A DNA stretch of 64,000 nt, from NCBI RefSeq assembly GCF_000813965.1, contig NZ_JWLI01000006.1:434001-498000 (forward strand), written 5' to 3'. The translations under genes were made by a program, and so were the position numbers. Below are positions 1 to 64,000 of the stretch, one piece after another. The DNA comes from Leisingera sp. ANG-M7 (lineage in GTDB: Bacteria > Pseudomonadota > Alphaproteobacteria > Rhodobacterales > Rhodobacteraceae). The notes beneath the pieces were generated by a model. It did no database searches. It saw only the letters and a list, made by a program, of their open reading frames with translations, and was not told where the DNA came from. Numbering within the stretch: the first letter of the stretch is position 1; each line of letters begins with the position of its first letter.

Positions 1-63
1 CCGGTCCGGGTCGCTTTTCTGTACCAGTTCCGCGCAGGCATTCAGATCGGCGTCAAACTGCAT
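1..63 (-). CDS. Squalene/phytoene synthase family protein (5' fragment, cut by window edge)
   Basis: The first 21 codons of a leftward gene run off the window. Its ATG lies 11 bases inside the 3' end of cimA, so the two genes overlap and are probably translationally coupled. The visible residues include ACAELVQKSDPDR. From memory this resembles the N-terminus of alphaproteobacterial squalene/phytoene synthase-like proteins, which often begin with a short segment ending in DPDRF. Only the extreme N-terminus is visible, so the family call is tentative. That an open frame with a plausible start continues to the edge is seen directly. Confidence 0.4.
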   Translation of the reverse strand, partial: MQFDADLNACAELVQKSDPDR

Positions 64-1678
64 CCGCCTGCCCGTCATGGATCAGCTTCCAGCGGATGGC
101 GTCAAGCAGCGCCTCGAACGACGCATCGATTATGTTCGCGCTGACCCCGACAGTGGACCAGCGATGGCCCTGGCTGTCTTCGCTGTCGATGATGACCCGG
201 GTGACGGCCTCGGTGCCGCCCTGGGTGATCCGCACCTTGAAGTCGACCAGCCGCATATCCTCCAGCTGCGCGGAATAACGCCCCAGATCCTTGCTCAGCG
301 CCCGTGCCAGCGCGTTCACCGGGCCGCGGTCGCTTCCGGTTTCATCCAGCGACTCGCTGACCGACAGGCGTTTCTCGCCATCAACCTTCACCACAACCAC
401 CGCCTCTGACAGGCTGACCATGCGATTATACTTGTTTTTGCGCCGCTCGACGGTGACCTTGTAGCGCTTCACCTCAAAGAAATCAGGCAGCTGCCCCAAT
501 TCCTTGCGCGCCAGCAGTTCAAACGAGGCCTGCGCGGTGTCATAGGAATAGCCTTCCGCCTCCCGCTCCTTGATCCGTTCCAGGATCCGCGCCAGCGCCG
601 GATTGCCGTTCTCAACGCTCAGGCCCGCATCTGTCAGCCTTTTGCGCAGGTTCGACTGCCCGGCCTGGTTCGACATCGGGATCACCCGCGCATTGCCGAC
701 CGTACCCGGCTCGATGTGTTCGTAAGTTGAAGGATCTTTCAGGATCGCGCTGGCGTGCAGCCCGGCCTTGTGGGCAAACGCCGAAGCCCCGACATACGCC
801 GCCTGCCGCACCGGAACCCGGTTCAGGATATCGTCCAGCATCCGGCTGTTCCGGGTCAGCCCCGCCAATGCTTCCAGGCTCACCCCGGTCTCGAACTGGC
901 TGGCATAGGGTTCTTTCAGCAGAAGCGTCGGGATCAGCGCGGTCAGGTTGGCATTGCCGCAGCGCTCGCCCAATCCATTCAGCGTGCCCTGGATCTGCCG
1001 CGCGCCGGCGTTGACAGCCGCCAAAGAACAAGCGACAGCATTTTCCGTGTCATTATGGGTATGTATGCCCAGTTTCTCACCCGGAATACCAGCCGCAACA
1101 ACCTCGCTGACGATCCGGTGAACCTCTGCGGGCAGCGCGCCGCCATTGGTGTCGCAGAGCACTACCCAGCGCGCACCGGCCTCCAGCGCGGCACGGCAAG
1201 CCGCCAGCGCGTATTCCGGATTGTCCTTGTAGCCGTCAAAAAAGTGCTCGGCGTCAAACAGCGCTTCACGCCCTTGCGCGGCGATGTGGGCGACAGAGGC
1301 GCGGATGTTTTCCAGGTTCTCTTCGAGTGTGATCCCCAGCGCTTGTGTCACGTGGTAATCGTGGCTCTTGCCGACCAGACAGACCGCTTGGGTGCCCGCA
1401 TTCATCACTGCTGCCAGAACATCGTCGTTTTCTGCCGATCGGCCTGCCCGCTTGGTCATGCCAAAGGCTGTCATCGTGGCGCGAGTTTGCGGCGCCTCCG
1501 AAAAGAACGCGCTGTCAGTCGGGTTAGCGCCCGGCCAGCCGCCCTCGATGTAGTCGATGCCCAAGGCGTCCAGCGCTGTCGCAATTTGCTTCTTTTCCGC
1601 AGTGGAAAACTGCACCCCCTGGGTCTGCTGACCGTCGCGCAGTGTGGTGTCGTAAAGATAGAGGCGTTCCCTGGCCAT
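53..1678 (-). CDS. cimA: (R)-citramalate synthase
   Basis: This 541-residue protein condenses pyruvate and acetyl-CoA to citramalate, the threonine-independent entry to isoleucine synthesis. The N-terminal HMGL-like TIM barrel carries DTTLRDGQQ near residue 11, with the Arg/Asp used for oxo-acid and metal binding. It also has HTHND, two metal-binding histidines, and the NGLGERCGNANL motif. The C-terminal ~150 residues match the LeuA-type allosteric dimerisation domain. Length and motifs fit the long CimA subfamily rather than isopropylmalate or homocitrate synthase. The ATG at 1678 overlaps the cysS stop by one base (TGATG); a TTG just upstream is also open but less likely. It is the second gene of a cysS-cimA operon. 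Confidence 0.92.
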   Translation of the reverse strand: MARERLYLYDTTLRDGQQTQGVQFSTAEKKQIATALDALGIDYIEGGWPGANPTDSAFFSEAPQTRATMTAFGMTKRAGRSAENDDVLAAVMNAGTQAVCLVGKSHDYHVTQALGITLEENLENIRASVAHIAAQGREALFDAEHFFDGYKDNPEYALAACRAALEAGARWVVLCDTNGGALPAEVHRIVSEVVAAGIPGEKLGIHTHNDTENAVACSLAAVNAGARQIQGTLNGLGERCGNANLTALIPTLLLKEPYASQFETGVSLEALAGLTRNSRMLDDILNRVPVRQAAYVGASAFAHKAGLHASAILKDPSTYEHIEPGTVGNARVIPMSNQAGQSNLRKRLTDAGLSVENGNPALARILERIKEREAEGYSYDTAQASFELLARKELGQLPDFFEVKRYKVTVERRKNKYNRMVSLSEAVVVVKVDGEKRLSVSESLDETGSDRGPVNALARALSKDLGRYSAQLEDMRLVDFKVRITQGGTEAVTRVIIDSEDSQGHRWSTVGVSANIIDASFEALLDAIRWKLIHDGQADAV

Positions 1679-3060
1679 CAAAGCGCCTCCAGCTTTGCCG
1701 GATCAAATCCGGCACCCGGCACCAGTTCCACACCGGCCTTGCTCATGCGCACTTCCAGGCCAGCCGCGACAAAGGCCTCTTTGAGCTGATCAACTTCCGA
1801 GAAATCCTTGCTTTCCATAGCCTTCTGCCGAGCCTCAACCAGCTTCCCCTCGTAGGCAGACAGGTCTACCGTGGGGGCAGACGCCCAGGCGCCCATCTCT
1901 TCTGTCAGCAAACCCAACATCTGCGCCGACGCCAGAAGCGCAGCAGCATCGCCCGCTGCGGCCAGCTTGTGCAGCTCGGCAATCGCTCCGGCAGAGTTCA
2001 GGTCATCCGCCAGCGCATCCAAGACCGCGGCAGCAGCGCTGGACGCGGGTTCGATGCCCGCGGTCAGCGCCCGCCACTTGCGCAGCGTGGCCTCAGCCTC
2101 CTTGGCCTTCTTATCGGTCCAGTCCATCGGTTTGCGGTAATGGGTCTGCAGGAACACCAGCCGGATCACCTCGCCCGGATAGCCCTGATCCAGCAGGTCG
2201 CGCACGGTGAAGAAGTTGCCGAGGGATTTGGACATCTTCTTACCTTCGACCTGCAGCATCTCGTTGTGCAGCCAGTAGCGTGCAAAGCTATCATCACCAT
2301 TGGCGCAGCAGCTTTGCGCGATTTCGTTTTCATGGTGCGGGAACATCAGGTCGTTGCCGCCGCCGTGAATGTCGAAGGTCTCGCCCAGCAGTTCATAGGA
2401 CATCGCCGAGCATTCAATGTGCCAGCCCGGCCGGCCGCGGCCCCAGGGGCTGTCCCAGCCCGGCAATTCATCGCTGGACGGCTTCCACAGCACAAAATCC
2501 ATCGGGTTCTTCTTGTAAGGCGCAACCTCAACCCGGGCGCCTGCAATCATGTCATCCACCGAGCGGCCCGACAGTTTGCCATAAAGCTCTTTCCAGCTGT
2601 CGACAGCAAACAGCACATGACCCTCAGCGGCATAGGCATGGCCCTTGGCGATCAGATCCTCGATCATCGCCACCATCTGCGGAATGTACTGGGTTGCACG
2701 GGGCATATGGTTGGGCTCCAGCGCGCCAAGCTCACCCATGTCGTCCAGGAACCACTGCGTTGTCTCAGCGGTGATGTCGCCGATCGGTCGGCCGCTCTCA
2801 GCAGCGCGGGCATTGATCTTGTCATCCACGTCGGTGAAGTTCCGGGCGTAAGTCACCTTATCCGCGCCATAAACCTCGCGCAGGAGGCGGTAGAGAACAT
2901 CAAACACCACCACTGGGCGGGCATTGCCCAGATGCGCCCGGTCATAGACCGTGGGGCCGCAGACATACATCCGCACGTTTTCGGCGTCGATCGGAGCAAA
3001 GACCTCTTTCTTGCGGGTCTTCGTGTTTTGCAGCTTGATCACTCTGTCCATGGTTCCCAT
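1678..3060 (-). CDS. cysS: Cysteinyl-tRNA synthetase
   Basis: Class I aminoacyl-tRNA synthetase that charges tRNA-Cys in the cytosol (460 residues). The N-terminus has the Cys of CGPTVYD, a zinc ligand, followed by a degenerate HIGH motif (HLGN). WHIECS and HHENEIAQS supply the other zinc ligands, and KMSKS is present as [10 protein letters not shown]. The start was placed at 3060 ([10 protein letters not shown]) because AAGGAA lies about 8 bases upstream. The reading frame stays open for 16 more codons, but these do not resemble CysS N-termini. It ends overlapping cimA by one base. Confidence 0.95.
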
Positions 3061-3281
3061 GCCCGGTTCCTTTCGCATGCCCAGCCAATAGCAGCAGGCA
3101 CTACCCATTGCGCGCAGCGCGGGCTTAGCAACTTGTCAGTGAAATGAAAACGACAGAAACCAGCCCGCTGATATGTCAGCAGGTAATGCAGCAGATAATA
3201 GTGGTGCAATTCTGGTTCATGCAGGCTGCTTAGCACGCTGCTGAAGTTCCGCCAAGCTATTTGGCTGCCGGTAAAGGCAAA

Positions 3282-3317
3282 GGCCGCCCGCCTGCCTTGG
3301 GTACAGACCGGGCGGCC
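3282..3317 (-). terminator. Hairpin, second terminator of the outer-membrane protein gene
   Basis: Nine-base perfect arms GGCCGCCCG (3282-3290) and CGGGCGGCC (3309-3317) enclose an 18-base loop. Read on the minus strand the stem is followed by CTTTGCCTTT, a weak U-rich stretch. It sits 45-80 bases beyond the stop of the beta-barrel gene at 3363. Confidence 0.5.
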
Positions 3318-3320
3318 AGC

Positions 3321-3347
3321 GGCGCGGCGTTACAGGAATGCCGCGCC
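3321..3347 (-). terminator. Hairpin directly after the outer-membrane protein gene
   Basis: Eight-base perfect arms GGCGCGGC (3321-3328) and GCCGCGCC (3340-3347) with an 11-base loop begin 15 bases after the stop codon. No U-tract follows, so it may be an mRNA 3'-end stabiliser acting with the next hairpin rather than a complete terminator. Confidence 0.4.
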
Positions 3348-3362
3348 GGTGTTCATGTCAGT

Positions 3363-3941
3363 TTAGAACTTGAAGGACGCGCGCAGCGACACGGATGTCG
3401 CATCGGAGCCAACGCCCGAGGTGCCGAACTGGTCAAAATCATGCTCCAGCACTTCACCGCCGATCAGCCACTGGTCGGTCACCTGGTAGGCCAGGCCAAC
3501 GCCATAGAAGTCGCCGGTTTCGCTGCCCAGCGAGCTGTCGGCCTCAGCCACACCGCCGGTCACATAGGCCAAAACGCGGCCGAAGTCATAACCGGCCTTC
3601 AGCTTGGCACGGGCCACAGAGTCGACGGTAGCGCCACCGCCCAGATCCAGGTCGGTTGCATCATAGTCCAGTTCGCCGCCCAGCACGAAACGGCCGAAAT
3701 CATGATTGTAGCCACCGTGGACACCATATGCGGTATCATCCCCCGAGGCACCGTTGCTGGTATCCGCGTCCAGCTGGCCAACCTGGCCACCCAGATAGAA
3801 ACCGGTCCAATCGCCGCCTTCATTGACCACAACCGGCGCCGGAGCCGGCGCGGGTTCGACCACCGGCTCAACCAGGTTGCCGGCAAAAGCCGCACTGCCC
3901 ATTACGGTTGCGATGGCTGTCATAGCTACGAAACGAGTCAT
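3363..3941 (-). CDS. Outer-membrane beta-barrel protein (Omp25/Omp31-like porin family)
   Basis: A 192-residue secreted protein. Residues 1-20 form a signal peptide ending AFA. A Pro/Ala/Val-rich linker (about residues 25-40) follows. The eight-stranded barrel pattern of alternating aromatic and small residues begins at DWTGFYLGGQVG. The last residue is Phe (ASFKF), the usual recognition signature for outer-membrane assembly. WTGFYLGGQ-type openings are typical of the alphaproteobacterial Omp25/31 outer-membrane proteins. AAGGAG sits about 8 bases before the ATG. A shorter paralogue lies just upstream (4179-4694). The specific function is unknown; such proteins are usually structural or permeability barrels. 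Confidence 0.8.
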   Translation of the reverse strand: MTRFVAMTAIATVMGSAAFAGNLVEPVVEPAPAPAPVVVNEGGDWTGFYLGGQVGQLDADTSNGASGDDTAYGVHGGYNHDFGRFVLGGELDYDATDLDLGGGATVDSVARAKLKAGYDFGRVLAYVTGGVAEADSSLGSETGDFYGVGLAYQVTDQWLIGGEVLEHDFDQFGTSGVGSDATSVSLRASFKF

Positions 3942-4178
3942 TCAGACTTCTCCTTTTGCAGTCCCGGCGCAAGCTGTGCGCCGTTGACGCTTACAAAAGG
4001 TCTTTGCTTGCCAGTTTCCAGTGCCGACCGGCTCACAAGCTTTGACTTGGCGGTGAGTGGCCGAAACCCAGGATCAAGACGCGCTTTTCCGCCGGATTCC
4101 GCAAGCGGAATTCCGCCAAGCTATTGAAAGAAAGCAAAGCTTTTCCTAGCGCCCGGCCAGGCACACGACGCCGCACAC

Positions 4179-4694
4179 CTAAAACCGGAACGCGGCCCCA
4201 ACCGCCAGGGTTTCGCCGCGCGGACTACCACTGCCGTCCCTTGGCCCCGCCTCATGATGCAGCAGCTCCCCGGTCAGCTGAAGCGCGCGGTTCAAAGAAA
4301 TACGCATACCGAACCCAAACAGCGTCCCAAGGCGCCGACGGCCCGAATCTTCGGCCTGAAGCCCGCCAACAGTTACAAAGCCGGTGGCGGGCCCAAAGTC
4401 GTACCCGGCATGCAAACGCAGCTGATGCGTTTCCTCCACCTGCAGGGCCCGTGTGAGCGGCCCGGTCTGCCCGGTTGCAACACTGCCCCCCAGGATCAGC
4501 CCATCAGAACCTTCACTGTATCCGAAAGCGAATGAGTGCCCTTCGCCCCCCGGATTGCTGAATGTAAGCGGGTTGGGACTATCGAAAGCAGATTGGCGGC
4601 TATCCTCAGCCAAACCGGATTGCCCATGCAGAGCGGCAATGGCGATTACCGCGGCGAACATTCGGCGGAGTTTGGTCATCCTAACCATCGGCAT
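4179..4694 (-). CDS. Outer-membrane beta-barrel protein, shorter paralogue
   Basis: 171 residues with a signal peptide (MTKLRR basic segment, then an Ala-rich core ending near GLAED) and a C-terminal AFRF. The stretch LHAGYDFGPATGFVTVGG aligns well with LKAGYDFGRVLAYVTGG of the neighbouring barrel at 3363-3941. The ends also align, so the two are paralogues. The N-terminal strands are shortened and the proline-rich linker is missing. ATG codons at 4694, 4688 and 4679 are all possible. 4694 was chosen because an AGAGG lies about 10 bases upstream. Role unknown. Confidence 0.7.
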   Translation of the reverse strand: MPMVRMTKLRRMFAAVIAIAALHGQSGLAEDSRQSAFDSPNPLTFSNPGGEGHSFAFGYSEGSDGLILGGSVATGQTGPLTRALQVEETHQLRLHAGYDFGPATGFVTVGGLQAEDSGRRRLGTLFGFGMRISLNRALQLTGELLHHEAGPRDGSGSPRGETLAVGAAFRF

Positions 4695-4987
4695 GTGGCT
4701 TTGCCTCTTTGCAATGCGCCGTTCAGCGCGTCATCCCCCTAGGACCCCATTTATACGCATTAATGCTTAATATTTCGTTCCAAGACTGCCCGAAATCCAC
4801 CTGCGCCAGAAGCGTTAAAAGAAGCGTCATTACCGTAAAAAGCATCGAAATTTATTAACTGTTCACGCTTGCGGTGCCTTCAAGCAGAACCGTGTGAAAA
4901 AAATGTCGCATTTTTCACCAAGGTCGTTATCGTGCTAGAATCTTCGCAAATGCATGCCAGACTGCCGCGAAGATCACAGGAGACCGC

Positions 4988-5074
4988 ATGCAGGAAGAAC
5001 GCAGCCTTCTTAACCTCGTCTGCCGCACTATTGGCGCGGCACGGGGACGCGCCGCCAGAGGCCGGCCGTACTGA
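4988..5074 (+). CDS. Possible 28-codon leader peptide upstream of the methyltransferase gene
   Basis: CAGGAG ends 5 bases before an ATG that opens a frame of 28 codons, closed by TGA. The peptide is basic (seven Arg) and ends RGRPY. Its stop codon overlaps the left arm of the palindrome at 5073-5099, 48 bases before the next start codon. I do not recognise the peptide. The good ribosome site and the position suggest a regulatory upstream ORF, but chance cannot be excluded. Confidence 0.3.
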   Translation: MQEERSLLNLVCRTIGAARGRAARGRPY

Positions 5075-5099
5075 GTTGAAATAAAACACGTTTCAACTC
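5073..5099. promoter_or_regulatory. Perfect inverted repeat (operator-like) ahead of the MttB-family gene
   Basis: GAGTTGAAA (5073-5081) and TTTCAACTC (5091-5099) are exact reverse complements separated by 9 bases. The element ends 22 bases before the methyltransferase ATG, so it could be a repressor operator or a leader hairpin near the ribosome site. The regulator is unknown. Confidence 0.5.
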
Positions 5100-5121
5100 A
5101 CATTCCTGAAAGGCTCCCAAA

Positions 5122-6672
5122 ATGAACGACCAAGCCTCCCCTGCCCGCGCCACCCGCAGCGGCGGGCGCAATGCGCGCCGTGCTGCCCGTGCTGCCGCTC
5201 TGCCGGATCATCTGCGCCCGGTCCGCCCCGGCATGGAATCCACCGCCCTGAAGATGCTAAGCCAAGCGGACATGGAAAAGATCCACGAGGCCGCCCTCAC
5301 CGCGCTGGAAGAGATCGGCCTTGCTGACGCCCCGCAGAGCGGGATCGATTACCTGACTGCCGCAGGCTGCACACTGGGCGACGACGGCCGCATCCGCTTC
5401 CCCCGCGCCCTGGTGGAAGACACAATCGCCAAGGCAAACCGCTCCGTCACCCTATTCAGCCGCGACGGCAAAAACGATCTGGAACTGTCGGGCGGCCGTG
5501 TCCACTACGGCACCGCGGGCGCGGCCGTCAGTGTGGTCGATGTGCAAGGCAGAAACTACCGTGACTCCACCGTGCAGGACCTACATGACGCGGCCCGCAT
5601 CTGCGATCAGCTGGACAACATCCACTTTGTCCAGCGCCCCATGGTCTGCCGCGACATTCCCGATAACCTCGAGATGGATTTGAACTCCATCTACGCCACC
5701 TGTGCCGGAACCACCAAACATGTCGGCGTCTCTTTCACTGAACCTGGGTATGTGAAAAACGGGCTTGAGCTGCTGCACTTGATTGCGGGCGGCGAAGACA
5801 AATGGCGCGAGCGCCCGTTTGTTTCCAACTCCAACTGTTTCGTGGTGCCGCCGATGAAGTTTGCCACGGAATCCTGTGAAGTGATGGAGGAATGCATCAA
5901 GGGCGGCATGCCTGTGCTTCTACTGTCAGCAGGCATGGCCGGCGCCACAGCCCCTTCGACCATTGCCGGGGCCATCACCCAGGCGGTTGCCGAATGCCTG
6001 GCTGGACTGGTTTATGTCAACGCCGTAAAGCCCGGTGCCCCTGCGATTTTTGGCACTTGGCCCTTCGGCCTCGACTTGCGCACCGGTGCTATGTCCGTTG
6101 GCTCCGGGGAACAAGCCCTGCTGACCACCGGCTGCGCCCAGATGCACAAGTTCTACAACCTGCCCGGCGGTGCTGCAGCCGGGGCATCAGATTCCAAGCT
6201 GCCGGACATGCAGGCTGGCTGGGAGCAGATGTGTTCCGCCGTCATGGCCGGCCTTTCTGGCCTCAACATGGTTTATGAGGCCGCCGGCATGCACGCCTCT
6301 CTGCTTGGTTTCTGCCTGGAATCGCTGATCCTGGACAATGACCTGCTGGGCCAGGCGCAGCGCTGTGTCCGCGGCATTGAGGTGAACGACGAGACCCTTG
6401 CGCTCGATCAGATGCGTGCCACCTGCCTGGGCGGGCCTGGCCATTACCTGGGTACCGATCAGACCCTTGGGCGGATGCAGGTCGACTATGTCTACCCGGA
6501 TCTGGGCGACCGCACCTCTCCCAAGGAATGGGCGGAGCGCGACAAGCCCGATCTGATCGAAAAGGCAGTCGCCAAAAAGGAAAAGATCCTGTCCGAACGC
6601 GCCTCAGCCCGGTTTGACGCGGAAACCGACATGGCAATCCGGCAGAACTTCAATATCCATCTGCCTGCATGA
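5122..6672 (+). CDS. Trimethylamine methyltransferase (MttB) family protein, non-pyrrolysine type
   Basis: 516 residues of the MttB superfamily. These are TIM-barrel methyltransferases that move a methyl group from a quaternary or tertiary amine to a corrinoid protein. A basic N-terminal tail (about 30 residues) precedes the conserved core. The core includes the Gly/Ala-rich stretch around APSTIAGAITQAVAECLAG and the GTWPFGLDLRTG and GGPGHYLGTDQT segments. No in-frame stop interrupts it, so it is a non-pyrrolysine homologue. Characterised members of that class include glycine betaine methyltransferase (MtgB). No corrinoid protein or MtvA-type partner is adjacent. Substrate is therefore unproven; a methylated amine such as glycine betaine is the reasonable guess. 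AAAGG precedes the ATG by about 9 bases. Confidence 0.82.
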   Translation: MNDQASPARATRSGGRNARRAARAAALPDHLRPVRPGMESTALKMLSQADMEKIHEAALTALEEIGLADAPQSGIDYLTAAGCTLGDDGRIRFPRALVEDTIAKANRSVTLFSRDGKNDLELSGGRVHYGTAGAAVSVVDVQGRNYRDSTVQDLHDAARICDQLDNIHFVQRPMVCRDIPDNLEMDLNSIYATCAGTTKHVGVSFTEPGYVKNGLELLHLIAGGEDKWRERPFVSNSNCFVVPPMKFATESCEVMEECIKGGMPVLLLSAGMAGATAPSTIAGAITQAVAECLAGLVYVNAVKPGAPAIFGTWPFGLDLRTGAMSVGSGEQALLTTGCAQMHKFYNLPGGAAAGASDSKLPDMQAGWEQMCSAVMAGLSGLNMVYEAAGMHASLLGFCLESLILDNDLLGQAQRCVRGIEVNDETLALDQMRATCLGGPGHYLGTDQTLGRMQVDYVYPDLGDRTSPKEWAERDKPDLIEKAVAKKEKILSERASARFDAETDMAIRQNFNIHLPA

Positions 6673-6694
6673 CGCGGAACTGGATGACCTTTCA

Positions 6695-6720
6695 ACGGGC
6701 CGGGATTTCCGGCCCGTTTT
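6695..6720 (+). terminator. Rho-independent terminator of the MttB-family gene
   Basis: ACGGGCCGG (6695-6703) pairs with CCGGCCCGT (6709-6717) around a 5-base loop and runs into TTTT. It begins 22 bases after the stop codon. Confidence 0.85.
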
Positions 6721-7261
6721 AACATACTTGCCGGCCTGAACTACAGGCAGGAGCTGTACAGCTCATTTCTGAAAATTGTCCTAAGTTTGACCTTGAGGCT
6801 CCCAGATCCTCAGGTTAACTTATTGTAAAGACGACTAGAAACGCAAACCGGTGCGCTACCCTCCTTGGTATCATCTGCATTTTTGCAGCAGCAGATGCGC
6901 AAAGCAGCATTGCAATAACGCAAAACCTGCCAATTACCCGAGGCTTCCAAAGCTGTTGATTTGAAAAAATGCAAGACGCGCCTGTTTAAAGGAGCTCAAT
7001 TCGCGGCCTGCAATCTTGCAGCAGTGTTGCCGGTCAGGCATAAACAAAGCGACAGTTTTGCAAAACGCGATGCGCGCGTTAACTTTTCGACCGTCAGAAT
7101 AGCGCTTCCAGCTACGAAGATTGCCGCCCCAAGGCGCCCAACGTGTTAACGACGTTCCCGCGCCTCGACGCCTCTTCAGGTGAAAATGGCAGCGTGGCTT
7201 CCTTTGCAGAATTCCCTGCACGTCTGAAGCTTGCAAAAGTGCAACCTCATATTGCGAAAAC
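6721..7261. other. Gene-poor convergent intergenic region
   Basis: About 540 bases lie between two converging genes, each with its own terminator. Composition is AT-richer than the neighbourhood. No frame here has a family I recognise, and none combines a good ribosome site with a credible protein. TGCAA/TTGCA words are unusually frequent, including a perfect 12-base palindrome GTTTTGCAAAAC at 7055-7066. Possibly a decayed gene or an unrecognised RNA. Confidence 0.5.
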
Positions 7262-7287
7262 GCAGCGCGGAACACTCCCCGCGCTGC
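7262..7287 (-). terminator. Rho-independent terminator of gcdH
   Basis: GCAGCGCGG (7262-7270) and CCGCGCTGC (7279-7287) form a 9-base stem with an 8-base loop. On the minus strand GTTTTCG follows. It starts 11 bases after the gcdH stop. Confidence 0.75.
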
Positions 7288-7297
7288 ATCCAGGTAA

Positions 7298-8518
7298 TCA
7301 GAAAAACGCCTGCAAACCGGTCTGGGCGCGGCCCAGGATCAGCGCATGCACGTCATGGGTGCCCTCATAGGTGTTCACGGTCTCCAGGTTCACCATATGG
7401 CGGATCACATTGAACTCCAGGCTGATGCCATTGCCGCCGTGCATGTCACGCGCCATCCGCGCAATCTCCAGTGCCTTGCCGCAGTTGTTGCGCTTGATGA
7501 TCGATATCATCTCCGGCGCGGCGCTCGCTTCATCCATCAGCCGGCCGACACGCAAGGACGCCTGCAGGCCCAGGGTGATTTCGGTCTGCATGTTGGCCAG
7601 TTTCAGCTGGAACAGCTGGGTGTTGGCCAGAGGACGCCCAAACTGGGTGCGGTCCAGACCGTATTGACGCGCCGCGTGCCAGCAGGCCTCGGCAGCGCCC
7701 ATGGCGCCCCAGCTGATACCATAGCGCGCACGGTTGAGACAGCCGAACGGCCCTTTCAGGCCTTCAACGTGGGGCAGCAGCGCGTCCTCGCGGACTTCGA
7801 CACCGTCCATGACGATCTCACCGGTGATCGACGCGCGCAGGGAGGCTTTGTTTTCGATCTTCGGCGCGCTCAGGCCCTTCAGACCCTTGTCCAGCACAAA
7901 GCCGCGGATCTTGCCGCCATGGGACTCGGACTTAGCCCAAACTACAAATACATCGGCAATAGGCGCATTGGAGATCCACATCTTGGACCCCTTAAGCCTG
8001 TATCCACCTTCAATTTTCTCGGCGCGGGTCTTCATGCTGGCAGGATCGGAACCGGCATCCGGCTCGGTCAGACCGAAACAGCCGATCCACTCGCCGGAGG
8101 CCAGTTTAGGCAGGTATTTCTGGCGCTGCTCCTCACTGCCATATGCGTAGATGGGATACATAACCAGCGAGCTTTGCACCGACATCATCGAGCGGTAACC
8201 GCTGTCCACGCGCTCCACCTCACGGGCAACCAGGCCATAGGACACATAGCCGCCGCCAAGTCCGCCGTATTCCTCTGGAATGGTCGTGCCAAGCAGGCCC
8301 ATTTCGCCCATCTCGCGGAAGATCTCGGGATCTGTTTCCTCATTTTCATAAGCACTTAGCACGCGCGGCTGAAGTTTTTCCTGAGCATAGGCACGGGCCG
8401 AGGCGGAGATCATCCGCTCGTCTTCGGTCAGCTGATCCTCCAGACGCAGGGCATCTTCCCAATTGAAACGGCCCAGGTCCGGGGCATCCTTGGCGCGCAG
8501 GGCGGGTTTATCTGTCAT
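7298..8518 (-). CDS. gcdH: Glutaryl-CoA dehydrogenase
   Basis: A 406-residue flavoprotein of the acyl-CoA dehydrogenase family. It oxidises and decarboxylates glutaryl-CoA to crotonyl-CoA in lysine/tryptophan catabolism, passing electrons to ETF. Motifs: [11 protein letters not shown] (flavin/substrate binding), [11 protein letters not shown], the [24 protein letters not shown] helix, and the catalytic base Glu385 in [29 protein letters not shown] is characteristic of GcdH rather than other acyl-CoA dehydrogenases. GAGGTG lies 8 bases before the ATG. A LysR gene is transcribed away from it, and LysR-type GcdR regulators are known beside gcdH in other bacteria. Confidence 0.93.
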
Positions 8519-8541
8519 CTTGTCACCTCAGTGGTTCGCGA

Positions 8542-8599
8542 TTTGGCCAAACCCTAACGGGCGGTGAACAGAAAAAACAGCGAGACTTTGGCAACAAAG
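8542..8599. promoter_or_regulatory. Palindromes in the gcdH/LysR divergent promoter
   Basis: The 99-base gap between the divergent starts holds a perfect TTTGGCCAAA (8542-8551) and a CTTTG-N4-CAAAG element (8586-8599). Paired palindromes in a LysR-target divergent promoter are the expected arrangement for autoregulated LysR activators. The binding protein is inferred. Confidence 0.4.
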
Positions 8600-8617
8600 C
8601 ATGACAAACACTCATAC

Positions 8618-9529
8618 ATGACAGTCCCACGCAAATTCCTGCCCTCAATCTCCTCCCTGCGCGCCCTTGAAGCGCTGGACCGGCTTGGCAGCGCCTCTGC
8701 CGCCGCCGATGAGCTGGCCCTGACGCAGGGTGCGGTCAGCCGCCAGCTGCAAACGCTGGAGCGGCAGTTGGGGATGGAGCTGGTGCAGCGCGACCAAAAG
8801 CGTCTGGCGCTGACAACAGAGGCCCAGGATTACGCTGCGGAGATCCGGCAGGCCTTGAACCAGATCGTGCAATCCACCTTGCGTTTGCAGGCCGCCTCGC
8901 TAGCAGGGACGCTCAACCTGGCGATCCTGCCAGCCTTCGGCATGCGCTGGCTGATGCCGCGGCTGCCGGAGTTTGCCCGGCTTCACCCGGATGTGACCAT
9001 CAACATGGCCACCCGCTTGGAACCATTCAATTTTGCTACGGAACCCTTTGATGCTGCGATACATTTCGGAAACGCCGAGTGGCCCGGAACGCAATCCCTG
9101 CTGCTGAAGCATGAACAGCTGCTGCCGGTCTGCGCACCGCAATTGACGGACGGACGCAGGGTTGAGGAGCCGAAGGACATCTTGAAGTTGCCCCTGCTGC
9201 ACATCCAGACCCGGACAACCGCCTGGAAGGACTGGTTCGAGCAGCAAGGCATTGAAGCTGATGCGGGATTAAGTGGTACAATCTATGATCAATTCGCAAC
9301 CATCACCCAGGCCGCGCTGCACGGGCTTGGGGTCGCGCTGATGCCGGATTACCTGGTGGAGCAGGACCTGGCGACCGGCCGGCTGGTGGCGCTGCATCCG
9401 GAGGCGGTTGAAACTGCCGGCGCCTATTACCTGGTCTGGCCGGAGCGAAAATCAGACGCGCCGGCGCTGATGAAGTTCCGCGGCTGGCTGGCAGGAAAAG
9501 CGCAGCCGGAGGACCCGCTGCCGCGGTGA
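8618..9529 (+). CDS. LysR-family transcriptional regulator (GcvA/GcdR-like)
   Basis: 303 residues. The N-terminal winged helix-turn-helix runs over about residues 5-65 (SLRALEALDRLGSASAAADELALTQGAVSRQLQTLERQLG). A periplasmic-binding-like effector domain follows (about 90-295). The GcvA-like LPSISSLRALEAL opening is clear. The ATG at 8618 was chosen because it gives the standard LysR length. A GTG at 8564 is in frame but adds 18 residues without similarity to LysR starts, and neither has a strong ribosome site. It is divergent from gcdH, so it probably responds to glutarate, glutaryl-CoA or a lysine breakdown product. That role is inferred from position. Confidence 0.85.
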   Translation: MTVPRKFLPSISSLRALEALDRLGSASAAADELALTQGAVSRQLQTLERQLGMELVQRDQKRLALTTEAQDYAAEIRQALNQIVQSTLRLQAASLAGTLNLAILPAFGMRWLMPRLPEFARLHPDVTINMATRLEPFNFATEPFDAAIHFGNAEWPGTQSLLLKHEQLLPVCAPQLTDGRRVEEPKDILKLPLLHIQTRTTAWKDWFEQQGIEADAGLSGTIYDQFATITQAALHGLGVALMPDYLVEQDLATGRLVALHPEAVETAGAYYLVWPERKSDAPALMKFRGWLAGKAQPEDPLPR

Positions 9530-9535
9530 AGATCA

Positions 9536-9582
9536 GGGGGTGACATGCGTGCACCCCCTGTACACCCCTTGTGCACCCCCCG
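9536..9582. repeat. Hairpin and short direct repeats between LysR and phoB
   Basis: GGGGGTG (9536-9542) can pair with CACCCCC (9552-9558). Three near-copies of TGTRCACCCC follow each other from about 9549 to 9582, with about 12-13 base spacing. The element separates two converging genes and may act as a two-way transcription stop, but there is no clear U-tract. Confidence 0.35.
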
Positions 9583-9601
9583 GTGCCGTTTCCGCCAGGC
9601 T

Positions 9602-10291
9602 TCAGCCCAGGGCGTAGCCGGCGCCGCGCACGGTGCGGACGGGATCGTCGCCGCCGTGCTGGGTCAGCGCCTTTCGCAACCGGCCGATGTGAACGTCGAC
9701 GGTGCGGGTGTCGACATAGATGTCGCGGCCCCAGACCCGGTCCAGGAGCTGTTCCCGGCTCCAGACCCGGCCCGGTTTCTCGATGAAGGTGGAGAGCAGG
9801 CGGAATTCGGTCGGACCCAGCTTCAGCTGGTTTCCGGCACGGCTGACCTTGTGGGTTTCTGCGTCCAGAACGATGTCGTCGTATTCCAGGCGCACACCAA
9901 CGGTGGAGGGCCGGACCCGGCGCAACTGGCTGCGCACCCGTGCCATCAGCTCAACCACCGAATAGGGTTTCACCACGTAATCATCGGCGCCAGTTTCCAG
10001 GCCGCGCACCTTGTCCACTTCCTCGGACCGGGCGGACAGCATGATCACCGGGATGTTGCGGGTCTCGGCGCGGGTCTTGAGGCGGCGGCAAACCTCGATG
10101 CCGCTGAGATTGGGCATCATCCAGTCAAGGATGATGATATCGGGCATGTCCTCCTCGACCACCAGCAGCGCTTCTTCGCCATCCTTGGCCTTGAGCACAC
10201 GGAAGCCGTCAGCTTCGAGATTATAGGCCAGCACTTCGCGCTGCGCCATTTCGTCTTCTACAACCAGAACGGTGGGCTGGTCGGCAGCCAT
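9602..10291 (-). CDS. phoB: Phosphate regulon response regulator PhoB
   Basis: 229 residues, OmpR/PhoB family. The receiver domain (about 5-120) has the acidic pair at Glu12/Asp13, phospho-acceptor Asp56 (IIILDWMMP) and Lys in VVKPYS. The winged-helix DNA-binding domain (about 130-229) contains the PhoB-like GPTEFRLL, RVWSREQLLDRVWG and VDVHIGRLRKAL segments. It binds Pho boxes such as the one at 15915-15943 when phosphorylated by PhoR. It is last in the phoR-pstSCAB-phoU-phoB cluster, 3 bases after phoU. Confidence 0.96.
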   Translation of the reverse strand: MAADQPTVLVVEDEMAQREVLAYNLEADGFRVLKAKDGEEALLVVEEDMPDIIILDWMMPNLSGIEVCRRLKTRAETRNIPVIMLSARSEEVDKVRGLETGADDYVVKPYSVVELMARVRSQLRRVRPSTVGVRLEYDDIVLDAETHKVSRAGNQLKLGPTEFRLLSTFIEKPGRVWSREQLLDRVWGRDIYVDTRTVDVHIGRLRKALTQHGGDDPVRTVRGAGYALG

Positions 10292-10294
10292 CGG

Positions 10295-11005
10295 TCAGAT
10301 CTCCTGCGGTGTGGTCGAGGTGGTATCGGCTTTCTTGCGGTCTTCTTCCGGCTTCTCGCCGGTGACCAGATAGATCACCTGCTCGGCGATCGCGGTCACG
10401 TGGTCGCCCATGCGTTCGGTGTTTTTTGCAATAAAATGCAGGTGCATACAGGCCGAAATGTTGCGCGGATCCTCCATCATGTGGGTCAGGAATTCGCGGA
10501 ACAGGGCGTTGTACATCTGGTCGACGTCGCGGTCGCGTGCGATCACGTCGCGGGCCAGTTCCACATCGCGCTGGATGTAGGAGTCCAGCGCATCTTTCAG
10601 CATCCGCTCCACCTCGCGCGCCATGCGGCGCAGGGCGGATGTGCCTTCGCTGATGTTCGGCCCCTGGGCCAGGACGCCGGTACGCTTGGCCATGTTTTTT
10701 GCATAGTCGCCAATGCGTTCCAGATTGCCGGCAATCTTCATTACCGACAGCACCAGCCGCAGGTCGGAGGCCGCAGGCGCGCGCAAAGCGATCAGCCGCG
10801 CGGTCTCTTCGTTGATCAGCTCTTCCAGCCCGTCAATGGCCTTGTCGCCCTGGCGCACGGTCAGCGCCAGTTCTTCGTCGCGGGTTTCCAGTGCCTGCGC
10901 GGCTTCACGGATGGCGTCCTCGACCAGGCCGCCCATTTTCATGATCCGGGCCTGAATTGCCTCCAGATCGCGGTCGAATGCAGATGCAATGTGCTGTGCA
11001 GTCAT
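10295..11005 (-). CDS. phoU: Phosphate signalling protein PhoU
   Basis: 236 residues and nearly all helical, made of two repeated three-helix PhoU domains (roughly 15-110 and 120-215). The second half repeats the metal-binding E/DxxxD pattern (for example DRDVDQMYNALFREFL and NTERMGDHVTAIAEQVIY). PhoU couples the Pst transporter to PhoR, keeping the kinase inactive when phosphate is plentiful. It lies between pstB and phoB with short gaps. Confidence 0.95.
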   Translation of the reverse strand: MTAQHIASAFDRDLEAIQARIMKMGGLVEDAIREAAQALETRDEELALTVRQGDKAIDGLEELINEETARLIALRAPAASDLRLVLSVMKIAGNLERIGDYAKNMAKRTGVLAQGPNISEGTSALRRMAREVERMLKDALDSYIQRDVELARDVIARDRDVDQMYNALFREFLTHMMEDPRNISACMHLHFIAKNTERMGDHVTAIAEQVIYLVTGEKPEEDRKKADTTSTTPQEI

Positions 11006-11021
11006 TTGTTTTTCCTAGAAA

Positions 11022-11819
11022 TCAGCCGATCCGGCCGGTGATATAGCTTTCGGTGCGCGGATCTTCGGGGTTGGTAAAGATCTGGCCGGTGGGGCCGAAT
11101 TCCACCAGGTTTCCGAGGTGGAAGAAGGCGGTTTTCTGGCTGACCCGCGCGGCCTGCTGCATCGAGTGGGTGACGATCACCACGGAATACTGACTGCGCA
11201 GTTCGTCGATCAGTTCCTCGACCTGCGCGGTGGCGATCGGGTCAAGCGCCGAACAAGGTTCGTCCATCAACAGCACCTCGGGCTCTGTCGCAACGGCACG
11301 GGCGATGCACAGGCGCTGCTGCTGGCCGCCGGACAGGCCAGTGCCGGGGGCGTCGAGACGGTCCTTCACTTCATCCCAGATGGCGCCGCGGCGCAGGGAT
11401 TTTTCCACGATTTCATCCAGTTCCGCCTTGTTCTTGGCCAGGCCATGAATGCGCGGGCCATAGGCCACGTTGTCGTAGATCGACTTGGGGAACGGGTTCG
11501 GCTTCTGGAACACCATACCCACCTTGGCGCGCAGCTGCACCGGGTCGACGCGCTTGTCGTAGATATCCTCGCCATCCAGCAGGATGTCGCCCTTCACGCG
11601 GCAGATGTCGATGGTGTCGTTCATCCGGTTCAGGCAACGCAGGAAAGTCGACTTGCCGCATCCCGAAGGACCGATGAAAGCAGTGACGGTGTTATCCTCG
11701 ATCTCGACGTTCACGTCTTTGATCGCGTGGCTGTCGCCGTAGTAGACGTTCACGTCCTTGGCGGCGATTTTGATGTTCTGGGTTTCCACGGTCTTATCCA
11801 TCAAGGTCATGTCGTTCAT
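11022..11819 (-). CDS. pstB: Phosphate ABC transporter ATPase PstB
   Basis: 265 residues. It has Walker [10 protein letters not shown] (residues 50-58), a Q-loop near VFQKPNPFP (PstB-specific), the signature [14 protein letters not shown], Walker [14 protein letters not shown] and the H-loop VTHSM. It powers the PstAC channel. AGGGG precedes the ATG by about 9 bases. The gene follows pstA by 15 bases. Confidence 0.96.
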
Positions 11820-11834
11820 TGCACTATGCCCCTT

Positions 11835-13193
11835 TTACCAGCGGCGTTCAAAGCGGCGGCGCAGGATCACAGCAAGCGTGTTCATGGTCACCAGGAAGAG
11901 AAGAAGGATGATGATGCCGCCCCAGGCGCGTTCATAGAATGCGGGGTCGGCGCGTTTCGCCCATTCGTAGATCTGGGCGGGCATGGCGGAGTTCGGCGCC
12001 AGCAGGCCGTCCGCCAGGGTTTCCGGCGCGTTGGAGGCGATGAAGCCGACCATGCCGATAAGCAGCAGCGGTGCGGTTTCCCCCAGCGCCTGCGCCAGCC
12101 CGATGATGGTGCCAGTCAGGATGCCGGGTGCAGCCAGCGGCAGCACATGGTGGAACACCGCCTGCATCTTGGAGGCGCCGACACCCAGCGCTGCGTCGCG
12201 GATCGACGGCGGCACCGATTTCAACGAGGCGCGCGTGGAGATGATGATGGTCGGGAGCGTCATCAGCGTCAGCACCAGACCGCCCACCAGCGGCGCCGAT
12301 GTCGGAAGGTGCATGTAGTTGATGAAGACAGCCAGGCCCAGGATGCCAAACACGATCGACGGCACGGCTGCAAGGTTTGAGATGTTCACCTCGATCATGT
12401 CGGTGAGCCAGTTCTGCGGTGCAAACTCCTCAAGGTAGATCGAGGCGGCGACGCCGATCGGCAGCGCCAGCGCCAGCACGACCAGCATCATGAACAGCGA
12501 GCCCAGCATGGAGACGCCAATGCCGGCTGCCTCCGGGCGGGCGTCGGAGGCATCCGCGCCAAAGATGAAATCGAGGTTGAAGGTCTTTTCCAATACTCCG
12601 GCAGCGGCCAAAGCATCAACGAGATCAAGCTGTTCAGCTGAGATGTTCTTGTCGTTGACGATGCTGTCGCGGCTCACCCGGCCCTTCAGGTAGCCGTCCA
12701 CGCGGCTGGAGGCGAGGAAGCGGAACTCCACCGTCTGGCCGATCTGGTCCGGGTTGGCGATCACATAGTCACGCAGCTGGGCGGCGACGTCCTTGGACAG
12801 GATACCGGCAAGCTCTTTGGATTTGAGGCTGGTCTCAATGCCCAGTTCCTCGATCACGGCCTCCATCGCGCCCTTGATGATCGGGGCGTAACCGAAGGTG
12901 GTGACCTTCTTGATGTCGGCCAGATCGCGGTTGCCCTTCTTGTCGAGCTTGGCTTCCAGCAGTTCCACATTCAGCGTGACAAAGGTCTGCTGGAAGGCAC
13001 CGGTGCCCTTGCCGACGATGGTGGTCACCAGCACCAGCAGCATGATCAGGCCCGCGGTGATGGCGGCGATGCCATAGGCCTTGAACCGGGTTTCTGCCGC
13101 GTTGCGCTTCTTGGTGTGCGGGGATTTCTCCAGCAGCGAGCCGCCGTGTTTGCGGGGCGCAGCGCCTGCGGGGTTTTGGCTGAGGTCAGTCAT
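11835..13193 (-). CDS. pstA: Phosphate ABC transporter permease PstA (long form)
   Basis: 452 residues, against about 296 in E. coli PstA. One membrane helix near residue 40-60 (AAITAGLIMLLVLVTTIV) is followed by an extra ~150-residue extracytoplasmic segment of the DUF3333 type. The canonical permease half has five further helices and the EAA loop around GASKMQAVFHHVLPLAAPGILTG. The start overlaps the pstC stop by one base (TAATG). Long PstA/PstC forms are usual in alphaproteobacteria; what the extension does is not known to me. Confidence 0.93.
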   Translation of the reverse strand: MTDLSQNPAGAAPRKHGGSLLEKSPHTKKRNAAETRFKAYGIAAITAGLIMLLVLVTTIVGKGTGAFQQTFVTLNVELLEAKLDKKGNRDLADIKKVTTFGYAPIIKGAMEAVIEELGIETSLKSKELAGILSKDVAAQLRDYVIANPDQIGQTVEFRFLASSRVDGYLKGRVSRDSIVNDKNISAEQLDLVDALAAAGVLEKTFNLDFIFGADASDARPEAAGIGVSMLGSLFMMLVVLALALPIGVAASIYLEEFAPQNWLTDMIEVNISNLAAVPSIVFGILGLAVFINYMHLPTSAPLVGGLVLTLMTLPTIIISTRASLKSVPPSIRDAALGVGASKMQAVFHHVLPLAAPGILTGTIIGLAQALGETAPLLLIGMVGFIASNAPETLADGLLAPNSAMPAQIYEWAKRADPAFYERAWGGIIILLLFLVTMNTLAVILRRRFERRW

Positions 13194-14665
13194 TATTCGT
13201 ACTGCTCCCGGTATTTGCGCACGATGTAGAGCGCCAGGACGTTCAGGCCGAGGGTCAGGACAAACAGGGTCAGGCCCAGGGCAAAGGCAACCAGCGTTTC
13301 CGGGCTGGCAAAGTCGGTGTCGCCGGTCAGCTGGCTGACGATACGGGTGGTGATAGTGGTCATCGATTCCAGCGGGTTGGCAGAGAACTTGGCAATCGCC
13401 CCTGCCCCCATCACCACGATCATGGTCTCGCCAATGGCGCGCGAGGCGGCCAGCAGCACCGCGCCGACGATGCCCGGAAGTGCGGCGGGCATCACCACTT
13501 GGCGCACGGTCTCGGACTTAGTTGCGCCGAGGCCCAGCGAGCCGTCGCGCATCGCTTGCGGCACCGCGTTGATGATGTCATCGGACAGCGAGGAGACGAA
13601 GGGGATCAGCATGATACCCATCACGAGGCCTGCGGTCAGGACCGAGGTGGCACCAGTCATCCATTCGACACCCAGAAGGCCGCCCTTGCCGAAGAGGTCT
13701 GCCAGCGCGGGGCCGACGGTCAGCAGCGCAAACAGGCCGTAGACGATGGTGGGAATGCCCGCGAGGATTTCCAGCAGCGGCTTGGCAAAGGCACGCACGG
13801 CACCGCTGGCGTATTCGGACAAATAGATGGCGGCAAACAGGCCCACCGGAACCGCCACCAGCAGCGCAATGAAGGAGATATAGAGCGTGCCCCACAGCAG
13901 CGGCAGGATCGACAGCTCACTGCCGCCCCGGAAGTTGGGTGCCCAGGTGGAGCCGAAGAAGAAATCGGTCCAGGAATGCAGGCCAAAGAAGTTTTTGGTT
14001 TCAAACAGCATCGACAGGACGATGCCCACGGTGGTGAGGATCGCCAGCGAGGCCGCCAGGATCAGCAGCGCCAGCACCGCGCGTTCCACCACGTTTCGGG
14101 CGCGGAAGTCCTTGTGGGTACGCGCGTAAGCAAAGGCGAACCCGCCAAGCGCCAGCAGCGCCACAACAACGGTCATGGCAATGCGGCCAGTGTGGGACAG
14201 ATTGCGGTAGGCCTGGGCGGCGTTCAGCACTTCCGGGCGCACCTTGGAACCCAGTGCCACGCCAACTTCGCCCATCAGGGCGCGCAGGTCCTGCTCGCCA
14301 GCAACGGCATTGCGGGCCTCGCGGGCGGTCAGCAGCCCCTGCTCCACCGCCAGATCCAGCCCTTCGGCAACCCGGCGCACGTCGCTCATCACCAGGCCGA
14401 TGGAAGAGCTTTCCGGGATCGCCTCTGCCGGGATCATGCCGGAGACGCGGTTTTCAATAAACATCGGCTGGGCCAGCAGCCAGATTGCAAGGGCGCCGAT
14501 GGCCGGAACAAAGGCCGCAAGCGCCACGTGGTAGCCGTAATAAGATGGCAGCGAATGAAGGTCTTTGACATTGCCCGCAGCGGTGGCAATCGCGCGGCGG
14601 CGGCCGCCGTAGAACCCTGCGGCGGAAAGCGCGATCAGGAGGGCAACAAGCCAGAAAGTGGGCAT
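13193..14665 (-). CDS. pstC: Phosphate ABC transporter permease PstC (long form)
   Basis: 490 residues against about 319 in E. coli. The N-terminus has two helices (MPTFWLVALLIALSAAGFYGG and the segment around 48-66). A soluble segment (about 70-150) follows, and then the six-helix permease domain with EAA loop LGATKSETVRQVVMPAALPGIVGAVL. GGAG lies about 9 bases before the ATG. It overlaps pstA by one base. It forms the transmembrane channel with PstA. Confidence 0.93.
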   Translation of the reverse strand: MPTFWLVALLIALSAAGFYGGRRRAIATAAGNVKDLHSLPSYYGYHVALAAFVPAIGALAIWLLAQPMFIENRVSGMIPAEAIPESSSIGLVMSDVRRVAEGLDLAVEQGLLTAREARNAVAGEQDLRALMGEVGVALGSKVRPEVLNAAQAYRNLSHTGRIAMTVVVALLALGGFAFAYARTHKDFRARNVVERAVLALLILAASLAILTTVGIVLSMLFETKNFFGLHSWTDFFFGSTWAPNFRGGSELSILPLLWGTLYISFIALLVAVPVGLFAAIYLSEYASGAVRAFAKPLLEILAGIPTIVYGLFALLTVGPALADLFGKGGLLGVEWMTGATSVLTAGLVMGIMLIPFVSSLSDDIINAVPQAMRDGSLGLGATKSETVRQVVMPAALPGIVGAVLLAASRAIGETMIVVMGAGAIAKFSANPLESMTTITTRIVSQLTGDTDFASPETLVAFALGLTLFVLTLGLNVLALYIVRKYREQYE

Positions 14666-14726
14666 GAAAAGCTCCGGTTTTGGCGGTGGCGTATCAGCTG
14701 CGGCAGCCCTGCCGCGGAAAGAATGC

Positions 14727-14752
14727 GCCGGGGCGGATGGCTCCGCCCCGGC
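14727..14752 (-). terminator. Strong hairpin between pstS and pstC (partial terminator or mRNA stabiliser)
   Basis: Eleven-base perfect arms GCCGGGGCGGA (14727-14737) and TCCGCCCCGGC (14742-14752) enclose a 4-base loop, with no U-tract. It lies 27 bases after the pstS stop. Such hairpins commonly protect the 5' cistron and let the abundant binding protein be made in excess over the permeases. Confidence 0.6.
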
Positions 14753-14778
14753 AAGGATCAGATCACAGGCGGGGCCGC

Positions 14779-15834
14779 TTAGGAGTTGCCGCCCATCACG
14801 GTCTCATTGGCAACCGCTTCCTGGGTTTCGGTCAGTTCCGGATCGGCAACCAGGCCGTACTCGGCCAGCGGGCCGTCTTCGCCGGCAACCTCGTCCGCCA
14901 CGAAGAACTCAGCATATTCCTTGAGGCCCGGGATCACACCGATGTGGGCTTTCTTCACGTAGAAGAACAGCGGGCGGGAGACCGGATATTCGCCGGTTGC
15001 GATGCTCTCGGTCGAGGGCACAACGCCGGACATGGTGGCAACCTGCAGCTTGTCGGTGTTGTTCTCGTAAAACGCCAGGCCGAAGACGCCGATGCCGTCT
15101 TTGTTGCTTTCGATGCGGGCCAGGGTTTCGGTGTAGTCGCCGTCGATGTCGACCGATTTGCCATCGGTGCGCAGGGCAATACAGGCCTTCTCAGCGGCCT
15201 TGTGCTTGGCTTTGTCGGTGTCGCCTTCGGCGTGGGCCAGCAGGTGCTCAAACGCGCCGGTGGCTTCGCAGCCGGCCAGGATCACCTTGTCTTCGAAGAC
15301 TTCGCGGGTACCGTGCTTGGTGCCGGGCACGAAGGCCTGGATGTCCACGGCGGGGAAGTTCGGGTTCACGTCGGCCCAGGTGGTGTTCGGGTTGTCGGCC
15401 AGTTCGCCGTCAACCAGAACCTTGTCGGACAGGGCCAGGAACCAGTCGGTGGGGGTGAATTCGAAGGAGTTGGCGTTGATGTCCGACGCGAACACGATGC
15501 CGTCATAGCCGATGCGGACTTCGATGATGTCGGTCACGCCGTTTTCGGCACAGGCAGCGACTTCCTTGTCCTTGATGCGGCGCGAAGCGTTGGCGACGTC
15601 GATGGTGTTTTCACCCACGCCTTCGCAGAAACGCTTGAGGCCGGCAGAGGAGCCGCCGGATTCAACAACCGGGGTCGGGAAATCGAAGTTCTCGCCAAAG
15701 GCTTCTGCCACGATGGAGGCGTAGGGCAGAACGGTGGACGAACCGGCAACCTGCACCTGGTCGCGCGCAGCGGCTGCGGTGGCGGAAACGGCGGAAATCG
15801 CCAGGGCGGAAGCGGTCAGTTTCACAAAGGACAT
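14779..15834 (-). CDS. pstS: Phosphate-binding protein PstS
   Basis: 351 residues. The signal peptide is residues 1-23 (MSFVKLTASALAISAVSATAAA). The mature part has phosphate-binding segments AGSSTVLPYASIVAEAF and VESGGSSAGLKRFCEG. It captures phosphate in the periplasm for PstCAB. The start at 15834 is fixed by GGAG 6-7 bases upstream and by the signal peptide; the frame stays open 47 codons further, but that part is not signal-like. A Pho box lies about 80-110 bases upstream. Confidence 0.95.
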   Translation of the reverse strand: MSFVKLTASALAISAVSATAAAARDQVQVAGSSTVLPYASIVAEAFGENFDFPTPVVESGGSSAGLKRFCEGVGENTIDVANASRRIKDKEVAACAENGVTDIIEVRIGYDGIVFASDINANSFEFTPTDWFLALSDKVLVDGELADNPNTTWADVNPNFPAVDIQAFVPGTKHGTREVFEDKVILAGCEATGAFEHLLAHAEGDTDKAKHKAAEKACIALRTDGKSVDIDGDYTETLARIESNKDGIGVFGLAFYENNTDKLQVATMSGVVPSTESIATGEYPVSRPLFFYVKKAHIGVIPGLKEYAEFFVADEVAGEDGPLAEYGLVADPELTETQEAVANETVMGGNS

Positions 15835-15914
15835 TTGTGTCTCCAAGAGTTTCAAAGGTCGATCACACCGTGATGATCTTGCCGCCTCTCCTAGAAGCTG
15901 CTGATGAGGCTTTT

Positions 15915-15943
15915 GTGACAGCTGTGTAACGCCCGTATGACAA
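15915..15943 (-). promoter_or_regulatory. Pho box (three PhoB repeats) upstream of pstS
   Basis: On the minus strand three 7-base units follow each other at exactly 11-base spacing: TTGTCAT, GCGTTAC, CTGTCAC. The outer two match the CTGTCAT consensus at six of seven positions each; the middle one is weaker. The spacing equals one helical turn as in known PhoB sites. It places pstSCAB-phoU-phoB under PhoB control. Confidence 0.8.
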
Positions 15944-16039
15944 AGCGGGGTTTGGCAGAAAAAATTCTGATACAAACGCCAAAGCCGCCGCCGTGGAGGA
16001 GCGTCAGCAGCGTGTGTCCGGCTGACAGGCGGAAGTCGA

Positions 16040-17080
16040 CTAGTCCGGCAAAATCACTGTAAAAACAGAGCCTTCGCCCAGATCGCTTTCGACGCGCAGC
16101 CGCCCGCGGTGGCGGTTGATGATGTGTTTGACGATTGCGAGGCCAAGGCCGGTGCCGCCCATCTCGCGGGAGCGGTGGCTGTCGGCGCGGTAGAAGCGCT
16201 CGGTCAGGCGCGGCAGGTGGATGGGGGCGATTCCGGGACCGTTATCGATCACCTGAATCCGCGCGGCAGGCGCCCGCACCGACGGATCGCGGTCTGTATG
16301 GGTCAGGACGACGCGGACCTGGTCGCCGCCGTATTTCACCGCATTCTCTACCAGATTGAGGAACACCTGGCGCAGCTGATCAGGATCGCCGGTGACGCTG
16401 ACCGTGTCCTCCGGTGCCTCCAGTGTCATCGCACTGCTGCGAGCCTCTGCCACCGGTGCGAGCGTTTTGAGGGTTGAGGACAGGAGGCCAGTCAGGTCGA
16501 CCTTTTCCTTGGGGCGGACCCGCTCCTCGCTTTCCACTCGGTTCAGCGACAAGAGATCCCCGACAAGGCGGTTCATCCGGCTGGCCTCGCCTTCCATGAT
16601 CGTAAGGAACCGGTCGCGGGCGGCGGCGTCATCCCTGGCCGGCCCGCGCAGGGTTTCAATGAAGCCAATGAGGGCGGTGAGCGGCGTGCGCAGCTCGTGG
16701 CTGACGTTACCTACGAAATCACGCCGCATCTGACTGGCCTGTTCGCGTTCGGTGATGTCGTCGAAACAGGCCAGTACCGCGCCGCCGCCCACAGCACCGA
16801 CACCCGGCACGTAGCGCAGAGTGACTGTGTAAGTGGTGTCCTGCGCGCCATCGTTGGACAGGTGCCTTGCGGTACGTGATTGCTTGTCGTGCAGACAGGC
16901 CTCGATCGCGGTGGCAACGCTGGGCTGGCGCAGGATGGTTGCGAAGTGGCGCCCCTGGATGCCTTGCCCCAGCAACGCTTCAGCACCGCTGTTGATGGCG
17001 ATGAAGCGCTCGGTCTGGTCCACCATCACAGCAGGCAGCGGAATTGCCGCCAGAAATCCTTCTATCAGATCCGTCGTCAT
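16040..17080 (-). CDS. phoR: Phosphate regulon sensor histidine kinase PhoR (no membrane segment)
   Basis: 346 residues. A PAS domain (about 5-112) is followed by a HisKA domain with phospho-acceptor His128 in NVSHELRTPLTAL. The ATPase domain has N box NLVENAVKYGG, G1 DNGPGI and G2 GGTGLGLAIVKHI. It phosphorylates PhoB. No hydrophobic membrane helix is visible at the N-terminus, unlike E. coli PhoR, so it is probably soluble or attached through partners such as PhoU/Pst. It lies upstream of pstS and is separated from it by the Pho-box region. Confidence 0.9.
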   Translation of the reverse strand: MTTDLIEGFLAAIPLPAVMVDQTERFIAINSGAEALLGQGIQGRHFATILRQPSVATAIEACLHDKQSRTARHLSNDGAQDTTYTVTLRYVPGVGAVGGGAVLACFDDITEREQASQMRRDFVGNVSHELRTPLTALIGFIETLRGPARDDAAARDRFLTIMEGEASRMNRLVGDLLSLNRVESEERVRPKEKVDLTGLLSSTLKTLAPVAEARSSAMTLEAPEDTVSVTGDPDQLRQVFLNLVENAVKYGGDQVRVVLTHTDRDPSVRAPAARIQVIDNGPGIAPIHLPRLTERFYRADSHRSREMGGTGLGLAIVKHIINRHRGRLRVESDLGEGSVFTVILPD

Positions 17081-17182
17081 CTGTTCCCCGCTGTTGCCCA
17101 GTCCGGCCTGCCTACTGCCGCAGTGTAAACCTGTTATGGCAGCAACCGTTCAAGCAGCGCAAAACCGCCCGGTTTACGCCGG

Positions 17183-17704
17183 TTACAGCGGTTTCAGCTC
17201 AGCCCTGAAGCGGCGCATGTTGTCCTGATAGAGAAGCGCGCTTTGCGTCAGCTTTTCAGCCAGCGCCGCGTCCACCTCCCGGACCACCTTGCCGGGGCTG
17301 CCCATCACCAGGGAGTTGTCGGGGATTTCTTTGTTCTCGGTGATCAGCGCCCCTGCCCCGATCAGGCAGTTCTTGCCGATCTTCGCCCCGTTCAGGATGG
17401 TTGCGCCCATGCCGACCAGAGAGTTCTCGCCGATGGTGCAGCCGTGCAGCATCGCCTTGTGGCCGATGGTGCAGTTTTTGCCGATGGTCAGCGGGTAGCC
17501 CGCATCAATATGCATGACCACGTTTTCCTGCACGTTGGTGCCTTCGCAGATGCGGATTTCCTCGTGGTCGGCACGGATGGTGACGCCGAACCAGACAGAG
17601 GACCCTGCCTCCATCACCACCTTGCCTATCAGGTTGGCATCGGGGGCGACCCAGGTGTCCTCATCGATTTGCGGCTGGTCAGCGCCAAGAGCAAAAAGGG
17701 TCAT
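17183..17704 (-). CDS. Gamma-carbonic anhydrase family protein
   Basis: 173 residues built of hexapeptide repeats (left-handed beta helix, about 12-135) with a C-terminal helix. The trimer-interface metal histidines are in [20 protein letters not shown]. Related YrdA/PaaY/CaiE proteins bind zinc and some have carbonic anhydrase or thioesterase activity. The actual activity here is unknown. The start overlaps the gmk stop (ATGA), giving translational coupling. Confidence 0.88.
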
Positions 17705-18342
17705 GACTGTTCCTCGAACTGGGTTTGCAAGGCGCGGACGTGGTCCTGCAGCTTGGGCTGCTGGATGCGGCGCATGCGCTCGGCCTCGACGATGGTTTTC
17801 AGCTTGGATTCGGTCTCGTCCAGATCGTCGTTGACCAGCACATAGTCATAATAGCCCCAGTGGCTGATCTCATCCCAGCTTTTCATCATCCGCTTTGAGA
17901 TCACCTCGTCGCTGTCCTGCGCCCGGGTTTCCAGGCGGCGGCGCAATTCGGTGATCGAAGGCGGCAGGATGAAGATCGACAGCGCGTGCTTGCCCAGATC
18001 GGAATTGCGGATCTGGATCTCGCCCTGCCAGTCAACGTCGAACAGCACGTCCTGGCCGGCCTCGATGGTGTCCTTTACCGGGCCAGCGGGCGAGCCGTAG
18101 AAGTTGCCGAAGACGTGGGCGTGCTCCAGCATGCCGCCCTCGGCGACCTTCTGTTTGAACTCATCCTCGGACATGAAATAGTATTCACGGCCGTGCTCCT
18201 CCCCCGGGCGCGGGGCGCGGGTGGTGGCGGAGACTGAGAAGGCAAGGCCCGGGTCCCAGGCCATCAGGCGGCGGGCCAGTGTGGATTTGCCTGCGCCCGA
18301 AGGCGATGAGAGGATGATCAAAAGGCCGCGGCGGTCCGCCAT
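17701..18342 (-). CDS. gmk: Guanylate kinase
   Basis: 213 residues. The P-loop is [11 protein letters not shown] (12-22), followed by the GMP-binding segment [17 protein letters not shown] and the lid around [18 protein letters not shown]. It phosphorylates GMP to GDP using ATP. It follows yicC by 16 bases; yicC-gmk adjacency is common in Proteobacteria. Confidence 0.95.
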
Positions 18343-18358
18343 CTGGGCACTCCTTTTC

Positions 18359-19255
18359 TTATTCTATGTTCTGCACCTGCTCGCGCATCTGGTCGATGAC
18401 GGTTTTCATCTCAAGCCCTACCGCCGTCAAGCCGCTGTGCTGAGCTTTTGAGCAGAGCGTGTTGGCCTCGCGGTTGAACTCCTGCATTAGGAAATCGAGC
18501 TTGCGCCCCACAGCCCCGCCCTTGACCAGCAGATCACGGGCCGCCGCGACATGGGCGCCAAGCCGGTCCAGTTCCTCGGTAACGTCGGCCTTGACCGCAA
18601 TCAGCGCCAGTTCCTGAGCCACCCGGTCGGGATCGGCGCCATCTGCGTTGTCCATCACCCGCGCCAGATTGGCCGTCAGCGTTCCAGCCATCTTGGCCTT
18701 GCGCTCTTCGGCGCGCTCCGCGGCTTGTGCGGTCAGGGCCGCAACCTGCTCCAATTGTGTGTTAAGAATTACGGCAAGCGCGGCACCCTCGGCCTCGCGC
18801 ATCTGCACGAATTCCGCCACAAGAGTGTCCAGTTCCTTTCCAAGCGCAGCCACCAGAGGCGCCGGATCGTCGTCGCCCGCGGACTGTTCCAGCACGCCTT
18901 TGAAGGACAGAAGCTCAGCCGCTGAGGCAGGCCGGACCTCCACCCGGTTCTGCTTGGCAAGCGATTGCGCCTCTCCCAACGCCTTTACCACAGACTTCAG
19001 AACCGCGGCGTTCACCTGCACCTGCCCGGCGCTGTCCTCAGTCCGGGTGATCCGGAGTGTCAGCGAGACATTGCCCCGCGCCAGCGCCTTGGACAGGGCG
19101 GAACGGGTCAGGTTTTCAAGGCCTTCCAGCCAGTCCGGCACCCGCAGGCGGATATCCAGCCCCTTGGCATTGACTGACCTGAGCTCCCAGCTCCAGCTGT
19201 GCTGATCGGAGCTGCCCTGTGCCGAGGCAAAGGCGGTCATACTTCGGATGGTCAT
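18359..19255 (-). CDS. yicC: YicC family protein (endoribonuclease)
   Basis: 298 residues. It has the YicC N-terminal opening ([33 protein letters not shown]) and the C-terminal DUF1732 segment ([43 protein letters not shown]). YicC of E. coli is reported to be an RNase that helps degrade the RyhB sRNA. AGGGGGC precedes the ATG. First gene of the yicC-gmk-carbonic anhydrase operon. Confidence 0.93.
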
Positions 19256-19349
19256 TGAAAGCCCCCTGAACGCTGGTGATTAATCTGCTCTACTGTCTCG
19301 AAACTACAGGGTGCAAGCGCAATTGCAAAAACGGGCGCATGCGAAGGCG

Positions 19350-19414
19350 TTAACCATTGCTTTAAGATTTAGTCCAAATTTGAATTAGATTGTGTCATCT
19401 TAACTTCAGGGTAA
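19350..19414. promoter_or_regulatory. CtrA-like motifs upstream of the PAS-domain gene
   Basis: TTAACCAT (19350-19357), the known CtrA half-site word, is followed 42 bases later by TTAA-N7-GTAACC (19400-19416), close to the full CtrA box TTAA-N7-TTAA. Both lie 80-140 bases before the start at 19493. CckA, which activates CtrA, is encoded at the right end of this window. Binding is not shown. Confidence 0.4.
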
Positions 19415-19492
19415 CCATACCGGCCCTAAGTCTTTAGGCAGCAAGGAGCTGCGCAGGACCACAGGATGTCCGGAGTTGCAGGGGAAAACGAG

Positions 19493-20308
19493 ATGATTTT
19501 TGGCAGCCGCAGTGGGGATGGCTTGTCTGACGGACAGGCAAACGTAGTATCCATGAACCGTTTCCGCAAAGGCGGTGCACTGTCACCGCTGCGCCAGGCG
19601 GAGGCTTATTGGACGGCGCTGCGCCGCGGTGACGATGTGCCCAGCCGCTCGCAGATCGACCCGCGCGGCTTGGAGAATATCCTGAGCAACACCTTCATTC
19701 TGGAACGGATTGCGCCGGGCATCGCCCGTTTCCGTCTGGCAGGTTCCCAGGTCAATGAGATGGCGGGCATGGAAGTGCGCGGCATGCCGGTGACGGCGTT
19801 TTTCACCGCGGATGCGCGTAAGCAGTTGAGCAATGCAATGGAGCACATGTTCGACACACCTGCAGTCGTTGAGCTGGAATTGCAGATCCTGGCGCCGCGT
19901 CTCAGCACCCCTCGCGAAGCCCGCATGCTGCTCCTGCCGCTGCGCAGCGACCTGGGCGATATCAGCCGGGTGCTGGGGGTTCTGGTGGCTGATGAGATAA
20001 CGTCAGTCACATCCCAGCGGTTCTCAATCAGCTCGATTGAGATGCGCGCCGTTGGCAAAGCCGATACCTCCGCCGAGTTCAAAGCCAAGCCGCGTGCAGA
20101 GGCCAAGGATGCCCCCGCGGACGTGAACCAGCCCAATCCGGGCTTTGCCGAGACCCAGGCCCGCTTCAAGCCGGAACGCTCGCTGCTGGATGAAGCCAAG
20201 GCAATGCTGGAGCGCAGCCGGGCCGGCAAGACAGAGGAGCCGGCCGATCCTGCCCCAGCCAAGCGCAAAGGCGCACCGCATTTGCGCCTGGTGGTCAGCC
20301 GCGACTGA
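19493..20308 (+). CDS. PAS domain-containing protein (PAS_5 family)
   Basis: 271 residues. A PAS_5-type domain spans about residues 30-185, with the family pattern LRQAEAYWTALRRGDDVPSRSQIDPRGLENILSNTFILER and the RLAGSQVNEMAGMEVRGMPVTAFF segment. The C-terminal 90 residues are low-complexity Ala/Lys/Glu/Pro and end HLRLVVSRD. There is no output domain. GGGGA lies 8 bases before the ATG at 19493; an ATG at 19466 is in frame but has no properly spaced site. Stand-alone PAS_5 proteins are common in Rhodobacterales and mostly uncharacterised. Confidence 0.78.
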   Translation: MIFGSRSGDGLSDGQANVVSMNRFRKGGALSPLRQAEAYWTALRRGDDVPSRSQIDPRGLENILSNTFILERIAPGIARFRLAGSQVNEMAGMEVRGMPVTAFFTADARKQLSNAMEHMFDTPAVVELELQILAPRLSTPREARMLLLPLRSDLGDISRVLGVLVADEITSVTSQRFSISSIEMRAVGKADTSAEFKAKPRAEAKDAPADVNQPNPGFAETQARFKPERSLLDEAKAMLERSRAGKTEEPADPAPAKRKGAPHLRLVVSRD

Positions 20309-20373
20309 TCCAGGCCCGGCTCTGAGAGAATTCAAGGTTCAAGTACAAGGTCATAGCTGCTTGAATTGACTGT

Positions 20374-20405
20374 GCCCCGGAGGAGAACCTCCGGGGCGCT
20401 TTTTT
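20374..20405 (+). terminator. Rho-independent terminator of the PAS-domain gene
   Basis: GCCCCGGAGG (20374-20383) and CCTCCGGGGC (20388-20397) form a 10-base stem with a 4-base loop, then GC and six T. It starts 65 bases after the stop. Confidence 0.9.
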
Positions 20406-20432
20406 GTTAGCCTTGGGCTGTTGCAGGTGCCG

Positions 20433-21803
20433 TCAGCCGGCCTGGCGGGCGCTTTGCGCTGCGCGCAGGGCAGACAGCTCTTCCGCCACCAGGAAGGCCA
20501 GTTCCAGCGACTGGCTGGCGTTGAGGCGCGGATCGCAAGCGGTGTGGTAGCGGTCGGACAGGTCCTCTTCGGTCACAGCGCGCACGCCGCCGGTGCACTC
20601 TGTCACGTCCTGGCCGGTCATCTCAAAATGCACGCCGCCGGGGATGGTGCCTTCGGCCTTGTGAACACCGAAGAAATCACGCACTTCGCGCAGAACGCTG
20701 TCGAAGGGACGGGTCTTGTAGCCGGTGGAGGACTTGATGGTGTTGCCGTGCATCGGGTCGCAGACCCAGGTGACATTGGCGCCTTCTTCCTTAACAGCCT
20801 TCACCAGGCGCGGCAGATGCTCGCCCGCCTTGCCGGCGCCGAAGCGGGCGATGAGAGTCAGCTTGCCTTCTTCGTTCTCGGGGTTCAGGCGGGACATCAG
20901 CACCTTCAGGTCCTCAGCCGTGGTGGTCGGGCCGCATTTCAGGCCGATCGGGTTCAGCACGCCGCTGCAGAATTCAACATGGGCGCCGTCCGGCTGCCGG
21001 GTGCGGTCGCCGATCCAAATCATGTGGCCGGAACCCGCCAGCCACTTGCCGGAGGTGGAATCGAGACGGGTCAGCGCCTCCTCGTATTCCAGCAGCAGGC
21101 CCTCGTGGCTGGTGTAGAAATCGACGGTGGAGAATTCATGAGTGGTGTCGGCAGTGATGCCGGCCGCTGCCATGAAATCGATGGTGTCCTGAATGCGGGT
21201 TGCGATCTCGCTGTACTTCTGGACTTCCTGCTCATCAGTGAATCCGAGGGTCCAGGAATGCACCCGGCTCATGTCGGCAAAGCCGCCGGTGGAAAACGCA
21301 CGCAGCAGGTTCAGGGTCGCAGCCGCCTGGGTATAGGCCTGCAGCATTTTCTGCGGGTTCGGGATGCGGGCCGCGGCGGTGAAGTCCAGTTCATTGATGA
21401 TGTCGCCGCGGTAGCTGGGCAGCTCCACGCCATCGATCGTTTCGGTCGGCGCGCTGCGGGGCTTGGCGAACTGGCCCGCCATACGTCCCACCTTCACCAC
21501 CGGCACCTTGGCGCCATAGGTCAGCACCATGGCCATCTGCAGCATTACCTTGAAGGTGTCGCGGATCGCATCTGCGCTGAACTGGTCAAAGCTTTCGGCG
21601 CAATCACCGCCCTGCAGCAGGAACGCCTCGCCGCGCCCGGCCGCACCAAGGTGCTGTTTCAGACGGCGCGCTTCACCGGCAAACACCAGCGGCGGATACT
21701 TGGAGAGCTGAGCCTCGACAGCGTTCAGCGCTGCGGCATCGGTGTAGTCCGGCATCTGCACCCGCGGCTTGTTGCGCCAGTCCGATTTTTGCCATTCGCT
21801 CAT
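20433..21803 (-). CDS. 3-deoxy-7-phosphoheptulonate synthase, class II (plant type)
   Basis: 456 residues. First enzyme of the shikimate pathway, joining phosphoenolpyruvate and erythrose 4-phosphate. Family motifs run WRNKPRVQMPDY, FAGEARRLKQHLG, FLLQGGDCAESF (the metal Cys), KVGRMAGQFAKPRS, the metal His in WVCDPMHGNT, and GGVHFEMTGQDVTEC. Length and these segments are those of class II DAHP synthases; no class I features are present. GGAG precedes the ATG by about 9 bases. Confidence 0.94.
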   Translation of the reverse strand: MSEWQKSDWRNKPRVQMPDYTDAAALNAVEAQLSKYPPLVFAGEARRLKQHLGAAGRGEAFLLQGGDCAESFDQFSADAIRDTFKVMLQMAMVLTYGAKVPVVKVGRMAGQFAKPRSAPTETIDGVELPSYRGDIINELDFTAAARIPNPQKMLQAYTQAAATLNLLRAFSTGGFADMSRVHSWTLGFTDEQEVQKYSEIATRIQDTIDFMAAAGITADTTHEFSTVDFYTSHEGLLLEYEEALTRLDSTSGKWLAGSGHMIWIGDRTRQPDGAHVEFCSGVLNPIGLKCGPTTTAEDLKVLMSRLNPENEEGKLTLIARFGAGKAGEHLPRLVKAVKEEGANVTWVCDPMHGNTIKSSTGYKTRPFDSVLREVRDFFGVHKAEGTIPGGVHFEMTGQDVTECTGGVRAVTEEDLSDRYHTACDPRLNASQSLELAFLVAEELSALRAAQSARQAG

Positions 21804-21984
21804 GACTTTATCTCCGCATCAGAGGTCTTTAGAATATGTTGGGTGCTCTATACAAAATCCGCCCGGGAGAGGCCAGTTTAGAATTGCGGAGACTTGACCC
21901 CGGGTCCAAGCTGTGAGCACGGTTTTCCGACTTGCCGCGGAGCGTGCTCCCGCGGCCCGACTTGTTTCTTGAAGGACGCCCGCC

Positions 21985-22989
21985 ATGCAGACGCCACGCA
22001 AGCCTGCTGTTTCAGGAGTAGCCACCGGCCAGCCGAAGAGGTTTGTCTTTGTGCTTCTCGACAAATTCACCCTGCTTTGCTTTTCGGCTGCGATGGAGTC
22101 GCTGAGGATCGCAAATCGGATGGCTGGCAAGGAGTTGTACAGCTGGTCCGTGGTCGGTGAAGGCGGGGAGACGGTAACGTGTTCCGCGGGAACTGTCTTT
22201 CAGCTCGATTCGGATCTGGACGAGCTGCAGCGTGACGACACTATCATGCTGTGCGGCGGTATCGATGTTCAGGATGCCTCCACCAAAAAAATCCTGTCCT
22301 GGCTGCGCCGTGAGGCGCGCAAGGGGCTGATGGTCGGCGGGTTGTGCACAGCATCCTACACGCTGGCCAAGGCAGGGCTTCTGGACGGCAAGCGCGCGAC
22401 CATCCATTGGGAAAACGCCGACAGCTTCAACGAGGAATTTGACGAGGTGGAACTGGCAAAGTCGGTCTTTGTGATCGACGGGAACCGGTTGTCGACGGCT
22501 GGCGGCACCTCTTCCATCGATCTGATGCTCAAGCTGATTGCCAATGACCATGGCGAGGATCTGGCAAATTCGGTTGCAGACCAGCTGATCTACTCCTCGA
22601 TCCGCACCGACCAGGACACCCAGCGGCTTTCGATCCCGACCCGCATCGGTGTGCGGCATCCCAAACTGTCGATGGTCATCCAGATGATGGAAGCAAACAT
22701 CGAAGAGCCGATCAGCCCGTCGATCCTGGCCCAGGACGTGGGCATGTCCACCCGTCAGCTGGAACGCCTGTTCCGCCGCTATTTGAATCGCTCGCCAAAG
22801 CGTTATTACATGGAGCTGCGGCTGCAGAAGGCGCGCAACCTGCTGATGCAGACGGATATGAGCGTGATCAACGTGGCGCTGGCCTGCGGCTTTGCCTCGC
22901 CGTCGCATTTCTCCAAGTGCTACCGGGCCCATTACGACACCACCCCCTACCGCGAACGCGGCAGCAAGGCAGCAGCGTATAAGGCCTGA
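21985..22989 (+). CDS. GlxA family transcriptional regulator (DJ-1/PfpI plus AraC)
   Basis: 334 residues. The N-terminal DJ-1/PfpI-like glutamine-amidotransferase fold spans about 18-200; the nucleophile-elbow region reads GGLCTASYTLAKAGLL. The C-terminal AraC domain spans about 225-325, with two helix-turn-helices (MSTRQLERLFRRYLNRSPKRYYMELRLQKARNLL and VALACGFASPSHFSKCYRAHY). Regulators of this layout control glycine betaine, carnitine, choline or arginine catabolism (GbdR, CdhR, ArgR), and are often activators. The target here is unknown. AAGGA lies 8 bases before the ATG. Confidence 0.88.
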   Translation: MQTPRKPAVSGVATGQPKRFVFVLLDKFTLLCFSAAMESLRIANRMAGKELYSWSVVGEGGETVTCSAGTVFQLDSDLDELQRDDTIMLCGGIDVQDASTKKILSWLRREARKGLMVGGLCTASYTLAKAGLLDGKRATIHWENADSFNEEFDEVELAKSVFVIDGNRLSTAGGTSSIDLMLKLIANDHGEDLANSVADQLIYSSIRTDQDTQRLSIPTRIGVRHPKLSMVIQMMEANIEEPISPSILAQDVGMSTRQLERLFRRYLNRSPKRYYMELRLQKARNLLMQTDMSVINVALACGFASPSHFSKCYRAHYDTTPYRERGSKAAAYKA

Positions 22990-23009
22990 GCCCCAGCCCG
23001 GGCGGGCGG

Positions 23010-24113
23010 TTATCTGGAAATCCTGAAGACCGCCCCTTCGCTCTCTGATGCAAACCAGATGCTGCCATCGGGCGCTTCCTGCACATCGCGGATGCGCCCG
23101 GTTGCTGTGCCGCGCAGTTGCTCGGCCTCCTTCAGCGGCACCCCGGAAAGCCGGGAGATGTAATCGAACTTGAGCGAACCGACGAAGATATGGCCGCGCC
23201 ACTCCGGCCACATCCGGCCGGAATAGATCATCATGCCAGAGGGTGCGATAGACGGATCCCAGTACCAAGCGGGCTGCTCCATGCCCTGTTTAGACGTGCC
23301 CTCGCCGATCTTTGCGCCAGAGTAATGTCGGCCGTAGGAGATCACCGGCCAGCCGTAGTTGGCGCCTTTGCGGACCTGGTTCACCTCATCGCCGCCCTTG
23401 GCACCATGTTCCGCCACCCAAAGACTGCCCTGCAAATCAAGCGCCATCCCCTGCGGATTGCGGTGGCCGTAGGACCAGATTTCCGGCTGCTCGTCCTTGC
23501 GGCGGGTGAAGGGGTTGCTGCCGGGGACCGAGCCGTCGCGGTTGATCCGCACCACAGATCCCTGATGCAGCCGCAGGTTCTGGGCGCTGGGCCGGTCACC
23601 GCGCTCCCCGAGTGAAATGAACAGAGTACCATCCCGCGCTTCAACCACGCGGGAGCCGAAGTGGCGCCCGCCGGTGGCACCTGGTGCGGCTTCGAACAGG
23701 ATCCGGAGGTCAACCAGAGCGCTGTTATCCGCACTGAGACGGCCCGCGGCCAGAGCGGTTCCCGCGCCGCGGCCCTGACGTTTCGCAAAGGTCAGGAAAA
23801 CCTCCCGGCTGGTTTGAAAATCCCGCGGCACCATCACATCCAGCAGGCCGCCCTGCCCCTCTGCGGCCACGGCGGGCGTGCCGCTGATGCGATTCTTTTT
23901 TCCGCCTTGAACATGGAAAAGCGTGCCGTCCCGCTCCGTCACCAGAAAACCGCCATCCGGCAGAAAAGCCAAAGCCCAAGGCACATCGAAGCCGCCCGCC
24001 ATCCTCGTCACGCTCACGCTGCCAAGGCTGCTGTCCATCGTATCTGCCTGAACAGTCATGGAAAACGGCACCAGAAGAAATGCAGCCGACAAAATGAGTA
24101 ACCGCTGCAACAT
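23010..24113 (-). CDS. PQQ-dependent sugar dehydrogenase (soluble aldose dehydrogenase family)
   Basis: 367 residues. The signal peptide is residues 1-23 (MLQRLLILSAAFLLVPFSMTVQA). A six-bladed beta-propeller of the GSDH type follows, with family segments VPWALAFLPDGGFLVTERDGTL, HFGSRVVEARDGTLFISLGERGDR, IWSYGHRNPQGMALD, WVAEHGAKGGDEVN and ANYGWPVISYG. Homologue E. coli YliI is a periplasmic aldose sugar dehydrogenase using PQQ and calcium. AGGGGAAG precedes the ATG. It converges on the GlxA-type regulator 20 bases away, with no visible terminator between them. Confidence 0.9.
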   Translation of the reverse strand: MLQRLLILSAAFLLVPFSMTVQADTMDSSLGSVSVTRMAGGFDVPWALAFLPDGGFLVTERDGTLFHVQGGKKNRISGTPAVAAEGQGGLLDVMVPRDFQTSREVFLTFAKRQGRGAGTALAAGRLSADNSALVDLRILFEAAPGATGGRHFGSRVVEARDGTLFISLGERGDRPSAQNLRLHQGSVVRINRDGSVPGSNPFTRRKDEQPEIWSYGHRNPQGMALDLQGSLWVAEHGAKGGDEVNQVRKGANYGWPVISYGRHYSGAKIGEGTSKQGMEQPAWYWDPSIAPSGMMIYSGRMWPEWRGHIFVGSLKFDYISRLSGVPLKEAEQLRGTATGRIRDVQEAPDGSIWFASESEGAVFRISR

Positions 24114-24299
24114 TTTTGCTTCCCCTTTTGTTACTTCAAGCTTAAATTAAATGCAGCTCCGCAGAACACAAACGTATAATAGCGGAGAAAAACGGGACGG
24201 ACTCTTTGCTATCTCACGCCTCAACGGGACTTTTCTTTTCCAGACGGCTTGCCTAGGGTCCGATGTGAACATTTTTGTTCCAACAATGGGAGTTCTCAA

Positions 24300-25493
24300 A
24301 TGAAGAAACTGCTGATGGCCACCGCGGCCGCTGCGCTGACTGCTGGCACCGCATATGCCGGCGGCCATGCCAAGGAAGTGAAACTGGGCGTGCTGTTCGG
24401 CTTCACCGGCCCGATTGAATCGCTGGCCCCGGCAATGGGCGACGGCGCTGAGCTGGCCATGGAAGAAGTCACCAAATCCGGCAAGCTCTTGGATAGCGCC
24501 ACCGTGACCTCTGTGCGTGCCGACACCGGCTGCATCGACAACGGTCTGGCCGTAGCAAACGGCGAGAAACTGGTTGCAGAAGGTGTGAACGGCATCATCG
24601 GCGGCGACTGCTCCGGCGTGACCGGCGCGATCCTGCAGAACGTGGCGATCCCGAACGGCATGGTGATGATCTCGCCGTCGGCGACCTCGCCCGGCCTGTC
24701 GACCATGGAAGACAACGGGTTGTTCTTCCGCACCTCGCCGTCGGACGCACGCGAAGGCCAGGTGATGGCTGACATCCTGAAGGACCGCGGCATCAACTCG
24801 ATCGCCCTGACCTACACCAACAACGACTACGGCAAGGGCCTGGCGGACGCGATCCAGTCTTCGTTCGAGGCAGCCGGCGGCGAAGTCACCATCGTGACCG
24901 CGCATGAAGACGGCAAAGGCGACTATTCCGCAGAGGTCGGCGCGCTGGCCTCCGCTGGCGGCGACATCCTGGTGGTTGCAGGCTACCTGGATCAGGGCGG
25001 CCTGGGCATCATCCAGGGGTCGCTGGATTCCGGTGCCTTTGACACCTTTGGCCTGCCCGGCGGCATGATCGGCGACAGCCTGCCCGCAAACGTTGGCGCG
25101 GACCTCGACGGCTCCTTCGGCCAGATCGCAGGTTCCGACAGCAAAGGCGCAGAAATCTTTGCCGAAATGGCAAAAGAGCGCGGCTTTGACGGCACCTCGG
25201 CCTACGCGTCTGAATCCTATGATGCAGCAGCGCTGTTCCTGCTAGCAATGCAGGCCGCAAACTCCACCAACCCGGCGGACTATGTTGGCAAGATCCTGGA
25301 CGTGGCAAACGCACCGGGCGAGCCGATCAACCCGGGTGAGCTTGGCAAGGCGCTGGAAATCCTCGCCGCTGGCGGCGACATCGATTATCAGGGCGCAACC
25401 GGCGTTGAGCTGATCGGCCCGGGTGAGAGCGCAGGCTCCTACCGCGAGATCGAAGTGAAGGACGGCAAGAACGAAACCCTTCGCTTCCGCTGA
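24300..25493 (+). CDS. Branched-chain amino-acid type ABC transporter substrate-binding protein
   Basis: 397 residues. Signal peptide 1-20 (MKKLLMATAAAALTAGTAYA), then a LivJ/Peripla_BP_6 domain: KLGVLFGFTGPIESLAPAMGDGAELA, GIIGGDCSGVTGA, SPSATSPGLSTMEDNGLFFRTSPSDA, ALTYTNNDYGKGLAD. It captures the substrate in the periplasm for the permeases encoded at 27641-29970. GGGAG lies 7 bases before the ATG, which fixes the start. Ligand cannot be told from sequence. It is separated from the rest of the operon by a hairpin, consistent with higher expression. Confidence 0.93.
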   Translation: MKKLLMATAAAALTAGTAYAGGHAKEVKLGVLFGFTGPIESLAPAMGDGAELAMEEVTKSGKLLDSATVTSVRADTGCIDNGLAVANGEKLVAEGVNGIIGGDCSGVTGAILQNVAIPNGMVMISPSATSPGLSTMEDNGLFFRTSPSDAREGQVMADILKDRGINSIALTYTNNDYGKGLADAIQSSFEAAGGEVTIVTAHEDGKGDYSAEVGALASAGGDILVVAGYLDQGGLGIIQGSLDSGAFDTFGLPGGMIGDSLPANVGADLDGSFGQIAGSDSKGAEIFAEMAKERGFDGTSAYASESYDAAALFLLAMQAANSTNPADYVGKILDVANAPGEPINPGELGKALEILAAGGDIDYQGATGVELIGPGESAGSYREIEVKDGKNETLRFR

Positions 25494-25522
25494 TAAGCAT
25501 CTGAAAAGCAACCAAGATAGGC

Positions 25523-25544
25523 CAGCCCGGGTTTTCCCGGGCTG
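25523..25544 (+). terminator. Attenuating hairpin after the substrate-binding protein gene
   Basis: CAGCCCGGG (25523-25531) and CCCGGGCTG (25536-25544) make a 9-base stem with a TTTT loop, followed by TTCTAAATT. The U-tract is weak and the next operon genes have no separate promoter that I can see, so partial termination is likely. Confidence 0.65.
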
Positions 25545-25559
25545 TTCTAAATTAAAAAC

Positions 25560-25575
25560 GCCGCGAAAACGCGGC
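25560..25575 (+). other. Small hairpin just before the livG ribosome site
   Basis: GCCGCG (25560-25565) and CGCGGC (25570-25575) with an AAAA loop end directly before AGGGG, 16 bases before the ATG at 25591. It may mark an RNA processing point or affect initiation on livG. Confidence 0.35.
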
Positions 25576-25590
25576 AGGGGATGAAATGAC

Positions 25591-26379
25591 ATGATCGTCG
25601 TCGAGGACTTGCACAAGCACTTCGGCGGGTTCCACGCGGTTGACGGCGCCTCGCTGGAAATCGCCAAGGGGTCCATAACCGGTTTGATCGGCCCGAACGG
25701 GGCTGGAAAGACCACACTTTTCAACGTTATCGCAGGCGTGCTGGAGCCGACCTCAGGCCGGGTCACCATGGATGGTGAGGATATCACCGGCCTGCCGCCG
25801 CATGAGCTGTTCCACAAGGGGCTGCTGCGCACTTTCCAGATTGCGCATGAGTTTTCCTCGATGACCTGCCGGGAAAACCTGATGATGGTGCCGGGCGCGC
25901 AATCCGGGGAAACCCTGTGGAACACCTGGTTCGGCCGCAAGCGGATTGCTGACGAAGAGCGCGCGCTGCGGGCCAAGGCCGACGAGGTGCTGGAGTTCCT
26001 GACCATCAGCCACATCGCGGACCTGAAGGCGGGCCAAGTGTCCGGCGGCCAGAAGAAGCTGCTGGAGCTGGGCCGCACCATGATGGTGGACGCCAAGATC
26101 GTCTTCCTCGACGAGGTTGGCGCCGGTGTGAACCGAACCCTGCTTTACACCATTGCCGATGCAATCAAGCGCCTCAATGAGGAGCGCGGATACACCTTTG
26201 TCGTCATCGAGCATGACATGGAGTTCATCGGCCGCCTGTGCGATCCGGTAATCTGCATGGCCGAAGGCAAGAAACTGGCCGAGGGCACCCTGGACGAGAT
26301 CAAGGCAAACGAGCATGTGATCGAGGCCTATCTGGGTACCGGCCTGAAAAACAAAGACAAACTGGAGGCGGGCGCATGA
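25591..26379 (+). CDS. livG: ABC transporter ATPase, LivG type
   Basis: 262 residues. Walker A GPNGAGKTT (about 34-42), Q-loop RTFQIAHEF, signature VSGGQKKLLELGR, Walker B IVFLDEVGAGVN, H-loop VIEHDME. The Walker B is followed by Val rather than the usual Pro (DEV for DEP). The C-terminal LivG extension ends IKANEHVIEAYLGTG. It energises uptake together with LivF. The stop overlaps the livF start (ATGA). Confidence 0.9.
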   Translation: MIVVEDLHKHFGGFHAVDGASLEIAKGSITGLIGPNGAGKTTLFNVIAGVLEPTSGRVTMDGEDITGLPPHELFHKGLLRTFQIAHEFSSMTCRENLMMVPGAQSGETLWNTWFGRKRIADEERALRAKADEVLEFLTISHIADLKAGQVSGGQKKLLELGRTMMVDAKIVFLDEVGAGVNRTLLYTIADAIKRLNEERGYTFVVIEHDMEFIGRLCDPVICMAEGKKLAEGTLDEIKANEHVIEAYLGTGLKNKDKLEAGA

Positions 26380-27206
26380 GCGACAACCCCTACCAGGACG
26401 ATCATGGCAACAAGGATGCCTCGATCACCAATACGAAAGGCATCGGCACGATGCAGCCCGCCCATATGAAAAGCGGCCCCACCCACAAGGTCGACGGCGG
26501 CCCGTTCCTGATCGGCGACACCATGACCGGCGGCTACGGCAAGGGTCCGGACATCCTGCATGACTGCACCATCGCCGTCGACAAGGGCGAGATCGCGGTC
26601 ATCGTCGGCCCCAACGGCGCCGGCAAGTCGACCGCGATGAAGGCCGTGTTCGGGATGCTGAACGTGCGCTCCGGCGCCGTGCGCCTGGATGGCGAGGACA
26701 TCACCCAGCTCACCCCGCAGGACCGGGTGGTCAAGGGCATGGGCTTTGTGCCGCAGACCAGCAACATCTTCACCTCGATGACGGTGGAGGAGAACCTGGA
26801 GATGGGCGCCTTCATCCGTACCGATGATTTCCGGGACACGATGGAGCAGGTCTATGATCTGTTCCCGATCCTGCGCGACAAGCGCAACCAGCCGGCCGGT
26901 GAGCTGTCCGGCGGCCAGCGCCAGCAGGTGGCGGTGGGCCGCGCGCTGATGACCAAGCCCAAGGTGCTGATGCTGGACGAACCGACTGCAGGCGTTTCTC
27001 CCATCGTGATGGATGAGCTGTTCGACCGCATCATCGAGGTTGCCCGCACCGGGCTGCCGATCCTGATGGTGGAGCAGAACGCTAAGCAAGCGCTTGAGAT
27101 CGCAGACAAAGGCTATGTTCTGGTGCAGGGGCGCAATGCCTATACCGGCACCGGCAAGGAGCTGCTGGCCGATCCCGAAGTGCGCAAGTCGTTCCTGGGG
27201 GGGTAA
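26376..27206 (+). CDS. livF: ABC transporter ATPase, LivF type with N-terminal extension
   Basis: 276 residues. Walker A GPNGAGKST, Q-loop VPQTSNIF, signature LSGGQRQQVAVGRAL, Walker B VLMLDEPTAGVSP, H-loop MVEQNAKQAL. About 45 hydrophilic residues precede the usual LivF start region (DTMTGGYGKGPDILHDCTIAVDKGEIAVIVGPNG), so the protein is longer than typical LivF (~235). The start is fixed by the ATGA overlap with livG. Confidence 0.9.
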   Translation: MSDNPYQDDHGNKDASITNTKGIGTMQPAHMKSGPTHKVDGGPFLIGDTMTGGYGKGPDILHDCTIAVDKGEIAVIVGPNGAGKSTAMKAVFGMLNVRSGAVRLDGEDITQLTPQDRVVKGMGFVPQTSNIFTSMTVEENLEMGAFIRTDDFRDTMEQVYDLFPILRDKRNQPAGELSGGQRQQVAVGRALMTKPKVLMLDEPTAGVSPIVMDELFDRIIEVARTGLPILMVEQNAKQALEIADKGYVLVQGRNAYTGTGKELLADPEVRKSFLGG

Positions 27207-27209
27207 AGA

Positions 27210-27641
27210 ATGCACATTGTTATCCGCCCCGTGCTTAAGTTGGCCGCAGCAGTCAATGCGGCTGCCCTGCTTGCCCTTCCCCTACCGAGCTTCGCTTCGG
27301 CAGCCAGCCAATGGACATGCATATCGTCACATGGCTGCGTGGCGACAACCCCATGCACTGAAAAACAAATTGGCCATTCGATTATCCAAAACGGTGAGAA
27401 CGTAGTCTTTACTTCAGCAGAAAGCCGTTTCGACCTGAAGGCACTTGAGCCGTCAGATGGCGCTATTTTACGTGCCTATGGTCAGCCAATCGCTGCCCAA
27501 GGAGTGAGCTCTCTGACTTTGTTTGACGACCTGACATTTGCCTACTCAATCCATGTCTCAGTCGAAATGAATCCAGATACAGGTCAGCACATGGGGCTTG
27601 TTGCTTCCGTGCTTGGCACCTGTGAAACGGTGGTGTCGTAA
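27210..27641 (+). CDS. Secreted cysteine-containing protein of unknown function inside the ABC operon
   Basis: 143 residues, family not recognised. Residues 1-31 look like a signal peptide (basic MHIVIRPVLK, Ala/Leu core, cleavage near SFASA). The mature part contains Cys37, Cys43, Cys49 and Cys138, suggesting disulfides in the periplasm. It starts 3 bases after livF and its TAA overlaps the livH ATG by one base (TAATG), so it is translated as part of the transporter operon. Its base composition is visibly less GC-rich than livF and livH. It might modulate the transporter or its binding protein; this is only inferred from position. Confidence 0.7.
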   Translation: MHIVIRPVLKLAAAVNAAALLALPLPSFASAASQWTCISSHGCVATTPCTEKQIGHSIIQNGENVVFTSAESRFDLKALEPSDGAILRAYGQPIAAQGVSSLTLFDDLTFAYSIHVSVEMNPDTGQHMGLVASVLGTCETVVS

Positions 27642-28651
27642 TGGATCTTCTCAACGCCCTTGTGGCGCTAACCAACTTTGTACTTGTCCCCGGGCTGGCC
27701 TATGGCAGCCAGCTGGCGCTCGGCGCGCTGGGGGTGACGCTGATCTACGGGATCCTGCGGTTCTCGAACTTTGCCCATGGCGACACCATGGCGTTCGGGG
27801 CGATGGTCACGATCCTGATCACCTGGGCCTTTCAGTCGATGGGCCTTAGCGCAGGCGTGCTGCCGACGGCGCTTCTGGCCCTGCCCTTTGGCATCCTGGG
27901 CGCCATCGCGCTGGTGCTGCTGACGGACCGCACCGTCTACCGGTTCTACCGCGAGCAGAAGGCAAAGCCGGTGATCTTTGTCATGGTCTCGCTGGGTGTG
28001 ATGTTCATGATGAACGGCATCGTGCGCTTCATCATCGGCCCCGGCGACCAGCGGTTTGCCGATGGCGAGCGGTTCATCATCAAGGCCCGCACCTTCAAGC
28101 AGATGACCGGGTTGAACGAAGGCCTGGCAATCAAGACCACGCAAGGCATCACCGTGATCACTGCGATCATCGTTGTGGCGGTGCTGTTCTGGTTCCTGAA
28201 CAAGACCCGCACCGGCAAGTCCATGCGGGCCTATTCGGATAACGAAGATCTGGCGCTGCTGTCGGGCATCAACCCGGAGCGCGTGGTGATGTACACTTGG
28301 ATGATCGTCGCGGCGCTGGCGACCATTGCGGGTGTGCTTTACGGTCTCGACAAGTCGTTCAAACCCTTCACCTATTTCCAGCTGCTGCTGCCGATCTTTG
28401 CCTCCGCCATCGTGGGCGGTCTCGGCAACCCGATCGGGGCCATTGCCGGCGGGTTCATCATCGCCTTCTCCGAGGTGACGATCACTTATGCTTGGAAGAA
28501 GGTTCTGACCTACGGCCTGCCGGACAGCCTGGCACCTGACGGGCTGGTTCAGCTCCTCAGCACCGACTACAAGTTCGCGGTCTCCTTCGCGATCCTGATT
28601 GTTGTCCTCCTGTTCAAGCCCACCGGCCTTTTCAAAGGGAAAGCGGTATGA
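27641..28651 (+). CDS. livH: Branched-chain amino-acid type ABC transporter permease, LivH type
   Basis: 336 residues with about eight hydrophobic helices and the LivH-type signature YGILRFSNFAHGDTMAFGA near the N-terminus. The conserved cytoplasmic loop reads RTGKSMRAYSDNEDLALLSGINPERV. GGLGNPIGAIAGGFIIAFSE is the typical C-terminal motif. It forms the membrane channel with LivM. The stop overlaps the livM start by 4 bases (ATGA region). Confidence 0.93.
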   Translation: MDLLNALVALTNFVLVPGLAYGSQLALGALGVTLIYGILRFSNFAHGDTMAFGAMVTILITWAFQSMGLSAGVLPTALLALPFGILGAIALVLLTDRTVYRFYREQKAKPVIFVMVSLGVMFMMNGIVRFIIGPGDQRFADGERFIIKARTFKQMTGLNEGLAIKTTQGITVITAIIVVAVLFWFLNKTRTGKSMRAYSDNEDLALLSGINPERVVMYTWMIVAALATIAGVLYGLDKSFKPFTYFQLLLPIFASAIVGGLGNPIGAIAGGFIIAFSEVTITYAWKKVLTYGLPDSLAPDGLVQLLSTDYKFAVSFAILIVVLLFKPTGLFKGKAV

Positions 28652-29970
28652 CCGAGACCATGAAACATACCCTTCTTTTCGTCTTTGTCGGCGTGATGAT
28701 CCTGGCTGAGGGCGCGACAGACTTCCTGTTCTTCTCCGGCTCTTGGAACTCGGCGCTGGTGATCCTGAACATGGGGCTGATCTCCGCCATCATGGCGATC
28801 GGGGTGAACATCCAGTGGGGCTTTGCCGGGCTGTTCAACGTCGGCATCATGGGCTTCACCGCGCTTGGCGGGCTGGCCGTGGTACTGGTATCGACCCCAG
28901 TGATCCCGGCGGCATGGTCGTCCGGCGGTGTCAGCATCGTGATGGCACTGGTCATGGGCGCGCTGACGGTTGTGTCGGCGGTGATGATCACCAAATTCAT
29001 GCCAGCCGGCAAACTGCGTATGCTGGTGCTGTCGGCGGTCATGATCGTGGGCTTCATCGTCTACCGTGCAATCTTCGATCCGGCCGTTGGCTCGGTTGAA
29101 GCAATCAACCCCGCCCTTCACGGCAATATCGGCGGCTTGGGCCTGCCGGTGCTGCTGGCCTGGCCCGCAGGCGGCTTGCTCGCGGCAGGCGCAGCCTGGC
29201 TGATTGGCAAGACCGCCCTCGGTCTGCGCTCGGACTATCTGGCGATTGCCACCCTCGGGATTGCCGAAATCATCATTGCGGTGCTGAAGAACGAGGACTG
29301 GCTGTCGCGGGGCGTTAAGAACGTCGTCGGCCTGCCCCGCCCGCTGCCGTATGAGGTGGATCTGCAAAGCGATCCGTCCTTTGTGGAGCGCGCGGCCAGC
29401 TGGGGCATGGACCCGGTCACCGCCTCGACCGTTTATGTGAAAGCGGGCTATGCGCTGATGTTCACCATGGTGCTGCTGGCGCTTCTGTGGATGGCGCAAA
29501 TGGCGCTGAAAAGCCCCTGGGGCCGGATGATGCGCGCGATCCGCGATAACGAGACCGCGGCCGAGGCGATGGGCAAGGATGTGACCCGCCGCCACCTGCA
29601 GATCTTCGTGCTGGGGTCCGCCATCTGCGGCATTGCCGGTGCGATGATGACCACGCTGGACAGCCAGATGACGCCGGGCACCTACAACCCGCTGCGGTTC
29701 ACCTTCCTCATTTGGGTGATGGTGATTGTCGGCGGTTCCGGCAACAACTTCGGCGCAGTGCTGGGCGGCATGCTGATCTGGTTCTTCTGGATCAAAGTCG
29801 AGCCGATGGGCATCCTGCTGATGGAGCTGGTAACCGCAGGCATGGCCGAGGGTAGCGCGCTGAAGGCGCACCTCCTGGAAAGTGCCTCGCATATGCGGCT
29901 GTTCACCATGGGGCTGATATTGCTTCTGGTGCTGAGGTTCAGTCCGCGCGGCCTGATCCCTGAAAAGTAA
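28648..29970 (+). CDS. livM: Branched-chain amino-acid type ABC transporter permease, LivM type
   Basis: 440 residues with about ten hydrophobic helices. Features: VNIQWGFAGLFNVGIMGFTALGG, the LRSDYLAIATLGIAEII segment, the coupling loop SPWGRMMRAIRDNETAAEAMGKDVTRRHLQIFVLGSAICGIAGAM and a C-terminal FSPRGLIPEK. It is longer than E. coli LivM (425), with extra hydrophobic segments in the first third. Last gene of the operon; a strong terminator follows. Confidence 0.93.
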   Translation: MTETMKHTLLFVFVGVMILAEGATDFLFFSGSWNSALVILNMGLISAIMAIGVNIQWGFAGLFNVGIMGFTALGGLAVVLVSTPVIPAAWSSGGVSIVMALVMGALTVVSAVMITKFMPAGKLRMLVLSAVMIVGFIVYRAIFDPAVGSVEAINPALHGNIGGLGLPVLLAWPAGGLLAAGAAWLIGKTALGLRSDYLAIATLGIAEIIIAVLKNEDWLSRGVKNVVGLPRPLPYEVDLQSDPSFVERAASWGMDPVTASTVYVKAGYALMFTMVLLALLWMAQMALKSPWGRMMRAIRDNETAAEAMGKDVTRRHLQIFVLGSAICGIAGAMMTTLDSQMTPGTYNPLRFTFLIWVMVIVGGSGNNFGAVLGGMLIWFFWIKVEPMGILLMELVTAGMAEGSALKAHLLESASHMRLFTMGLILLLVLRFSPRGLIPEK

Positions 29971-29977
29971 AATAGCA

Positions 29978-30020
29978 CGGGCCCTGACCAGCACGTTCTG
30001 GCCAGGGCCCGGCCTTTTTT
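29978..30020 (+). terminator. Rho-independent terminator of the liv-type operon
   Basis: A 13-base stem with one mismatch (CGGGCCCTGACCA 29978-29990 with TGGCCAGGGCCCG 29999-30011) has an 8-base loop and is followed by GCC and six T. Confidence 0.9.
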
Positions 30021-30166
30021 GCTGCAGTTCGGCGCAGCTGAACCGCTCCATTTCCCCCGCAGCATTCAACGCCCCAGCTTTGCCTTAGAACCGCGAAAGT
30101 GGTGCCTTAATCATTTGTTTTTGTGGGGTTCGTACTACTGAGCAGAGTTTAATGAGGCCGGAAGCC

Positions 30167-30415
30167 ATGCACACCGTTCTGAAATCTATTGCCGCCTTCG
30201 GCACAATTGCGGCTTTGTCTGGCTGCGTTTCCCCCGAGCAGTTCGAAACCACTCCGGTGCAGCTCCAGACCAGCAAGGGCGTGGTGACTTGCCAGCTCTA
30301 CACCAAGGACCGGGTGCTTTGGGACCGTTCGATCGACCGACCCACCTCGATGCCGGTCCAGGAAGCCGATGAAATCTGCAAACGCGAAGGTTACAGGCAA
30401 ATGAAAGAGGGCTGA
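30167..30415 (+). CDS. Small lipoprotein of unknown function
   Basis: 82 residues. A lipoprotein signal (MHTVLKSIAAFGTIAAL) ends in the lipobox LSGC, so Cys20 is probably the lipidated residue. The mature part is hydrophilic, with one further Cys pair member at VVTCQLY and another at DEICKREG, and ends QMKEG. ATG 30167 gives a standard signal; ATG 30152 adds five residues. No family recognised. Confidence 0.65.
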   Translation: MHTVLKSIAAFGTIAALSGCVSPEQFETTPVQLQTSKGVVTCQLYTKDRVLWDRSIDRPTSMPVQEADEICKREGYRQMKEG

Positions 30416-30446
30416 CTGCAGCCCTCATTGCGGCCTCCCGCTCCTC

Positions 30447-31991
30447 TCAGCGGCCTTTGAACAAACTGCCAAGAATACCGCGGACAATCCGGCGGCCAGT
30501 GGTGCCCTTCAGTTCCTTGATAACCGCCTCTGACATGGCGGAGGTAAAACTGTCTTTCTTCTTGTAAGAGCGTGACGTTGACCTGCTCACCCGCGATCCG
30601 GAATAGCGGCGCGCGGCATTGAATTCCCGCGCCGTCGGTTCTGGAGCAGCTTCAGCAGTTTCCTCGGCAGCTTCAGCCGCCTGGGCCGCGGCCTGCGCCC
30701 GCTGTGCCAGGATTTCAAAGGCGGATCTGCGGTCCATCGGGGTGTCGTATTTACCGGCCATGTCAGAAGCCTTAAGCATCTTCTTACGTTCACCCGCCGA
30801 GATCGGCCCCAGCTGCGTGCTGGGCGGACGGATCAATGTCCGCTCCACAATGCCAGGCACACCCTTCTTCTGCAGCATCGAGGTGACTGCTTCGCCAACC
30901 CCTACTTCGCGGATGGCATCTTCGGTCGAAAACCGCGGGTTCTCCCGGTAGGTCTCGGCGGCCAGCCGCAGGTTCTTTCGGTCCTTGGCGGTGAACGCGC
31001 GCAACGCGTGCTGGATGCGGTTGCCAAGCTGCCCCAGAATGTCCTCTGGCACATCTGCGGGGTTTTGGGTGATGAAATAGATTCCGACCCCCTTGGATCG
31101 GATCAGCCGCGCAACCTGCTCCACCTTGTCGATCAGCGCCTTGGGGGCATCATCGAAAAGAAGATGCGCCTCGTCGAAAAAGAACACCAGCCGGGGCTTG
31201 TCCGGGTCACCCACTTCCGGCAGTTCCTCAAACAGCTCGCTCAGGAGCCACAGAAGGAAAGTGGAATACAGGCCCGGTGCCGCCATCAGCTTGTCCGCGG
31301 CCAGGATATTGACCATTCCCCTGCCTGCCGCATCGCAACGCATCAGGTCGCTGAGCGCCAGCGCCGGTTCGCCGAACAGGCCCGCACCGCCCTGGTTTTC
31401 CAGCACGAGCAAACGGCGCTGAATGGCGCCGATTGAGGAGGTGGAGACGTTGCCGTAGCGAAGCGACAACTGGCTACGGTTTTCACCGATCCAGACCAGA
31501 AGCGCCTGCAGATCTTTCAAATCCAGAAGCGGCAGTCCTTCTTCATCTGCAAGCCTGAAAGCAATGTTCAGGGTGCCCTCCTGCGCCTCGCTCAGCTCCA
31601 GCAGGCGTGCCAGCAGCAGCGGCCCCATCTCCGCAACTGTTGTGCGCACCGGATGCCCTTGCTCACCGTAGAGATCCCAGAAGGTGACGGGACAAGGATG
31701 GTAGCCGTAACCTTCAAACCCGATCCTGGCGGCGCGCTCCAGGAAAGGTTCGTGCAGCTTGTGATCCGGGGATCCAGCCAGTGCCAGCCCGGACAGATCA
31801 CCCTTCACATCAGAAAGGATCACCGGGACGCCGGCATTGGAAAACCCTTCCGCGAGGATTTGCAGAGTGACTGTCTTGCCGGTTCCGGTTGCGCCCGCGA
31901 TCAGGCCATGACGGTTGGCGTATTTCAGATCCAGCCCCTGCTGTTCGCCGTACCCTTCACCTCCGCCGCCAAGAAATACTCTGTCTGACAT
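30447..31991 (-). CDS. HerA-like helicase / DUF853 ATPase (YjgR type)
   Basis: 514 residues. Walker A GATGTGKT (33-40) and Walker B LVFFFDEAHLL (about residues 263-273) sit in a HerA/FtsK-like RecA fold. Conserved segments are LSDVKGDLSGLA, GYHPCPVTFWDLYGEQGHPVRTTV, IYFITQNPADVPEDILGQLGNRIQHALRAFTAKD. An Ala/Glu-rich stretch (about 420-455) precedes a basic C-terminal tail. YjgR-family proteins are predicted DNA or nucleic-acid translocases of unknown role. There is no nurA-like neighbour, so this is not a classical HerA-NurA repair pair. Confidence 0.85.
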   Translation of the reverse strand: MSDRVFLGGGGEGYGEQQGLDLKYANRHGLIAGATGTGKTVTLQILAEGFSNAGVPVILSDVKGDLSGLALAGSPDHKLHEPFLERAARIGFEGYGYHPCPVTFWDLYGEQGHPVRTTVAEMGPLLLARLLELSEAQEGTLNIAFRLADEEGLPLLDLKDLQALLVWIGENRSQLSLRYGNVSTSSIGAIQRRLLVLENQGGAGLFGEPALALSDLMRCDAAGRGMVNILAADKLMAAPGLYSTFLLWLLSELFEELPEVGDPDKPRLVFFFDEAHLLFDDAPKALIDKVEQVARLIRSKGVGIYFITQNPADVPEDILGQLGNRIQHALRAFTAKDRKNLRLAAETYRENPRFSTEDAIREVGVGEAVTSMLQKKGVPGIVERTLIRPPSTQLGPISAGERKKMLKASDMAGKYDTPMDRRSAFEILAQRAQAAAQAAEAAEETAEAAPEPTAREFNAARRYSGSRVSRSTSRSYKKKDSFTSAMSEAVIKELKGTTGRRIVRGILGSLFKGR

Positions 31992-32015
31992 GCCTGCCCC
32001 GCCTTATCTTTTTCC

Positions 32016-32024
32016 TGTGGATAA
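32016..32024. other. Single perfect DnaA-box word in the herA-like promoter
   Basis: TGTGGATAA is the reverse complement of TTATCCACA, the consensus DnaA box. It lies 25 bases upstream of the ATPase start codon. A lone box is not an origin; it could be chance or DnaA regulation of this promoter. Confidence 0.3.
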
Positions 32025-32115
32025 CAATACAAAGTTAACTTTTGGATGCGATAGTCAATCTTGCCCGCCCCTGCAAAAGCGGTTGCCGTGGCGGACATTT
32101 CCTCCCTGTCAGACT

Positions 32116-32142
32116 GGCCGTGCCTCGTGCACGGCCTTCTTT
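32116..32142 (+). terminator. Terminator-like hairpin without an upstream gene
   Basis: GGCCGTGC (32116-32123) pairs with GCACGGCC (32129-32136) around CTCGT and is followed by TTCTTTTT. No plus-strand protein gene precedes it in this intergenic region, so it may end a short RNA starting near 32000. Confidence 0.6.
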
Positions 32143-32212
32143 TTGGGCAATGTTTGCCTGTAAAACGGGCATATTCCTCTGACCGCTCTGCCCTAAGACT
32201 TCAATTTTCATG

Positions 32213-32237
32213 AAATCCGGCCCGTCAGGATTTTTTT
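32213..32237 (+). terminator. Weak hairpin with a long T-tract
   Basis: AAATCC and GGATTT flank a 9-base loop, with the T-tract extending to eight T. The stem is short, so confidence is low; it lies between two better hairpins. Confidence 0.3.
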
Positions 32238-32249
32238 TGAACTTGGATG

Positions 32250-32278
32250 TTGACCGATGGCCAGCCCTTTCGTAACGT
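32250..32278 (+). promoter_or_regulatory. Possible sigma-70 promoter for a small RNA
   Basis: TTGACC (32250-32255) and TAACGT (32273-32278) are separated by exactly 17 bases. Transcription from about 32285 would reach the terminator at 32327-32355. Confidence 0.4.
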
Positions 32279-32284
32279 CCTACG

Positions 32285-32355
32285 CAATAACTAAGTCGGC
32301 CAGTCCGACGGGGAGATGCAAACACGAAAAAGGGGGCCAAACGGTTCCCTTTTTT
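32285..32355 (+). ncRNA. Candidate small RNA (about 70 nt)
   Basis: Between the promoter-like site at 32250-32278 and a strong intrinsic terminator there is room for an RNA of about 70 nt. Inside is a small hairpin, GTCGG/CCGAC around CCAGT, then an unpaired purine-rich GGGGAGATG segment, then the terminator stem. I cannot match it to a named sRNA family, and a 5' leader of the IalB-like gene is an alternative reading. Confidence 0.35.
32327..32355 (+). terminator. Strong intrinsic terminator upstream of the IalB-like gene
   Basis: AAAAAGGGGGCC (32327-32338) pairs with GGTTCCCTTTTT (32343-32354), including two G-U pairs, around a 4-base loop, with T continuing after. The A/T flanks make it usable on both strands. 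Confidence 0.7.
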
Positions 32356-32487
32356 GCATTTATTCAGAGACTTCCGCAGTTGAGCTGTTGTGCGCGGAAT
32401 TCCCCGCTAAACCCTAGTAATAGGCCTGACACCACCCGGGCGGCGTGATAAACGCGTTGCCAGCGTCTTTAGAAAAATGAGGCATTC

Positions 32488-33129
32488 ATGTTGAAGTCCC
32501 TGACCCCGATCACGCTTGCCGCGGTGCTGGCTATGACCGCGCCGCTGGCGGCGCAGGAAACCACCGCCGAGGAGACTGACACCACAGAACAGGCCGCCGG
32601 GGCGGAAACCGCAGAGCAACAGCCCTCAGATCTCCTCCTTGATTACGGCGAAGTTGTTGAGAACGAAACACAAGTCGGACAACGGTACATAAAAGAAGAA
32701 CATGGTGACTGGAATCTTGCTTGTATCAAGGCTGAAGTTGGCCATGACCCCTGCTCGTTAATGCAAGTCCTGACTGGACCAAACGGAAACCCGATTGCCG
32801 AGTTTTCGTTGTTTCGTTTAACTGAAAATGGCGGACAAGCTGTGGCTGGTGCGACTCTTATCGTTCCGCTGGAAGTTCACTTGCCAAGGGGAGTTTCACT
32901 CTCCGTCGACGGTGCGCCAAGTAAGCGATACAACTTTCGGCTATGCTCACAGGTGGGCTGCCTGACACAAATCGCTTTGACCGACGGCGATATCAAGGCT
33001 TTTAAAAACGGCAAGGAAGCAATCGTGACAATGACCGCTGAGCCATACTTGGACCGCATTGTAGAACTGAAAATGTCGCTGAAAGGCTTTACCGCAGGCT
33101 ATGATGTGGTCGACGTCGTCAAGCAGTAA
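32488..33129 (+). CDS. Invasion-associated locus B (IalB) family protein
   Basis: 213 residues. Signal peptide 1-22 (ending PLAAQ), then a Thr/Glu/Ala-rich acidic linker (about 23-50) and an IalB domain (about 65-205). Family features: the HGDWNLACIK opening, four Cys arranged as two likely disulfides (CIKAEVGHDPC and LCSQVGC), and the VSLSVDGAP and FRLCSQVGCLTQIALTD segments. IalB proteins are periplasmic or envelope proteins first linked to Bartonella invasion. In free-living roseobacters they have no host role that I know of. The 3' part is less GC-rich than neighbours. Confidence 0.85.
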   Translation: MLKSLTPITLAAVLAMTAPLAAQETTAEETDTTEQAAGAETAEQQPSDLLLDYGEVVENETQVGQRYIKEEHGDWNLACIKAEVGHDPCSLMQVLTGPNGNPIAEFSLFRLTENGGQAVAGATLIVPLEVHLPRGVSLSVDGAPSKRYNFRLCSQVGCLTQIALTDGDIKAFKNGKEAIVTMTAEPYLDRIVELKMSLKGFTAGYDVVDVVKQ

Positions 33130-33152
33130 GAGCTGGCATCAGCCAAACGATT

Positions 33153-33182
33153 CGCCGCGCGCCCAAGGGCCGCGGCGTTTTT
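33153..33182 (+). terminator. Rho-independent terminator of the IalB-like gene
   Basis: CGCCGCG (33153-33159) pairs with CGCGGCG (33171-33177), continued inside by GCCC/GGGC after a one-base bulge, and is followed by TTTTT. Confidence 0.75.
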
Positions 33183-33194
33183 CGTTTCAGACCG

Positions 33195-34403
33195 TCAGAC
33201 CTTGCGAAGCGCCAGCACCGCGTTCAGCCCGCCAAACGCAAAGGCGTTGGACAGGGCGACCGCAACCTTGGCTTCACGAGCCTCATTCGGCACCACATCA
33301 AGCGCGCATTCCGGGTCCGGCTCCTCATAGCCGATGGTCGGCGCAATCACCCCGTCGCGCAGCGCCATGATGCAGGCCAGGAGCTCCACCGCGCCGGTGC
33401 CGCCGATCAGATGGCCGTGCATGGACTTGGTGGAGGATATCATCAGGCTGTCAGCGTGCGGGCCGAACACATCCGCCACGGCAGCGCATTCCGTCTTGTC
33501 ATTGGCTGCCGTACCGGTGCCATGAGCGTTGATGTATCCGATCTCAGAGGCGTCGATGCGGGCATCCTGCAGCGCGCCGGCAATGGCCCGTGCCGCCCCC
33601 TGTTTGCTGGGCATCACGATGTCCGCCGCATCTGAAGACATGGCGAAGCCGATGACTTCGCACAGAATTTCGGCGCCACGCGCCCTGGCGTGATCATATT
33701 CCTCGAACACAAAGATCCCGGCGCCTTCGCCCTGCACCATGCCGTTTCGGTTGGCGCTGAAGGGGCGGCAAGCGTCTTTGGACATCACCCGCAGGCCTTC
33801 CCAGGCTTTCACTCCGCCAAAGCACAGCATCGATTCCGAACCGCCTGTTATCATCACCGGGCTCATTCCGGAACGCACCATTTGAAACGCCTGCGCCATC
33901 GCGTGGTTGGAGGAGGCACAGGCTGTGGAGACTGTGAAGCTCGGCCCCTTGAGGTTGAACTGCATCGACACGTGGCCGGCCGCTGCATTGTTCATCAGCT
34001 TGGGCACGACAAACGGATGCACCCGGTTCTTGCCGTCCTCGTAAACGCTGCGGTAGTTCTCATCCAGCGTCTGCATTCCGCCGCCGGAATTGCCCAGAAC
34101 CACACCAGCCTTGGCCGACAGCTCACCATGGAACTCCAGCCCTGACTGTTCGATCGCTTCTTTGGCAGCGGTCAGCGTGAACTGGGTGAACCGGTCATAG
34201 AGGCTCATCTGCTGGCGGTTGAAGCGGCCTTCGGCCTCAAACCCGCGGACCTGGCCGCCGATCCTGATGGCCAGCCGCTCCACATCGCGGAAGTCCAGCT
34301 GGCCAATACCGCAGCGCCCCTCGCGCATGGCGGCCAGCGTGGCGGGGACCGAATGGCCCAGGGCATTGATGGTTCCGGCCCCGGTAATGACGACGCGTTT
34401 CAT
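33195..34403 (-). CDS. Beta-ketoacyl-ACP synthase (KAS II / FabF-like)
   Basis: 402 residues with a thiolase fold and the Cys-His-His triad of elongating ketosynthases: Cys162 in STACASS, His294 in NAHGTGT and His331 in KSMHGHLIG. It condenses acyl-enzyme with malonyl-ACP. It is more divergent than housekeeping FabF (for example MQTLDENYRSVYEDG). It sits directly behind a dedicated acyl carrier protein and lpxD, so a specialised fatty acid, possibly a lipid A acyl chain, is likely. Last gene of the operon. Confidence 0.85.
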   Translation of the reverse strand: MKRVVITGAGTINALGHSVPATLAAMREGRCGIGQLDFRDVERLAIRIGGQVRGFEAEGRFNRQQMSLYDRFTQFTLTAAKEAIEQSGLEFHGELSAKAGVVLGNSGGGMQTLDENYRSVYEDGKNRVHPFVVPKLMNNAAAGHVSMQFNLKGPSFTVSTACASSNHAMAQAFQMVRSGMSPVMITGGSESMLCFGGVKAWEGLRVMSKDACRPFSANRNGMVQGEGAGIFVFEEYDHARARGAEILCEVIGFAMSSDAADIVMPSKQGAARAIAGALQDARIDASEIGYINAHGTGTAANDKTECAAVADVFGPHADSLMISSTKSMHGHLIGGTGAVELLACIMALRDGVIAPTIGYEEPDPECALDVVPNEAREAKVAVALSNAFAFGGLNAVLALRKV

Positions 34404-34409
34404 GAAGCC

Positions 34410-34667
34410 TTACGCTTTTTCCATAACCAGCTTGTCGATACCGGCAACAATTGCCGCGACATTGGAAATGTCAAAGTCGCTTTTTTCCGGCTCATTGGCG
34501 TTGAAGGGAATCGAGATGTCGAATTCCTCTTCGATAGCAAAGATGCTCTCGACCACGCCCAGGCTGTCGATTCCCAGATCCGCAAGCGTGCTGTCGAGGG
34601 TCACATCCGACGGTTCCAGGACCGCCTGTTCGGCAATGATTGCAATGACCTTGTCCTGCGTGCTCAT
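34410..34667 (-). CDS. Acyl carrier protein (specialised, AcpXL-like)
   Basis: 85 residues. The phosphopantetheine site is Ser35 in LGIDSLG. The helix II/III region contains an insertion (FNANEPEKSDFDISNVAAIVAG) relative to ordinary AcpP. It resembles in layout the rhizobial AcpXL carrier for very-long-chain hydroxy fatty acids. It lies between lpxD and a KAS gene. The specific acyl chain is not known; housekeeping AcpP is less likely because of the context and divergent sequence. Confidence 0.82.
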   Translation of the reverse strand: MSTQDKVIAIIAEQAVLEPSDVTLDSTLADLGIDSLGVVESIFAIEEEFDISIPFNANEPEKSDFDISNVAAIVAGIDKLVMEKA

Positions 34668-34715
34668 GTAAAGATCCCCGATGTTCTGCCTGAGGCTGAT
34701 GTATGTATTCGACGG

Positions 34716-35789
34716 TTACTTGAAAACAGCCTTTTTTAACAATTCGATGTCACGCATCAAACGCGGCAGGCGGCGCTGTGCCTTATACATTTCGGTGTTG
34801 GTCTCCATCTTGACCGCGGGATAGCCCATGATGACACGGCCCGCCGGCACATTGGACAGGATTTTAGTGCCGCCGCCGGCAATCACCCCGTCGCCGATGA
34901 AAATATTGTCGACCACACCGCACTGGCCGCCCAGCACAACGTTGTTTCCGATGTCCACCGAGCCGGAGATCCCGGTCTGTCCGCACAGCAGACAGTCATT
35001 GCCGACGCGGGTGTTGTGGCCCACGTGCACGAGGTTGTCGAGCTTGCTTCCATTGCCAATTACCGTGTTGCGGATAGTGCCATTATCTATGGTGCAATTG
35101 GAGCCGACCTCCACGTCATCGCCAATCGTGACCGCCCCCAATGAATGGATTCGAATCCAGGATTGCGCCTTGGCCTCGCCCTGGTCACCCAGGGTCTTGC
35201 GCACGTTTTCCGCACCCGACACTTCAGGCGTGACATAGGAAAAGCCATCGCCGCCCACCCGCGCACCAGGCTGTGCGCGGAAACGGGCTCCGATGGTTGC
35301 ACGGGCGGAGACGGAAACCATTTCGCGCAAGTATGCATCGTCGCCGATGACGGCATCCGCCCCGACATAGCAGTGCGGACCAATGACGGACCGCGATCCG
35401 ATCCTTGCGCCCGCTCCGATCACGGCCAGCGGCCCGACAGAAACATCCTCACCCAATACCGCTGAAGGATCGATAACGGCGGACGGATGGATGCCCGGCG
35501 GGAAACCCTGGCCACGGTCCAGCATTTCAGTCACACCGGACATGGCCATGCGCGGACGAGGGGCAAAGATTGCCGCTTTCAGTCCGAATGACTGCCAGTC
35601 CGCACCGTCCCAAAGAATGGCAGCCTGCGCCTGGCCTTCCTTCAGTCCGTCAGCATACTTCGGCGCCATTGCCATGGCCAGCTGGCCTGCCTGCGCGTCC
35701 TGAGGCTCCGCCGCCTCTGCAACTTGCAGGTCGAGGTCGCCCTCGGCATCAGCGCCCAAAGACTCGGCGATCTGGCGGATTGTGAACAT
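34716..35789 (-). CDS. lpxD: UDP-3-O-(3-hydroxyacyl)glucosamine N-acyltransferase
   Basis: 357 residues. An N-terminal uridine-binding domain (about 1-100) precedes a left-handed beta helix of hexapeptide repeats (about 103-320) and a C-terminal helix. The catalytic-His region reads [10 protein letters not shown]. It adds the N-linked 3-hydroxyacyl chain in lipid A synthesis. It is not in the usual bamA-lpxD-fabZ-lpxA cluster but follows an L,D-transpeptidase and precedes an ACP and a KAS, so it may be a second LpxD with a different acyl donor. Confidence 0.85.
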
Positions 35790-35827
35790 GTCAGGCCCTC
35801 TCAGAATATCCTGTATGGGCCTGACAT

Positions 35828-37456
35828 TTACCCTTGAACGCTGGGCAGCACCACCCCTGCCCGTTCCAGTGCAGCCCAGACCTTGGCGTCACGGCCATAG
35901 ACATCCCGGCGGAATTCGGCGCGGCCTTTGCCGGATACAACAGCGGTCCGGTAAATGATGTGCACCGGCACTTTCGTCTCAAGCTCGACCTTGGTTTCCT
36001 TGCCGGAATTAAGAATGCGGTGAAAGAAATCCTTGGGGTTTTCGGTCTGCTTGGCCAGCAGCGCATAGGCGAACTCAAACGGTTGGGCCAAACGGATACA
36101 GCCATGCGAGAAAGCGCGCACTTCGCGGGCGAACAGGCTCTTCTGCGGGGTGTCGTGCAGATAGATGTTGTATTTGTTCGGGAACATGAACTTGACCAGC
36201 CCCAGCGCGTTACTGCGGCTGGGGGGCTGGCGCATGGAGAACGGGAAATTCCGCGCAGTATATTGCGAGAAGTCTGCCGAACCGCGGTTCACAACCCTTC
36301 CGCGGCGGTCTGTGATCTGGATGTGGCCCACAGCATTCGGGTTGTTCTTCAGCTTCGGCAGATATTCCTTGGTGATGATCGAGCGCGGCACATACCAGCT
36401 CGGGTTGATCACCATATGCTCCATTTCATCCGAGAATTCAGGGCTGCGGCGGTCATGGGTGTTCTTGCCGATCACCGAGCGGGTTTCAAAGGTCACATCA
36501 CCGTTGTCGACGATCTTGGCGGTGAAATCGGTCTGGTTGACCAGAATATGACGCTCGCCGCGTTCCGGCGTCAGCCAGCGCTCCCGCTCCATCGCGATGA
36601 TGATGGACTTCAGGCGCGCGCTGACCGGCTTGTTGATCTCATCAATGGTGCCGGCTCCTGCCACGCCATCTGTTTCCAGACCATGATCGGACTGGAAGCT
36701 TTGCACGGCCTTCTCAAGTGCCGCATCATAGGTCCGCGCAGCGCTGCGCTGCAGGTAGCCCATCAGCATCAGCCGGTTGCGTAGTGCAATTACCGCTGGT
36801 CCCTGATCGCCTCTTTCCAGTTTCTTGGCGTTTACAGACGGCCCCCAGCCGCCTGCAGCCATGACCTGTTCCAGCCGAAGCTTTTCGCGCATCAGTCCGC
36901 GGTATTGCTGAGATGCCGGAACCAGGCTGCGCAAATAGGCATAAGGCTGGGTATCGCGGATCCCCGCCAGGATGCTGGCCCCGTCCACGGTATGTTTCTT
37001 GCGCACCATACCGTCATCGATTTGCGAGGGAACCAGCAGCCCGGTTTGCAGATCGGTGGCATATTGCACCAAGGCCCGGCTCAGCGCGGCCTCGACATTG
37101 CCGATATCACGCGTCGTGCGAACACCGCGCATCTGCTCTATCAGTGCGCTGACCTCGGCAGAGCGGTCCGGCAGACCATGGGCCTGGGTGTCGCCCAAGG
37201 CCGCCAACAAAGCATTGCGGCGCTGGCGCGACGCCTCATCCTGACCGGTCCAGATCGCCTGGTATCCGTTACTACGGTAGAATTCAGCGACCGCGTCGCT
37301 GCCGTAAGCCGCTTCGGCAACCGCTTGGCGGAAAGCCGCCGAAACCTCAGCCTGTGCTGAACTGGAAACAGCCCCAGCGGCCAAACCGCCCAGTGCCAGG
37401 GCGAACAGCCCTGCCTTGATCCCTGGCAAGAAGCTTCCTGCAGTCGCACGAGTCAT
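35828..37456 (-). CDS. L,D-transpeptidase (YcbB/LdtD-like)
   Basis: 542 residues. Signal peptide 1-36 (ending SSSAQA), N-terminal scaffold domain (about 40-205), a peptidoglycan-binding domain (about 215-275) and a YkuD catalytic domain (about 300-485). The latter has His434 of YLHDTP and the active-site SHGCIR with Cys453. It makes 3-3 crosslinks in peptidoglycan or attaches proteins to it. It heads an operon with lpxD, ACP and KAS 38 bases downstream, linking cell-wall and outer-membrane synthesis. A DUF882 peptidase-like gene is divergent. Confidence 0.9.
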
Positions 37457-37797
37457 AATTTCCGGTCCTTGCGCCGATTTTTGTCAATTCTGGCAGTGCC
37501 TAACTGAAATTCTGGTAAATGCCAGCCACTGTTGTCCATTCACAATTGCGAAAAGTCAGCTTTGATGCAGCAATGCCGCGTCTATGAAACCCCGCTGCAA
37601 CAGTCGCGGGGAAAAGTTCCCTCGCCCTCCCCTTATGCGCAAGAAATCGCCGAAAAACGGGCTATCCGTTACAGCGCGGCAAAGAAATGTTGGATCAGGA
37701 TTCTCTGTGTGCCATACATGCCGCACGTTAACTGAGATCGTTAACGAGCCCGTAACATCGGGCAATAGGCAGGACTAAAAGCGTACGGGACGGCGCA
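37457..37797. other. Divergent promoter region of the L,D-transpeptidase and DUF882 genes
   Basis: About 340 bases without a credible gene. The only regular element I see is GTTAAC repeated at 37727-37732 and 37740-37745, each a palindrome, starts 13 bases apart, about 50-70 bases before the DUF882 start. Clear -35/-10 pairs were not identified. Confidence 0.5.
37727..37745. promoter_or_regulatory. GTTAAC-N7-GTTAAC direct repeat before the DUF882 gene
   Basis: Two identical GTTAAC palindromes with 7 bases between them. The TTAA core recalls CtrA sites, but the TTAA spacing is 9 rather than 7 bases. Regulator unknown. Confidence 0.35.
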
Positions 37798-38373
37798 GTG
37801 ACAATGGCAAAAACCACGGGCACGGGGATTTCCCGGCGTTCTCTTTTGGGTGTATTTGCTGCAACCGCAGTGGCAGCAGCCCCGACTTTCTCCAATGCAG
37901 CAGGCTTCCTTCGCGGCGGCGGAGACATCCGGCGCATTCGCATGTACTCGGGCCGCACCGGCGAGCGTCTGGACATGGTGTATTGGATTGATGGCGACTA
38001 CATCAAAGATGCGGTCAAGGAAATCAACCACTTCATGCGGGATTGGCGTACCGATGAAGTCAAGAACATGGATCTGCGGACCATCGACATCATGGCGGCT
38101 TCCCACAACCTGCTGGATGTGAACGAGCCCTATATGCTTCTGTCCGGCTATCGCAGCCCCAAGACCAACGCCATGCTGCGCAGCCGCTCTCGCGGGGTCG
38201 CGAAAAACTCGCTGCACATGCGCGGCCAGGCCGCCGATCTTCGCCTTGCCTCCCGTTCCGTTTCGCAGATGGCACAGGCCGCCGAAGCCTGCCACGCAGG
38301 CGGAGTTGGTAAATACCATCGCTCGAATTTTGTGCATATGGATTGCGGTGTTGTCCGCTCCTGGCGCGGCTAA
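37798..38373 (+). CDS. DUF882 / peptidase M15-like protein with Tat signal (YcbK type)
   Basis: 191 residues. A twin-arginine signal (GISRRSLLGVFAATAVAAAP) is followed by a YcbK/DUF882 domain. The conserved metal-site pattern is LLSGYRSPKTNAMLRSRSRGVAKNSLHMRGQAADLRL (His, Asp) and NFVHMDCG (His). The fold is that of zinc D-Ala-D-Ala carboxypeptidases, so a cell-wall peptidase role is expected. The GTG at 37798 has GGGA 7 bases upstream; an ATG six bases later is the alternative. It is divergent from an L,D-transpeptidase, the same pairing as ycbB-ycbK in E. coli. Confidence 0.88.
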   Translation: MTMAKTTGTGISRRSLLGVFAATAVAAAPTFSNAAGFLRGGGDIRRIRMYSGRTGERLDMVYWIDGDYIKDAVKEINHFMRDWRTDEVKNMDLRTIDIMAASHNLLDVNEPYMLLSGYRSPKTNAMLRSRSRGVAKNSLHMRGQAADLRLASRSVSQMAQAAEACHAGGVGKYHRSNFVHMDCGVVRSWRG

Positions 38374-38397
38374 ACCCGTCAGCCTTTGCAAGAATGC

Positions 38398-38426
38398 AAG
38401 CCTGCACACCGCGTGCAGGCTTTTTT
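38398..38426 (+). terminator. Rho-independent terminator of the DUF882 gene
   Basis: AAGCCTGCAC (38398-38407) pairs with GTGCAGGCTT (38413-38422) around ACCGC and runs into six T. Confidence 0.9.
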
Positions 38427-38499
38427 GTTTTCAGCATAACCAGCCGAGGCCGAGATCTATGAGCCACGTCAGGAATTTGGAAACAGGCAGTTTTTCCCG

Positions 38500-38528
38500 T
38501 TGCAGAGGCAACCAACCGCGGGTATACC
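38500..38528 (+). promoter_or_regulatory. Promoter of the tRNA-Arg gene
   Basis: TTGCAG (38500-38505) and TATACC (38523-38528) are 17 bases apart. The -10 ends 13 bases before the tRNA 5' end. Confidence 0.55.
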
Positions 38529-38541
38529 CCGGCGTAACGAC

Positions 38542-38618
<77 letters not shown>

Positions 38619-38712
38619 TCTTCACCTTGAAAACTCAAAGCGTTTAAAGCTATTTAAAGAGCCTGCCGCTAACTACTCTGCCTATACTTCAATATGCGGC
38701 CAGAGAGGCAGA

Positions 38713-39045
38713 ATGGCACAGACCAACTCCATTTTCCGGACAGCGAAACCAACAGAGCCCCGGCTTCGTCTGAATTTGCCATGTACAATCAATTTATCCG
38801 GATCTGTGCGGGAGGCCATAGTTTACAACATCAGCCATAGCGGGTTTGCCGTCCGCTTGCCTGAGGATCAGAACACTTTCAGCCTGGCAGAGCTAAGATC
38901 TGTCTCCATCGGAGATATCGCCGAATTTGAGGTTCGAACCCGCTGGCGGAAGGACGCAAGAATTGGCTTCGCGTTCCTCAGCAAGCGCGGCGCACGGCCA
39001 GTTTTGGATGCATATTTTACCAAGATCGGCGAGTTCCCGACCTGA
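38713..39045 (+). CDS. PilZ domain protein
   Basis: 110 residues. A single PilZ domain: the N-terminal Arg-rich motif region EPRLRLNLPC, then the NxSxxG motif as NISHSG followed by FAVRLP, and a beta-barrel continuation (EFEVRTRWRKDARIGFAFLS). PilZ proteins bind cyclic di-GMP, but the RxxxR motif is imperfect here (RLRLN), so binding may be weak. AGAGG lies 5 bases before the ATG, which fixes the start after the tRNA. Confidence 0.75.
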   Translation: MAQTNSIFRTAKPTEPRLRLNLPCTINLSGSVREAIVYNISHSGFAVRLPEDQNTFSLAELRSVSIGDIAEFEVRTRWRKDARIGFAFLSKRGARPVLDAYFTKIGEFPT

Positions 39046-39059
39046 ATACCAACCCCCGC

Positions 39060-39938
39060 TTACCCAAGATCAGCACTTAGCGCCTTGGTGAGCGCCTTCA
39101 GGACCTCACTTTGCCGCTTTGTTTTGCCTAGTCCCGGCGGCCAGGTCAGCCAATAGCCGTCAATCGTGGCCAATTCGGCGGCTGGCAAGCAGGTCAATTG
39201 CCCGGTCAGCAGCAAATTGGCTGCCAGAGCCCTGGATCCCAGTACTACCCCCATTCCAAGCCGGGCAGCCCGAAGGGCATGCGCCATGGAATCCACCGAA
39301 ACCGGCCCCGCCTCCGGTGCCGGCTCTCCGGTCACACGTGCCCACTCGCTCCATCCCGGCCGCTCTCCGCGCAACTCAATCGCCGGCAACTGGCGCCAGA
39401 CCGCAGCTTGGCCTGGGGCTGCCATTGGCTGAAGAACCTCATTGGCCAGCAGGACTCCGTCGCGCCCCTGCCAACTGCCGCGCCCGTAGCGGATATGCAG
39501 CGCATCATCCGCTGCTTCGAAATCCAACCGCTTCGGCACGGTTTCCGTCACAATTCGCAGCTCAGGGTGACTTTCAGAAAACGCCATAAGCCTTGGCAGC
39601 AAAAGCATTTCCAGATGTGATGGTTGGGCAGCGATCCGTATTTCCCGTACACTGTGGCCAAACAGGTTTTCGGTGCCCTGCTCCAGCGCGCGAAGGGAAT
39701 CGTGGACCAGCGGCAGATAGCTTTCGCCATCGACTGTCAGTGACACGCCGCGGGCTGAGCGGATGAACAATTGCCGCCCCAGCCAGGATTCCAAATTGCG
39801 GATGCGCTGGCTGACAGCAGCCTGAGTTGCTCCGAATTCCTCTGCCGCGGCAGTAAAACTGCCATGACGGCCGGCAGCCTCGAAAACCTTGAGCCAATCA
39901 AGCGGCGGCAAACCTTGCTTGGTCACTTTCTTGGGCAT
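39060..39938 (-). CDS. LysR-family regulator divergent from the tmp operon
   Basis: 292 residues. Winged helix-turn-helix at about 10-70 (LPPLDWLKVFEAAGRHGSFTAAAEEFGATQAAVSQRIRNLESWLG) and an effector domain (about 95-285). The GcvA-like LPPLDWLKVFEAA opening is clear. Divergent orientation and the 99-base shared promoter region suggest that it activates tmpA-tmpB-allA-like in response to the phosphonate or a product. Ligand not known. AACCTAA (39944-39950) and AACCCTAA (39957-39964) repeats lie just upstream. Confidence 0.85.
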   Translation of the reverse strand: MPKKVTKQGLPPLDWLKVFEAAGRHGSFTAAAEEFGATQAAVSQRIRNLESWLGRQLFIRSARGVSLTVDGESYLPLVHDSLRALEQGTENLFGHSVREIRIAAQPSHLEMLLLPRLMAFSESHPELRIVTETVPKRLDFEAADDALHIRYGRGSWQGRDGVLLANEVLQPMAAPGQAAVWRQLPAIELRGERPGWSEWARVTGEPAPEAGPVSVDSMAHALRAARLGMGVVLGSRALAANLLLTGQLTCLPAAELATIDGYWLTWPPGLGKTKRQSEVLKALTKALSADLG

Positions 39939-39943
39939 TAGAA

Positions 39944-41171
<1,228 letters not shown>

Positions 41172-41174
41172 GAG

Positions 41175-41780
41175 ATGAGCAAGCCAGACGTCAGCCAGCT
41201 GAACCGGGACAATATCGTAGACTTCATCGGCGGCATTTTTGATCGCCGCGGCGACGAAGAATATCTGGGTGAACCGGTCACCATGGCCGAACACATGCTG
41301 CAAGGCGCCACCATCGCTGAGCAGAACGGCCAGCCGGAAGAGATCATCGTGGGGGCGCTCCTCCACGATATCGGCCATTTCACCAGCGAGTTCGGCACAT
41401 TCTCCATGGATGACACAGAGGACCGCTATCACGAGGAAGCCGGAGCCGAAGTTCTGGAGCAGTTCTTTCCCTCGGTGATCACCGATTGCGTCCGCTACCA
41501 TGTGGCGGCCAAGCGCTATCTCTGCGCCACCAAGCCGGAATATTTCAACCGTTTATCAGAGGCTTCTGTCCACTCCCTGAACCTTCAAGGCGGGCCGATG
41601 GACGCGGAGGAAGTGGCCGAGTTCGAGAAGAACCCGAACCTCAAGCAGATCATCGCTGTGCGTTATCTGGATGAGGCCGGCAAGCGGGACGACATGGAAA
41701 CCCCGGATTACTGGCATTTTGCACCGATGGTCCAGCGGATGGTCGATAAGCACCTGGGCACGGCAGGTTCTGCAGTATGA
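41175..41780 (+). CDS. tmpB: HD-domain mixed-valent diiron oxygenase TmpB (PhnZ-like)
   Basis: 201 residues with an HD-domain fold. The six metal ligands expected from PhnZ can be placed: His40, His64-Asp65 (LLHDIGHF), His86 (RYHEEAGA), His109 (RYHV) and Asp166 (RYLDEAGK). Tyr30 in EEYLGEPV corresponds to the substrate-gating Tyr of PhnZ. Known TmpB cleaves the C-P bond of the hydroxylated trimethylaminoethylphosphonate to glycine betaine and phosphate. Three bases separate it from tmpA; its stop overlaps the next start (ATGA). The pairing with a betaine-type hydroxylase favours TmpB over PhnZ. Confidence 0.87.
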   Translation: MSKPDVSQLNRDNIVDFIGGIFDRRGDEEYLGEPVTMAEHMLQGATIAEQNGQPEEIIVGALLHDIGHFTSEFGTFSMDDTEDRYHEEAGAEVLEQFFPSVITDCVRYHVAAKRYLCATKPEYFNRLSEASVHSLNLQGGPMDAEEVAEFEKNPNLKQIIAVRYLDEAGKRDDMETPDYWHFAPMVQRMVDKHLGTAGSAV

Positions 41781-42442
41781 GCGCGCCCGAGTACATCTTT
41801 GAGGCCAGCTCGAAACCTTCACTGCCCTGGCATGAGGTGCCGCTGATCCGGGCCACCGACGAAAGCGTCAAAGGTTATGGCTGCCTGGTGGATGATCCGG
41901 AAAGTTTCGAGATCGAAATCGTGCAATGGCCGGCTCAGGGGTGGCGGCCGATCGATGAAGGCACCGGCGACGAAGCCGGCTGGGTTGAGGGTACCTTCCG
42001 CGGCGACTGGCGCGGTGATGTGCTTTACGGCGAGAACGAAGCGGTCAACGGCAACTATGTGCTGGGCTGGTCCACCGACCCGCAAAAGGCCCAAGCGGAC
42101 ACGCAGACCGCGCCGCGGGACCAGGTGCTGTTGTGGCACATGAACTATCACCCCGACGGTGGCCAGATGTTCTATCCGCTGGACAACAAGCCCTTCATTA
42201 TCCCCGCAGCCCTGCCGGGGGATGACCTGAAACCCGAGCAGGTTGTGGCCTTCTGGTGTGACGGGTCTAAGGGGCTCTATATCCACCCCAATATCTGGCA
42301 CGAGGGGATCTTTCCGGTGGACGACAGCCAGCGGTTCCTCGACCGGCAGGGCAAGGTGCATGCCCGGGTCAGCTGCGATGTGGGCAAGGAATTCGGTGTC
42401 TACCTGTCCTGCCCGTTGCGCGAGGACAAGATTCAGGGCTAA
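41777..42442 (+). CDS. Ureidoglycolate lyase (AllA) family protein in the tmp operon
   Basis: 221 residues. The C-terminal part aligns with AllA: YHPDGGQMFYPLDNKPFIIPAALPGDD parallels HPLGTQAFIP...FVVVVALGDD, and GLYIHPNIWHEGIF parallels GVNYHRNVWHHPLF. The beta-barrel (cupin-like) fold and a metal- or substrate-binding His/Gln set are therefore expected. It is about 60 residues longer than E. coli AllA (160), with an inserted N-terminal half. No allantoin genes are nearby. Its start overlaps the tmpB stop, so it is tightly coupled to phosphonate breakdown. Its role there is unknown. Confidence 0.75.
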   Translation: MSAPEYIFEASSKPSLPWHEVPLIRATDESVKGYGCLVDDPESFEIEIVQWPAQGWRPIDEGTGDEAGWVEGTFRGDWRGDVLYGENEAVNGNYVLGWSTDPQKAQADTQTAPRDQVLLWHMNYHPDGGQMFYPLDNKPFIIPAALPGDDLKPEQVVAFWCDGSKGLYIHPNIWHEGIFPVDDSQRFLDRQGKVHARVSCDVGKEFGVYLSCPLREDKIQG

Positions 42443-42460
42443 GGTATTACTGTAAATAGA

Positions 42461-42488
42461 AAAACGGCGCCTCCAAGGGCGCCGTTTT
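42461..42488. terminator. Bidirectional terminator between the tmp operon and sufS
   Basis: AAAACGGCGCC (42461-42471) and GGCGCCGTTTT (42478-42488) form an 11-base stem with A on one side and T on the other, so it serves both converging operons. Confidence 0.9.
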
Positions 42489-42508
42489 CATTTGAACGTC
42501 AGCCGCAA

Positions 42509-43729
42509 TCAAGCGAACAATTCGTGCGCCAGTTCCAGCGCGTCGACCAGCGTGTCGACCTCTTCCTTGGTGTTGTAGAGGCCAAAGGACGCGCGGCAGG
42601 TGGCCGAAACACCCAAGTGGTCCATCAGCGGCCCGGCGCAGTGATGGCCGGCGCGCACTGCGACACCCTTCTTGTCGAGGATGGTGGAGATATCGTGGGC
42701 GTGTGCCGCACCCTCCATGGTGAAGCTGAAAATTGCGGCCTTGCCAGGTGCTTGCCCCTGCACGTTGATCCAGTTCAGCCCGGTCAGCCGCTGCATCGCA
42801 TAGTCGCGCAGGCCGCCTTCGTGCTTGGCAATGTTGTCCATGCCAAGCTCCATCATATACTCCAGCGCCACACCCAGGCCGATGGTCTGCACGATGCCCG
42901 GCGTGCCCGCCTCGAACTTCATTGGCGGATCGTTGTAGATGATCCCCTCTTTGGAGACCTCTTTAATCATGTCGCCGCCGCCGATGAAGGGGCGCATCTC
43001 TGCCATGCGTTCCGGTTTGATATAGATCGCGCCGGAGCCGGACGGACCGTAGAGCTTGTGACCAGTGATCGCGTAGAAGTCGCAGCCGATGTCCTGCACG
43101 TCGACGGGCATATGCACCGCGCCCTGTGAGCCATCCACCAGCACCGGCACACCTTTGGAATGGGCGCCATGGGTGATCGCCTTTACATCCACAACCGTGC
43201 CCAGCACGTTGGAGCATTGAGTGACGGCCACCAGTTTGGTCTTGGGGCCAATCGCATCAATGACTTTCTGCGGATCAAGGCTGCCGTCCGCTTCGGTATC
43301 CACCCACTTCAGGACCACCCCCTGACGTTCGCGCAAGAAGTGCCAGGGCACGATATTCGCGTGGTGCTCCATAACGGACAGGACGATCTCGTCACCCGCC
43401 TCAAACCGCGGCATGGCCCAGCCGTAGGCAACCAGATTGATCCCCTCGGTGGTGCCGGAGTTCAGAACGATGGTGTTCTCGTCGCCTGCATTCAGGAACC
43501 GCGCAATGATGCCGCGCACGGCCTCATATTTCTCTGTCGCCAGATTGGAGAGAAAGTGCAAGCCGCGGTGAACGTTGGAATACTCCTCAGCATAGGCCTT
43601 GGTGATGGCATCGATCACCACCTGCGGCTTCTGGGCCGATGCGCCGTTGTCGAGATAGGTCAGCGGCTTACCGTTCACCTCGCGCGACAGGATCGGGAAG
43701 TCGGCGCGGATTTTGTCCAGGTCATACAT
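42509..43729 (-). CDS. sufS: Cysteine desulfurase SufS (group II)
   Basis: 406 residues. PLP-binding Lys in ITGHKLYGPSG; active-site Cys364 in RAGHHCAGPLM, the same number as in E. coli SufS. It releases sulfur from cysteine for Fe-S assembly on SufBCD. Last gene of the suf operon; its start overlaps the end of the preceding Yip1-type gene by 8 bases. No sufE or sufU follows in this window. Confidence 0.95.
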   Translation of the reverse strand: MYDLDKIRADFPILSREVNGKPLTYLDNGASAQKPQVVIDAITKAYAEEYSNVHRGLHFLSNLATEKYEAVRGIIARFLNAGDENTIVLNSGTTEGINLVAYGWAMPRFEAGDEIVLSVMEHHANIVPWHFLRERQGVVLKWVDTEADGSLDPQKVIDAIGPKTKLVAVTQCSNVLGTVVDVKAITHGAHSKGVPVLVDGSQGAVHMPVDVQDIGCDFYAITGHKLYGPSGSGAIYIKPERMAEMRPFIGGGDMIKEVSKEGIIYNDPPMKFEAGTPGIVQTIGLGVALEYMMELGMDNIAKHEGGLRDYAMQRLTGLNWINVQGQAPGKAAIFSFTMEGAAHAHDISTILDKKGVAVRAGHHCAGPLMDHLGVSATCRASFGLYNTKEEVDTLVDALELAHELFA

Positions 43730-44306
43730 TTTCGGGAAGTCCCAGATTGGCTGGGCCGATCAGACCCACGATAAAGAGAAGAGCAAAGACCAGGATCATG
43801 CTGGCCATTAATACCACCCCAAGCGAGCGCCAGACGGAACCAAAACGGTGCGCCGCATTGACGAAATGCAGGAGGATGAAGAACACAACGATATTGGCCG
43901 CAATATTCAGCAAGGCGGCCAGAGAAGGCATCACCAGGAACACAACCACAATGGCACCGTTCAGTCCCGCCTGCAGCAACTGCAGCCAGGTAACAAGCGC
44001 CAGCAATTCAGGCAAATTGCCTTGCCCGCCCAGCCAGCGGCCGGCTGACGACAGCATCGCAATGAAACAGAGCTGCAGCAGAAGCACCATGGCGAAATAG
44101 ACGCCTGGCGTGAAGCGCGGCAGCAAGACCTCAGGCGGCAGCGGGAACAGGATTTTCTGAACTGTGTAGACGCAGGTGTTCAGAACCACCGACAGCAGGA
44201 AGGCGGTCCACAGCGCCTCCCGCGGCCAGTCGCGCGCCAGGATCTGATGCGCCGCATCACGCGGCGACTTCAGTGTCAGAAGGGCAAAGGCAGCCAGCGC
44301 ATTCAT
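43722..44306 (-). CDS. Yip1-family membrane protein (second copy)
   Basis: 194 residues with five predicted helices (about 28-48, 62-85, 100-125, 130-150, 160-185). It has the Yip1-type opening LTLKSPRDAAHQILARDWPREALWTAFLLSVVLNT. The start was placed at 44306 because it overlaps the upstream stop as ATGA and begins right at the family's usual N-terminus; the frame is open further but not protein-like. Yip1 proteins in bacteria are uncharacterised. Its tight packing between sufD and sufS suggests a link with Fe-S assembly or only shared expression. Confidence 0.75.
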   Translation of the reverse strand: MNALAAFALLTLKSPRDAAHQILARDWPREALWTAFLLSVVLNTCVYTVQKILFPLPPEVLLPRFTPGVYFAMVLLLQLCFIAMLSSAGRWLGGQGNLPELLALVTWLQLLQAGLNGAIVVVFLVMPSLAALLNIAANIVVFFILLHFVNAAHRFGSVWRSLGVVLMASMILVFALLFIVGLIGPANLGLPENV

Positions 44307-44788
44307 GATTTGGCCCAATAGCCCTGGATCATGCCGGACACCCAGAACCAAATAAATACAGCGCACCACAGGATGCCCACCAGAGTCAGGGACGGACCGG
44401 GGCCGATGAAACCGGCAACCAGACCGTTCAACAGCATCAGCGGGCTGGCCGCCAGAAACGCCCAGAACAACGCCAGCCGGGCGCGGTAGGCATCGCCCTG
44501 ACCGCCAAAGGCGCGGGCGATCCAATGGGCAACCAGCGCCAGAACATACAGCAGAAGTGGCGCGATAAAGACCAGCGCCAGCAGCGAACCGCCCAGCAGC
44601 ATGTTCAGCTCTTGGCCGGTCAGATGCGCCTCCCGGGCCAGTTTCGGCATCTGCGCGACAAACGTCAGAACACAGCCCGCAAGCAGAAACACCAGCAGAC
44701 GGTCCTCTCGGGCGCCCATGCTCAGAAGCCGCGCAAACACCTTGCGCGGCCCCTTATAGGTCGCCGGGATATCCGTTGTGACGGACAT
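44303..44788 (-). CDS. Yip1-family membrane protein (first copy)
   Basis: 161 residues with four or five hydrophobic segments (about 31-48, 65-92, 103-128, 132-155). The GLVAGFIGPGPSLTLVGILWCAVFIWFWVSGMIQGYW end resembles Yip1-type proteins from Rhodobacteraceae. It begins on the base where sufD stops and ends overlapping the second Yip1 gene. Function unknown. Confidence 0.7.
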   Translation of the reverse strand: MSVTTDIPATYKGPRKVFARLLSMGAREDRLLVFLLAGCVLTFVAQMPKLAREAHLTGQELNMLLGGSLLALVFIAPLLLYVLALVAHWIARAFGGQGDAYRARLALFWAFLAASPLMLLNGLVAGFIGPGPSLTLVGILWCAVFIWFWVSGMIQGYWAKS

Positions 44789-46068
44789 CAGCGGCGCCGG
44801 GCCAGCCAGCCTTCAAGGCGGGAGACGATGTCGGCGGCGATTTCCGCGTCCTCGATCTCATCCACCGCTTCGGCCAGGAAGGCCAGCGTCATCAGGTCGG
44901 TTGCCTCTGCGTGCGGGACACCGCGGGAGCGCAGGTAGAACAGGCCCTCCTCGTCGATCGCACCGGAAGTGGACCCGTGCGAGCAGGCCACGTCATCCGC
45001 GTAGATTTCCAGCTCAGGCTTGGCCAGAAACTGGCTGTCATCGTCCAGCAGCAGCGACTGGGAAATCTGATACCCGTCAGTCTTTTGCGCGCCTTCCTTC
45101 ACTAGGATTTTGCCCTGGAACACACCGGTGGCACCGTTGCGCAGCACCTTCTTGAACACCTGACGGCTTTCGCAGTTCACGGCGTCATGGGTGATGAAAA
45201 CGGTGTCGTCGTGGTGGAAGTCGCCGTCGCCCACGCAGGCACCCGCGATATGGGCAACCGCGTCATCACCGGTCAGCTCAATCACCGCCTCGTTACGGGT
45301 CAGCACGCCATTCACGGTCAGGGTGAACGACTTGAACACCGACTCTGTGCCTAGTCGGGCAAACAGATGGGTCGCCGCACGGCGCTCGTGGTCGCGGCCC
45401 TGGGCCCGCACCAGATGCATCGTGCCGCCATCGGCGATGTCGATCTCCATGCATTTGTTAAAGCGCGACGCAGCCGGGCCGTTCTCCAGGACCGTCACCT
45501 CTGCACCGCTTTCCACGCGGATCACATGGTGCAGGATCGCATCCGAGTTTTCGTCCGAATGCACATAGGTGAAGTTCAGCGGCTTGGAGACCTTGCCGGT
45601 CACCCGGATCGCCACGCCATCACTGGCAAAGGCGGTGTTCAGCGCCGCCAGCGGGCGTTCCACCGGGGTCTGGCCGCGCGCCTCAAGAACGCCGTACAGA
45701 TCCTTGGCCCAGTGGATATCCTTGCAGCAGATATCCTCGATCCGGTCGATGGTCAGGCCTTCAATCTCCAGATGATCGGAGGCTTCCGCGTCGAACACAC
45801 CGTCCACAAATACGATGTTCAGGCGCTCAAATGCGTTGAACATCGGCACTTCGTCTGCGTGGAACACAGCTGCCTTGGGCGCATCTGCCTGCACCAGCGT
45901 GTCCGGCTTGGTGTATTTCCAGTATTCGTCGCGGCGCGACGGCAGACCCATGGTCTGGACCCGCGACAGCGCGGCCTGGCGGGCCGCCTTGAGGCAGCCG
46001 CTCTCCGGCAAGGTCAGCGCCAACAGCCGCGCCTCAGTTGCACTTTGCTTGACTTCGGGCAGGGCCAT
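44788..46068 (-). CDS. sufD: Fe-S cluster assembly protein SufD
   Basis: 426 residues. N-terminal helical domain, then the SufB/D beta-helix core (about 140-390) ending in the family segments EIYADDVACSHGSTSGAIDEEGLFYLRSRGVPHAEATDLM. It forms the SufBC2D scaffold. The N-terminal GLPSRRDEYWKYT is typical of SufD. It lies 1 base after sufC. Confidence 0.95.
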   Translation of the reverse strand: MALPEVKQSATEARLLALTLPESGCLKAARQAALSRVQTMGLPSRRDEYWKYTKPDTLVQADAPKAAVFHADEVPMFNAFERLNIVFVDGVFDAEASDHLEIEGLTIDRIEDICCKDIHWAKDLYGVLEARGQTPVERPLAALNTAFASDGVAIRVTGKVSKPLNFTYVHSDENSDAILHHVIRVESGAEVTVLENGPAASRFNKCMEIDIADGGTMHLVRAQGRDHERRAATHLFARLGTESVFKSFTLTVNGVLTRNEAVIELTGDDAVAHIAGACVGDGDFHHDDTVFITHDAVNCESRQVFKKVLRNGATGVFQGKILVKEGAQKTDGYQISQSLLLDDDSQFLAKPELEIYADDVACSHGSTSGAIDEEGLFYLRSRGVPHAEATDLMTLAFLAEAVDEIEDAEIAADIVSRLEGWLARRR

Positions 46069-46824
46069 TTACGCCTCCTCTGCCAGGATGCCGGCGTAAC
46101 CGTTGTTCTCGACTTCCAGCGCCAGCTCCGGGCCGCCGGTTTTGACGATGCGGCCGTTTGCCAGGATGTGCACCACATCGGGTTTGATGTGGTCCAGCAG
46201 GCGCTGATAGTGAGTGATCACCAGGAAGCCGCGGTTTTCATCGCGCAGGGCGTTCACGCCTTCGGCCACCAGCTTCATCGCATCCACGTCGAGGCCGGAG
46301 TCGGTCTCGTCCAGAATGCAGAGCTTGGGCTCCAGCATCGCCATTTGAAGGATCTCGTTGCGCTTCTTTTCACCGCCGGAGAAGCCCACGTTGACCGGGC
46401 GCTTCAGCATGTCGGCGTCGATCTTCAGCGTTTTTGCCTTGGCACGCACTTCTTTCAGGAAGTCGGAGGCCGACAGCTCTTCCTCGCCGCGCGCCTTACG
46501 CTGTGCGTTCACCGCAGTACGCAGGAAGGTCATGTTGCCGACGCCGGGGATTTCCACCGGGTACTGGAATGCCAGGAACATGCCCGCCGCGGCGCGCTCT
46601 TCCGGCTCAAGCTCCAGGATGTCTTCGCCTTCCAGAGTGGCGGAACCCTCGGTCACTTCATACCCGTCGCGGCCCGACAGCACATAAGACAGGGTCGATT
46701 TACCCGAGCCGTTCGGCCCCATGATGGCGTGCACCTTTCCAGCCTCGACCTTGAGATCCAGACCTTTCAGGATCTGCTTGTCTTCATCTTCAAGCTTGAC
46801 TTGCAGGTTCTTGATTTCGAGCAT
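46069..46824 (-). CDS. sufC: Fe-S cluster assembly ATPase SufC
   Basis: 251 residues. Walker A GPNGSGKST (about 36-44), Q-loop FLAFQYPVEIPGV, the SufC-specific signature FSGGEKKRNEILQMA, Walker B LCILDETDSGLDVDA and the H-loop ITHYQRLL. The Glu-Thr-Asp after Walker B (DETDSGLD) distinguishes SufC from transporter ATPases. Works with SufB and SufD in the cytosol. Confidence 0.96.
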   Translation of the reverse strand: MLEIKNLQVKLEDEDKQILKGLDLKVEAGKVHAIMGPNGSGKSTLSYVLSGRDGYEVTEGSATLEGEDILELEPEERAAAGMFLAFQYPVEIPGVGNMTFLRTAVNAQRKARGEEELSASDFLKEVRAKAKTLKIDADMLKRPVNVGFSGGEKKRNEILQMAMLEPKLCILDETDSGLDVDAMKLVAEGVNALRDENRGFLVITHYQRLLDHIKPDVVHILANGRIVKTGGPELALEVENNGYAGILAEEA

Positions 46825-46899
46825 TTTTTCCTCGTCTCATATGTCGCGCAGGTACGTGCCCTGCGATATTCCCATGGCCCCTGCGGGGCCGTTCCATTC

Positions 46900-47214
46900 C
46901 TAACCCAGCACCACCGCGGTGCCGCTGGCCGAGACCATCAGCATGGACTGCCCGACCACTTCGTAATCCAGATCAACGCCCACCACGGCATTGGCGCCCT
47001 TGGCCCGGGCGCGGTCTTCCAGCTCTGCCAGCGCGGTTTCGCGCGCATCCTGCAGCTTGCTTTCATAGGCGCCGGAGCGACCGCCGACGATGTCGGTAAT
47101 GGAGGCAAAGACATCGCGCACCACATTGGCGCCCATGATCGCCTCACCCACCACGATGCCCTTGTACTCGGCAATCTGGTAGCCTTCGACGTTTGGTGTG
47201 GTTGTGATGATCAT
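46900..47214 (-). CDS. YbjQ family protein (heavy-metal-binding domain)
   Basis: 104 residues matching the YbjQ/UPF0145 family: the [31 protein letters not shown] opening, [40 protein letters not shown], ending in a beta strand ([14 protein letters not shown]). The fold forms pentamers; function unknown. It lies between sufB and sufC with a membrane protein and overlaps that gene by 4 bases. Confidence 0.88.
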
Positions 47215-47546
47215 GTCTTGATCCCTTGCTCCAAGTTTCTCACGGCCTGTTCAAGGGCCGCACGATTGGCATTCCTAAGTCTTGCAAGCGGCCGGTGCCC
47301 AAACCACCAGCCAACCAGTAAAGCTGGAAAAAGAGCTATGAACCAATACGCTGGGTTCAACACCATATTCCCAGCAAGTCCCAGTCCGCCAATTCCGACT
47401 AGCAAAAGAAACGGCATCAGATAAAGCAGAGAGCGCTTCGCCGCCCTAAATTCGGCTCCTCTGTGTTCCTTGAGCATTTCCTGAATGTATTCCGGCTCCG
47501 GAGCTTGCAAAATCTTACCCCACAGATCCTTCCAGAGAGATCGCAA
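47211..47546 (-). CDS. Small membrane protein of unknown function in the suf operon
   Basis: 111 residues. An amphipathic N-terminal part (about 1-38) is followed by two hydrophobic helices (about 40-60 and 65-83) and a basic C-terminal helix. It overlaps the 3' end of sufB by 32 bases if the ATG at 47546 is used; ATG 47477 would avoid the overlap. Family not recognised. Lower GC content than its neighbours. Expression with the suf genes is implied by the overlaps. Confidence 0.65.
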
Positions 47547-49038
47547 CCAGTTGCTGCGCTTCCATAGCGAATTCCATCGGTAGCGCTTGCAGCACGTCCT
47601 TGCAGAAGCCGTTCACCACCAGGGCCACCGCCTCTTCTTCGTCCATGCCGCGCTGGCGGCAGTAGAACAGCTGGTCGTCATCCACCTTGGACGTAGTCGC
47701 CTCATGCTCCACGCGGGAGGAGTTGTTCTTGACCTCGATATAAGGCACCGTGTGCGCCCCGCATTTGTCACCGATCAGCAGGCTGTCGCACTGGGTGTAG
47801 TTACGCGAGTTCTTAGCTTTGGGATGCATCGACACCAGACCGCGATAGGTGTTTTGCGCTTTGCCCGCGCTGATACCTTTGGAGACGATGCGCGACTTGG
47901 TGTTCTTGCCCAGGTGCACCATCTTGGTGCCGGTGTCGGCCTGCTGCATGTTGTTGGCAATCGCGATCGAGTAGAACTCGCCCTGGCTTTCCTCGCCGCG
48001 CAGGATGCAGGAGGGATATTTCCAGGTCACGGCAGAGCCGGTTTCCACCTGCGTCCACATCACCTTGGAGCGGTCGCCGCGGCAGTCGGCACGTTTGGTC
48101 ACAAAATTATAGATACCGCCCTTGCCGTTCTCATCGCCCGGATACCAGTTCTGGACGGTGGAGTATTTCACCTCGGCGTCTTCTTCGATGATGATCTCGA
48201 CCACGGCGGCGTGCAGCTGCGCAGTGTCGCGCTGCGGCGCGGTGCAGCCTTCCAGGTAGGACACGTAAGAGCCCTTGTCGGCAATAATCAGGGTGCGCTC
48301 GAACTGGCCGGTATTTTCCGCGTTGATGCGGAAATAGGTGGACAGTTCCATCGGGCAGCGCACCCCCGGCGGCACATAGACAAAGGAGCCGTCCGAGAAC
48401 ACAGCCGAGTTCAGCGTCGCATAGAAGTTGTCAGAAACCGGAACAACCGAGCCAAGATACTTCTTCACCAGTTCGGGATGCTCACGGATTGCTTCAGAGA
48501 TAGAGCAGAAGATGACGCCGGCCTCTTTCAGCTCCTTTTGGAAGGTTGTGCCGACAGACACTGAGTCGAACACCGCGTCCACGGCGACCTTGCGGCCTTC
48601 TTCCGGGGTTTCGCCTGCGCCCTCGACGCCCGCCAGAATCATCTGTTCTTTCAGAGGGATACCCAGTTTTTCGTAAGTGGCCAGCAGCTTGGGGTCGACC
48701 TCATCCAGCGACTTGGGCTTTACTTCCATCGATTTCGGACGAGCATAGTAATACTGGTCCTGGAAATCGATTTCCGGATAGCTGACCATTGCCCAGTCGG
48801 GCTCGTCCATCTGCTCCCAGCGTTCAAAGGCCTGCAGACGCCATTCGGTCATCCACTCAGGCTCTTCGTTCTTTTCTGAGATCAGTTTGACGATATCGGG
48901 GTTCACGCCCTTGGGCGCGTATTCCATCTCGATATCGGTTTCCCAGCCGTATTTGTAAGCACCGCCAACCTCGCGGACGGCGTCCACGGTTTCCTGGTCA
49001 ACACCTTCTTTGACTTGGGTCTGGTCCAAAGCGGCCAT
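47515..49038 (-). CDS. sufB: Fe-S cluster assembly protein SufB
   Basis: 507 residues. Conserved segments: [90 protein letters not shown], and [27 protein letters not shown] near the C-terminus. The conserved cysteines of the Fe-S scaffold are included. ATG 49038 has GAGGAG 6 bases upstream; ATG 49044 is right on that site and unlikely. Membrane and YbjQ genes separate it from sufC. Confidence 0.95.
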
Positions 49039-49052
49039 TGTCATCTCCTCAC

Positions 49053-50096
49053 TCACGCCGCGCGGGCGCGATGTTTCTTTTCTTTTTGCAGCCACGCCTC
49101 GGCAAAGCGCAGCACGTCTTCTTCCGTTGTCTCCGGCCCCAGCGACACCCGTACGGCGCCTTGGGCTGTGGCCTCGTCATATCCCATCGCGGTCAGCACC
49201 GCGCTGGCGCGCACCTTGCCGCTGGAGCAGGCGCTTCCGGCACTGATCGCAAAACCTGCAAGGTCCATCTGCATGACCTGGGTTTCGCCTTTCCAGCCCG
49301 GCGTTGCAAAACACAGGGTGTTCGGCAGCCGCTTCTGATCCTTCCCGACAAAAATAGTATGGCTTACGCCAGACACAAGCGCCTTTTCTAGAATATTTCT
49401 AAGTTCTGCAACCCTGTCCCAAACACCATTTGCCAAATCTTTTGCGGCCGCTTCAGCGGCAGCGCCGAAGCCTGCGATTCCAATGACATTTTCGGTTCCG
49501 GAGCGGCGGCCCATTTCCTGACCGCCACCCTTGATCTGCGCAGGCAAATCAGTTCCGCGTTTCATCACCACGGCGCCGATCCCTTTGGGGCCGCCCAGCT
49601 TATGCGCCGAAATCAGCGCCATTCGGGCGCCCAGCCAGTTAAACGCCACCGGCAGTTTTCCAAAGGCTTGTGTCGCATCGGTGACTGCCAGCCTTTCGGG
49701 CAAGCTCTGCACGATGCCGGTCTCCGAATTGGCAAGCTGAACTGTGGATTTCGCAGGGTCGCTGATTTGAACACCCCCCTCGCCCGTGACCTGCAAGTCC
49801 TCGACAGTCCAGGCCCGCACGGCGTCATGCTCCACCGGTGCGCCATGCAGACCACGGCCCGCCAGCGCCAGCGCTGCGCCCTCGGTTGAGCCGGAGGTGA
49901 AAACGATATCCGCCCCGTCCGCACCGAAGGCCGCAGCCACCTGCGCGCGCGCCTTCTCAACCAGCGCCTTGGCGGCACGGCCCTCGGCATGCACCGACGA
50001 CGGGTTGCCGCAGACCTCCATCGCCGCAATCATCGCAGCCTTCGCCTCAGGGCGCAGCAGGGCGGTGGCGTTATGGTCGAGGTAAACACGTTTCAT
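49053..50096 (-). CDS. Cysteine desulfurase, IscS/NifS type (group I)
   Basis: 347 residues. The [22 protein letters not shown] opening, PLP Lys in [14 protein letters not shown], and the active-site loop [15 protein letters not shown] with the catalytic Cys. It is a different class from the sufS product at the other end of the operon. It is shorter than IscS (~404) and lacks its C-terminal IscU-docking tail. Located between iscR and sufB, it may feed the Suf system or tRNA thiolation. Confidence 0.92.
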
Positions 50097-50225
50097 AGAG
50101 TCATCTTTTTGCGGGCAACCGCCGCGTCATAAGCCGCCTTGCCCCAATTGGCAAAGCTTCCGCGCAGTTTTTGTGCGGATTGCGCTCCAACCTGACAGGC
50201 GGTTCTGTGTTGCCTGACCTGCACC

Positions 50226-50684
50226 TCAGTCGTCCACCACCGCAAACAGGCTGGGCACAGCCGGGCACGGGGCCAGATCGTTCTTAATCACATCCGACAA
50301 GCGGGTCTGGTGCAGGAACACATAGACATGCGCGCTCAGGCCCTCCCACAGGCGGTTGGTCAGCGACTGCGCGCGGCTGCCGGACAAGGCGCCGGATGCC
50401 CCTGCCCCCTTGTGCATAGCATCGACAGTTTCATCCACGGCAGACAGCACATCCACCACCCGGATCTCAGATGGGGGCATCGCGAGCCGGTATCCGCCGC
50501 CCGGGCCGCGCACCGACTCGACCAGCCCGGCGCGGCGCAGCTTAACAAACAGCTGCTCAAGATACGGTAGCGAGATATCCTGGCGCTTGGAGATATCGCC
50601 CAGCGGCACCAGATCGCCCTGCGGCTGCAGCGCAATATCCGCCAGCGCAACCATCGCATAGCGCCCTTTGGTGGAAAGCTTCAT
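50226..50684 (-). CDS. iscR: Rrf2-family regulator IscR (single-cysteine type)
   Basis: 152 residues. The Rrf2 winged-helix opening MKLSTKGRYAMVALADIALQP and the wing RRAGLVESVRGPGGGYRLAMP are intact. The three cluster-binding Cys of E. coli IscR are absent; the only Cys is Cys140 near the C-terminus. IscR of Rhodobacter sphaeroides is known to lack the classical ligands and to use one Cys. It represses the following suf operon according to Fe-S status. Confidence 0.9.
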   Translation of the reverse strand: MKLSTKGRYAMVALADIALQPQGDLVPLGDISKRQDISLPYLEQLFVKLRRAGLVESVRGPGGGYRLAMPPSEIRVVDVLSAVDETVDAMHKGAGASGALSGSRAQSLTNRLWEGLSAHVYVFLHQTRLSDVIKNDLAPCPAVPSLFAVVDD

Positions 50685-50786
50685 ATTTTACCCCTCGAAA
50701 CCAGGGCGCGAGTGCGAAAACATTGACCTTCCCTCCGACTGTGCGTATCTCAGCCTGACGGTGTATGGCGAGGCCAGCGCCCGTGA

Positions 50787-50801
50787 TTAGAACTGTTCTA
50801 A
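50787..50801. promoter_or_regulatory. Irr/ICE-like palindrome upstream of iscR-suf
   Basis: TTAGAAC-T-GTTCTAA is a perfect 15-base palindrome in the region between iscR and the divergent hydrolase gene. It resembles the iron-control element described for Irr in alphaproteobacteria (TTAGAA...TTCTAA). It lies 103 bases upstream of iscR. Assignment is by resemblance from memory. Confidence 0.55.
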
Positions 50802-50870
50802 GATGCCTGACGGAACCCGTCAAGTATTCTGCCGGCAGACCCGACAACGAGAGTAGGATTTTAACCGCCC

Positions 50871-51524
50871 ATGCCCGAGGTCATCTTTCCTGGACCCGAA
50901 GGCCGCCTCGAAGGCCGCTATCACCCGCAAAAAGAAAAAGACGCCCCGATCGCCATCGTGCTGCACCCGCATCCGCAGTTTGGCGGCACCATGAACAACA
51001 AGGTGGTCTACAACCTCCACTATGCGTTCTACAACATGGGCTTCACGGTTCTGCGGTTCAATTTCCGCGGCGTCGGCCGCAGCCAAGGCGAATACGACCA
51101 GGGCGTGGGCGAGCTGTCCGATGCCGCCTCGGCGCTGGATTACCTGCAGTCGATGAACTCCAACTCCAAGCATTGCTGGGTTGCGGGCTTCTCCTTCGGC
51201 GCCTGGATCGGAATGCAACTTCTGATGCGCCGCCCGGAGATTACCGGTTTCATTTCCGTTGCGCCGCCGGCCAACATGTATGATTTCTCCTTCCTGGCGC
51301 CCTGCCCGTCCTCGGGCCTGATCATCAACGGCACCGCTGACCGTGTGGCACCGCCCGCGGACACTGCAAGCCTTGTAGGCAAGCTGCATGAGCAGAAGGG
51401 CATCACCATCACCCACACTGAGGTGGAAGGCGCTGATCACTTCTTCCAGGAGCCGCATATGGATACGATGATCGGCACTGTATCCGATTACGTGAAGCGC
51501 CGCCTGACGGAGAACACCCGCTGA
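50871..51524 (+). CDS. Alpha/beta hydrolase
   Basis: 217 residues, a compact alpha/beta hydrolase. Nucleophile Ser108 in GFSFGAWIG, acid in NGTADRVAPP, His in GADHFFQEP, oxyanion region LHPHPQFGGTMNN. The HPHPQFGGTM motif is typical of a widespread group of small, uncharacterised hydrolases. No signal peptide. It is first in a three-gene operon; its stop overlaps the next start (TGATG). Confidence 0.85.
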   Translation: MPEVIFPGPEGRLEGRYHPQKEKDAPIAIVLHPHPQFGGTMNNKVVYNLHYAFYNMGFTVLRFNFRGVGRSQGEYDQGVGELSDAASALDYLQSMNSNSKHCWVAGFSFGAWIGMQLLMRRPEITGFISVAPPANMYDFSFLAPCPSSGLIINGTADRVAPPADTASLVGKLHEQKGITITHTEVEGADHFFQEPHMDTMIGTVSDYVKRRLTENTR

Positions 51525-51766
51525 TGGGCACAATCGAAACGCTGGCCCAGAAACTAGCGGTCGATACGCTCAAGGTGCAAGACGCCAGTGGTGAAGAGCG
51601 GTTTTATGTGGAGGTGGGCCAGGTTCTTGGCGCCGCCTCCCAATCGCTTGAAGAGGCATTTCTAACCGAAATCCGCGTGCGACTGGCCGAACGCAAGGCG
51701 CGTGACTTCCTCAACAAGAAAGTCGCCGACCTGCAAGCCCAGCTCGGCACGAAGGGTAACGCGTGA
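51524..51766 (+). CDS. Small conserved protein of unknown function
   Basis: 80 residues, mostly helical and charged (LTEIRVRLAERKARDFLNKKVADLQAQLG). It starts on the last base of the hydrolase stop and its own stop overlaps the next gene's GTG, so all three genes are translationally coupled. No known domain seen; too hydrophilic for a membrane protein. Confidence 0.7.
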   Translation: MGTIETLAQKLAVDTLKVQDASGEERFYVEVGQVLGAASQSLEEAFLTEIRVRLAERKARDFLNKKVADLQAQLGTKGNA

Positions 51767-52932
51767 GCGCCCGTCTGGAGGCGCAGTTTGCCTTTCTGCT
51801 CGAAGCCGACAAGCTGCGTGGTGTTGAGCGCCAGAACCTGATCATCGATTGCAGCCGTTGCGAAAACTCGGCCGAGCATAGCTGGCACCTGGCGCTTTAT
51901 GCACTGGCACTTGCCCCGTTTGCCGCGCCGGAAGTGGATGTCTTCCGCGCCATCCGGATGCTGCTACTGCACGATCTGGTCGAGATCGACGCAGGCGACC
52001 ACCCGATTACCGATGACGTCGACTGGCAGGCGGTGGCAAAGGCAGAGCAGGCGGCGGCGCAGCGGCTGTTTGGGCTGCTGCCAGCCGATCAAGGCGCAGA
52101 ATTCTTGTCCCTTTGGCACGAATTCGAAACCGCAGAGACGCCCGACTCTCAATTTGCCAAACGGGTGGATCACTGCCAGCCGATCTTTCAGACGCTCTAT
52201 GGCGCTGCTCCGCTGGACTGGCATATTGATGTGGTACGTCAAAACCTGTTTGGCGGTCGCGCAGCTGCGCTGGAGCAGCACCTGCCGGAGGCCTTTCACC
52301 ACGCACTGTCGCTGCTGGGTGAGGACACAGGGTACGATTGCAGCCGCCTGACGGCCCGCCTGCCCTTCCTCAATGAGGCCGACAAACTGAAGCTGGTCAC
52401 CCGCGCCTCCAAACTCGGCGACGGCTCCCGGCATGAAAACTCGGCAGAGCACAGCTGGCACATCATGCTCTATGCTTGGGTGCTGGCGGAACACAGCACT
52501 GTATCAGTTGATGTGAACCGTGTGCTGCAAATGCTGCTGCTGCACGATCTGGTGGAAATTGACGCTGGAGATGCACCGATCCACGGAGTGATTGATCCCG
52601 CAGCGCTTGCTGCCCTGGCTGCCGAGGAACTGGCTGCTGCCGACCGCCTATTCGGCATGCTTCCCGCCGAGCAAGGCCTGCCCATGCGTGCAATCTGGGA
52701 AGAGTTCGAGGCCGCGGAAAGCCCCGATGCGGTTTTCGCCAAATCCATCGACCGGGTTCAGCCCGTGCTGTTGAACCTGCTGAACGGCGGCGGCAGCTGG
52801 GTCGATTACGATGTCAGCCTGCCACAGCTCGATGCCCGCGTCGGCGGCAAGGTCAGCCGCGGCGCGCCAGAGGTATGGACCTATGTCCGGGTGCAAATCG
52901 AGCCCTGGTTTCGCGAGGCCGGACGCCTTTAA
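51763..52932 (+). CDS. Tandem HD-domain protein (two YfbR/HDDC2-type phosphohydrolase domains)
   Basis: 389 residues made of two similar halves (about 5-190 and 198-388). Each has the metal site of YfbR-type nucleotidases: His39, His70-Asp71 (LLLHDLVEIDAGD) and Asp136 in the first; His230, His261-Asp262 (LLLHDLVEIDAGD) and Asp330 in the second. ENSAEHSWH and the VEIDAGD stretch are identical between halves. Single-domain relatives hydrolyse deoxynucleoside monophosphates to nucleosides. The GTG start overlaps the preceding TGA, with AAGGG upstream. Substrate unproven; both sites look intact. Confidence 0.85.
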   Translation: MSARLEAQFAFLLEADKLRGVERQNLIIDCSRCENSAEHSWHLALYALALAPFAAPEVDVFRAIRMLLLHDLVEIDAGDHPITDDVDWQAVAKAEQAAAQRLFGLLPADQGAEFLSLWHEFETAETPDSQFAKRVDHCQPIFQTLYGAAPLDWHIDVVRQNLFGGRAAALEQHLPEAFHHALSLLGEDTGYDCSRLTARLPFLNEADKLKLVTRASKLGDGSRHENSAEHSWHIMLYAWVLAEHSTVSVDVNRVLQMLLLHDLVEIDAGDAPIHGVIDPAALAALAAEELAAADRLFGMLPAEQGLPMRAIWEEFEAAESPDAVFAKSIDRVQPVLLNLLNGGGSWVDYDVSLPQLDARVGGKVSRGAPEVWTYVRVQIEPWFREAGRL

Positions 52933-52939
52933 AGGACAG

Positions 52940-52966
52940 TGCAGCCCCGCAAGCGGGTCTGCATTT
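52940..52966 (+). terminator. Hairpin after the tandem HD gene
   Basis: TGCAGCCCCGC (52940-52950) and GCGGGTCTGCA (52953-52963) pair with one mismatch, the innermost bases forming the loop, followed by TTT. It ends at the stop of the converging amidotransferase gene. Confidence 0.5.
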
Positions 52967-53748
52967 CACTCCAGAAACGGTTGAAACGGCTGGGTTTCCG
53001 CCCCCTTCGGCGTCAGCATCAGAAATTCCCCCGGCTTCAGCTCATTCCAAGCTTCTCCGGTGTCTTCCAGCGGCTCCGAGACCACCGCCCAGCCCTGCAT
53101 GCTTTGGCTCCAGCGGTAATAAACAGACGGTGCAATGCTGTCCGAAGAGTAACGCGCTGCATAAAGCGTCTCCCCATCCGACATCGCGGCCGACAGGCGC
53201 ATGTGGGGAGTCGTCCCGCGCGCCCGTGACAAGCCTTCCATCCGGGCAACCGAACGCTCCAGTGCCCTTTTCGGATCCGCATCCAGCCCCTCCTGCAGGG
53301 CCAGCAAAAACAATACTTCGCTGTCAGTCGCACCTCTGCGGTGCTCATACAACTCATCCGGGATGCACATATCAGCGTGGCGGCGGAATTTCTCAAAGCC
53401 GCCAACCTGCCCGTTGTGCATGAAGCTCCACTTCCCAGCCGTGAAAGGGTGGCAGTTATTGCGGCTGGTGGCCGACCCGGTGGAGGCCCGCACATGCGCC
53501 AGGAACAAGCCCGACTGCACCTGGTGCACCAGCGCCCGAAGATTGCAGTCCGACCAGGCCGGGTAGACATCGCGGTACAGCCCCGGTTCCGGCCTTTGGC
53601 CATACCAGGCGATGCCGAAGCCGTCGCCATTGGTGGCGGTTTTGCATTCAACCGCCTTCTGGCTTTGCGCAATCAGCGAATGCGCAGGCGTTGAAATAAT
53701 GTCTTCCAAAAAGACGTCGGCACCCGTGTAGGCAGCCCAGCGGCACAT
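52966..53748 (-). CDS. Class II glutamine amidotransferase (YafJ/EgtC-like)
   Basis: 260 residues. After Met removal Cys2 (MCRWAAYTG) is the N-terminal nucleophile. Family segments: GDGFGIAWYG, FLAHVRASTGSATSRNNCHPF, WSFMHNGQVGGF, TDSEVLFLLAL. Such stand-alone domains hydrolyse glutamine or gamma-glutamyl compounds (EgtC acts in ergothioneine synthesis). No egtB/egtD lies nearby, so the substrate is unknown. Single gene facing the HD operon. Confidence 0.88.
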   Translation of the reverse strand: MCRWAAYTGADVFLEDIISTPAHSLIAQSQKAVECKTATNGDGFGIAWYGQRPEPGLYRDVYPAWSDCNLRALVHQVQSGLFLAHVRASTGSATSRNNCHPFTAGKWSFMHNGQVGGFEKFRRHADMCIPDELYEHRRGATDSEVLFLLALQEGLDADPKRALERSVARMEGLSRARGTTPHMRLSAAMSDGETLYAARYSSDSIAPSVYYRWSQSMQGWAVVSEPLEDTGEAWNELKPGEFLMLTPKGAETQPFQPFLE

Positions 53749-53999
53749 GCGGCAATCCCCATTCCGTTTCCGGGAATCAGATCAATGTTTCAACCTGACA
53801 CCCATTATCAGGACAGGTTCCTAAGAATTACCCAATTCACAGTCCAGTGTGCCTGCGCACAATGACGTGTTCATTCCGGACCGTTTGCGGAATCCGGCCT
53901 GCCTGTGCCGCTTCGGGACTTCCCCGGCCTGCCAGGATCGGATAGGCGGGAAGTCAGGCTGGCGGAATTACCCGCGGCAAGGGCTTGAAGGAGGCTGAG

Positions 54000-54335
54000 A
54001 TGCCGGTTCACTACGTCTACCTGATTATTGCGGTGGCTGCGGAGACCATCGGCACGACGGCGCTGCAGGCCAGCCAGCAGTTCTCCAGGCTCGGCCCGTC
54101 ACTGATCGTTCTGGTCGCCTATGCCTTCTCCTTCTACATGATGGGGCTTACGCTCAAATTCATGCCGGTGGGCATTGTCTACGCCATCTGGTCCGGGCTT
54201 GGCATCCTGCTGATTGCAGTCATTGCTTTCATTGTTTTCGGTCAAAAGCTGGATCTTCCCGCCGTCATCGGCATGGTGCTGATCATGTCCGGGATTGTCA
54301 TCATCCACCTGTTTTCCAAGTCCTCGGGACACTGA
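54000..54335 (+). CDS. SMR-family multidrug efflux protein (EmrE-like)
   Basis: 111 residues with four membrane helices (about 3-21, 32-50, 58-77, 85-105). The essential Glu is Glu15 (AVAAETIGTTAL), and PVGIVYAIWSGLGILLIAVI matches the SMR helix-3 core. It exports cationic compounds by proton exchange. AAGGAGG lies 5 bases before the ATG; an in-frame TTG at 53985 is less likely. SMR members also export quaternary amines or guanidinium. Confidence 0.92.
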   Translation: MPVHYVYLIIAVAAETIGTTALQASQQFSRLGPSLIVLVAYAFSFYMMGLTLKFMPVGIVYAIWSGLGILLIAVIAFIVFGQKLDLPAVIGMVLIMSGIVIIHLFSKSSGH

Positions 54336-54429
54336 TCCGCCGTAGAAAGCGCCACACAGCGGTTTTCCTCTGGCCTTTGTGCGGGGTTCGGGCTATGCGC
54401 GGCCCAACTTCCTTACAAAGGCGAACGTC

Positions 54430-56250
54430 ATGGACCTGCGCAACATTGCGATCATTGCTCACGTTGACCACGGCAAAACCACCCTGGTCGACGAGCTGCT
54501 GAAACAATCCGGCGCCTTCCGCGAAAATCAGGCTGTGGCGGAACGCGCCATGGACAGCAACGATCTGGAGCGCGAACGCGGCATCACTATTTTTGCCAAA
54601 CCGACTTCGGTCGAGTGGAACGGCACCCGGATCAACATCGTGGACACCCCCGGCCACGCCGATTTCGGCGGCGAGGTTGAGCGGATCCTGTCGATGGTTG
54701 ACGGCGTGGTGCTGCTTGTGGACGCCGCCGAAGGCCCGATGCCGCAGACCAAATTCGTGACCTCCAAGGCGCTGGCCCTGGGTCTGCGTCCGATCGTTGT
54801 TCTGAACAAGGTCGACAAACCGGACGCCGAACCCGACCGCGCGCTGGACGAATGCTTTGACCTGTTCGCCTCGCTGGACGCCACCGAGGACCAGCTGGAC
54901 TTCCCGCACATGTACGCGTCCGGCCGTTCCGGCTGGGCCGATGCTGAACTGGACGGCCCGCGCAAGGACCTGCACGCACTGTTCAACCTGATCGTGAACC
55001 ACGTGCCGGAGCCGAAGCAGATCAAGCGTCAGGACGAAGATTTCCGGATGCTTGCCACCACCTTGGGCAGTGACCCGTTTGTTGGACGTCTGCTGACCGG
55101 CCGCGTTGAATCCGGCAAGCTGAAGGTCGGTGCCACCGTGCAGGCGATCTCCCGTATCGGCCAGAAAATCGAACAGTTCCGCGTGACCCGGATCCAGGCT
55201 TTCCGCGGCCTGGCCCAGCAGGACATCGAAGAAGCCCAGGCAGGCGACATCGTCTCCATCGCCGGCATGTCCAAAGCCACCGTGGCCGACACCATCTGTG
55301 CGCTGGCTGTGGATGAGGCGCTGGACGCCCAGCCGATCGACCCGCCGACAATCACCGTGACCTTCGGCATCAACGACAGCCCGCTGGCTGGCCGTGACGG
55401 CAAGAAAGTCCAGTCCCGCGTTATCCGCGACCGCCTGTTGAAAGAGGCCGAAAGCAACGTCGCCATCAAAATCGCCGACACCCCGGGCGGCGAAGCCTTC
55501 GAGGTCTCAGGCCGCGGCGAACTGCAGATGGGCGTTCTGATCGAAAACATGCGCCGCGAAGGGTTCGAGCTGTCGATCTCCCGCCCGCAAGTGATCATGA
55601 AGGAAGTCGACGGCGTCCGCATGGAGCCGATCGAAGAAGCCACCATCGACGTCGATGACGAATACTCCGGCGCAGTGATCGAGAAACTGACCGGCGCCCG
55701 CAAGGGGGAGTTGGTCGAGATGAAACAGGCCGGTGCAGGCAAGACCCGCATCATTGCCCACGTCCCCTCCCGCGGGCTGATCGGCTACCACGGCGAGTTC
55801 CTGACCGACACCCGCGGCACCGGCGTGCTGAACCGCGTGTTCCACGGCTGGGCACCGCACAAGGGCGCAATCCCTGGCCGCCGCGCAGGCGTGCTGATCT
55901 CGATGGAGAACGGCCAATCCGTGGCTTACGCGCTGTGGAACCTGGAAGAGCGCGGCAAGATGATGATCGGCGCCCAGGCCGACATCTACACTGGCATGAT
56001 CATTGGTGAGCATTCGCGCGACAACGACCTGGAAGTGAACCCGCTGAAGGGCAAAAAGTTGACCAACGTTCGGGCCTCTGGCACCGACGATGCGGTCCGC
56101 CTGACCACACCGATGACGCTGTCGCTGGAAGAGGCCATCGCCTATATCAACGACGACGAGCTGGTTGAGGTGACGCCGAACAACGTGCGTCTGCGCAAGC
56201 GCTACCTGGACCCGCATGAGCGCAAGCGGATGTCCAAGGCCAGCGCCTGA
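54430..56250 (+). CDS. typA: Ribosome-associated GTPase TypA/BipA
   Basis: 606 residues. GTPase motifs G1 AHVDHGKT (about 10-17), G2 RGITIFAK, G3 [10 protein letters not shown]4 NKVDKP and G5 within YASGRSGWA. Then EF-Tu-like domain 2, EF-G-like III and V ([46 protein letters not shown]) and the BipA C-terminal domain. It acts in ribosome assembly and stress translation. Start 54430 matches the family ([18 protein letters not shown]). Confidence 0.96.
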
Positions 56251-56259
56251 CGAAAAAGA

Positions 56260-56290
56260 AACGGCGGCAGAGAGATCTGCCGCCGTTTTT
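56260..56290. terminator. Terminator between typA and the MOSC gene
   Basis: AACGGCGGCAGA (56260-56271) and TCTGCCGCCGTT (56276-56287) form a 12-base stem with a 4-base loop, then TTT; A precedes the left arm. It can serve both converging genes. Confidence 0.92.
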
Positions 56291-56772
56291 CATTCCGTGT
56301 CCTGCAAGACTGTCACCTTGTCGCTCACGGTGACCCTGCCCGGCTCCAACACCTCAGCGTACCAGCCGCCGTGGCCGCGCATCGCATTGTAACCGCCATG
56401 GCCCAGCACTTCCTCCATCCGCGAACATGGCGGACAAGGGCCAGTGACACGCAGCACCGCACTGCCGACCCGCAGCGTTGCCTTGCGCAGGGCTGCAAGG
56501 TTGATCCCTGAAACAAGAAGATTTCGCCGCAACTGCTCCGGATCAACGGCCTCAAGGCCCGCTAGGCTTGCGATCACCGGGAGGTGTTCCGCCTGAATCA
56601 AGGTTACTGCGCGCTTACCTTCTTTGGCGTGGTCCCCTCTTAGACCACCAACGGACATGCCAGTCGCCTCAGGCGCCTGAACCTCTTCACGCCTGCCAGG
56701 GCGCACACCAATCCACACCACCCGGCCCGGGGCCGCATGACGCTTCAGCATTTCCGCAAATGCGGTGACCAT
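56290..56772 (-). CDS. MOSC domain protein
   Basis: 160 residues, a single MOSC beta-barrel domain. Features: VWIGVRPGRREEV, VGGLRGDHAKEGKRAVTLIQAEHL, RRNLLVSGINL and the conserved Cys region VTGPCPPCSRMEEVLG. MOSC proteins handle molybdenum-cofactor-bound sulfur, for example in nitrogen-hydroxylated compound reduction. Partner unknown. Its start overlaps the DUF1330 stop by one base. Confidence 0.88.
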   Translation of the reverse strand: MVTAFAEMLKRHAAPGRVVWIGVRPGRREEVQAPEATGMSVGGLRGDHAKEGKRAVTLIQAEHLPVIASLAGLEAVDPEQLRRNLLVSGINLAALRKATLRVGSAVLRVTGPCPPCSRMEEVLGHGGYNAMRGHGGWYAEVLEPGRVTVSDKVTVLQDTE

Positions 56773-57059
56773 TACTCGGAGGTTTCCACCACCATCAGCT
56801 CGCGCTCAGACGCGCCGCGCGCATGATTCAGGGCTTCCTGGTATTCGGGGCTGTGATAGCAATCCACCGCGGCTTCGATACTGGGGAATTTCGCAACCAC
56901 GTTGCGCGGGCGCTCCTTGCCCTCCAGCTGCACAAACCGGCCGCCGCGGGCGATGAATTCCCCGCCGTGCGCGGCAATAGCCGGACCTGCCAACTCGGCA
57001 TATTTGCCGTAGGCATCTGCGTCGGTGACGGTCACATGTGCGATCCAGAGTGCGGGCAT
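56772..57059 (-). CDS. DUF1330 family protein
   Basis: 95 residues, a dimeric ferredoxin-like alpha+beta barrel (WIAHVTVTDADAYGKYAELAGPAIAAHGGEFIARGGRFVQLEG, then VVAKFPSIEAAVDCYHSPEYQEAL). Family members are uncharacterised. Translationally coupled to the MOSC gene. Confidence 0.88.
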   Translation of the reverse strand: MPALWIAHVTVTDADAYGKYAELAGPAIAAHGGEFIARGGRFVQLEGKERPRNVVAKFPSIEAAVDCYHSPEYQEALNHARGASERELMVVETSE

Positions 57060-57126
57060 CGGAGCCTCCCTTAGTGATGATCTTTCCGGCAGCTTAGGCA
57101 GTTTGCCGGAAAGACCAAGTATTTTT

Positions 57127-57140
57127 TGACCAAATGGTCA
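57127..57140. promoter_or_regulatory. TGACCA-AA-TGGTCA palindrome overlapping the alaS stop
   Basis: Six-base perfect arms with a 2-base spacer at 57127-57140, overlapping the alaS stop codon and lying 68 bases upstream of DUF1330. Form and symmetry are those of a TetR- or GntR-type operator. It could control DUF1330-MOSC. A T-run precedes it on the plus strand, so it does not act as a terminator for alaS. Confidence 0.35.
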
Positions 57141-59789
57141 GCCCGCCAGCAAAGCCTCTGCTGCCTTGATGGCTTCCTCGGCGCCAGAGAAGTCCTTGCC
57201 GCCGCCCTGGGCCAAATCCGGACGGCCGCCGCCACCCTTACCGCCCACTGCAGGGACTGCTGCCTTGAGCACGTCAACGGCAGAGACTTCGCTGGTCAGA
57301 TCGTCGGTGACACCGGCCGCGACAGCAACCTTGCCATCTTCTTCGGCGATCAGAAGGATCACACCGGAGCCGATGTTCTGCTTGTGCTTGTCGATCAGGC
57401 CGCGCAGGTCCTTGCCGGACACGCCCTGCAGCGCCTGGGCCAGGAAATTCTTGCCATTCACGTTCTTGGCCTCGGCACCGCCGCCGGAGCCGCCGCCCAT
57501 GGCGATTTGCTGCTTGAGATTGGAGATCTCGTTCTGCAGCGCCTTGCGTTCATCCATCATCGCCTTCAGGCGGTCCAGAACCTCCACTGGCTGCGCCTTC
57601 AAGGCACCGGCGACCTCTGCCATCCGGCCCGCTTCACGCTCCAGATGCTCAACCGCCGCCGCACCGGTCAGCGCCTCGATCCGGCGCACACCAGCCGATG
57701 ACGCGCTGTCGCCCAGGATGACAAATGTGCCGATGTCGCCAGTCTGCTTCACATGGGTGCCGCCGCACAGTTCGATCGAGTAAGTATCGCCATCGTGGCC
57801 CTTGCCGGTCGGCGCGCGGCCCATGGAGACAACACGGACCTCTTCGCCGTATTTTTCGCCGAACAACGCCTGGGCGCCAAGCTCACGCGCGTCATCGGGG
57901 GTCATGATCCGTGTCGACACGGGTGTATTCTGGCGAATGAAGTCATTCACTTCCGAGCCGACCTTGGCCAGTTCGTCCGCGTTCATCGCCTTGTTGTGGC
58001 TGAAGTCGAACCGCAGGCGGTCCTCGGCGTTCAACGACCCCTTCTGCGCCACATGTTCCCCCAACGCATTGCGCAGGGCTTCGTGCAGCAGGTGCGTAGC
58101 GGAGTGGTTGGCACGGATCTTGCTGCGGCGTGCGTGATCCACTTCCATCGCCGCGCCTTTGCCCACGGCAATCTCGCCCTCGGTCACTTCGGAGATGTGC
58201 AGGAAAAGGCCCTCCACCTTCTTGGTGTCGGTGATACGGGCCGCGCCGCCTTCAACGGTCAGCACGCCGGTGTCACCCACCTGGCCGCCGCTTTCGCCGT
58301 AAAACGGCGTCTGGTTCAGGATGACCTGCACCGTGTCGCCCTTGGCCGCGGACTGCACCTGCGCACCGTCCTTGACGATGGCAACGATCTGGCCCTCGGC
58401 CTTCTCGGTCTCATAACCCAGGAAATCAGTGGTGCCGGCGGCGTCCACGATGTCGAAGTAAACCTTCACATCCGCGGCTTCGCCCAGGCCAATGCCGCCT
58501 GCGCGGGATTTCTCTTTCTGCTCTTTCATCGCAGCGTCGAACCCATCGGTGTCGACCTCGATTTCCTTGGCGCGCAGGGCGTCCTGCGTCAGGTCGAGCG
58601 GGAAGCCATAAGTGTCATACAGCTTGAACGCAGTCTCGCCCGGCAGCACATCGCCCTTGCCCAGGTCACCGGAGGCTTCGTCCAGCAGTTTCAGACCGCG
58701 GTCCAGGGTTTTGAGGAAACGGGTTTCTTCCTGCTCAAATGTCTCTTCGATCAGCGCCTGCCCTTGGCCAAGTTCCGGATAGGCCGCGCCCATTTTCTGG
58801 ACCAGCGACGGCACCAGCTTTTGCATCACCGGATCGGTGGCCCCCAGAAGCGAGGCATGACGCATCGCGCGGCGCATGATCCGGCGCAGAACATAGCCGC
58901 GGCCTTCGTTCGACGGCAGCACGCCTTCGGCAATCAGGAAGGAGCAGGAACGCAAGTGATCCGCGATCACCCGATGATGCACGTTCTGATCACCGAACGG
59001 ATCGGTGTTGGTGACGTTTGCTGAGGCTTCGATCAGCGACTTGAACAGATCGGTTTCATAGTTGTCGTGGGTGCCCTGCAACAGCGCCGCAATCCGCTCC
59101 AGTCCCATGCCGGTGTCGATGGACTGCATCTCGAGGTCAACCATCGAGCCGTCCGCGAACTTCTCGTTCTGCATGAAGACGAGGTTCCAGATCTCGATGA
59201 ACCGGTCGCCGTCTTCCTCCGGCGAACCCGGAGGGCCGCCCCAGATGTGGTCGCCGTGGTCATAGAAGATCTCGGTGCAGGGGCCGCAAGGACCGGTATC
59301 GCCCATCTGCCAGAAGTTGTCGGACGTGGCGATACGGATAATCCGGTCCTCCGGCACGCCGATCTTCTTCCAGATATCAAAGGCTTCGTCATCGGTGTGA
59401 TAGACGGTGGTGTAAAGCCGGTCCTTTGGAACCTCGAGTTCCTTGGTGATCAATTCCCAGGCAAAGGGGATCGCCTCATGCTTGAAGTAGTCGCCAAAGG
59501 AGAAGTTGCCGAGCATCTCGAAAAACGTGTGATGGCGCGCGGTGTAGCCCACATTGTCGAGATCGTTGTGCTTGCCGCCTGCGCGCACGCATTTCTGCGA
59601 AGTGGTCGCGCGCTTGTAGTCGCGGGTTTCCACCCCGGTAAAACAGTTCTTGAACTGAACCATCCCTGAGTTTGTGAACATCAGGGTGGGGTCATTGCGC
59701 GGTACCAGCGGGCTGGAATCGACAACTTCATGCCCCTGTTTGGCAAAGTAGTTCAGAAAGGTAGAGCGGATATCGTTGAGCGTCGGCAT
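57138..59789 (-). CDS. alaS: Alanyl-tRNA synthetase
   Basis: 883 residues. N-terminal class II catalytic core ([41 protein letters not shown]), tRNA-recognition domain, editing domain with zinc site [11 protein letters not shown] and the C-x3-H of CGGTHV, Gly-rich linker near [11 protein letters not shown], and a DHHA1-type C-Ala domain ending [13 protein letters not shown]. Full length for the family (E. coli 876). It clears mischarged Ser/Gly as well as charging tRNA-Ala. It is downstream of recA. Confidence 0.97.
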
Positions 59790-59884
59790 ATGCGGGATCT
59801 CTTGCGGGCTTAAAACAAGCGTTCCGGGCAGGTTTAACCGCCCGCCGACGCACTGTCCACAGCGGGAAGCGGCATGGTTTCATG

Positions 59885-59912
59885 AAAAAGGGCGCAGCTC
59901 GCGCCGCGCCCT
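59885..59912 (-). terminator. Rho-independent terminator of recA
   Basis: AGGGCGCAGC (59889-59898) and GCCGCGCCCT (59903-59912) form a 10-base stem with one G-U pair and a TCGC loop. On the minus strand TTTTT follows. Confidence 0.85.
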
Positions 59913-59946
59913 CACCGTTTAAGTATTTGATCAGATTTTCCGGCGT

Positions 59947-61014
59947 TTAGGCCTCAAGGATATCGTCTGCGTCGTCTGTTTCAGGGCGCTCGAATTCCAG
60001 CCCGTGGGAAGCGCGGATCTTGTCCTCGATGTCAAAGGCAACAGACGGGTTTTCCTTCAGGAAGGTCTTGGCGTTTTCCCGCCCCTGCCCGATCCGTTCA
60101 TCCCCGTAGGAGAACCAGGCGCCGGACTTGTTGACGACACCGGCCGCCACACCCAGGTCCAGCAGCTCGCCCATCTTGGAGATGCCTTCGCCATACATGA
60201 TGTCGAACTCCACCTGTTTGAACGGCGGCGCGACCTTGTTCTTCACCACTTTGACACGGGTTGCGTTGCCGACCACCTCGTCCCGGTCCTTGATCGCGCC
60301 GATGCGGCGGATGTCCAGGCGGACGGAGGAGTAGAATTTCAGTGCGTTGCCGCCGGTTGTGGTTTCGGGCGAGCCGAACATCACGCCGATCTTCATGCGG
60401 ATCTGGTTGATGAAGATCACCATGCATTTGGAGCGGCTGATGGAGCCGGTCAGCTTGCGCATTGCCTGGCTCATCAGACGGGCCTGCACACCAACGTTGC
60501 TGTCGCCCATATCACCCTCAAGTTCGGACTTCGGGGTCAGCGCCGCCACCGAGTCGACGATCACCATGTTGACCGCGCCGGAGCGCACCAGGGTGTCGGT
60601 GATTTCCAGCGCCTGTTCGCCGGTGTCGGGCTGCGAAATCAGCAGCTCATCCAGATCAACGCCCAGCTTGGCCGCATACTGCGGGTCCAGCGCATGTTCC
60701 GCGTCGACAAAGGCGCAAACGCCGCCCTTCTTCTGCTGTTCTGCAATGCAGTGCAGTGTCAACGTCGTCTTGCCGGAGCTTTCCGGGCCGTAGATTTCAA
60801 TAATCCGCCCCATCGGCAGGCCGCCGATCCCCAGCGCGATGTCGAGCCCCAGAGAGCCGGTCGAGCTTGCCTCGATCTCGTGCATGGCATTGCCATCGCC
60901 GAGCTTCATGATCGAACCCTTGCCGAACTGCCGCTCAATCTGGGCAAGCGCGCTGTCGAGCGCCTTTTGCTTGTCACCGCTTACTTTATTTTTCATGGTC
61001 AAAAGATCCGCCAT
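59947..61014 (-). CDS. recA: RecA recombinase
   Basis: 355 residues. Walker [10 protein letters not shown], Walker [10 protein letters not shown], loop L1 and L2 regions ([55 protein letters not shown]), acidic C-terminal tail ([11 protein letters not shown]). Drives homologous recombination and LexA self-cleavage. ATG 61014 follows AAGGGACT; nine further codons upstream are open but not RecA-like. A LexA box lies 57 bases upstream. Confidence 0.98.
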
Positions 61015-61070
61015 AGTCCCTTGTCCTTTTCTATGTGTCACACACCGGGGCGCGCGGCAATCACTGCTTT

Positions 61071-61085
61071 GTTCACCTCTTGTTC
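61071..61085. promoter_or_regulatory. LexA (SOS) box upstream of recA
   Basis: GTTC-N7-GTTC at 61071-61085 is the alphaproteobacterial LexA operator form. Its position 57 bases upstream of the recA start fits a promoter operator. It lies in the space between recA and the divergent sulfotransferase-like gene, so that gene could also be affected. Confidence 0.75.
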
Positions 61086-61146
61086 CTTATGAGATCAAAA
61101 AGAGAACATTGCAACAAGTTTCTGGTGTACCCACTTCGGGAGCTGG

Positions 61147-61806
61147 ATGTTAAAGATTGGTTTATGGTTAATCAGCAGCAAGAATTTTTACCGGGCAGTT
61201 GACGGAATGATGATATTTTTCAAGGAACGGCTGGCGCTTCTGTCTGTTCCCAAGACCGGCACCACCGCGTTTCAAGCGGCTCTGCGCGACCGCGCCGACA
61301 TGGTGATTTCCGATCCGCCTGAGCTGAAACATGCGCCGCTCTACCGCTACAACCGCTGGATCCGGCCAATGTTTGAAAAGGTCTGCGGCACTGAACTGGA
61401 GGTTGCGGCTGTCGTGCGCGAACCTGTCAGCTGGCTGGGCAGCTGGTACCGGTACCGTCAACGGCCGGCGCTGGACGGCAAGCCCAACTCGACCAAAGGG
61501 ATCAGTTTCGACGACTTCCTGCGCGCTTATTGCAAAGGCAAGCCGCCCGCCTTTGCCAACGTCGGCAGCCAGGCGAAGTTCCTCGAGGCCCAGCCCAATG
61601 GCTGCAGGGTGAACCATCTTTTCCGCTACGAGGATCAGGAAGCGCTTAAAGGGTTTCTTGAATCTCGTCTGAACACCGGAATTCGCCTGGAACGCAAAAA
61701 CGTCAGCCCTCAAGCGCCTTTGAACCTCAGCTCTGAAGCTGAGGCGCATCTGCGGCGCAAGCGCGCGGCTGAGTTCGAATTATACAGCAGCATTCCGAGC
61801 CGCTGA
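61147..61806 (+). CDS. Sulfotransferase family protein
   Basis: 219 residues. The PAPS 5'-phosphosulfate loop region reads LLSVPKTGTTAFQ (about 31-43). The 3'-phosphate motif is represented by VREPVSWLGSWYRYRQ (about 90-105). These are typical of small sulfotransferases that modify sugars or lipids; the acceptor is unknown. GGGAG lies 4 bases before ATG 61147. ATG 61207 or 61210 would put the P-loop nearer the N-terminus, as usual, but lacks a good ribosome site. Confidence 0.75.
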   Translation: MLKIGLWLISSKNFYRAVDGMMIFFKERLALLSVPKTGTTAFQAALRDRADMVISDPPELKHAPLYRYNRWIRPMFEKVCGTELEVAAVVREPVSWLGSWYRYRQRPALDGKPNSTKGISFDDFLRAYCKGKPPAFANVGSQAKFLEAQPNGCRVNHLFRYEDQEALKGFLESRLNTGIRLERKNVSPQAPLNLSSEAEAHLRRKRAAEFELYSSIPSR

Positions 61807-61808
61807 AA

Positions 61809-61836
61809 GACAACCCGCGGGATCCGGCAGGTTGTC
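61809..61836. terminator. Possible two-way hairpin between the sulfotransferase gene and cckA
   Basis: GACAACC (61809-61815) and GGTTGTC (61830-61836) are exact reverse complements with a 14-base loop between two converging genes. No strong T-tract, so termination is uncertain. Confidence 0.35.
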
Positions 61837-61839
61837 AGA

Positions 61840-64000
61840 TCAATGCAGCTGCGCGTGCACTGTCTCGGTCAACTGGTTGAGAGAGAAAGGTTTTGGCAGG
61901 AAGACAGAGTTCGGCACATCCGGCTCTGCTTCGCCAAAGGCACCCTCTGCATAGCCGGAGACAAACACTACGCGGGTATCCGGGCGTTCCTTCAGCGCCT
62001 CGCGGACCCAGCTGGGGCCGTCCATGCCTGGCATCACCACATCTGTCACGAATACATCTACCGTAAGTCCGGGATCTTCAAGCGTGCGCAGGGCGTCTTC
62101 AGCAGATTCGGCCTCCAGCACCGTGTAGCCGCGCATCCTGAGCGCGCGCGACGCGAAGGCACGCACCGGCGCCTCGTCCTCGACCAGCAGCACAACCCCT
62201 TCGCCGTGCTGAGCGGCGGCAGCCTTATCGGCCGCAGCTTCCGGTTTCTCCGCGGCCAGTTGCTCGGCCTGCTGCTTGTAGACCGGAAAGAACAGGGTGA
62301 ACTGCGTTCCGTGGCCTTTCACCGAATCGACAAAGATATAGCCGCCGGTCTGCTTGATGATACCGTAGGCCGTGGAAAGCCCCAGACCGGTCCCCTCACC
62401 CGTGCGCTTTGTGGTATAGAAAGGTTCAAACACCTTTTGCAGCTTGTCCGGGGCAATCCCGACACCCTCGTCTGAGACCTTCACCGTCACCCAATCGCCG
62501 GCAGGCACTGTTGCCCGGTTGCGCTCCAAAGGTTTTTCAAGCGAGACAACTTCGGTCTCAACCCGGATTTCACCGCCCTGAGGCATCGCATCGCGGGCGT
62601 TCACAACCAGGTTCATCAGAACCTGTTCCAGCTGCCGCTTGTCGGCCCGGATCGATTTCATCACAGGATCGTGGCTGAGCGTCAGGGTGACCCTCTCCCC
62701 GACCAGTCGGTTCAGCAGATGGGTCAGGTCGGACAGCGTATCCCGGACATCCAAGGTTTCCGGCTGCAATGTCTGCTTGCGGGAGAACGCCAGCAATTGG
62801 CTCACCAATGACGCCGCCCGGTTTGCGTTTTCATGAATCTGAATCAGATCGCCATAGTCCTGGTCGCCCTGATCGTGGCGCAGCAACAGCAGATCGCAAT
62901 GGCCGGAAATCGCCGTCAGCAAGTTGTTGAAATCATGCGCAACACCGCCTGCCAGCTGGCCGATTGCCTGCATCTTCTGGCTTTGGACAAATTGCGCCTC
63001 CAGCGTCTTAAGCTCTGTGGCGTCATTCAGAACCGCAATGAGCAGCGGCGTCCCGTCTTCCACCACGCGGGTCAGCGTAACCTGGACAAAGACCTCCTTG
63101 TCAGAGCGCGAAAGCCGCAGGAATTCCGACTTGTTCGGGGCCAGCCCGTCGGCTGTGTCGCGCAGCCAATCCGACATCGGGCGGCCAAGACCCTCCATAA
63201 GCTGGCCCAGTTTCAGGCTGGCGCAGCTGTCGACCCCAAGAAGCCGGAGCGCCATCCGGTTGCTGCTCAGGATCTCTCCTGTAGGCGCCACTTTGAGGAA
63301 AGGCACCGGCAGCGCCTCGAACCCGGCCCGGGCGGATTCAAAACTGCTTTCATCCACCTCCATCAGAAACAGTTCGCTGCGGCCCTGGGTCCGGTTCTGC
63401 TCGCTCACGAGCACCTGCACAGGCCCCTTCTTGGTGCTCAGCGTGTTGATCTGCCCCGGCAGCACCGGAAGCGACGGAAACAGGCGGTCCGTGGACTTCA
63501 CCCGTTCGCCGATCAGGCTGCGTGCGGCCTCGTTCATGAACAGCACCGTGCCAGTGCGGCCCACGGTAATCATCGGAACCGGTAACGCATCGGCGCCGCG
63601 GCCATTGCCGCCCCGATCCAGAATATCCTCGACCCTCCACAGGAAACTGCCGCCGCTCATCTGGTGCACCGCCAGACGAACATGTCCTCGGCGGGTGACA
63701 ATATCCTCACGTGCCGAACCGTCGACGCGGGCGCGGCTTTGCAACCGGTAGAGCACCGCAGAGGGGTTGGCGAGGATTGACCGCAGCGAGCCCGCCAGCG
63801 TTTCGCGGCCGGCATCTTCAAACCGTTTCACCGCAGCGCCATTGCACGCGTGAATCATTCCGTCACCGTCGGTGACAAAGCTGGGGGTTGCATCCTTTTC
63901 GATGAAACCTGTCAGCAATTCCGCTGCCATCGCCCGCGCATTCAACCGCGTCCGCGTCTGCACCACCAGCAGCGCTGCAACCGCTGTCAGCGTCAGCCCC
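61840..64000 (-). CDS. cckA: Hybrid histidine kinase CckA (5' end beyond window)
   Basis: About 720 residues visible. The frame stays open to the window edge and the last 11 codons read as a hydrophobic stretch ([12 protein letters not shown]), so the gene starts outside with its membrane helices. Two or three PAS domains follow, then HisKA with [12 protein letters not shown] (phospho-acceptor His), ATPase motifs [29 protein letters not shown], and a C-terminal receiver with Asp in [12 protein letters not shown]. CckA phosphorylates ChpT and hence CtrA. The HDFNN box is CckA-like. Confidence 0.92.

Follow-up and report, generated by a model that had tools for sequence, protein, structure and literature searches.

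The intergenic region at positions 31992-32487 of the window (the whole stretch of 64,000 nucleotides that was analysed, from a Leisingera-like genome) contains, by comparative evidence, two small RNA (sRNA) genes in tandem, denoted B and A in this order. The two are probably transcribed separately, and the downstream one, A, is likely to be an RNA sponge for SorX, SorY and alpha-r8-like sRNAs that is encoded beside one of them, both predictions coming from sequence comparison. A first-pass annotation of this DNA had proposed an sRNA locus here. That proposal is supported by promoter-like motifs, core sequences and terminators with compensating changes that recur across the family, and because of these conserved motifs and cores, the covarying terminators and the family-wide spread, we read A and B as sRNA genes. 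The comparative evidence supports such behavior for both RNAs, and their expression is predicted.

The intergenic position given in the annotation is borne out. On one side lies a minus-strand gene for a HerA-like ATPase (Pfam HerA_C, 30447-31991, 726.8 bits) and on the other, a plus-strand gene for an IalB-family protein, ialB (32488-33129, 119.5 bits). This neighborhood is widespread: at 106 of the 125 loci that remained for counting once three duplicates and 19 same-genus copies had been left out, both genes stand beside A and are oriented as in the window, with ialB downstream of A in 114 and HerA upstream in 114. Ahead of ialB, there is a separate promoter-like motif, TGACA-N13-GTGATA (32427-32450, plus strand); the pattern TGACA-N13-17-GTGNTA, found at 41 of 118 loci compared with 0.15 expected in shuffles, resembles a conserved ialB promoter. 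The terminator scan alone proves little because it lists five terminator-like sites in 2.5 kb of both strands compared with 3.0 expected (sd 1.6). It is conservation that raises the locus above chance: the TTGAC of the A promoter is present at 169 of 170 loci and the full -35/-10 pattern at 148, against 0.25 expected in shuffles. A plasmid collection yielded no match. Elsewhere in the window, at 6184-6283 (plus strand), there is a match to the Rfam family PYLIS_3, the pyrrolysine insertion sequence of mttB (42.6 bits, gathering score 38), which sits inside an open reading frame at 5122-6672. Since this 516-aa frame is uninterrupted, the resemblance to PYLIS_3 probably comes from homology, in an MttB-like gene of the non-pyrrolysine kind.

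The predicted gene A spans approximately 32285-32362 on the plus strand, with both ends placed from its promoter and terminator. The promoter TTGACC-N17-TAACGT lies at 32250-32278, exactly as first described, and is conserved among the loci, where the commonest -10 boxes are TAGCGT (90) and TAACGT (28); a general sigma-70 scan with a threshold of 9/12 matches did not list it. The core, AAGUCGGCCAGUCCGACGGGGAG (32293-32315, plus strand), conserved as AAGUCGGCCAGUCCGACRGGGAG, combines a GUCGG/CCGAC hairpin with RGGGAG and is antisense to B, SorX and SorY; the exposed stretch of the earlier description, GGGGAGATG, is found at 32310-32318. The terminator, a hairpin with a T-rich tail (32325-32356, plus strand), is identified by both the scan and covariation, and the folding of 32295-32364 is better than that of shuffled sequences (z -3.8). 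In an alignment of 51 sequences, the A hairpin and terminator are 93.6% paired with 53 double-change cells, a value that none of 500 shuffles reached, and eight pairs show a double change, for which 23 of 500 shuffles did as well. The covariation is confined to the terminator. Of the five pairs in the first hairpin, four are invariant, which partly reflects selection, since most of the rows were picked by the core pattern. Three loci (L049, L096 and L102) carry an extra hairpin-like sequence in the linker from the core to the terminator. No Rfam family matched A, the best being sraA (20.7 bits, gathering score 56, E 1.1). The available excerpts of the open-licence literature mention neither an RNA that matches A nor a sponge for SorX or SorY, and those of PMC5089854, PMC3688512, PMC7866481 and PMC8625941 name no RNA at the A/B locus.

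The entire region, used as a query, has matches in 33 of 61 genomes, including all 21 of the same genus and 12 of 16 other family members, and none in 24 genomes of other families. Outside the genus, the matches resolve into two blocks, the first terminator (B) and 32285-32316 (A). The pattern AAGTCGGCCNGTCCGAYRGGGAG occurs at no fewer than 119 named loci, which are labeled mostly as Rhodobacteraceae, Paracoccaceae or genera of these groups, with some labels at the order, class or phylum level and one as Maritalea mobilis. A covariance search across the family, suggested in the first-pass annotation, was performed with a model denoted R1 and detected A in 256 of the 295 genomes sampled from the family, corresponding to 255 of 294 genera, as well as in 139 of 149 genomes of an order sample made up entirely of members of this family, and in 52 of 56 genomes of one further genus. 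Among 289 genomes of the class, R1 produced eight matches, four within the same family and four weak ones that consist of a terminator without the core. These counts can miss copies: one genome scored as lacking A (G021) has a core-bearing copy (L321) with a poor terminator, which adjoins a B-like sequence. By R1, A is lacking in all six sampled genomes of the genus g48 (G067, G606, G622, G628, G655 and G672), and a search for SorX in G067 gave nothing above the cut-off.

The predicted gene B occupies approximately 32060-32146 on the plus strand; its start is placed from a promoter-like motif, and the gene is supported by near-matches in Rfam and by conservation in the family. The motif, ATAC-N4-TTAAC-N8-GCGATAGT (32027-32055, plus strand), generalizes to ATAC-N3-6-TTAA[CTG]-N8-13-G[CG][CG]A[TGA], which 94 of the 142 B-bearing loci contain (shuffles would give 0.05) and which mostly starts 71-76 nt upstream of the core. 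From its 5' end, B comprises a hairpin, then UUUCCUCCCU, an anti-Shine-Dalgarno stretch, and finally a terminator. Its core, UUUCCUCCCUGUCAGACUGGCC (32098-32119, plus strand), joins this anti-Shine-Dalgarno 10-mer to a stretch antisense to A; the CCTCCC segment that had been attributed to a second RNA is located within it, at 32101-32106. The terminator (32116-32144, plus strand), detected by the scan and by covariation, comprises a hairpin at 32116-32136 followed by TTCTTTTT. The 10-mer, at 32098-32107, is unpaired in the fold of 32020-32146 and partly paired in that of 32080-32146, so that its single-stranded state is a prediction. Folding of this first terminator region (z -1.4 for 32080-32146 and -1.5 for 32020-32146) is less clear than that of the second. 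The 44 nt that precede the 10-mer, where the upstream hairpin lies, fold below letter shuffles (mean z -2.6, with z < -1 in 85% of the 142 loci), and the sequence there is variable.

Across 39 aligned B sequences, pairing in the terminator stem amounts to 96.3%, and double changes occur in 28 cells; none of 500 shuffles is as high by either measure. Six pairs show a double change, which 8 of 500 shuffles match. The segment UCCUCCCUGU is invariant in all 39 rows, which were picked for a near-match to it. The pattern CTCCCTGT-N1-4-ACTGGCCG is found in 96 of 149 family genomes, a count that includes copies of the SorX type as well as the strand opposite A, compared with 3 of 149 for a reversed-pattern control. 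A script placed B beside A at 97 of 125 loci; some of the other 28 show B on inspection by eye, and two end at a contig edge.

By its sequence, B is predicted to be a SorX/mmgR-like sRNA that falls just under the Rfam cut-offs. It scores 40.9 bits (E 1.6e-8) with the SorX model RF02784, below the gathering score of 46.6, and 36.9 bits (E 5.1e-6) with the suhB/mmgR model RF00519, below the gathering score of 41; since neither gathering score is reached, we assign B to neither family. With SorY (RF02651), it scores 23.1 bits, far below the gathering score of 111. B shares with SorX and SorY of Rhodobacter sphaeroides a core of the CUCCCUGU-N-ACU-GGCC kind and a terminator but, unlike SorX, which lies elsewhere in both genomes, B has a locus of its own. 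The available text of PMC12559287 describes the alpha-r8 RNAs as having the 10-mer UUUCCUCCCU, an upstream hairpin and a terminator, and B likewise combines a 5' hairpin, this 10-mer and a Rho-independent terminator. It differs from suhB/mmgR in its sub-threshold score and in that its neighbors are HerA_C and IalB rather than the N-formylglutamate amidohydrolase gene, a linkage that the same text presents as usual, not universal.

The first-pass annotation counted three plus-strand hairpin/T-tract terminators, of which those at 32116-32136 and 32325-32356 are recovered by the scan. The third, at about 32213-32237 (plus strand), fails as a terminator: the scan did not list it, its folding is no better than that of shuffles (z -0.46), and several same-genus relatives keep the T-tract without the stem. 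Conservation of the hairpins among relatives, whose absence the annotation had named as one way to refute its reading, thus holds for two hairpins and not for this one, which may instead be A/T-rich sequence preceding the promoter of A.

A point absent from the annotation is that GGGGAG of one RNA complements CUCCC of the other. The segment GGCCAGUCCGACGGGGAG of the A core is complementary to CUCCCUGUCAGACUGGCC of B along 18 nt, with one mismatch and one G-U pair. In this genome, the predicted duplexes of the A core reach -38.5 kcal/mol with B, -44.8 with SorX and -40.0 with SorY; in R. sphaeroides, the respective values are -36.0, -39.3 and -39.3 kcal/mol. For targets with their letters shuffled, the means lie between -22.6 and -25.0 (sd about 3), and none of 300 shuffles for each target reaches the observed value. 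A scan of the 64-kb window in 40-nt stretches, with the strand opposite A itself left out, gave a single stretch that pairs better than B (53160, plus strand, -39.8 kcal/mol); it lies opposite a likely coding strand, and we took it as a chance match. With SorY, the predicted pairing extends over the full 23 bases of the core; the AAG at its start is thereby included, which may explain its conservation. CcsR1, a CUCCC-rich RNA of R. sphaeroides, was rejected as a target at -24.9 kcal/mol, the shuffle level of the other targets, with whose shuffles, not its own, it was compared. The R. sphaeroides sequence C4 contains, at 691715-692397 (minus strand), eight copies of TCCTCCCTG, several about 114 nt apart, near the coordinate 694,720 given for UpsM in the accessible part of PMC6238624, and we read this as the CcsR1-4 region; the one copy tested is no strong partner of A.

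In this genome, the SorX model gives 87.5 bits at the SorX locus and 54.6 bits at a second SorX-family match, which was scored by this model only. This second match is predicted to be SorY because both CATACCTCCCTGTTGGACTT and the stem of the terminator are common to it and R. sphaeroides SorY. We took genome G095 as R. sphaeroides 2.4.1 because its SorX-family matches coincide with the published coordinates of SorX (2,598,224) and SorY (1,632,642) in the portion of PMC6238624 available. There, A (1,426,533-1,426,600, minus strand) and B (about 1,426,720) are adjacent, a gene like ialB follows A, and the gene before B is a different one from that found here. Identity of A or B with SorX, SorY, PcrZ, UpsM or RSs1624 of R. 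sphaeroides was dismissed given that the coordinates in that portion of PMC6238624 differ, and identity of A with StsR, given that the StsR probe, as it appears in the accessible part of PMC11354728, is by eye not complementary to R. sphaeroides A. In a hand count over 61 family genomes that ignores ancestry, SorX reaches its Rfam cut-off in 43 of the 50 with A versus 2 of the 11 without it; mmgR exceeds its cut-off in 8 of the 61, six of which lack A by R1, again with ancestry ignored.

If A and B pair, changes in one might be compensated in the other. As a counterweight to the core-pattern bias, low-scoring A genes and one further genus were added to the data. Among 161 loci, same-genus copies included, an A loop with AAG goes together with UUG or UUA in B at 14 of 21 loci, compared with 3 of 140 otherwise (Fisher p of 1e-12, ancestry ignored). 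Cognate duplexes average -34.4 versus -33.8 for non-cognate ones in 114 distinct pairs, and none of 5000 permutations is as low. At four positions, the 63 distinct A-B pairs obtained from 155 of 195 loci with a standard-length B (40 with indels or odd anchors were excluded) show double changes, which add up to 20 cells; re-pairing gave 8.9 +/- 2.0, and none of 1000 re-pairings came as high. Paired cells make up 90.8% versus 89.0% after re-pairing. Sixteen of the 20 cells fall at one position and are mostly of the AAG/UUG type; at the other positions, C-G becomes U-A in L381, in L283, and in L317 together with L355. The re-pairing test is weakened by shared ancestry. The A and B loop types that exchange cluster on the tree; on a HerA tree built by a quick method (121 rows with both traits), the A type changes seven times and the B type nine times, with only two independent pairs on supported branches, too few for significance, and we therefore claim none for this exchange. 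One A-B position is non-standard in 46 of the 63 distinct pairs (C-A 37, C-U 8, C-C 1) and a second in 15; one A loop base varies among A, G, C and U while B stays U.

The imperfect pairing with B and the retention of A at loci where B was not found adjacent count against a sponge. The latter, together with a core that looks conserved beyond the need of pairing with a single partner, partly by row choice, favors an ordinary trans-acting sRNA that would act on mRNAs via RGGGAG and its loop, its complementarity to B, SorX and SorY being a by-product or cross-talk. We consider this unlikely: complementarity of 18-23 nt to three related sRNAs in two genera, as well as compensating changes in trans, is hard to obtain as a by-product, and a G-rich core would be a poor match for ribosome-binding sites, which are themselves G-rich.

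We favor the sponge because of the complementarity of A to B, SorX and SorY and the precedent of CrfA in Caulobacter. The CUCCC of these three RNAs (within UUUCCUCCCU in B) would presumably block ribosome-binding sites of mRNAs. A, roughly 75 nt long and transcribed from its own promoter, would mask this stretch: its CCAGU loop and RGGGAG tail would capture GACUGG and CUCCCU of the target sRNA, and its hairpin would open into a duplex of about 18-23 bp, such that the target would be masked, and probably degraded, and its mRNAs freed. We infer the expression of A and B, the duplex in the cell, a role of Hfq or RNase, the direction of action (A on the others) and the decay.

In Caulobacter crescentus, as described in the accessible sections of PMC12559287, CrfA is a sponge that binds SisA-D by base pairing at the same 10-mer; with Hfq assisting, it reduces the amount of SisA and counteracts regulation by SisA. 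A resembles this system in being a G/A-rich RNA whose predicted targets are several sibling alpha-r8-type sRNAs, which it would bind at their UUUCCUCCCU 10-mer. It differs from CrfA in its tandem arrangement with a predicted target and in a predicted duplex of 18-23 bp that extends past the 10-mer; moreover, R1 detects no core-bearing relative outside the family in 289 class genomes. By analogy, then, A probably works in the manner of CrfA on SisA; no homology is claimed, and A is assigned to no CrfA family. Sponges of alpha-r8 RNAs being already known, what would be new is a sponge candidate in tandem with its target, with longer predicted pairing and a family-wide distribution. The antagonism between sRNAs predicted for A would also have a parallel within its own bacterial family, where, according to the available part of PMC8307010, one sRNA targets another in the StsR-UpsM pair of R. 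sphaeroides.

Because the pairing is symmetric, sequence alone gives no direction, and the roles could be reversed, with A as the regulator and B, SorX and SorY as decoys that titrate it. We regard this as improbable. In the accessible passages of PMC8307010, SorX is reported to act on the mRNA of a spermidine transporter and SorY on that of a malate transporter, and in those of PMC12559287, it is the C-rich RNA of Caulobacter that regulates mRNAs, with the G/A-rich one serving as the sponge.

Still less probable is a cis-acting leader of ialB, in which the hairpins would be attenuators or a riboswitch rather than parts of sRNA genes. The placement of ialB after A, in the same orientation and less than 700 nt away, at 114 of 125 loci is compatible with such a leader, but B and A have promoter-like motifs of their own and two terminators with T-tracts, the further motif precedes ialB at 41 of 118 loci, the ialB match starts at a variable distance from A (mostly about 170-560 nt), and an ATG near GGGAG is present at just 23 of 125 loci. 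A leader peptide or an ialB attenuator was rejected for A in view of the separate motifs and the lack of a conserved ATG. Finally, an inverted repeat that acts in DNA as paired regulator sites, or is a recombination remnant, would agree with two inverted copies mostly about 95-235 bp apart, but is the least probable reading of all, given that each copy occupies the same place ahead of a terminator, the terminator stems covary as RNA, and B-type copies stand alone in SorX and the SorY-like RNA at other loci.

A broader version of the sponge hypothesis, which we put forward tentatively and hold to be rather less probable than its negation, is that A is the family-wide master sponge of Rhodobacteraceae, acting on all sRNAs of the SorX, SorY and alpha-r8 types at once. 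The sRNA and its antisense partner would form a tandem module with co-evolving cores, and A, which would have arisen separately from CrfA, would thereby set a threshold for the regulation of oxidative stress and nutrient uptake across the family. If A does act as a sponge, these bacteria would have a level of regulation that has so far gone unrecognized. A would act on both SorX and SorY, stress sRNAs already known from the group, whose respective target mRNAs are those of potA and takP; in R. sphaeroides 2.4.1, all four RNAs, A, B, SorX and SorY, are at known coordinates. Together with CrfA, A would suggest that alpha-r8-type sRNAs repeatedly gain dedicated sponges and, present in 256 of 295 sampled genomes, it would be a core regulator of a large group of marine and photosynthetic bacteria.
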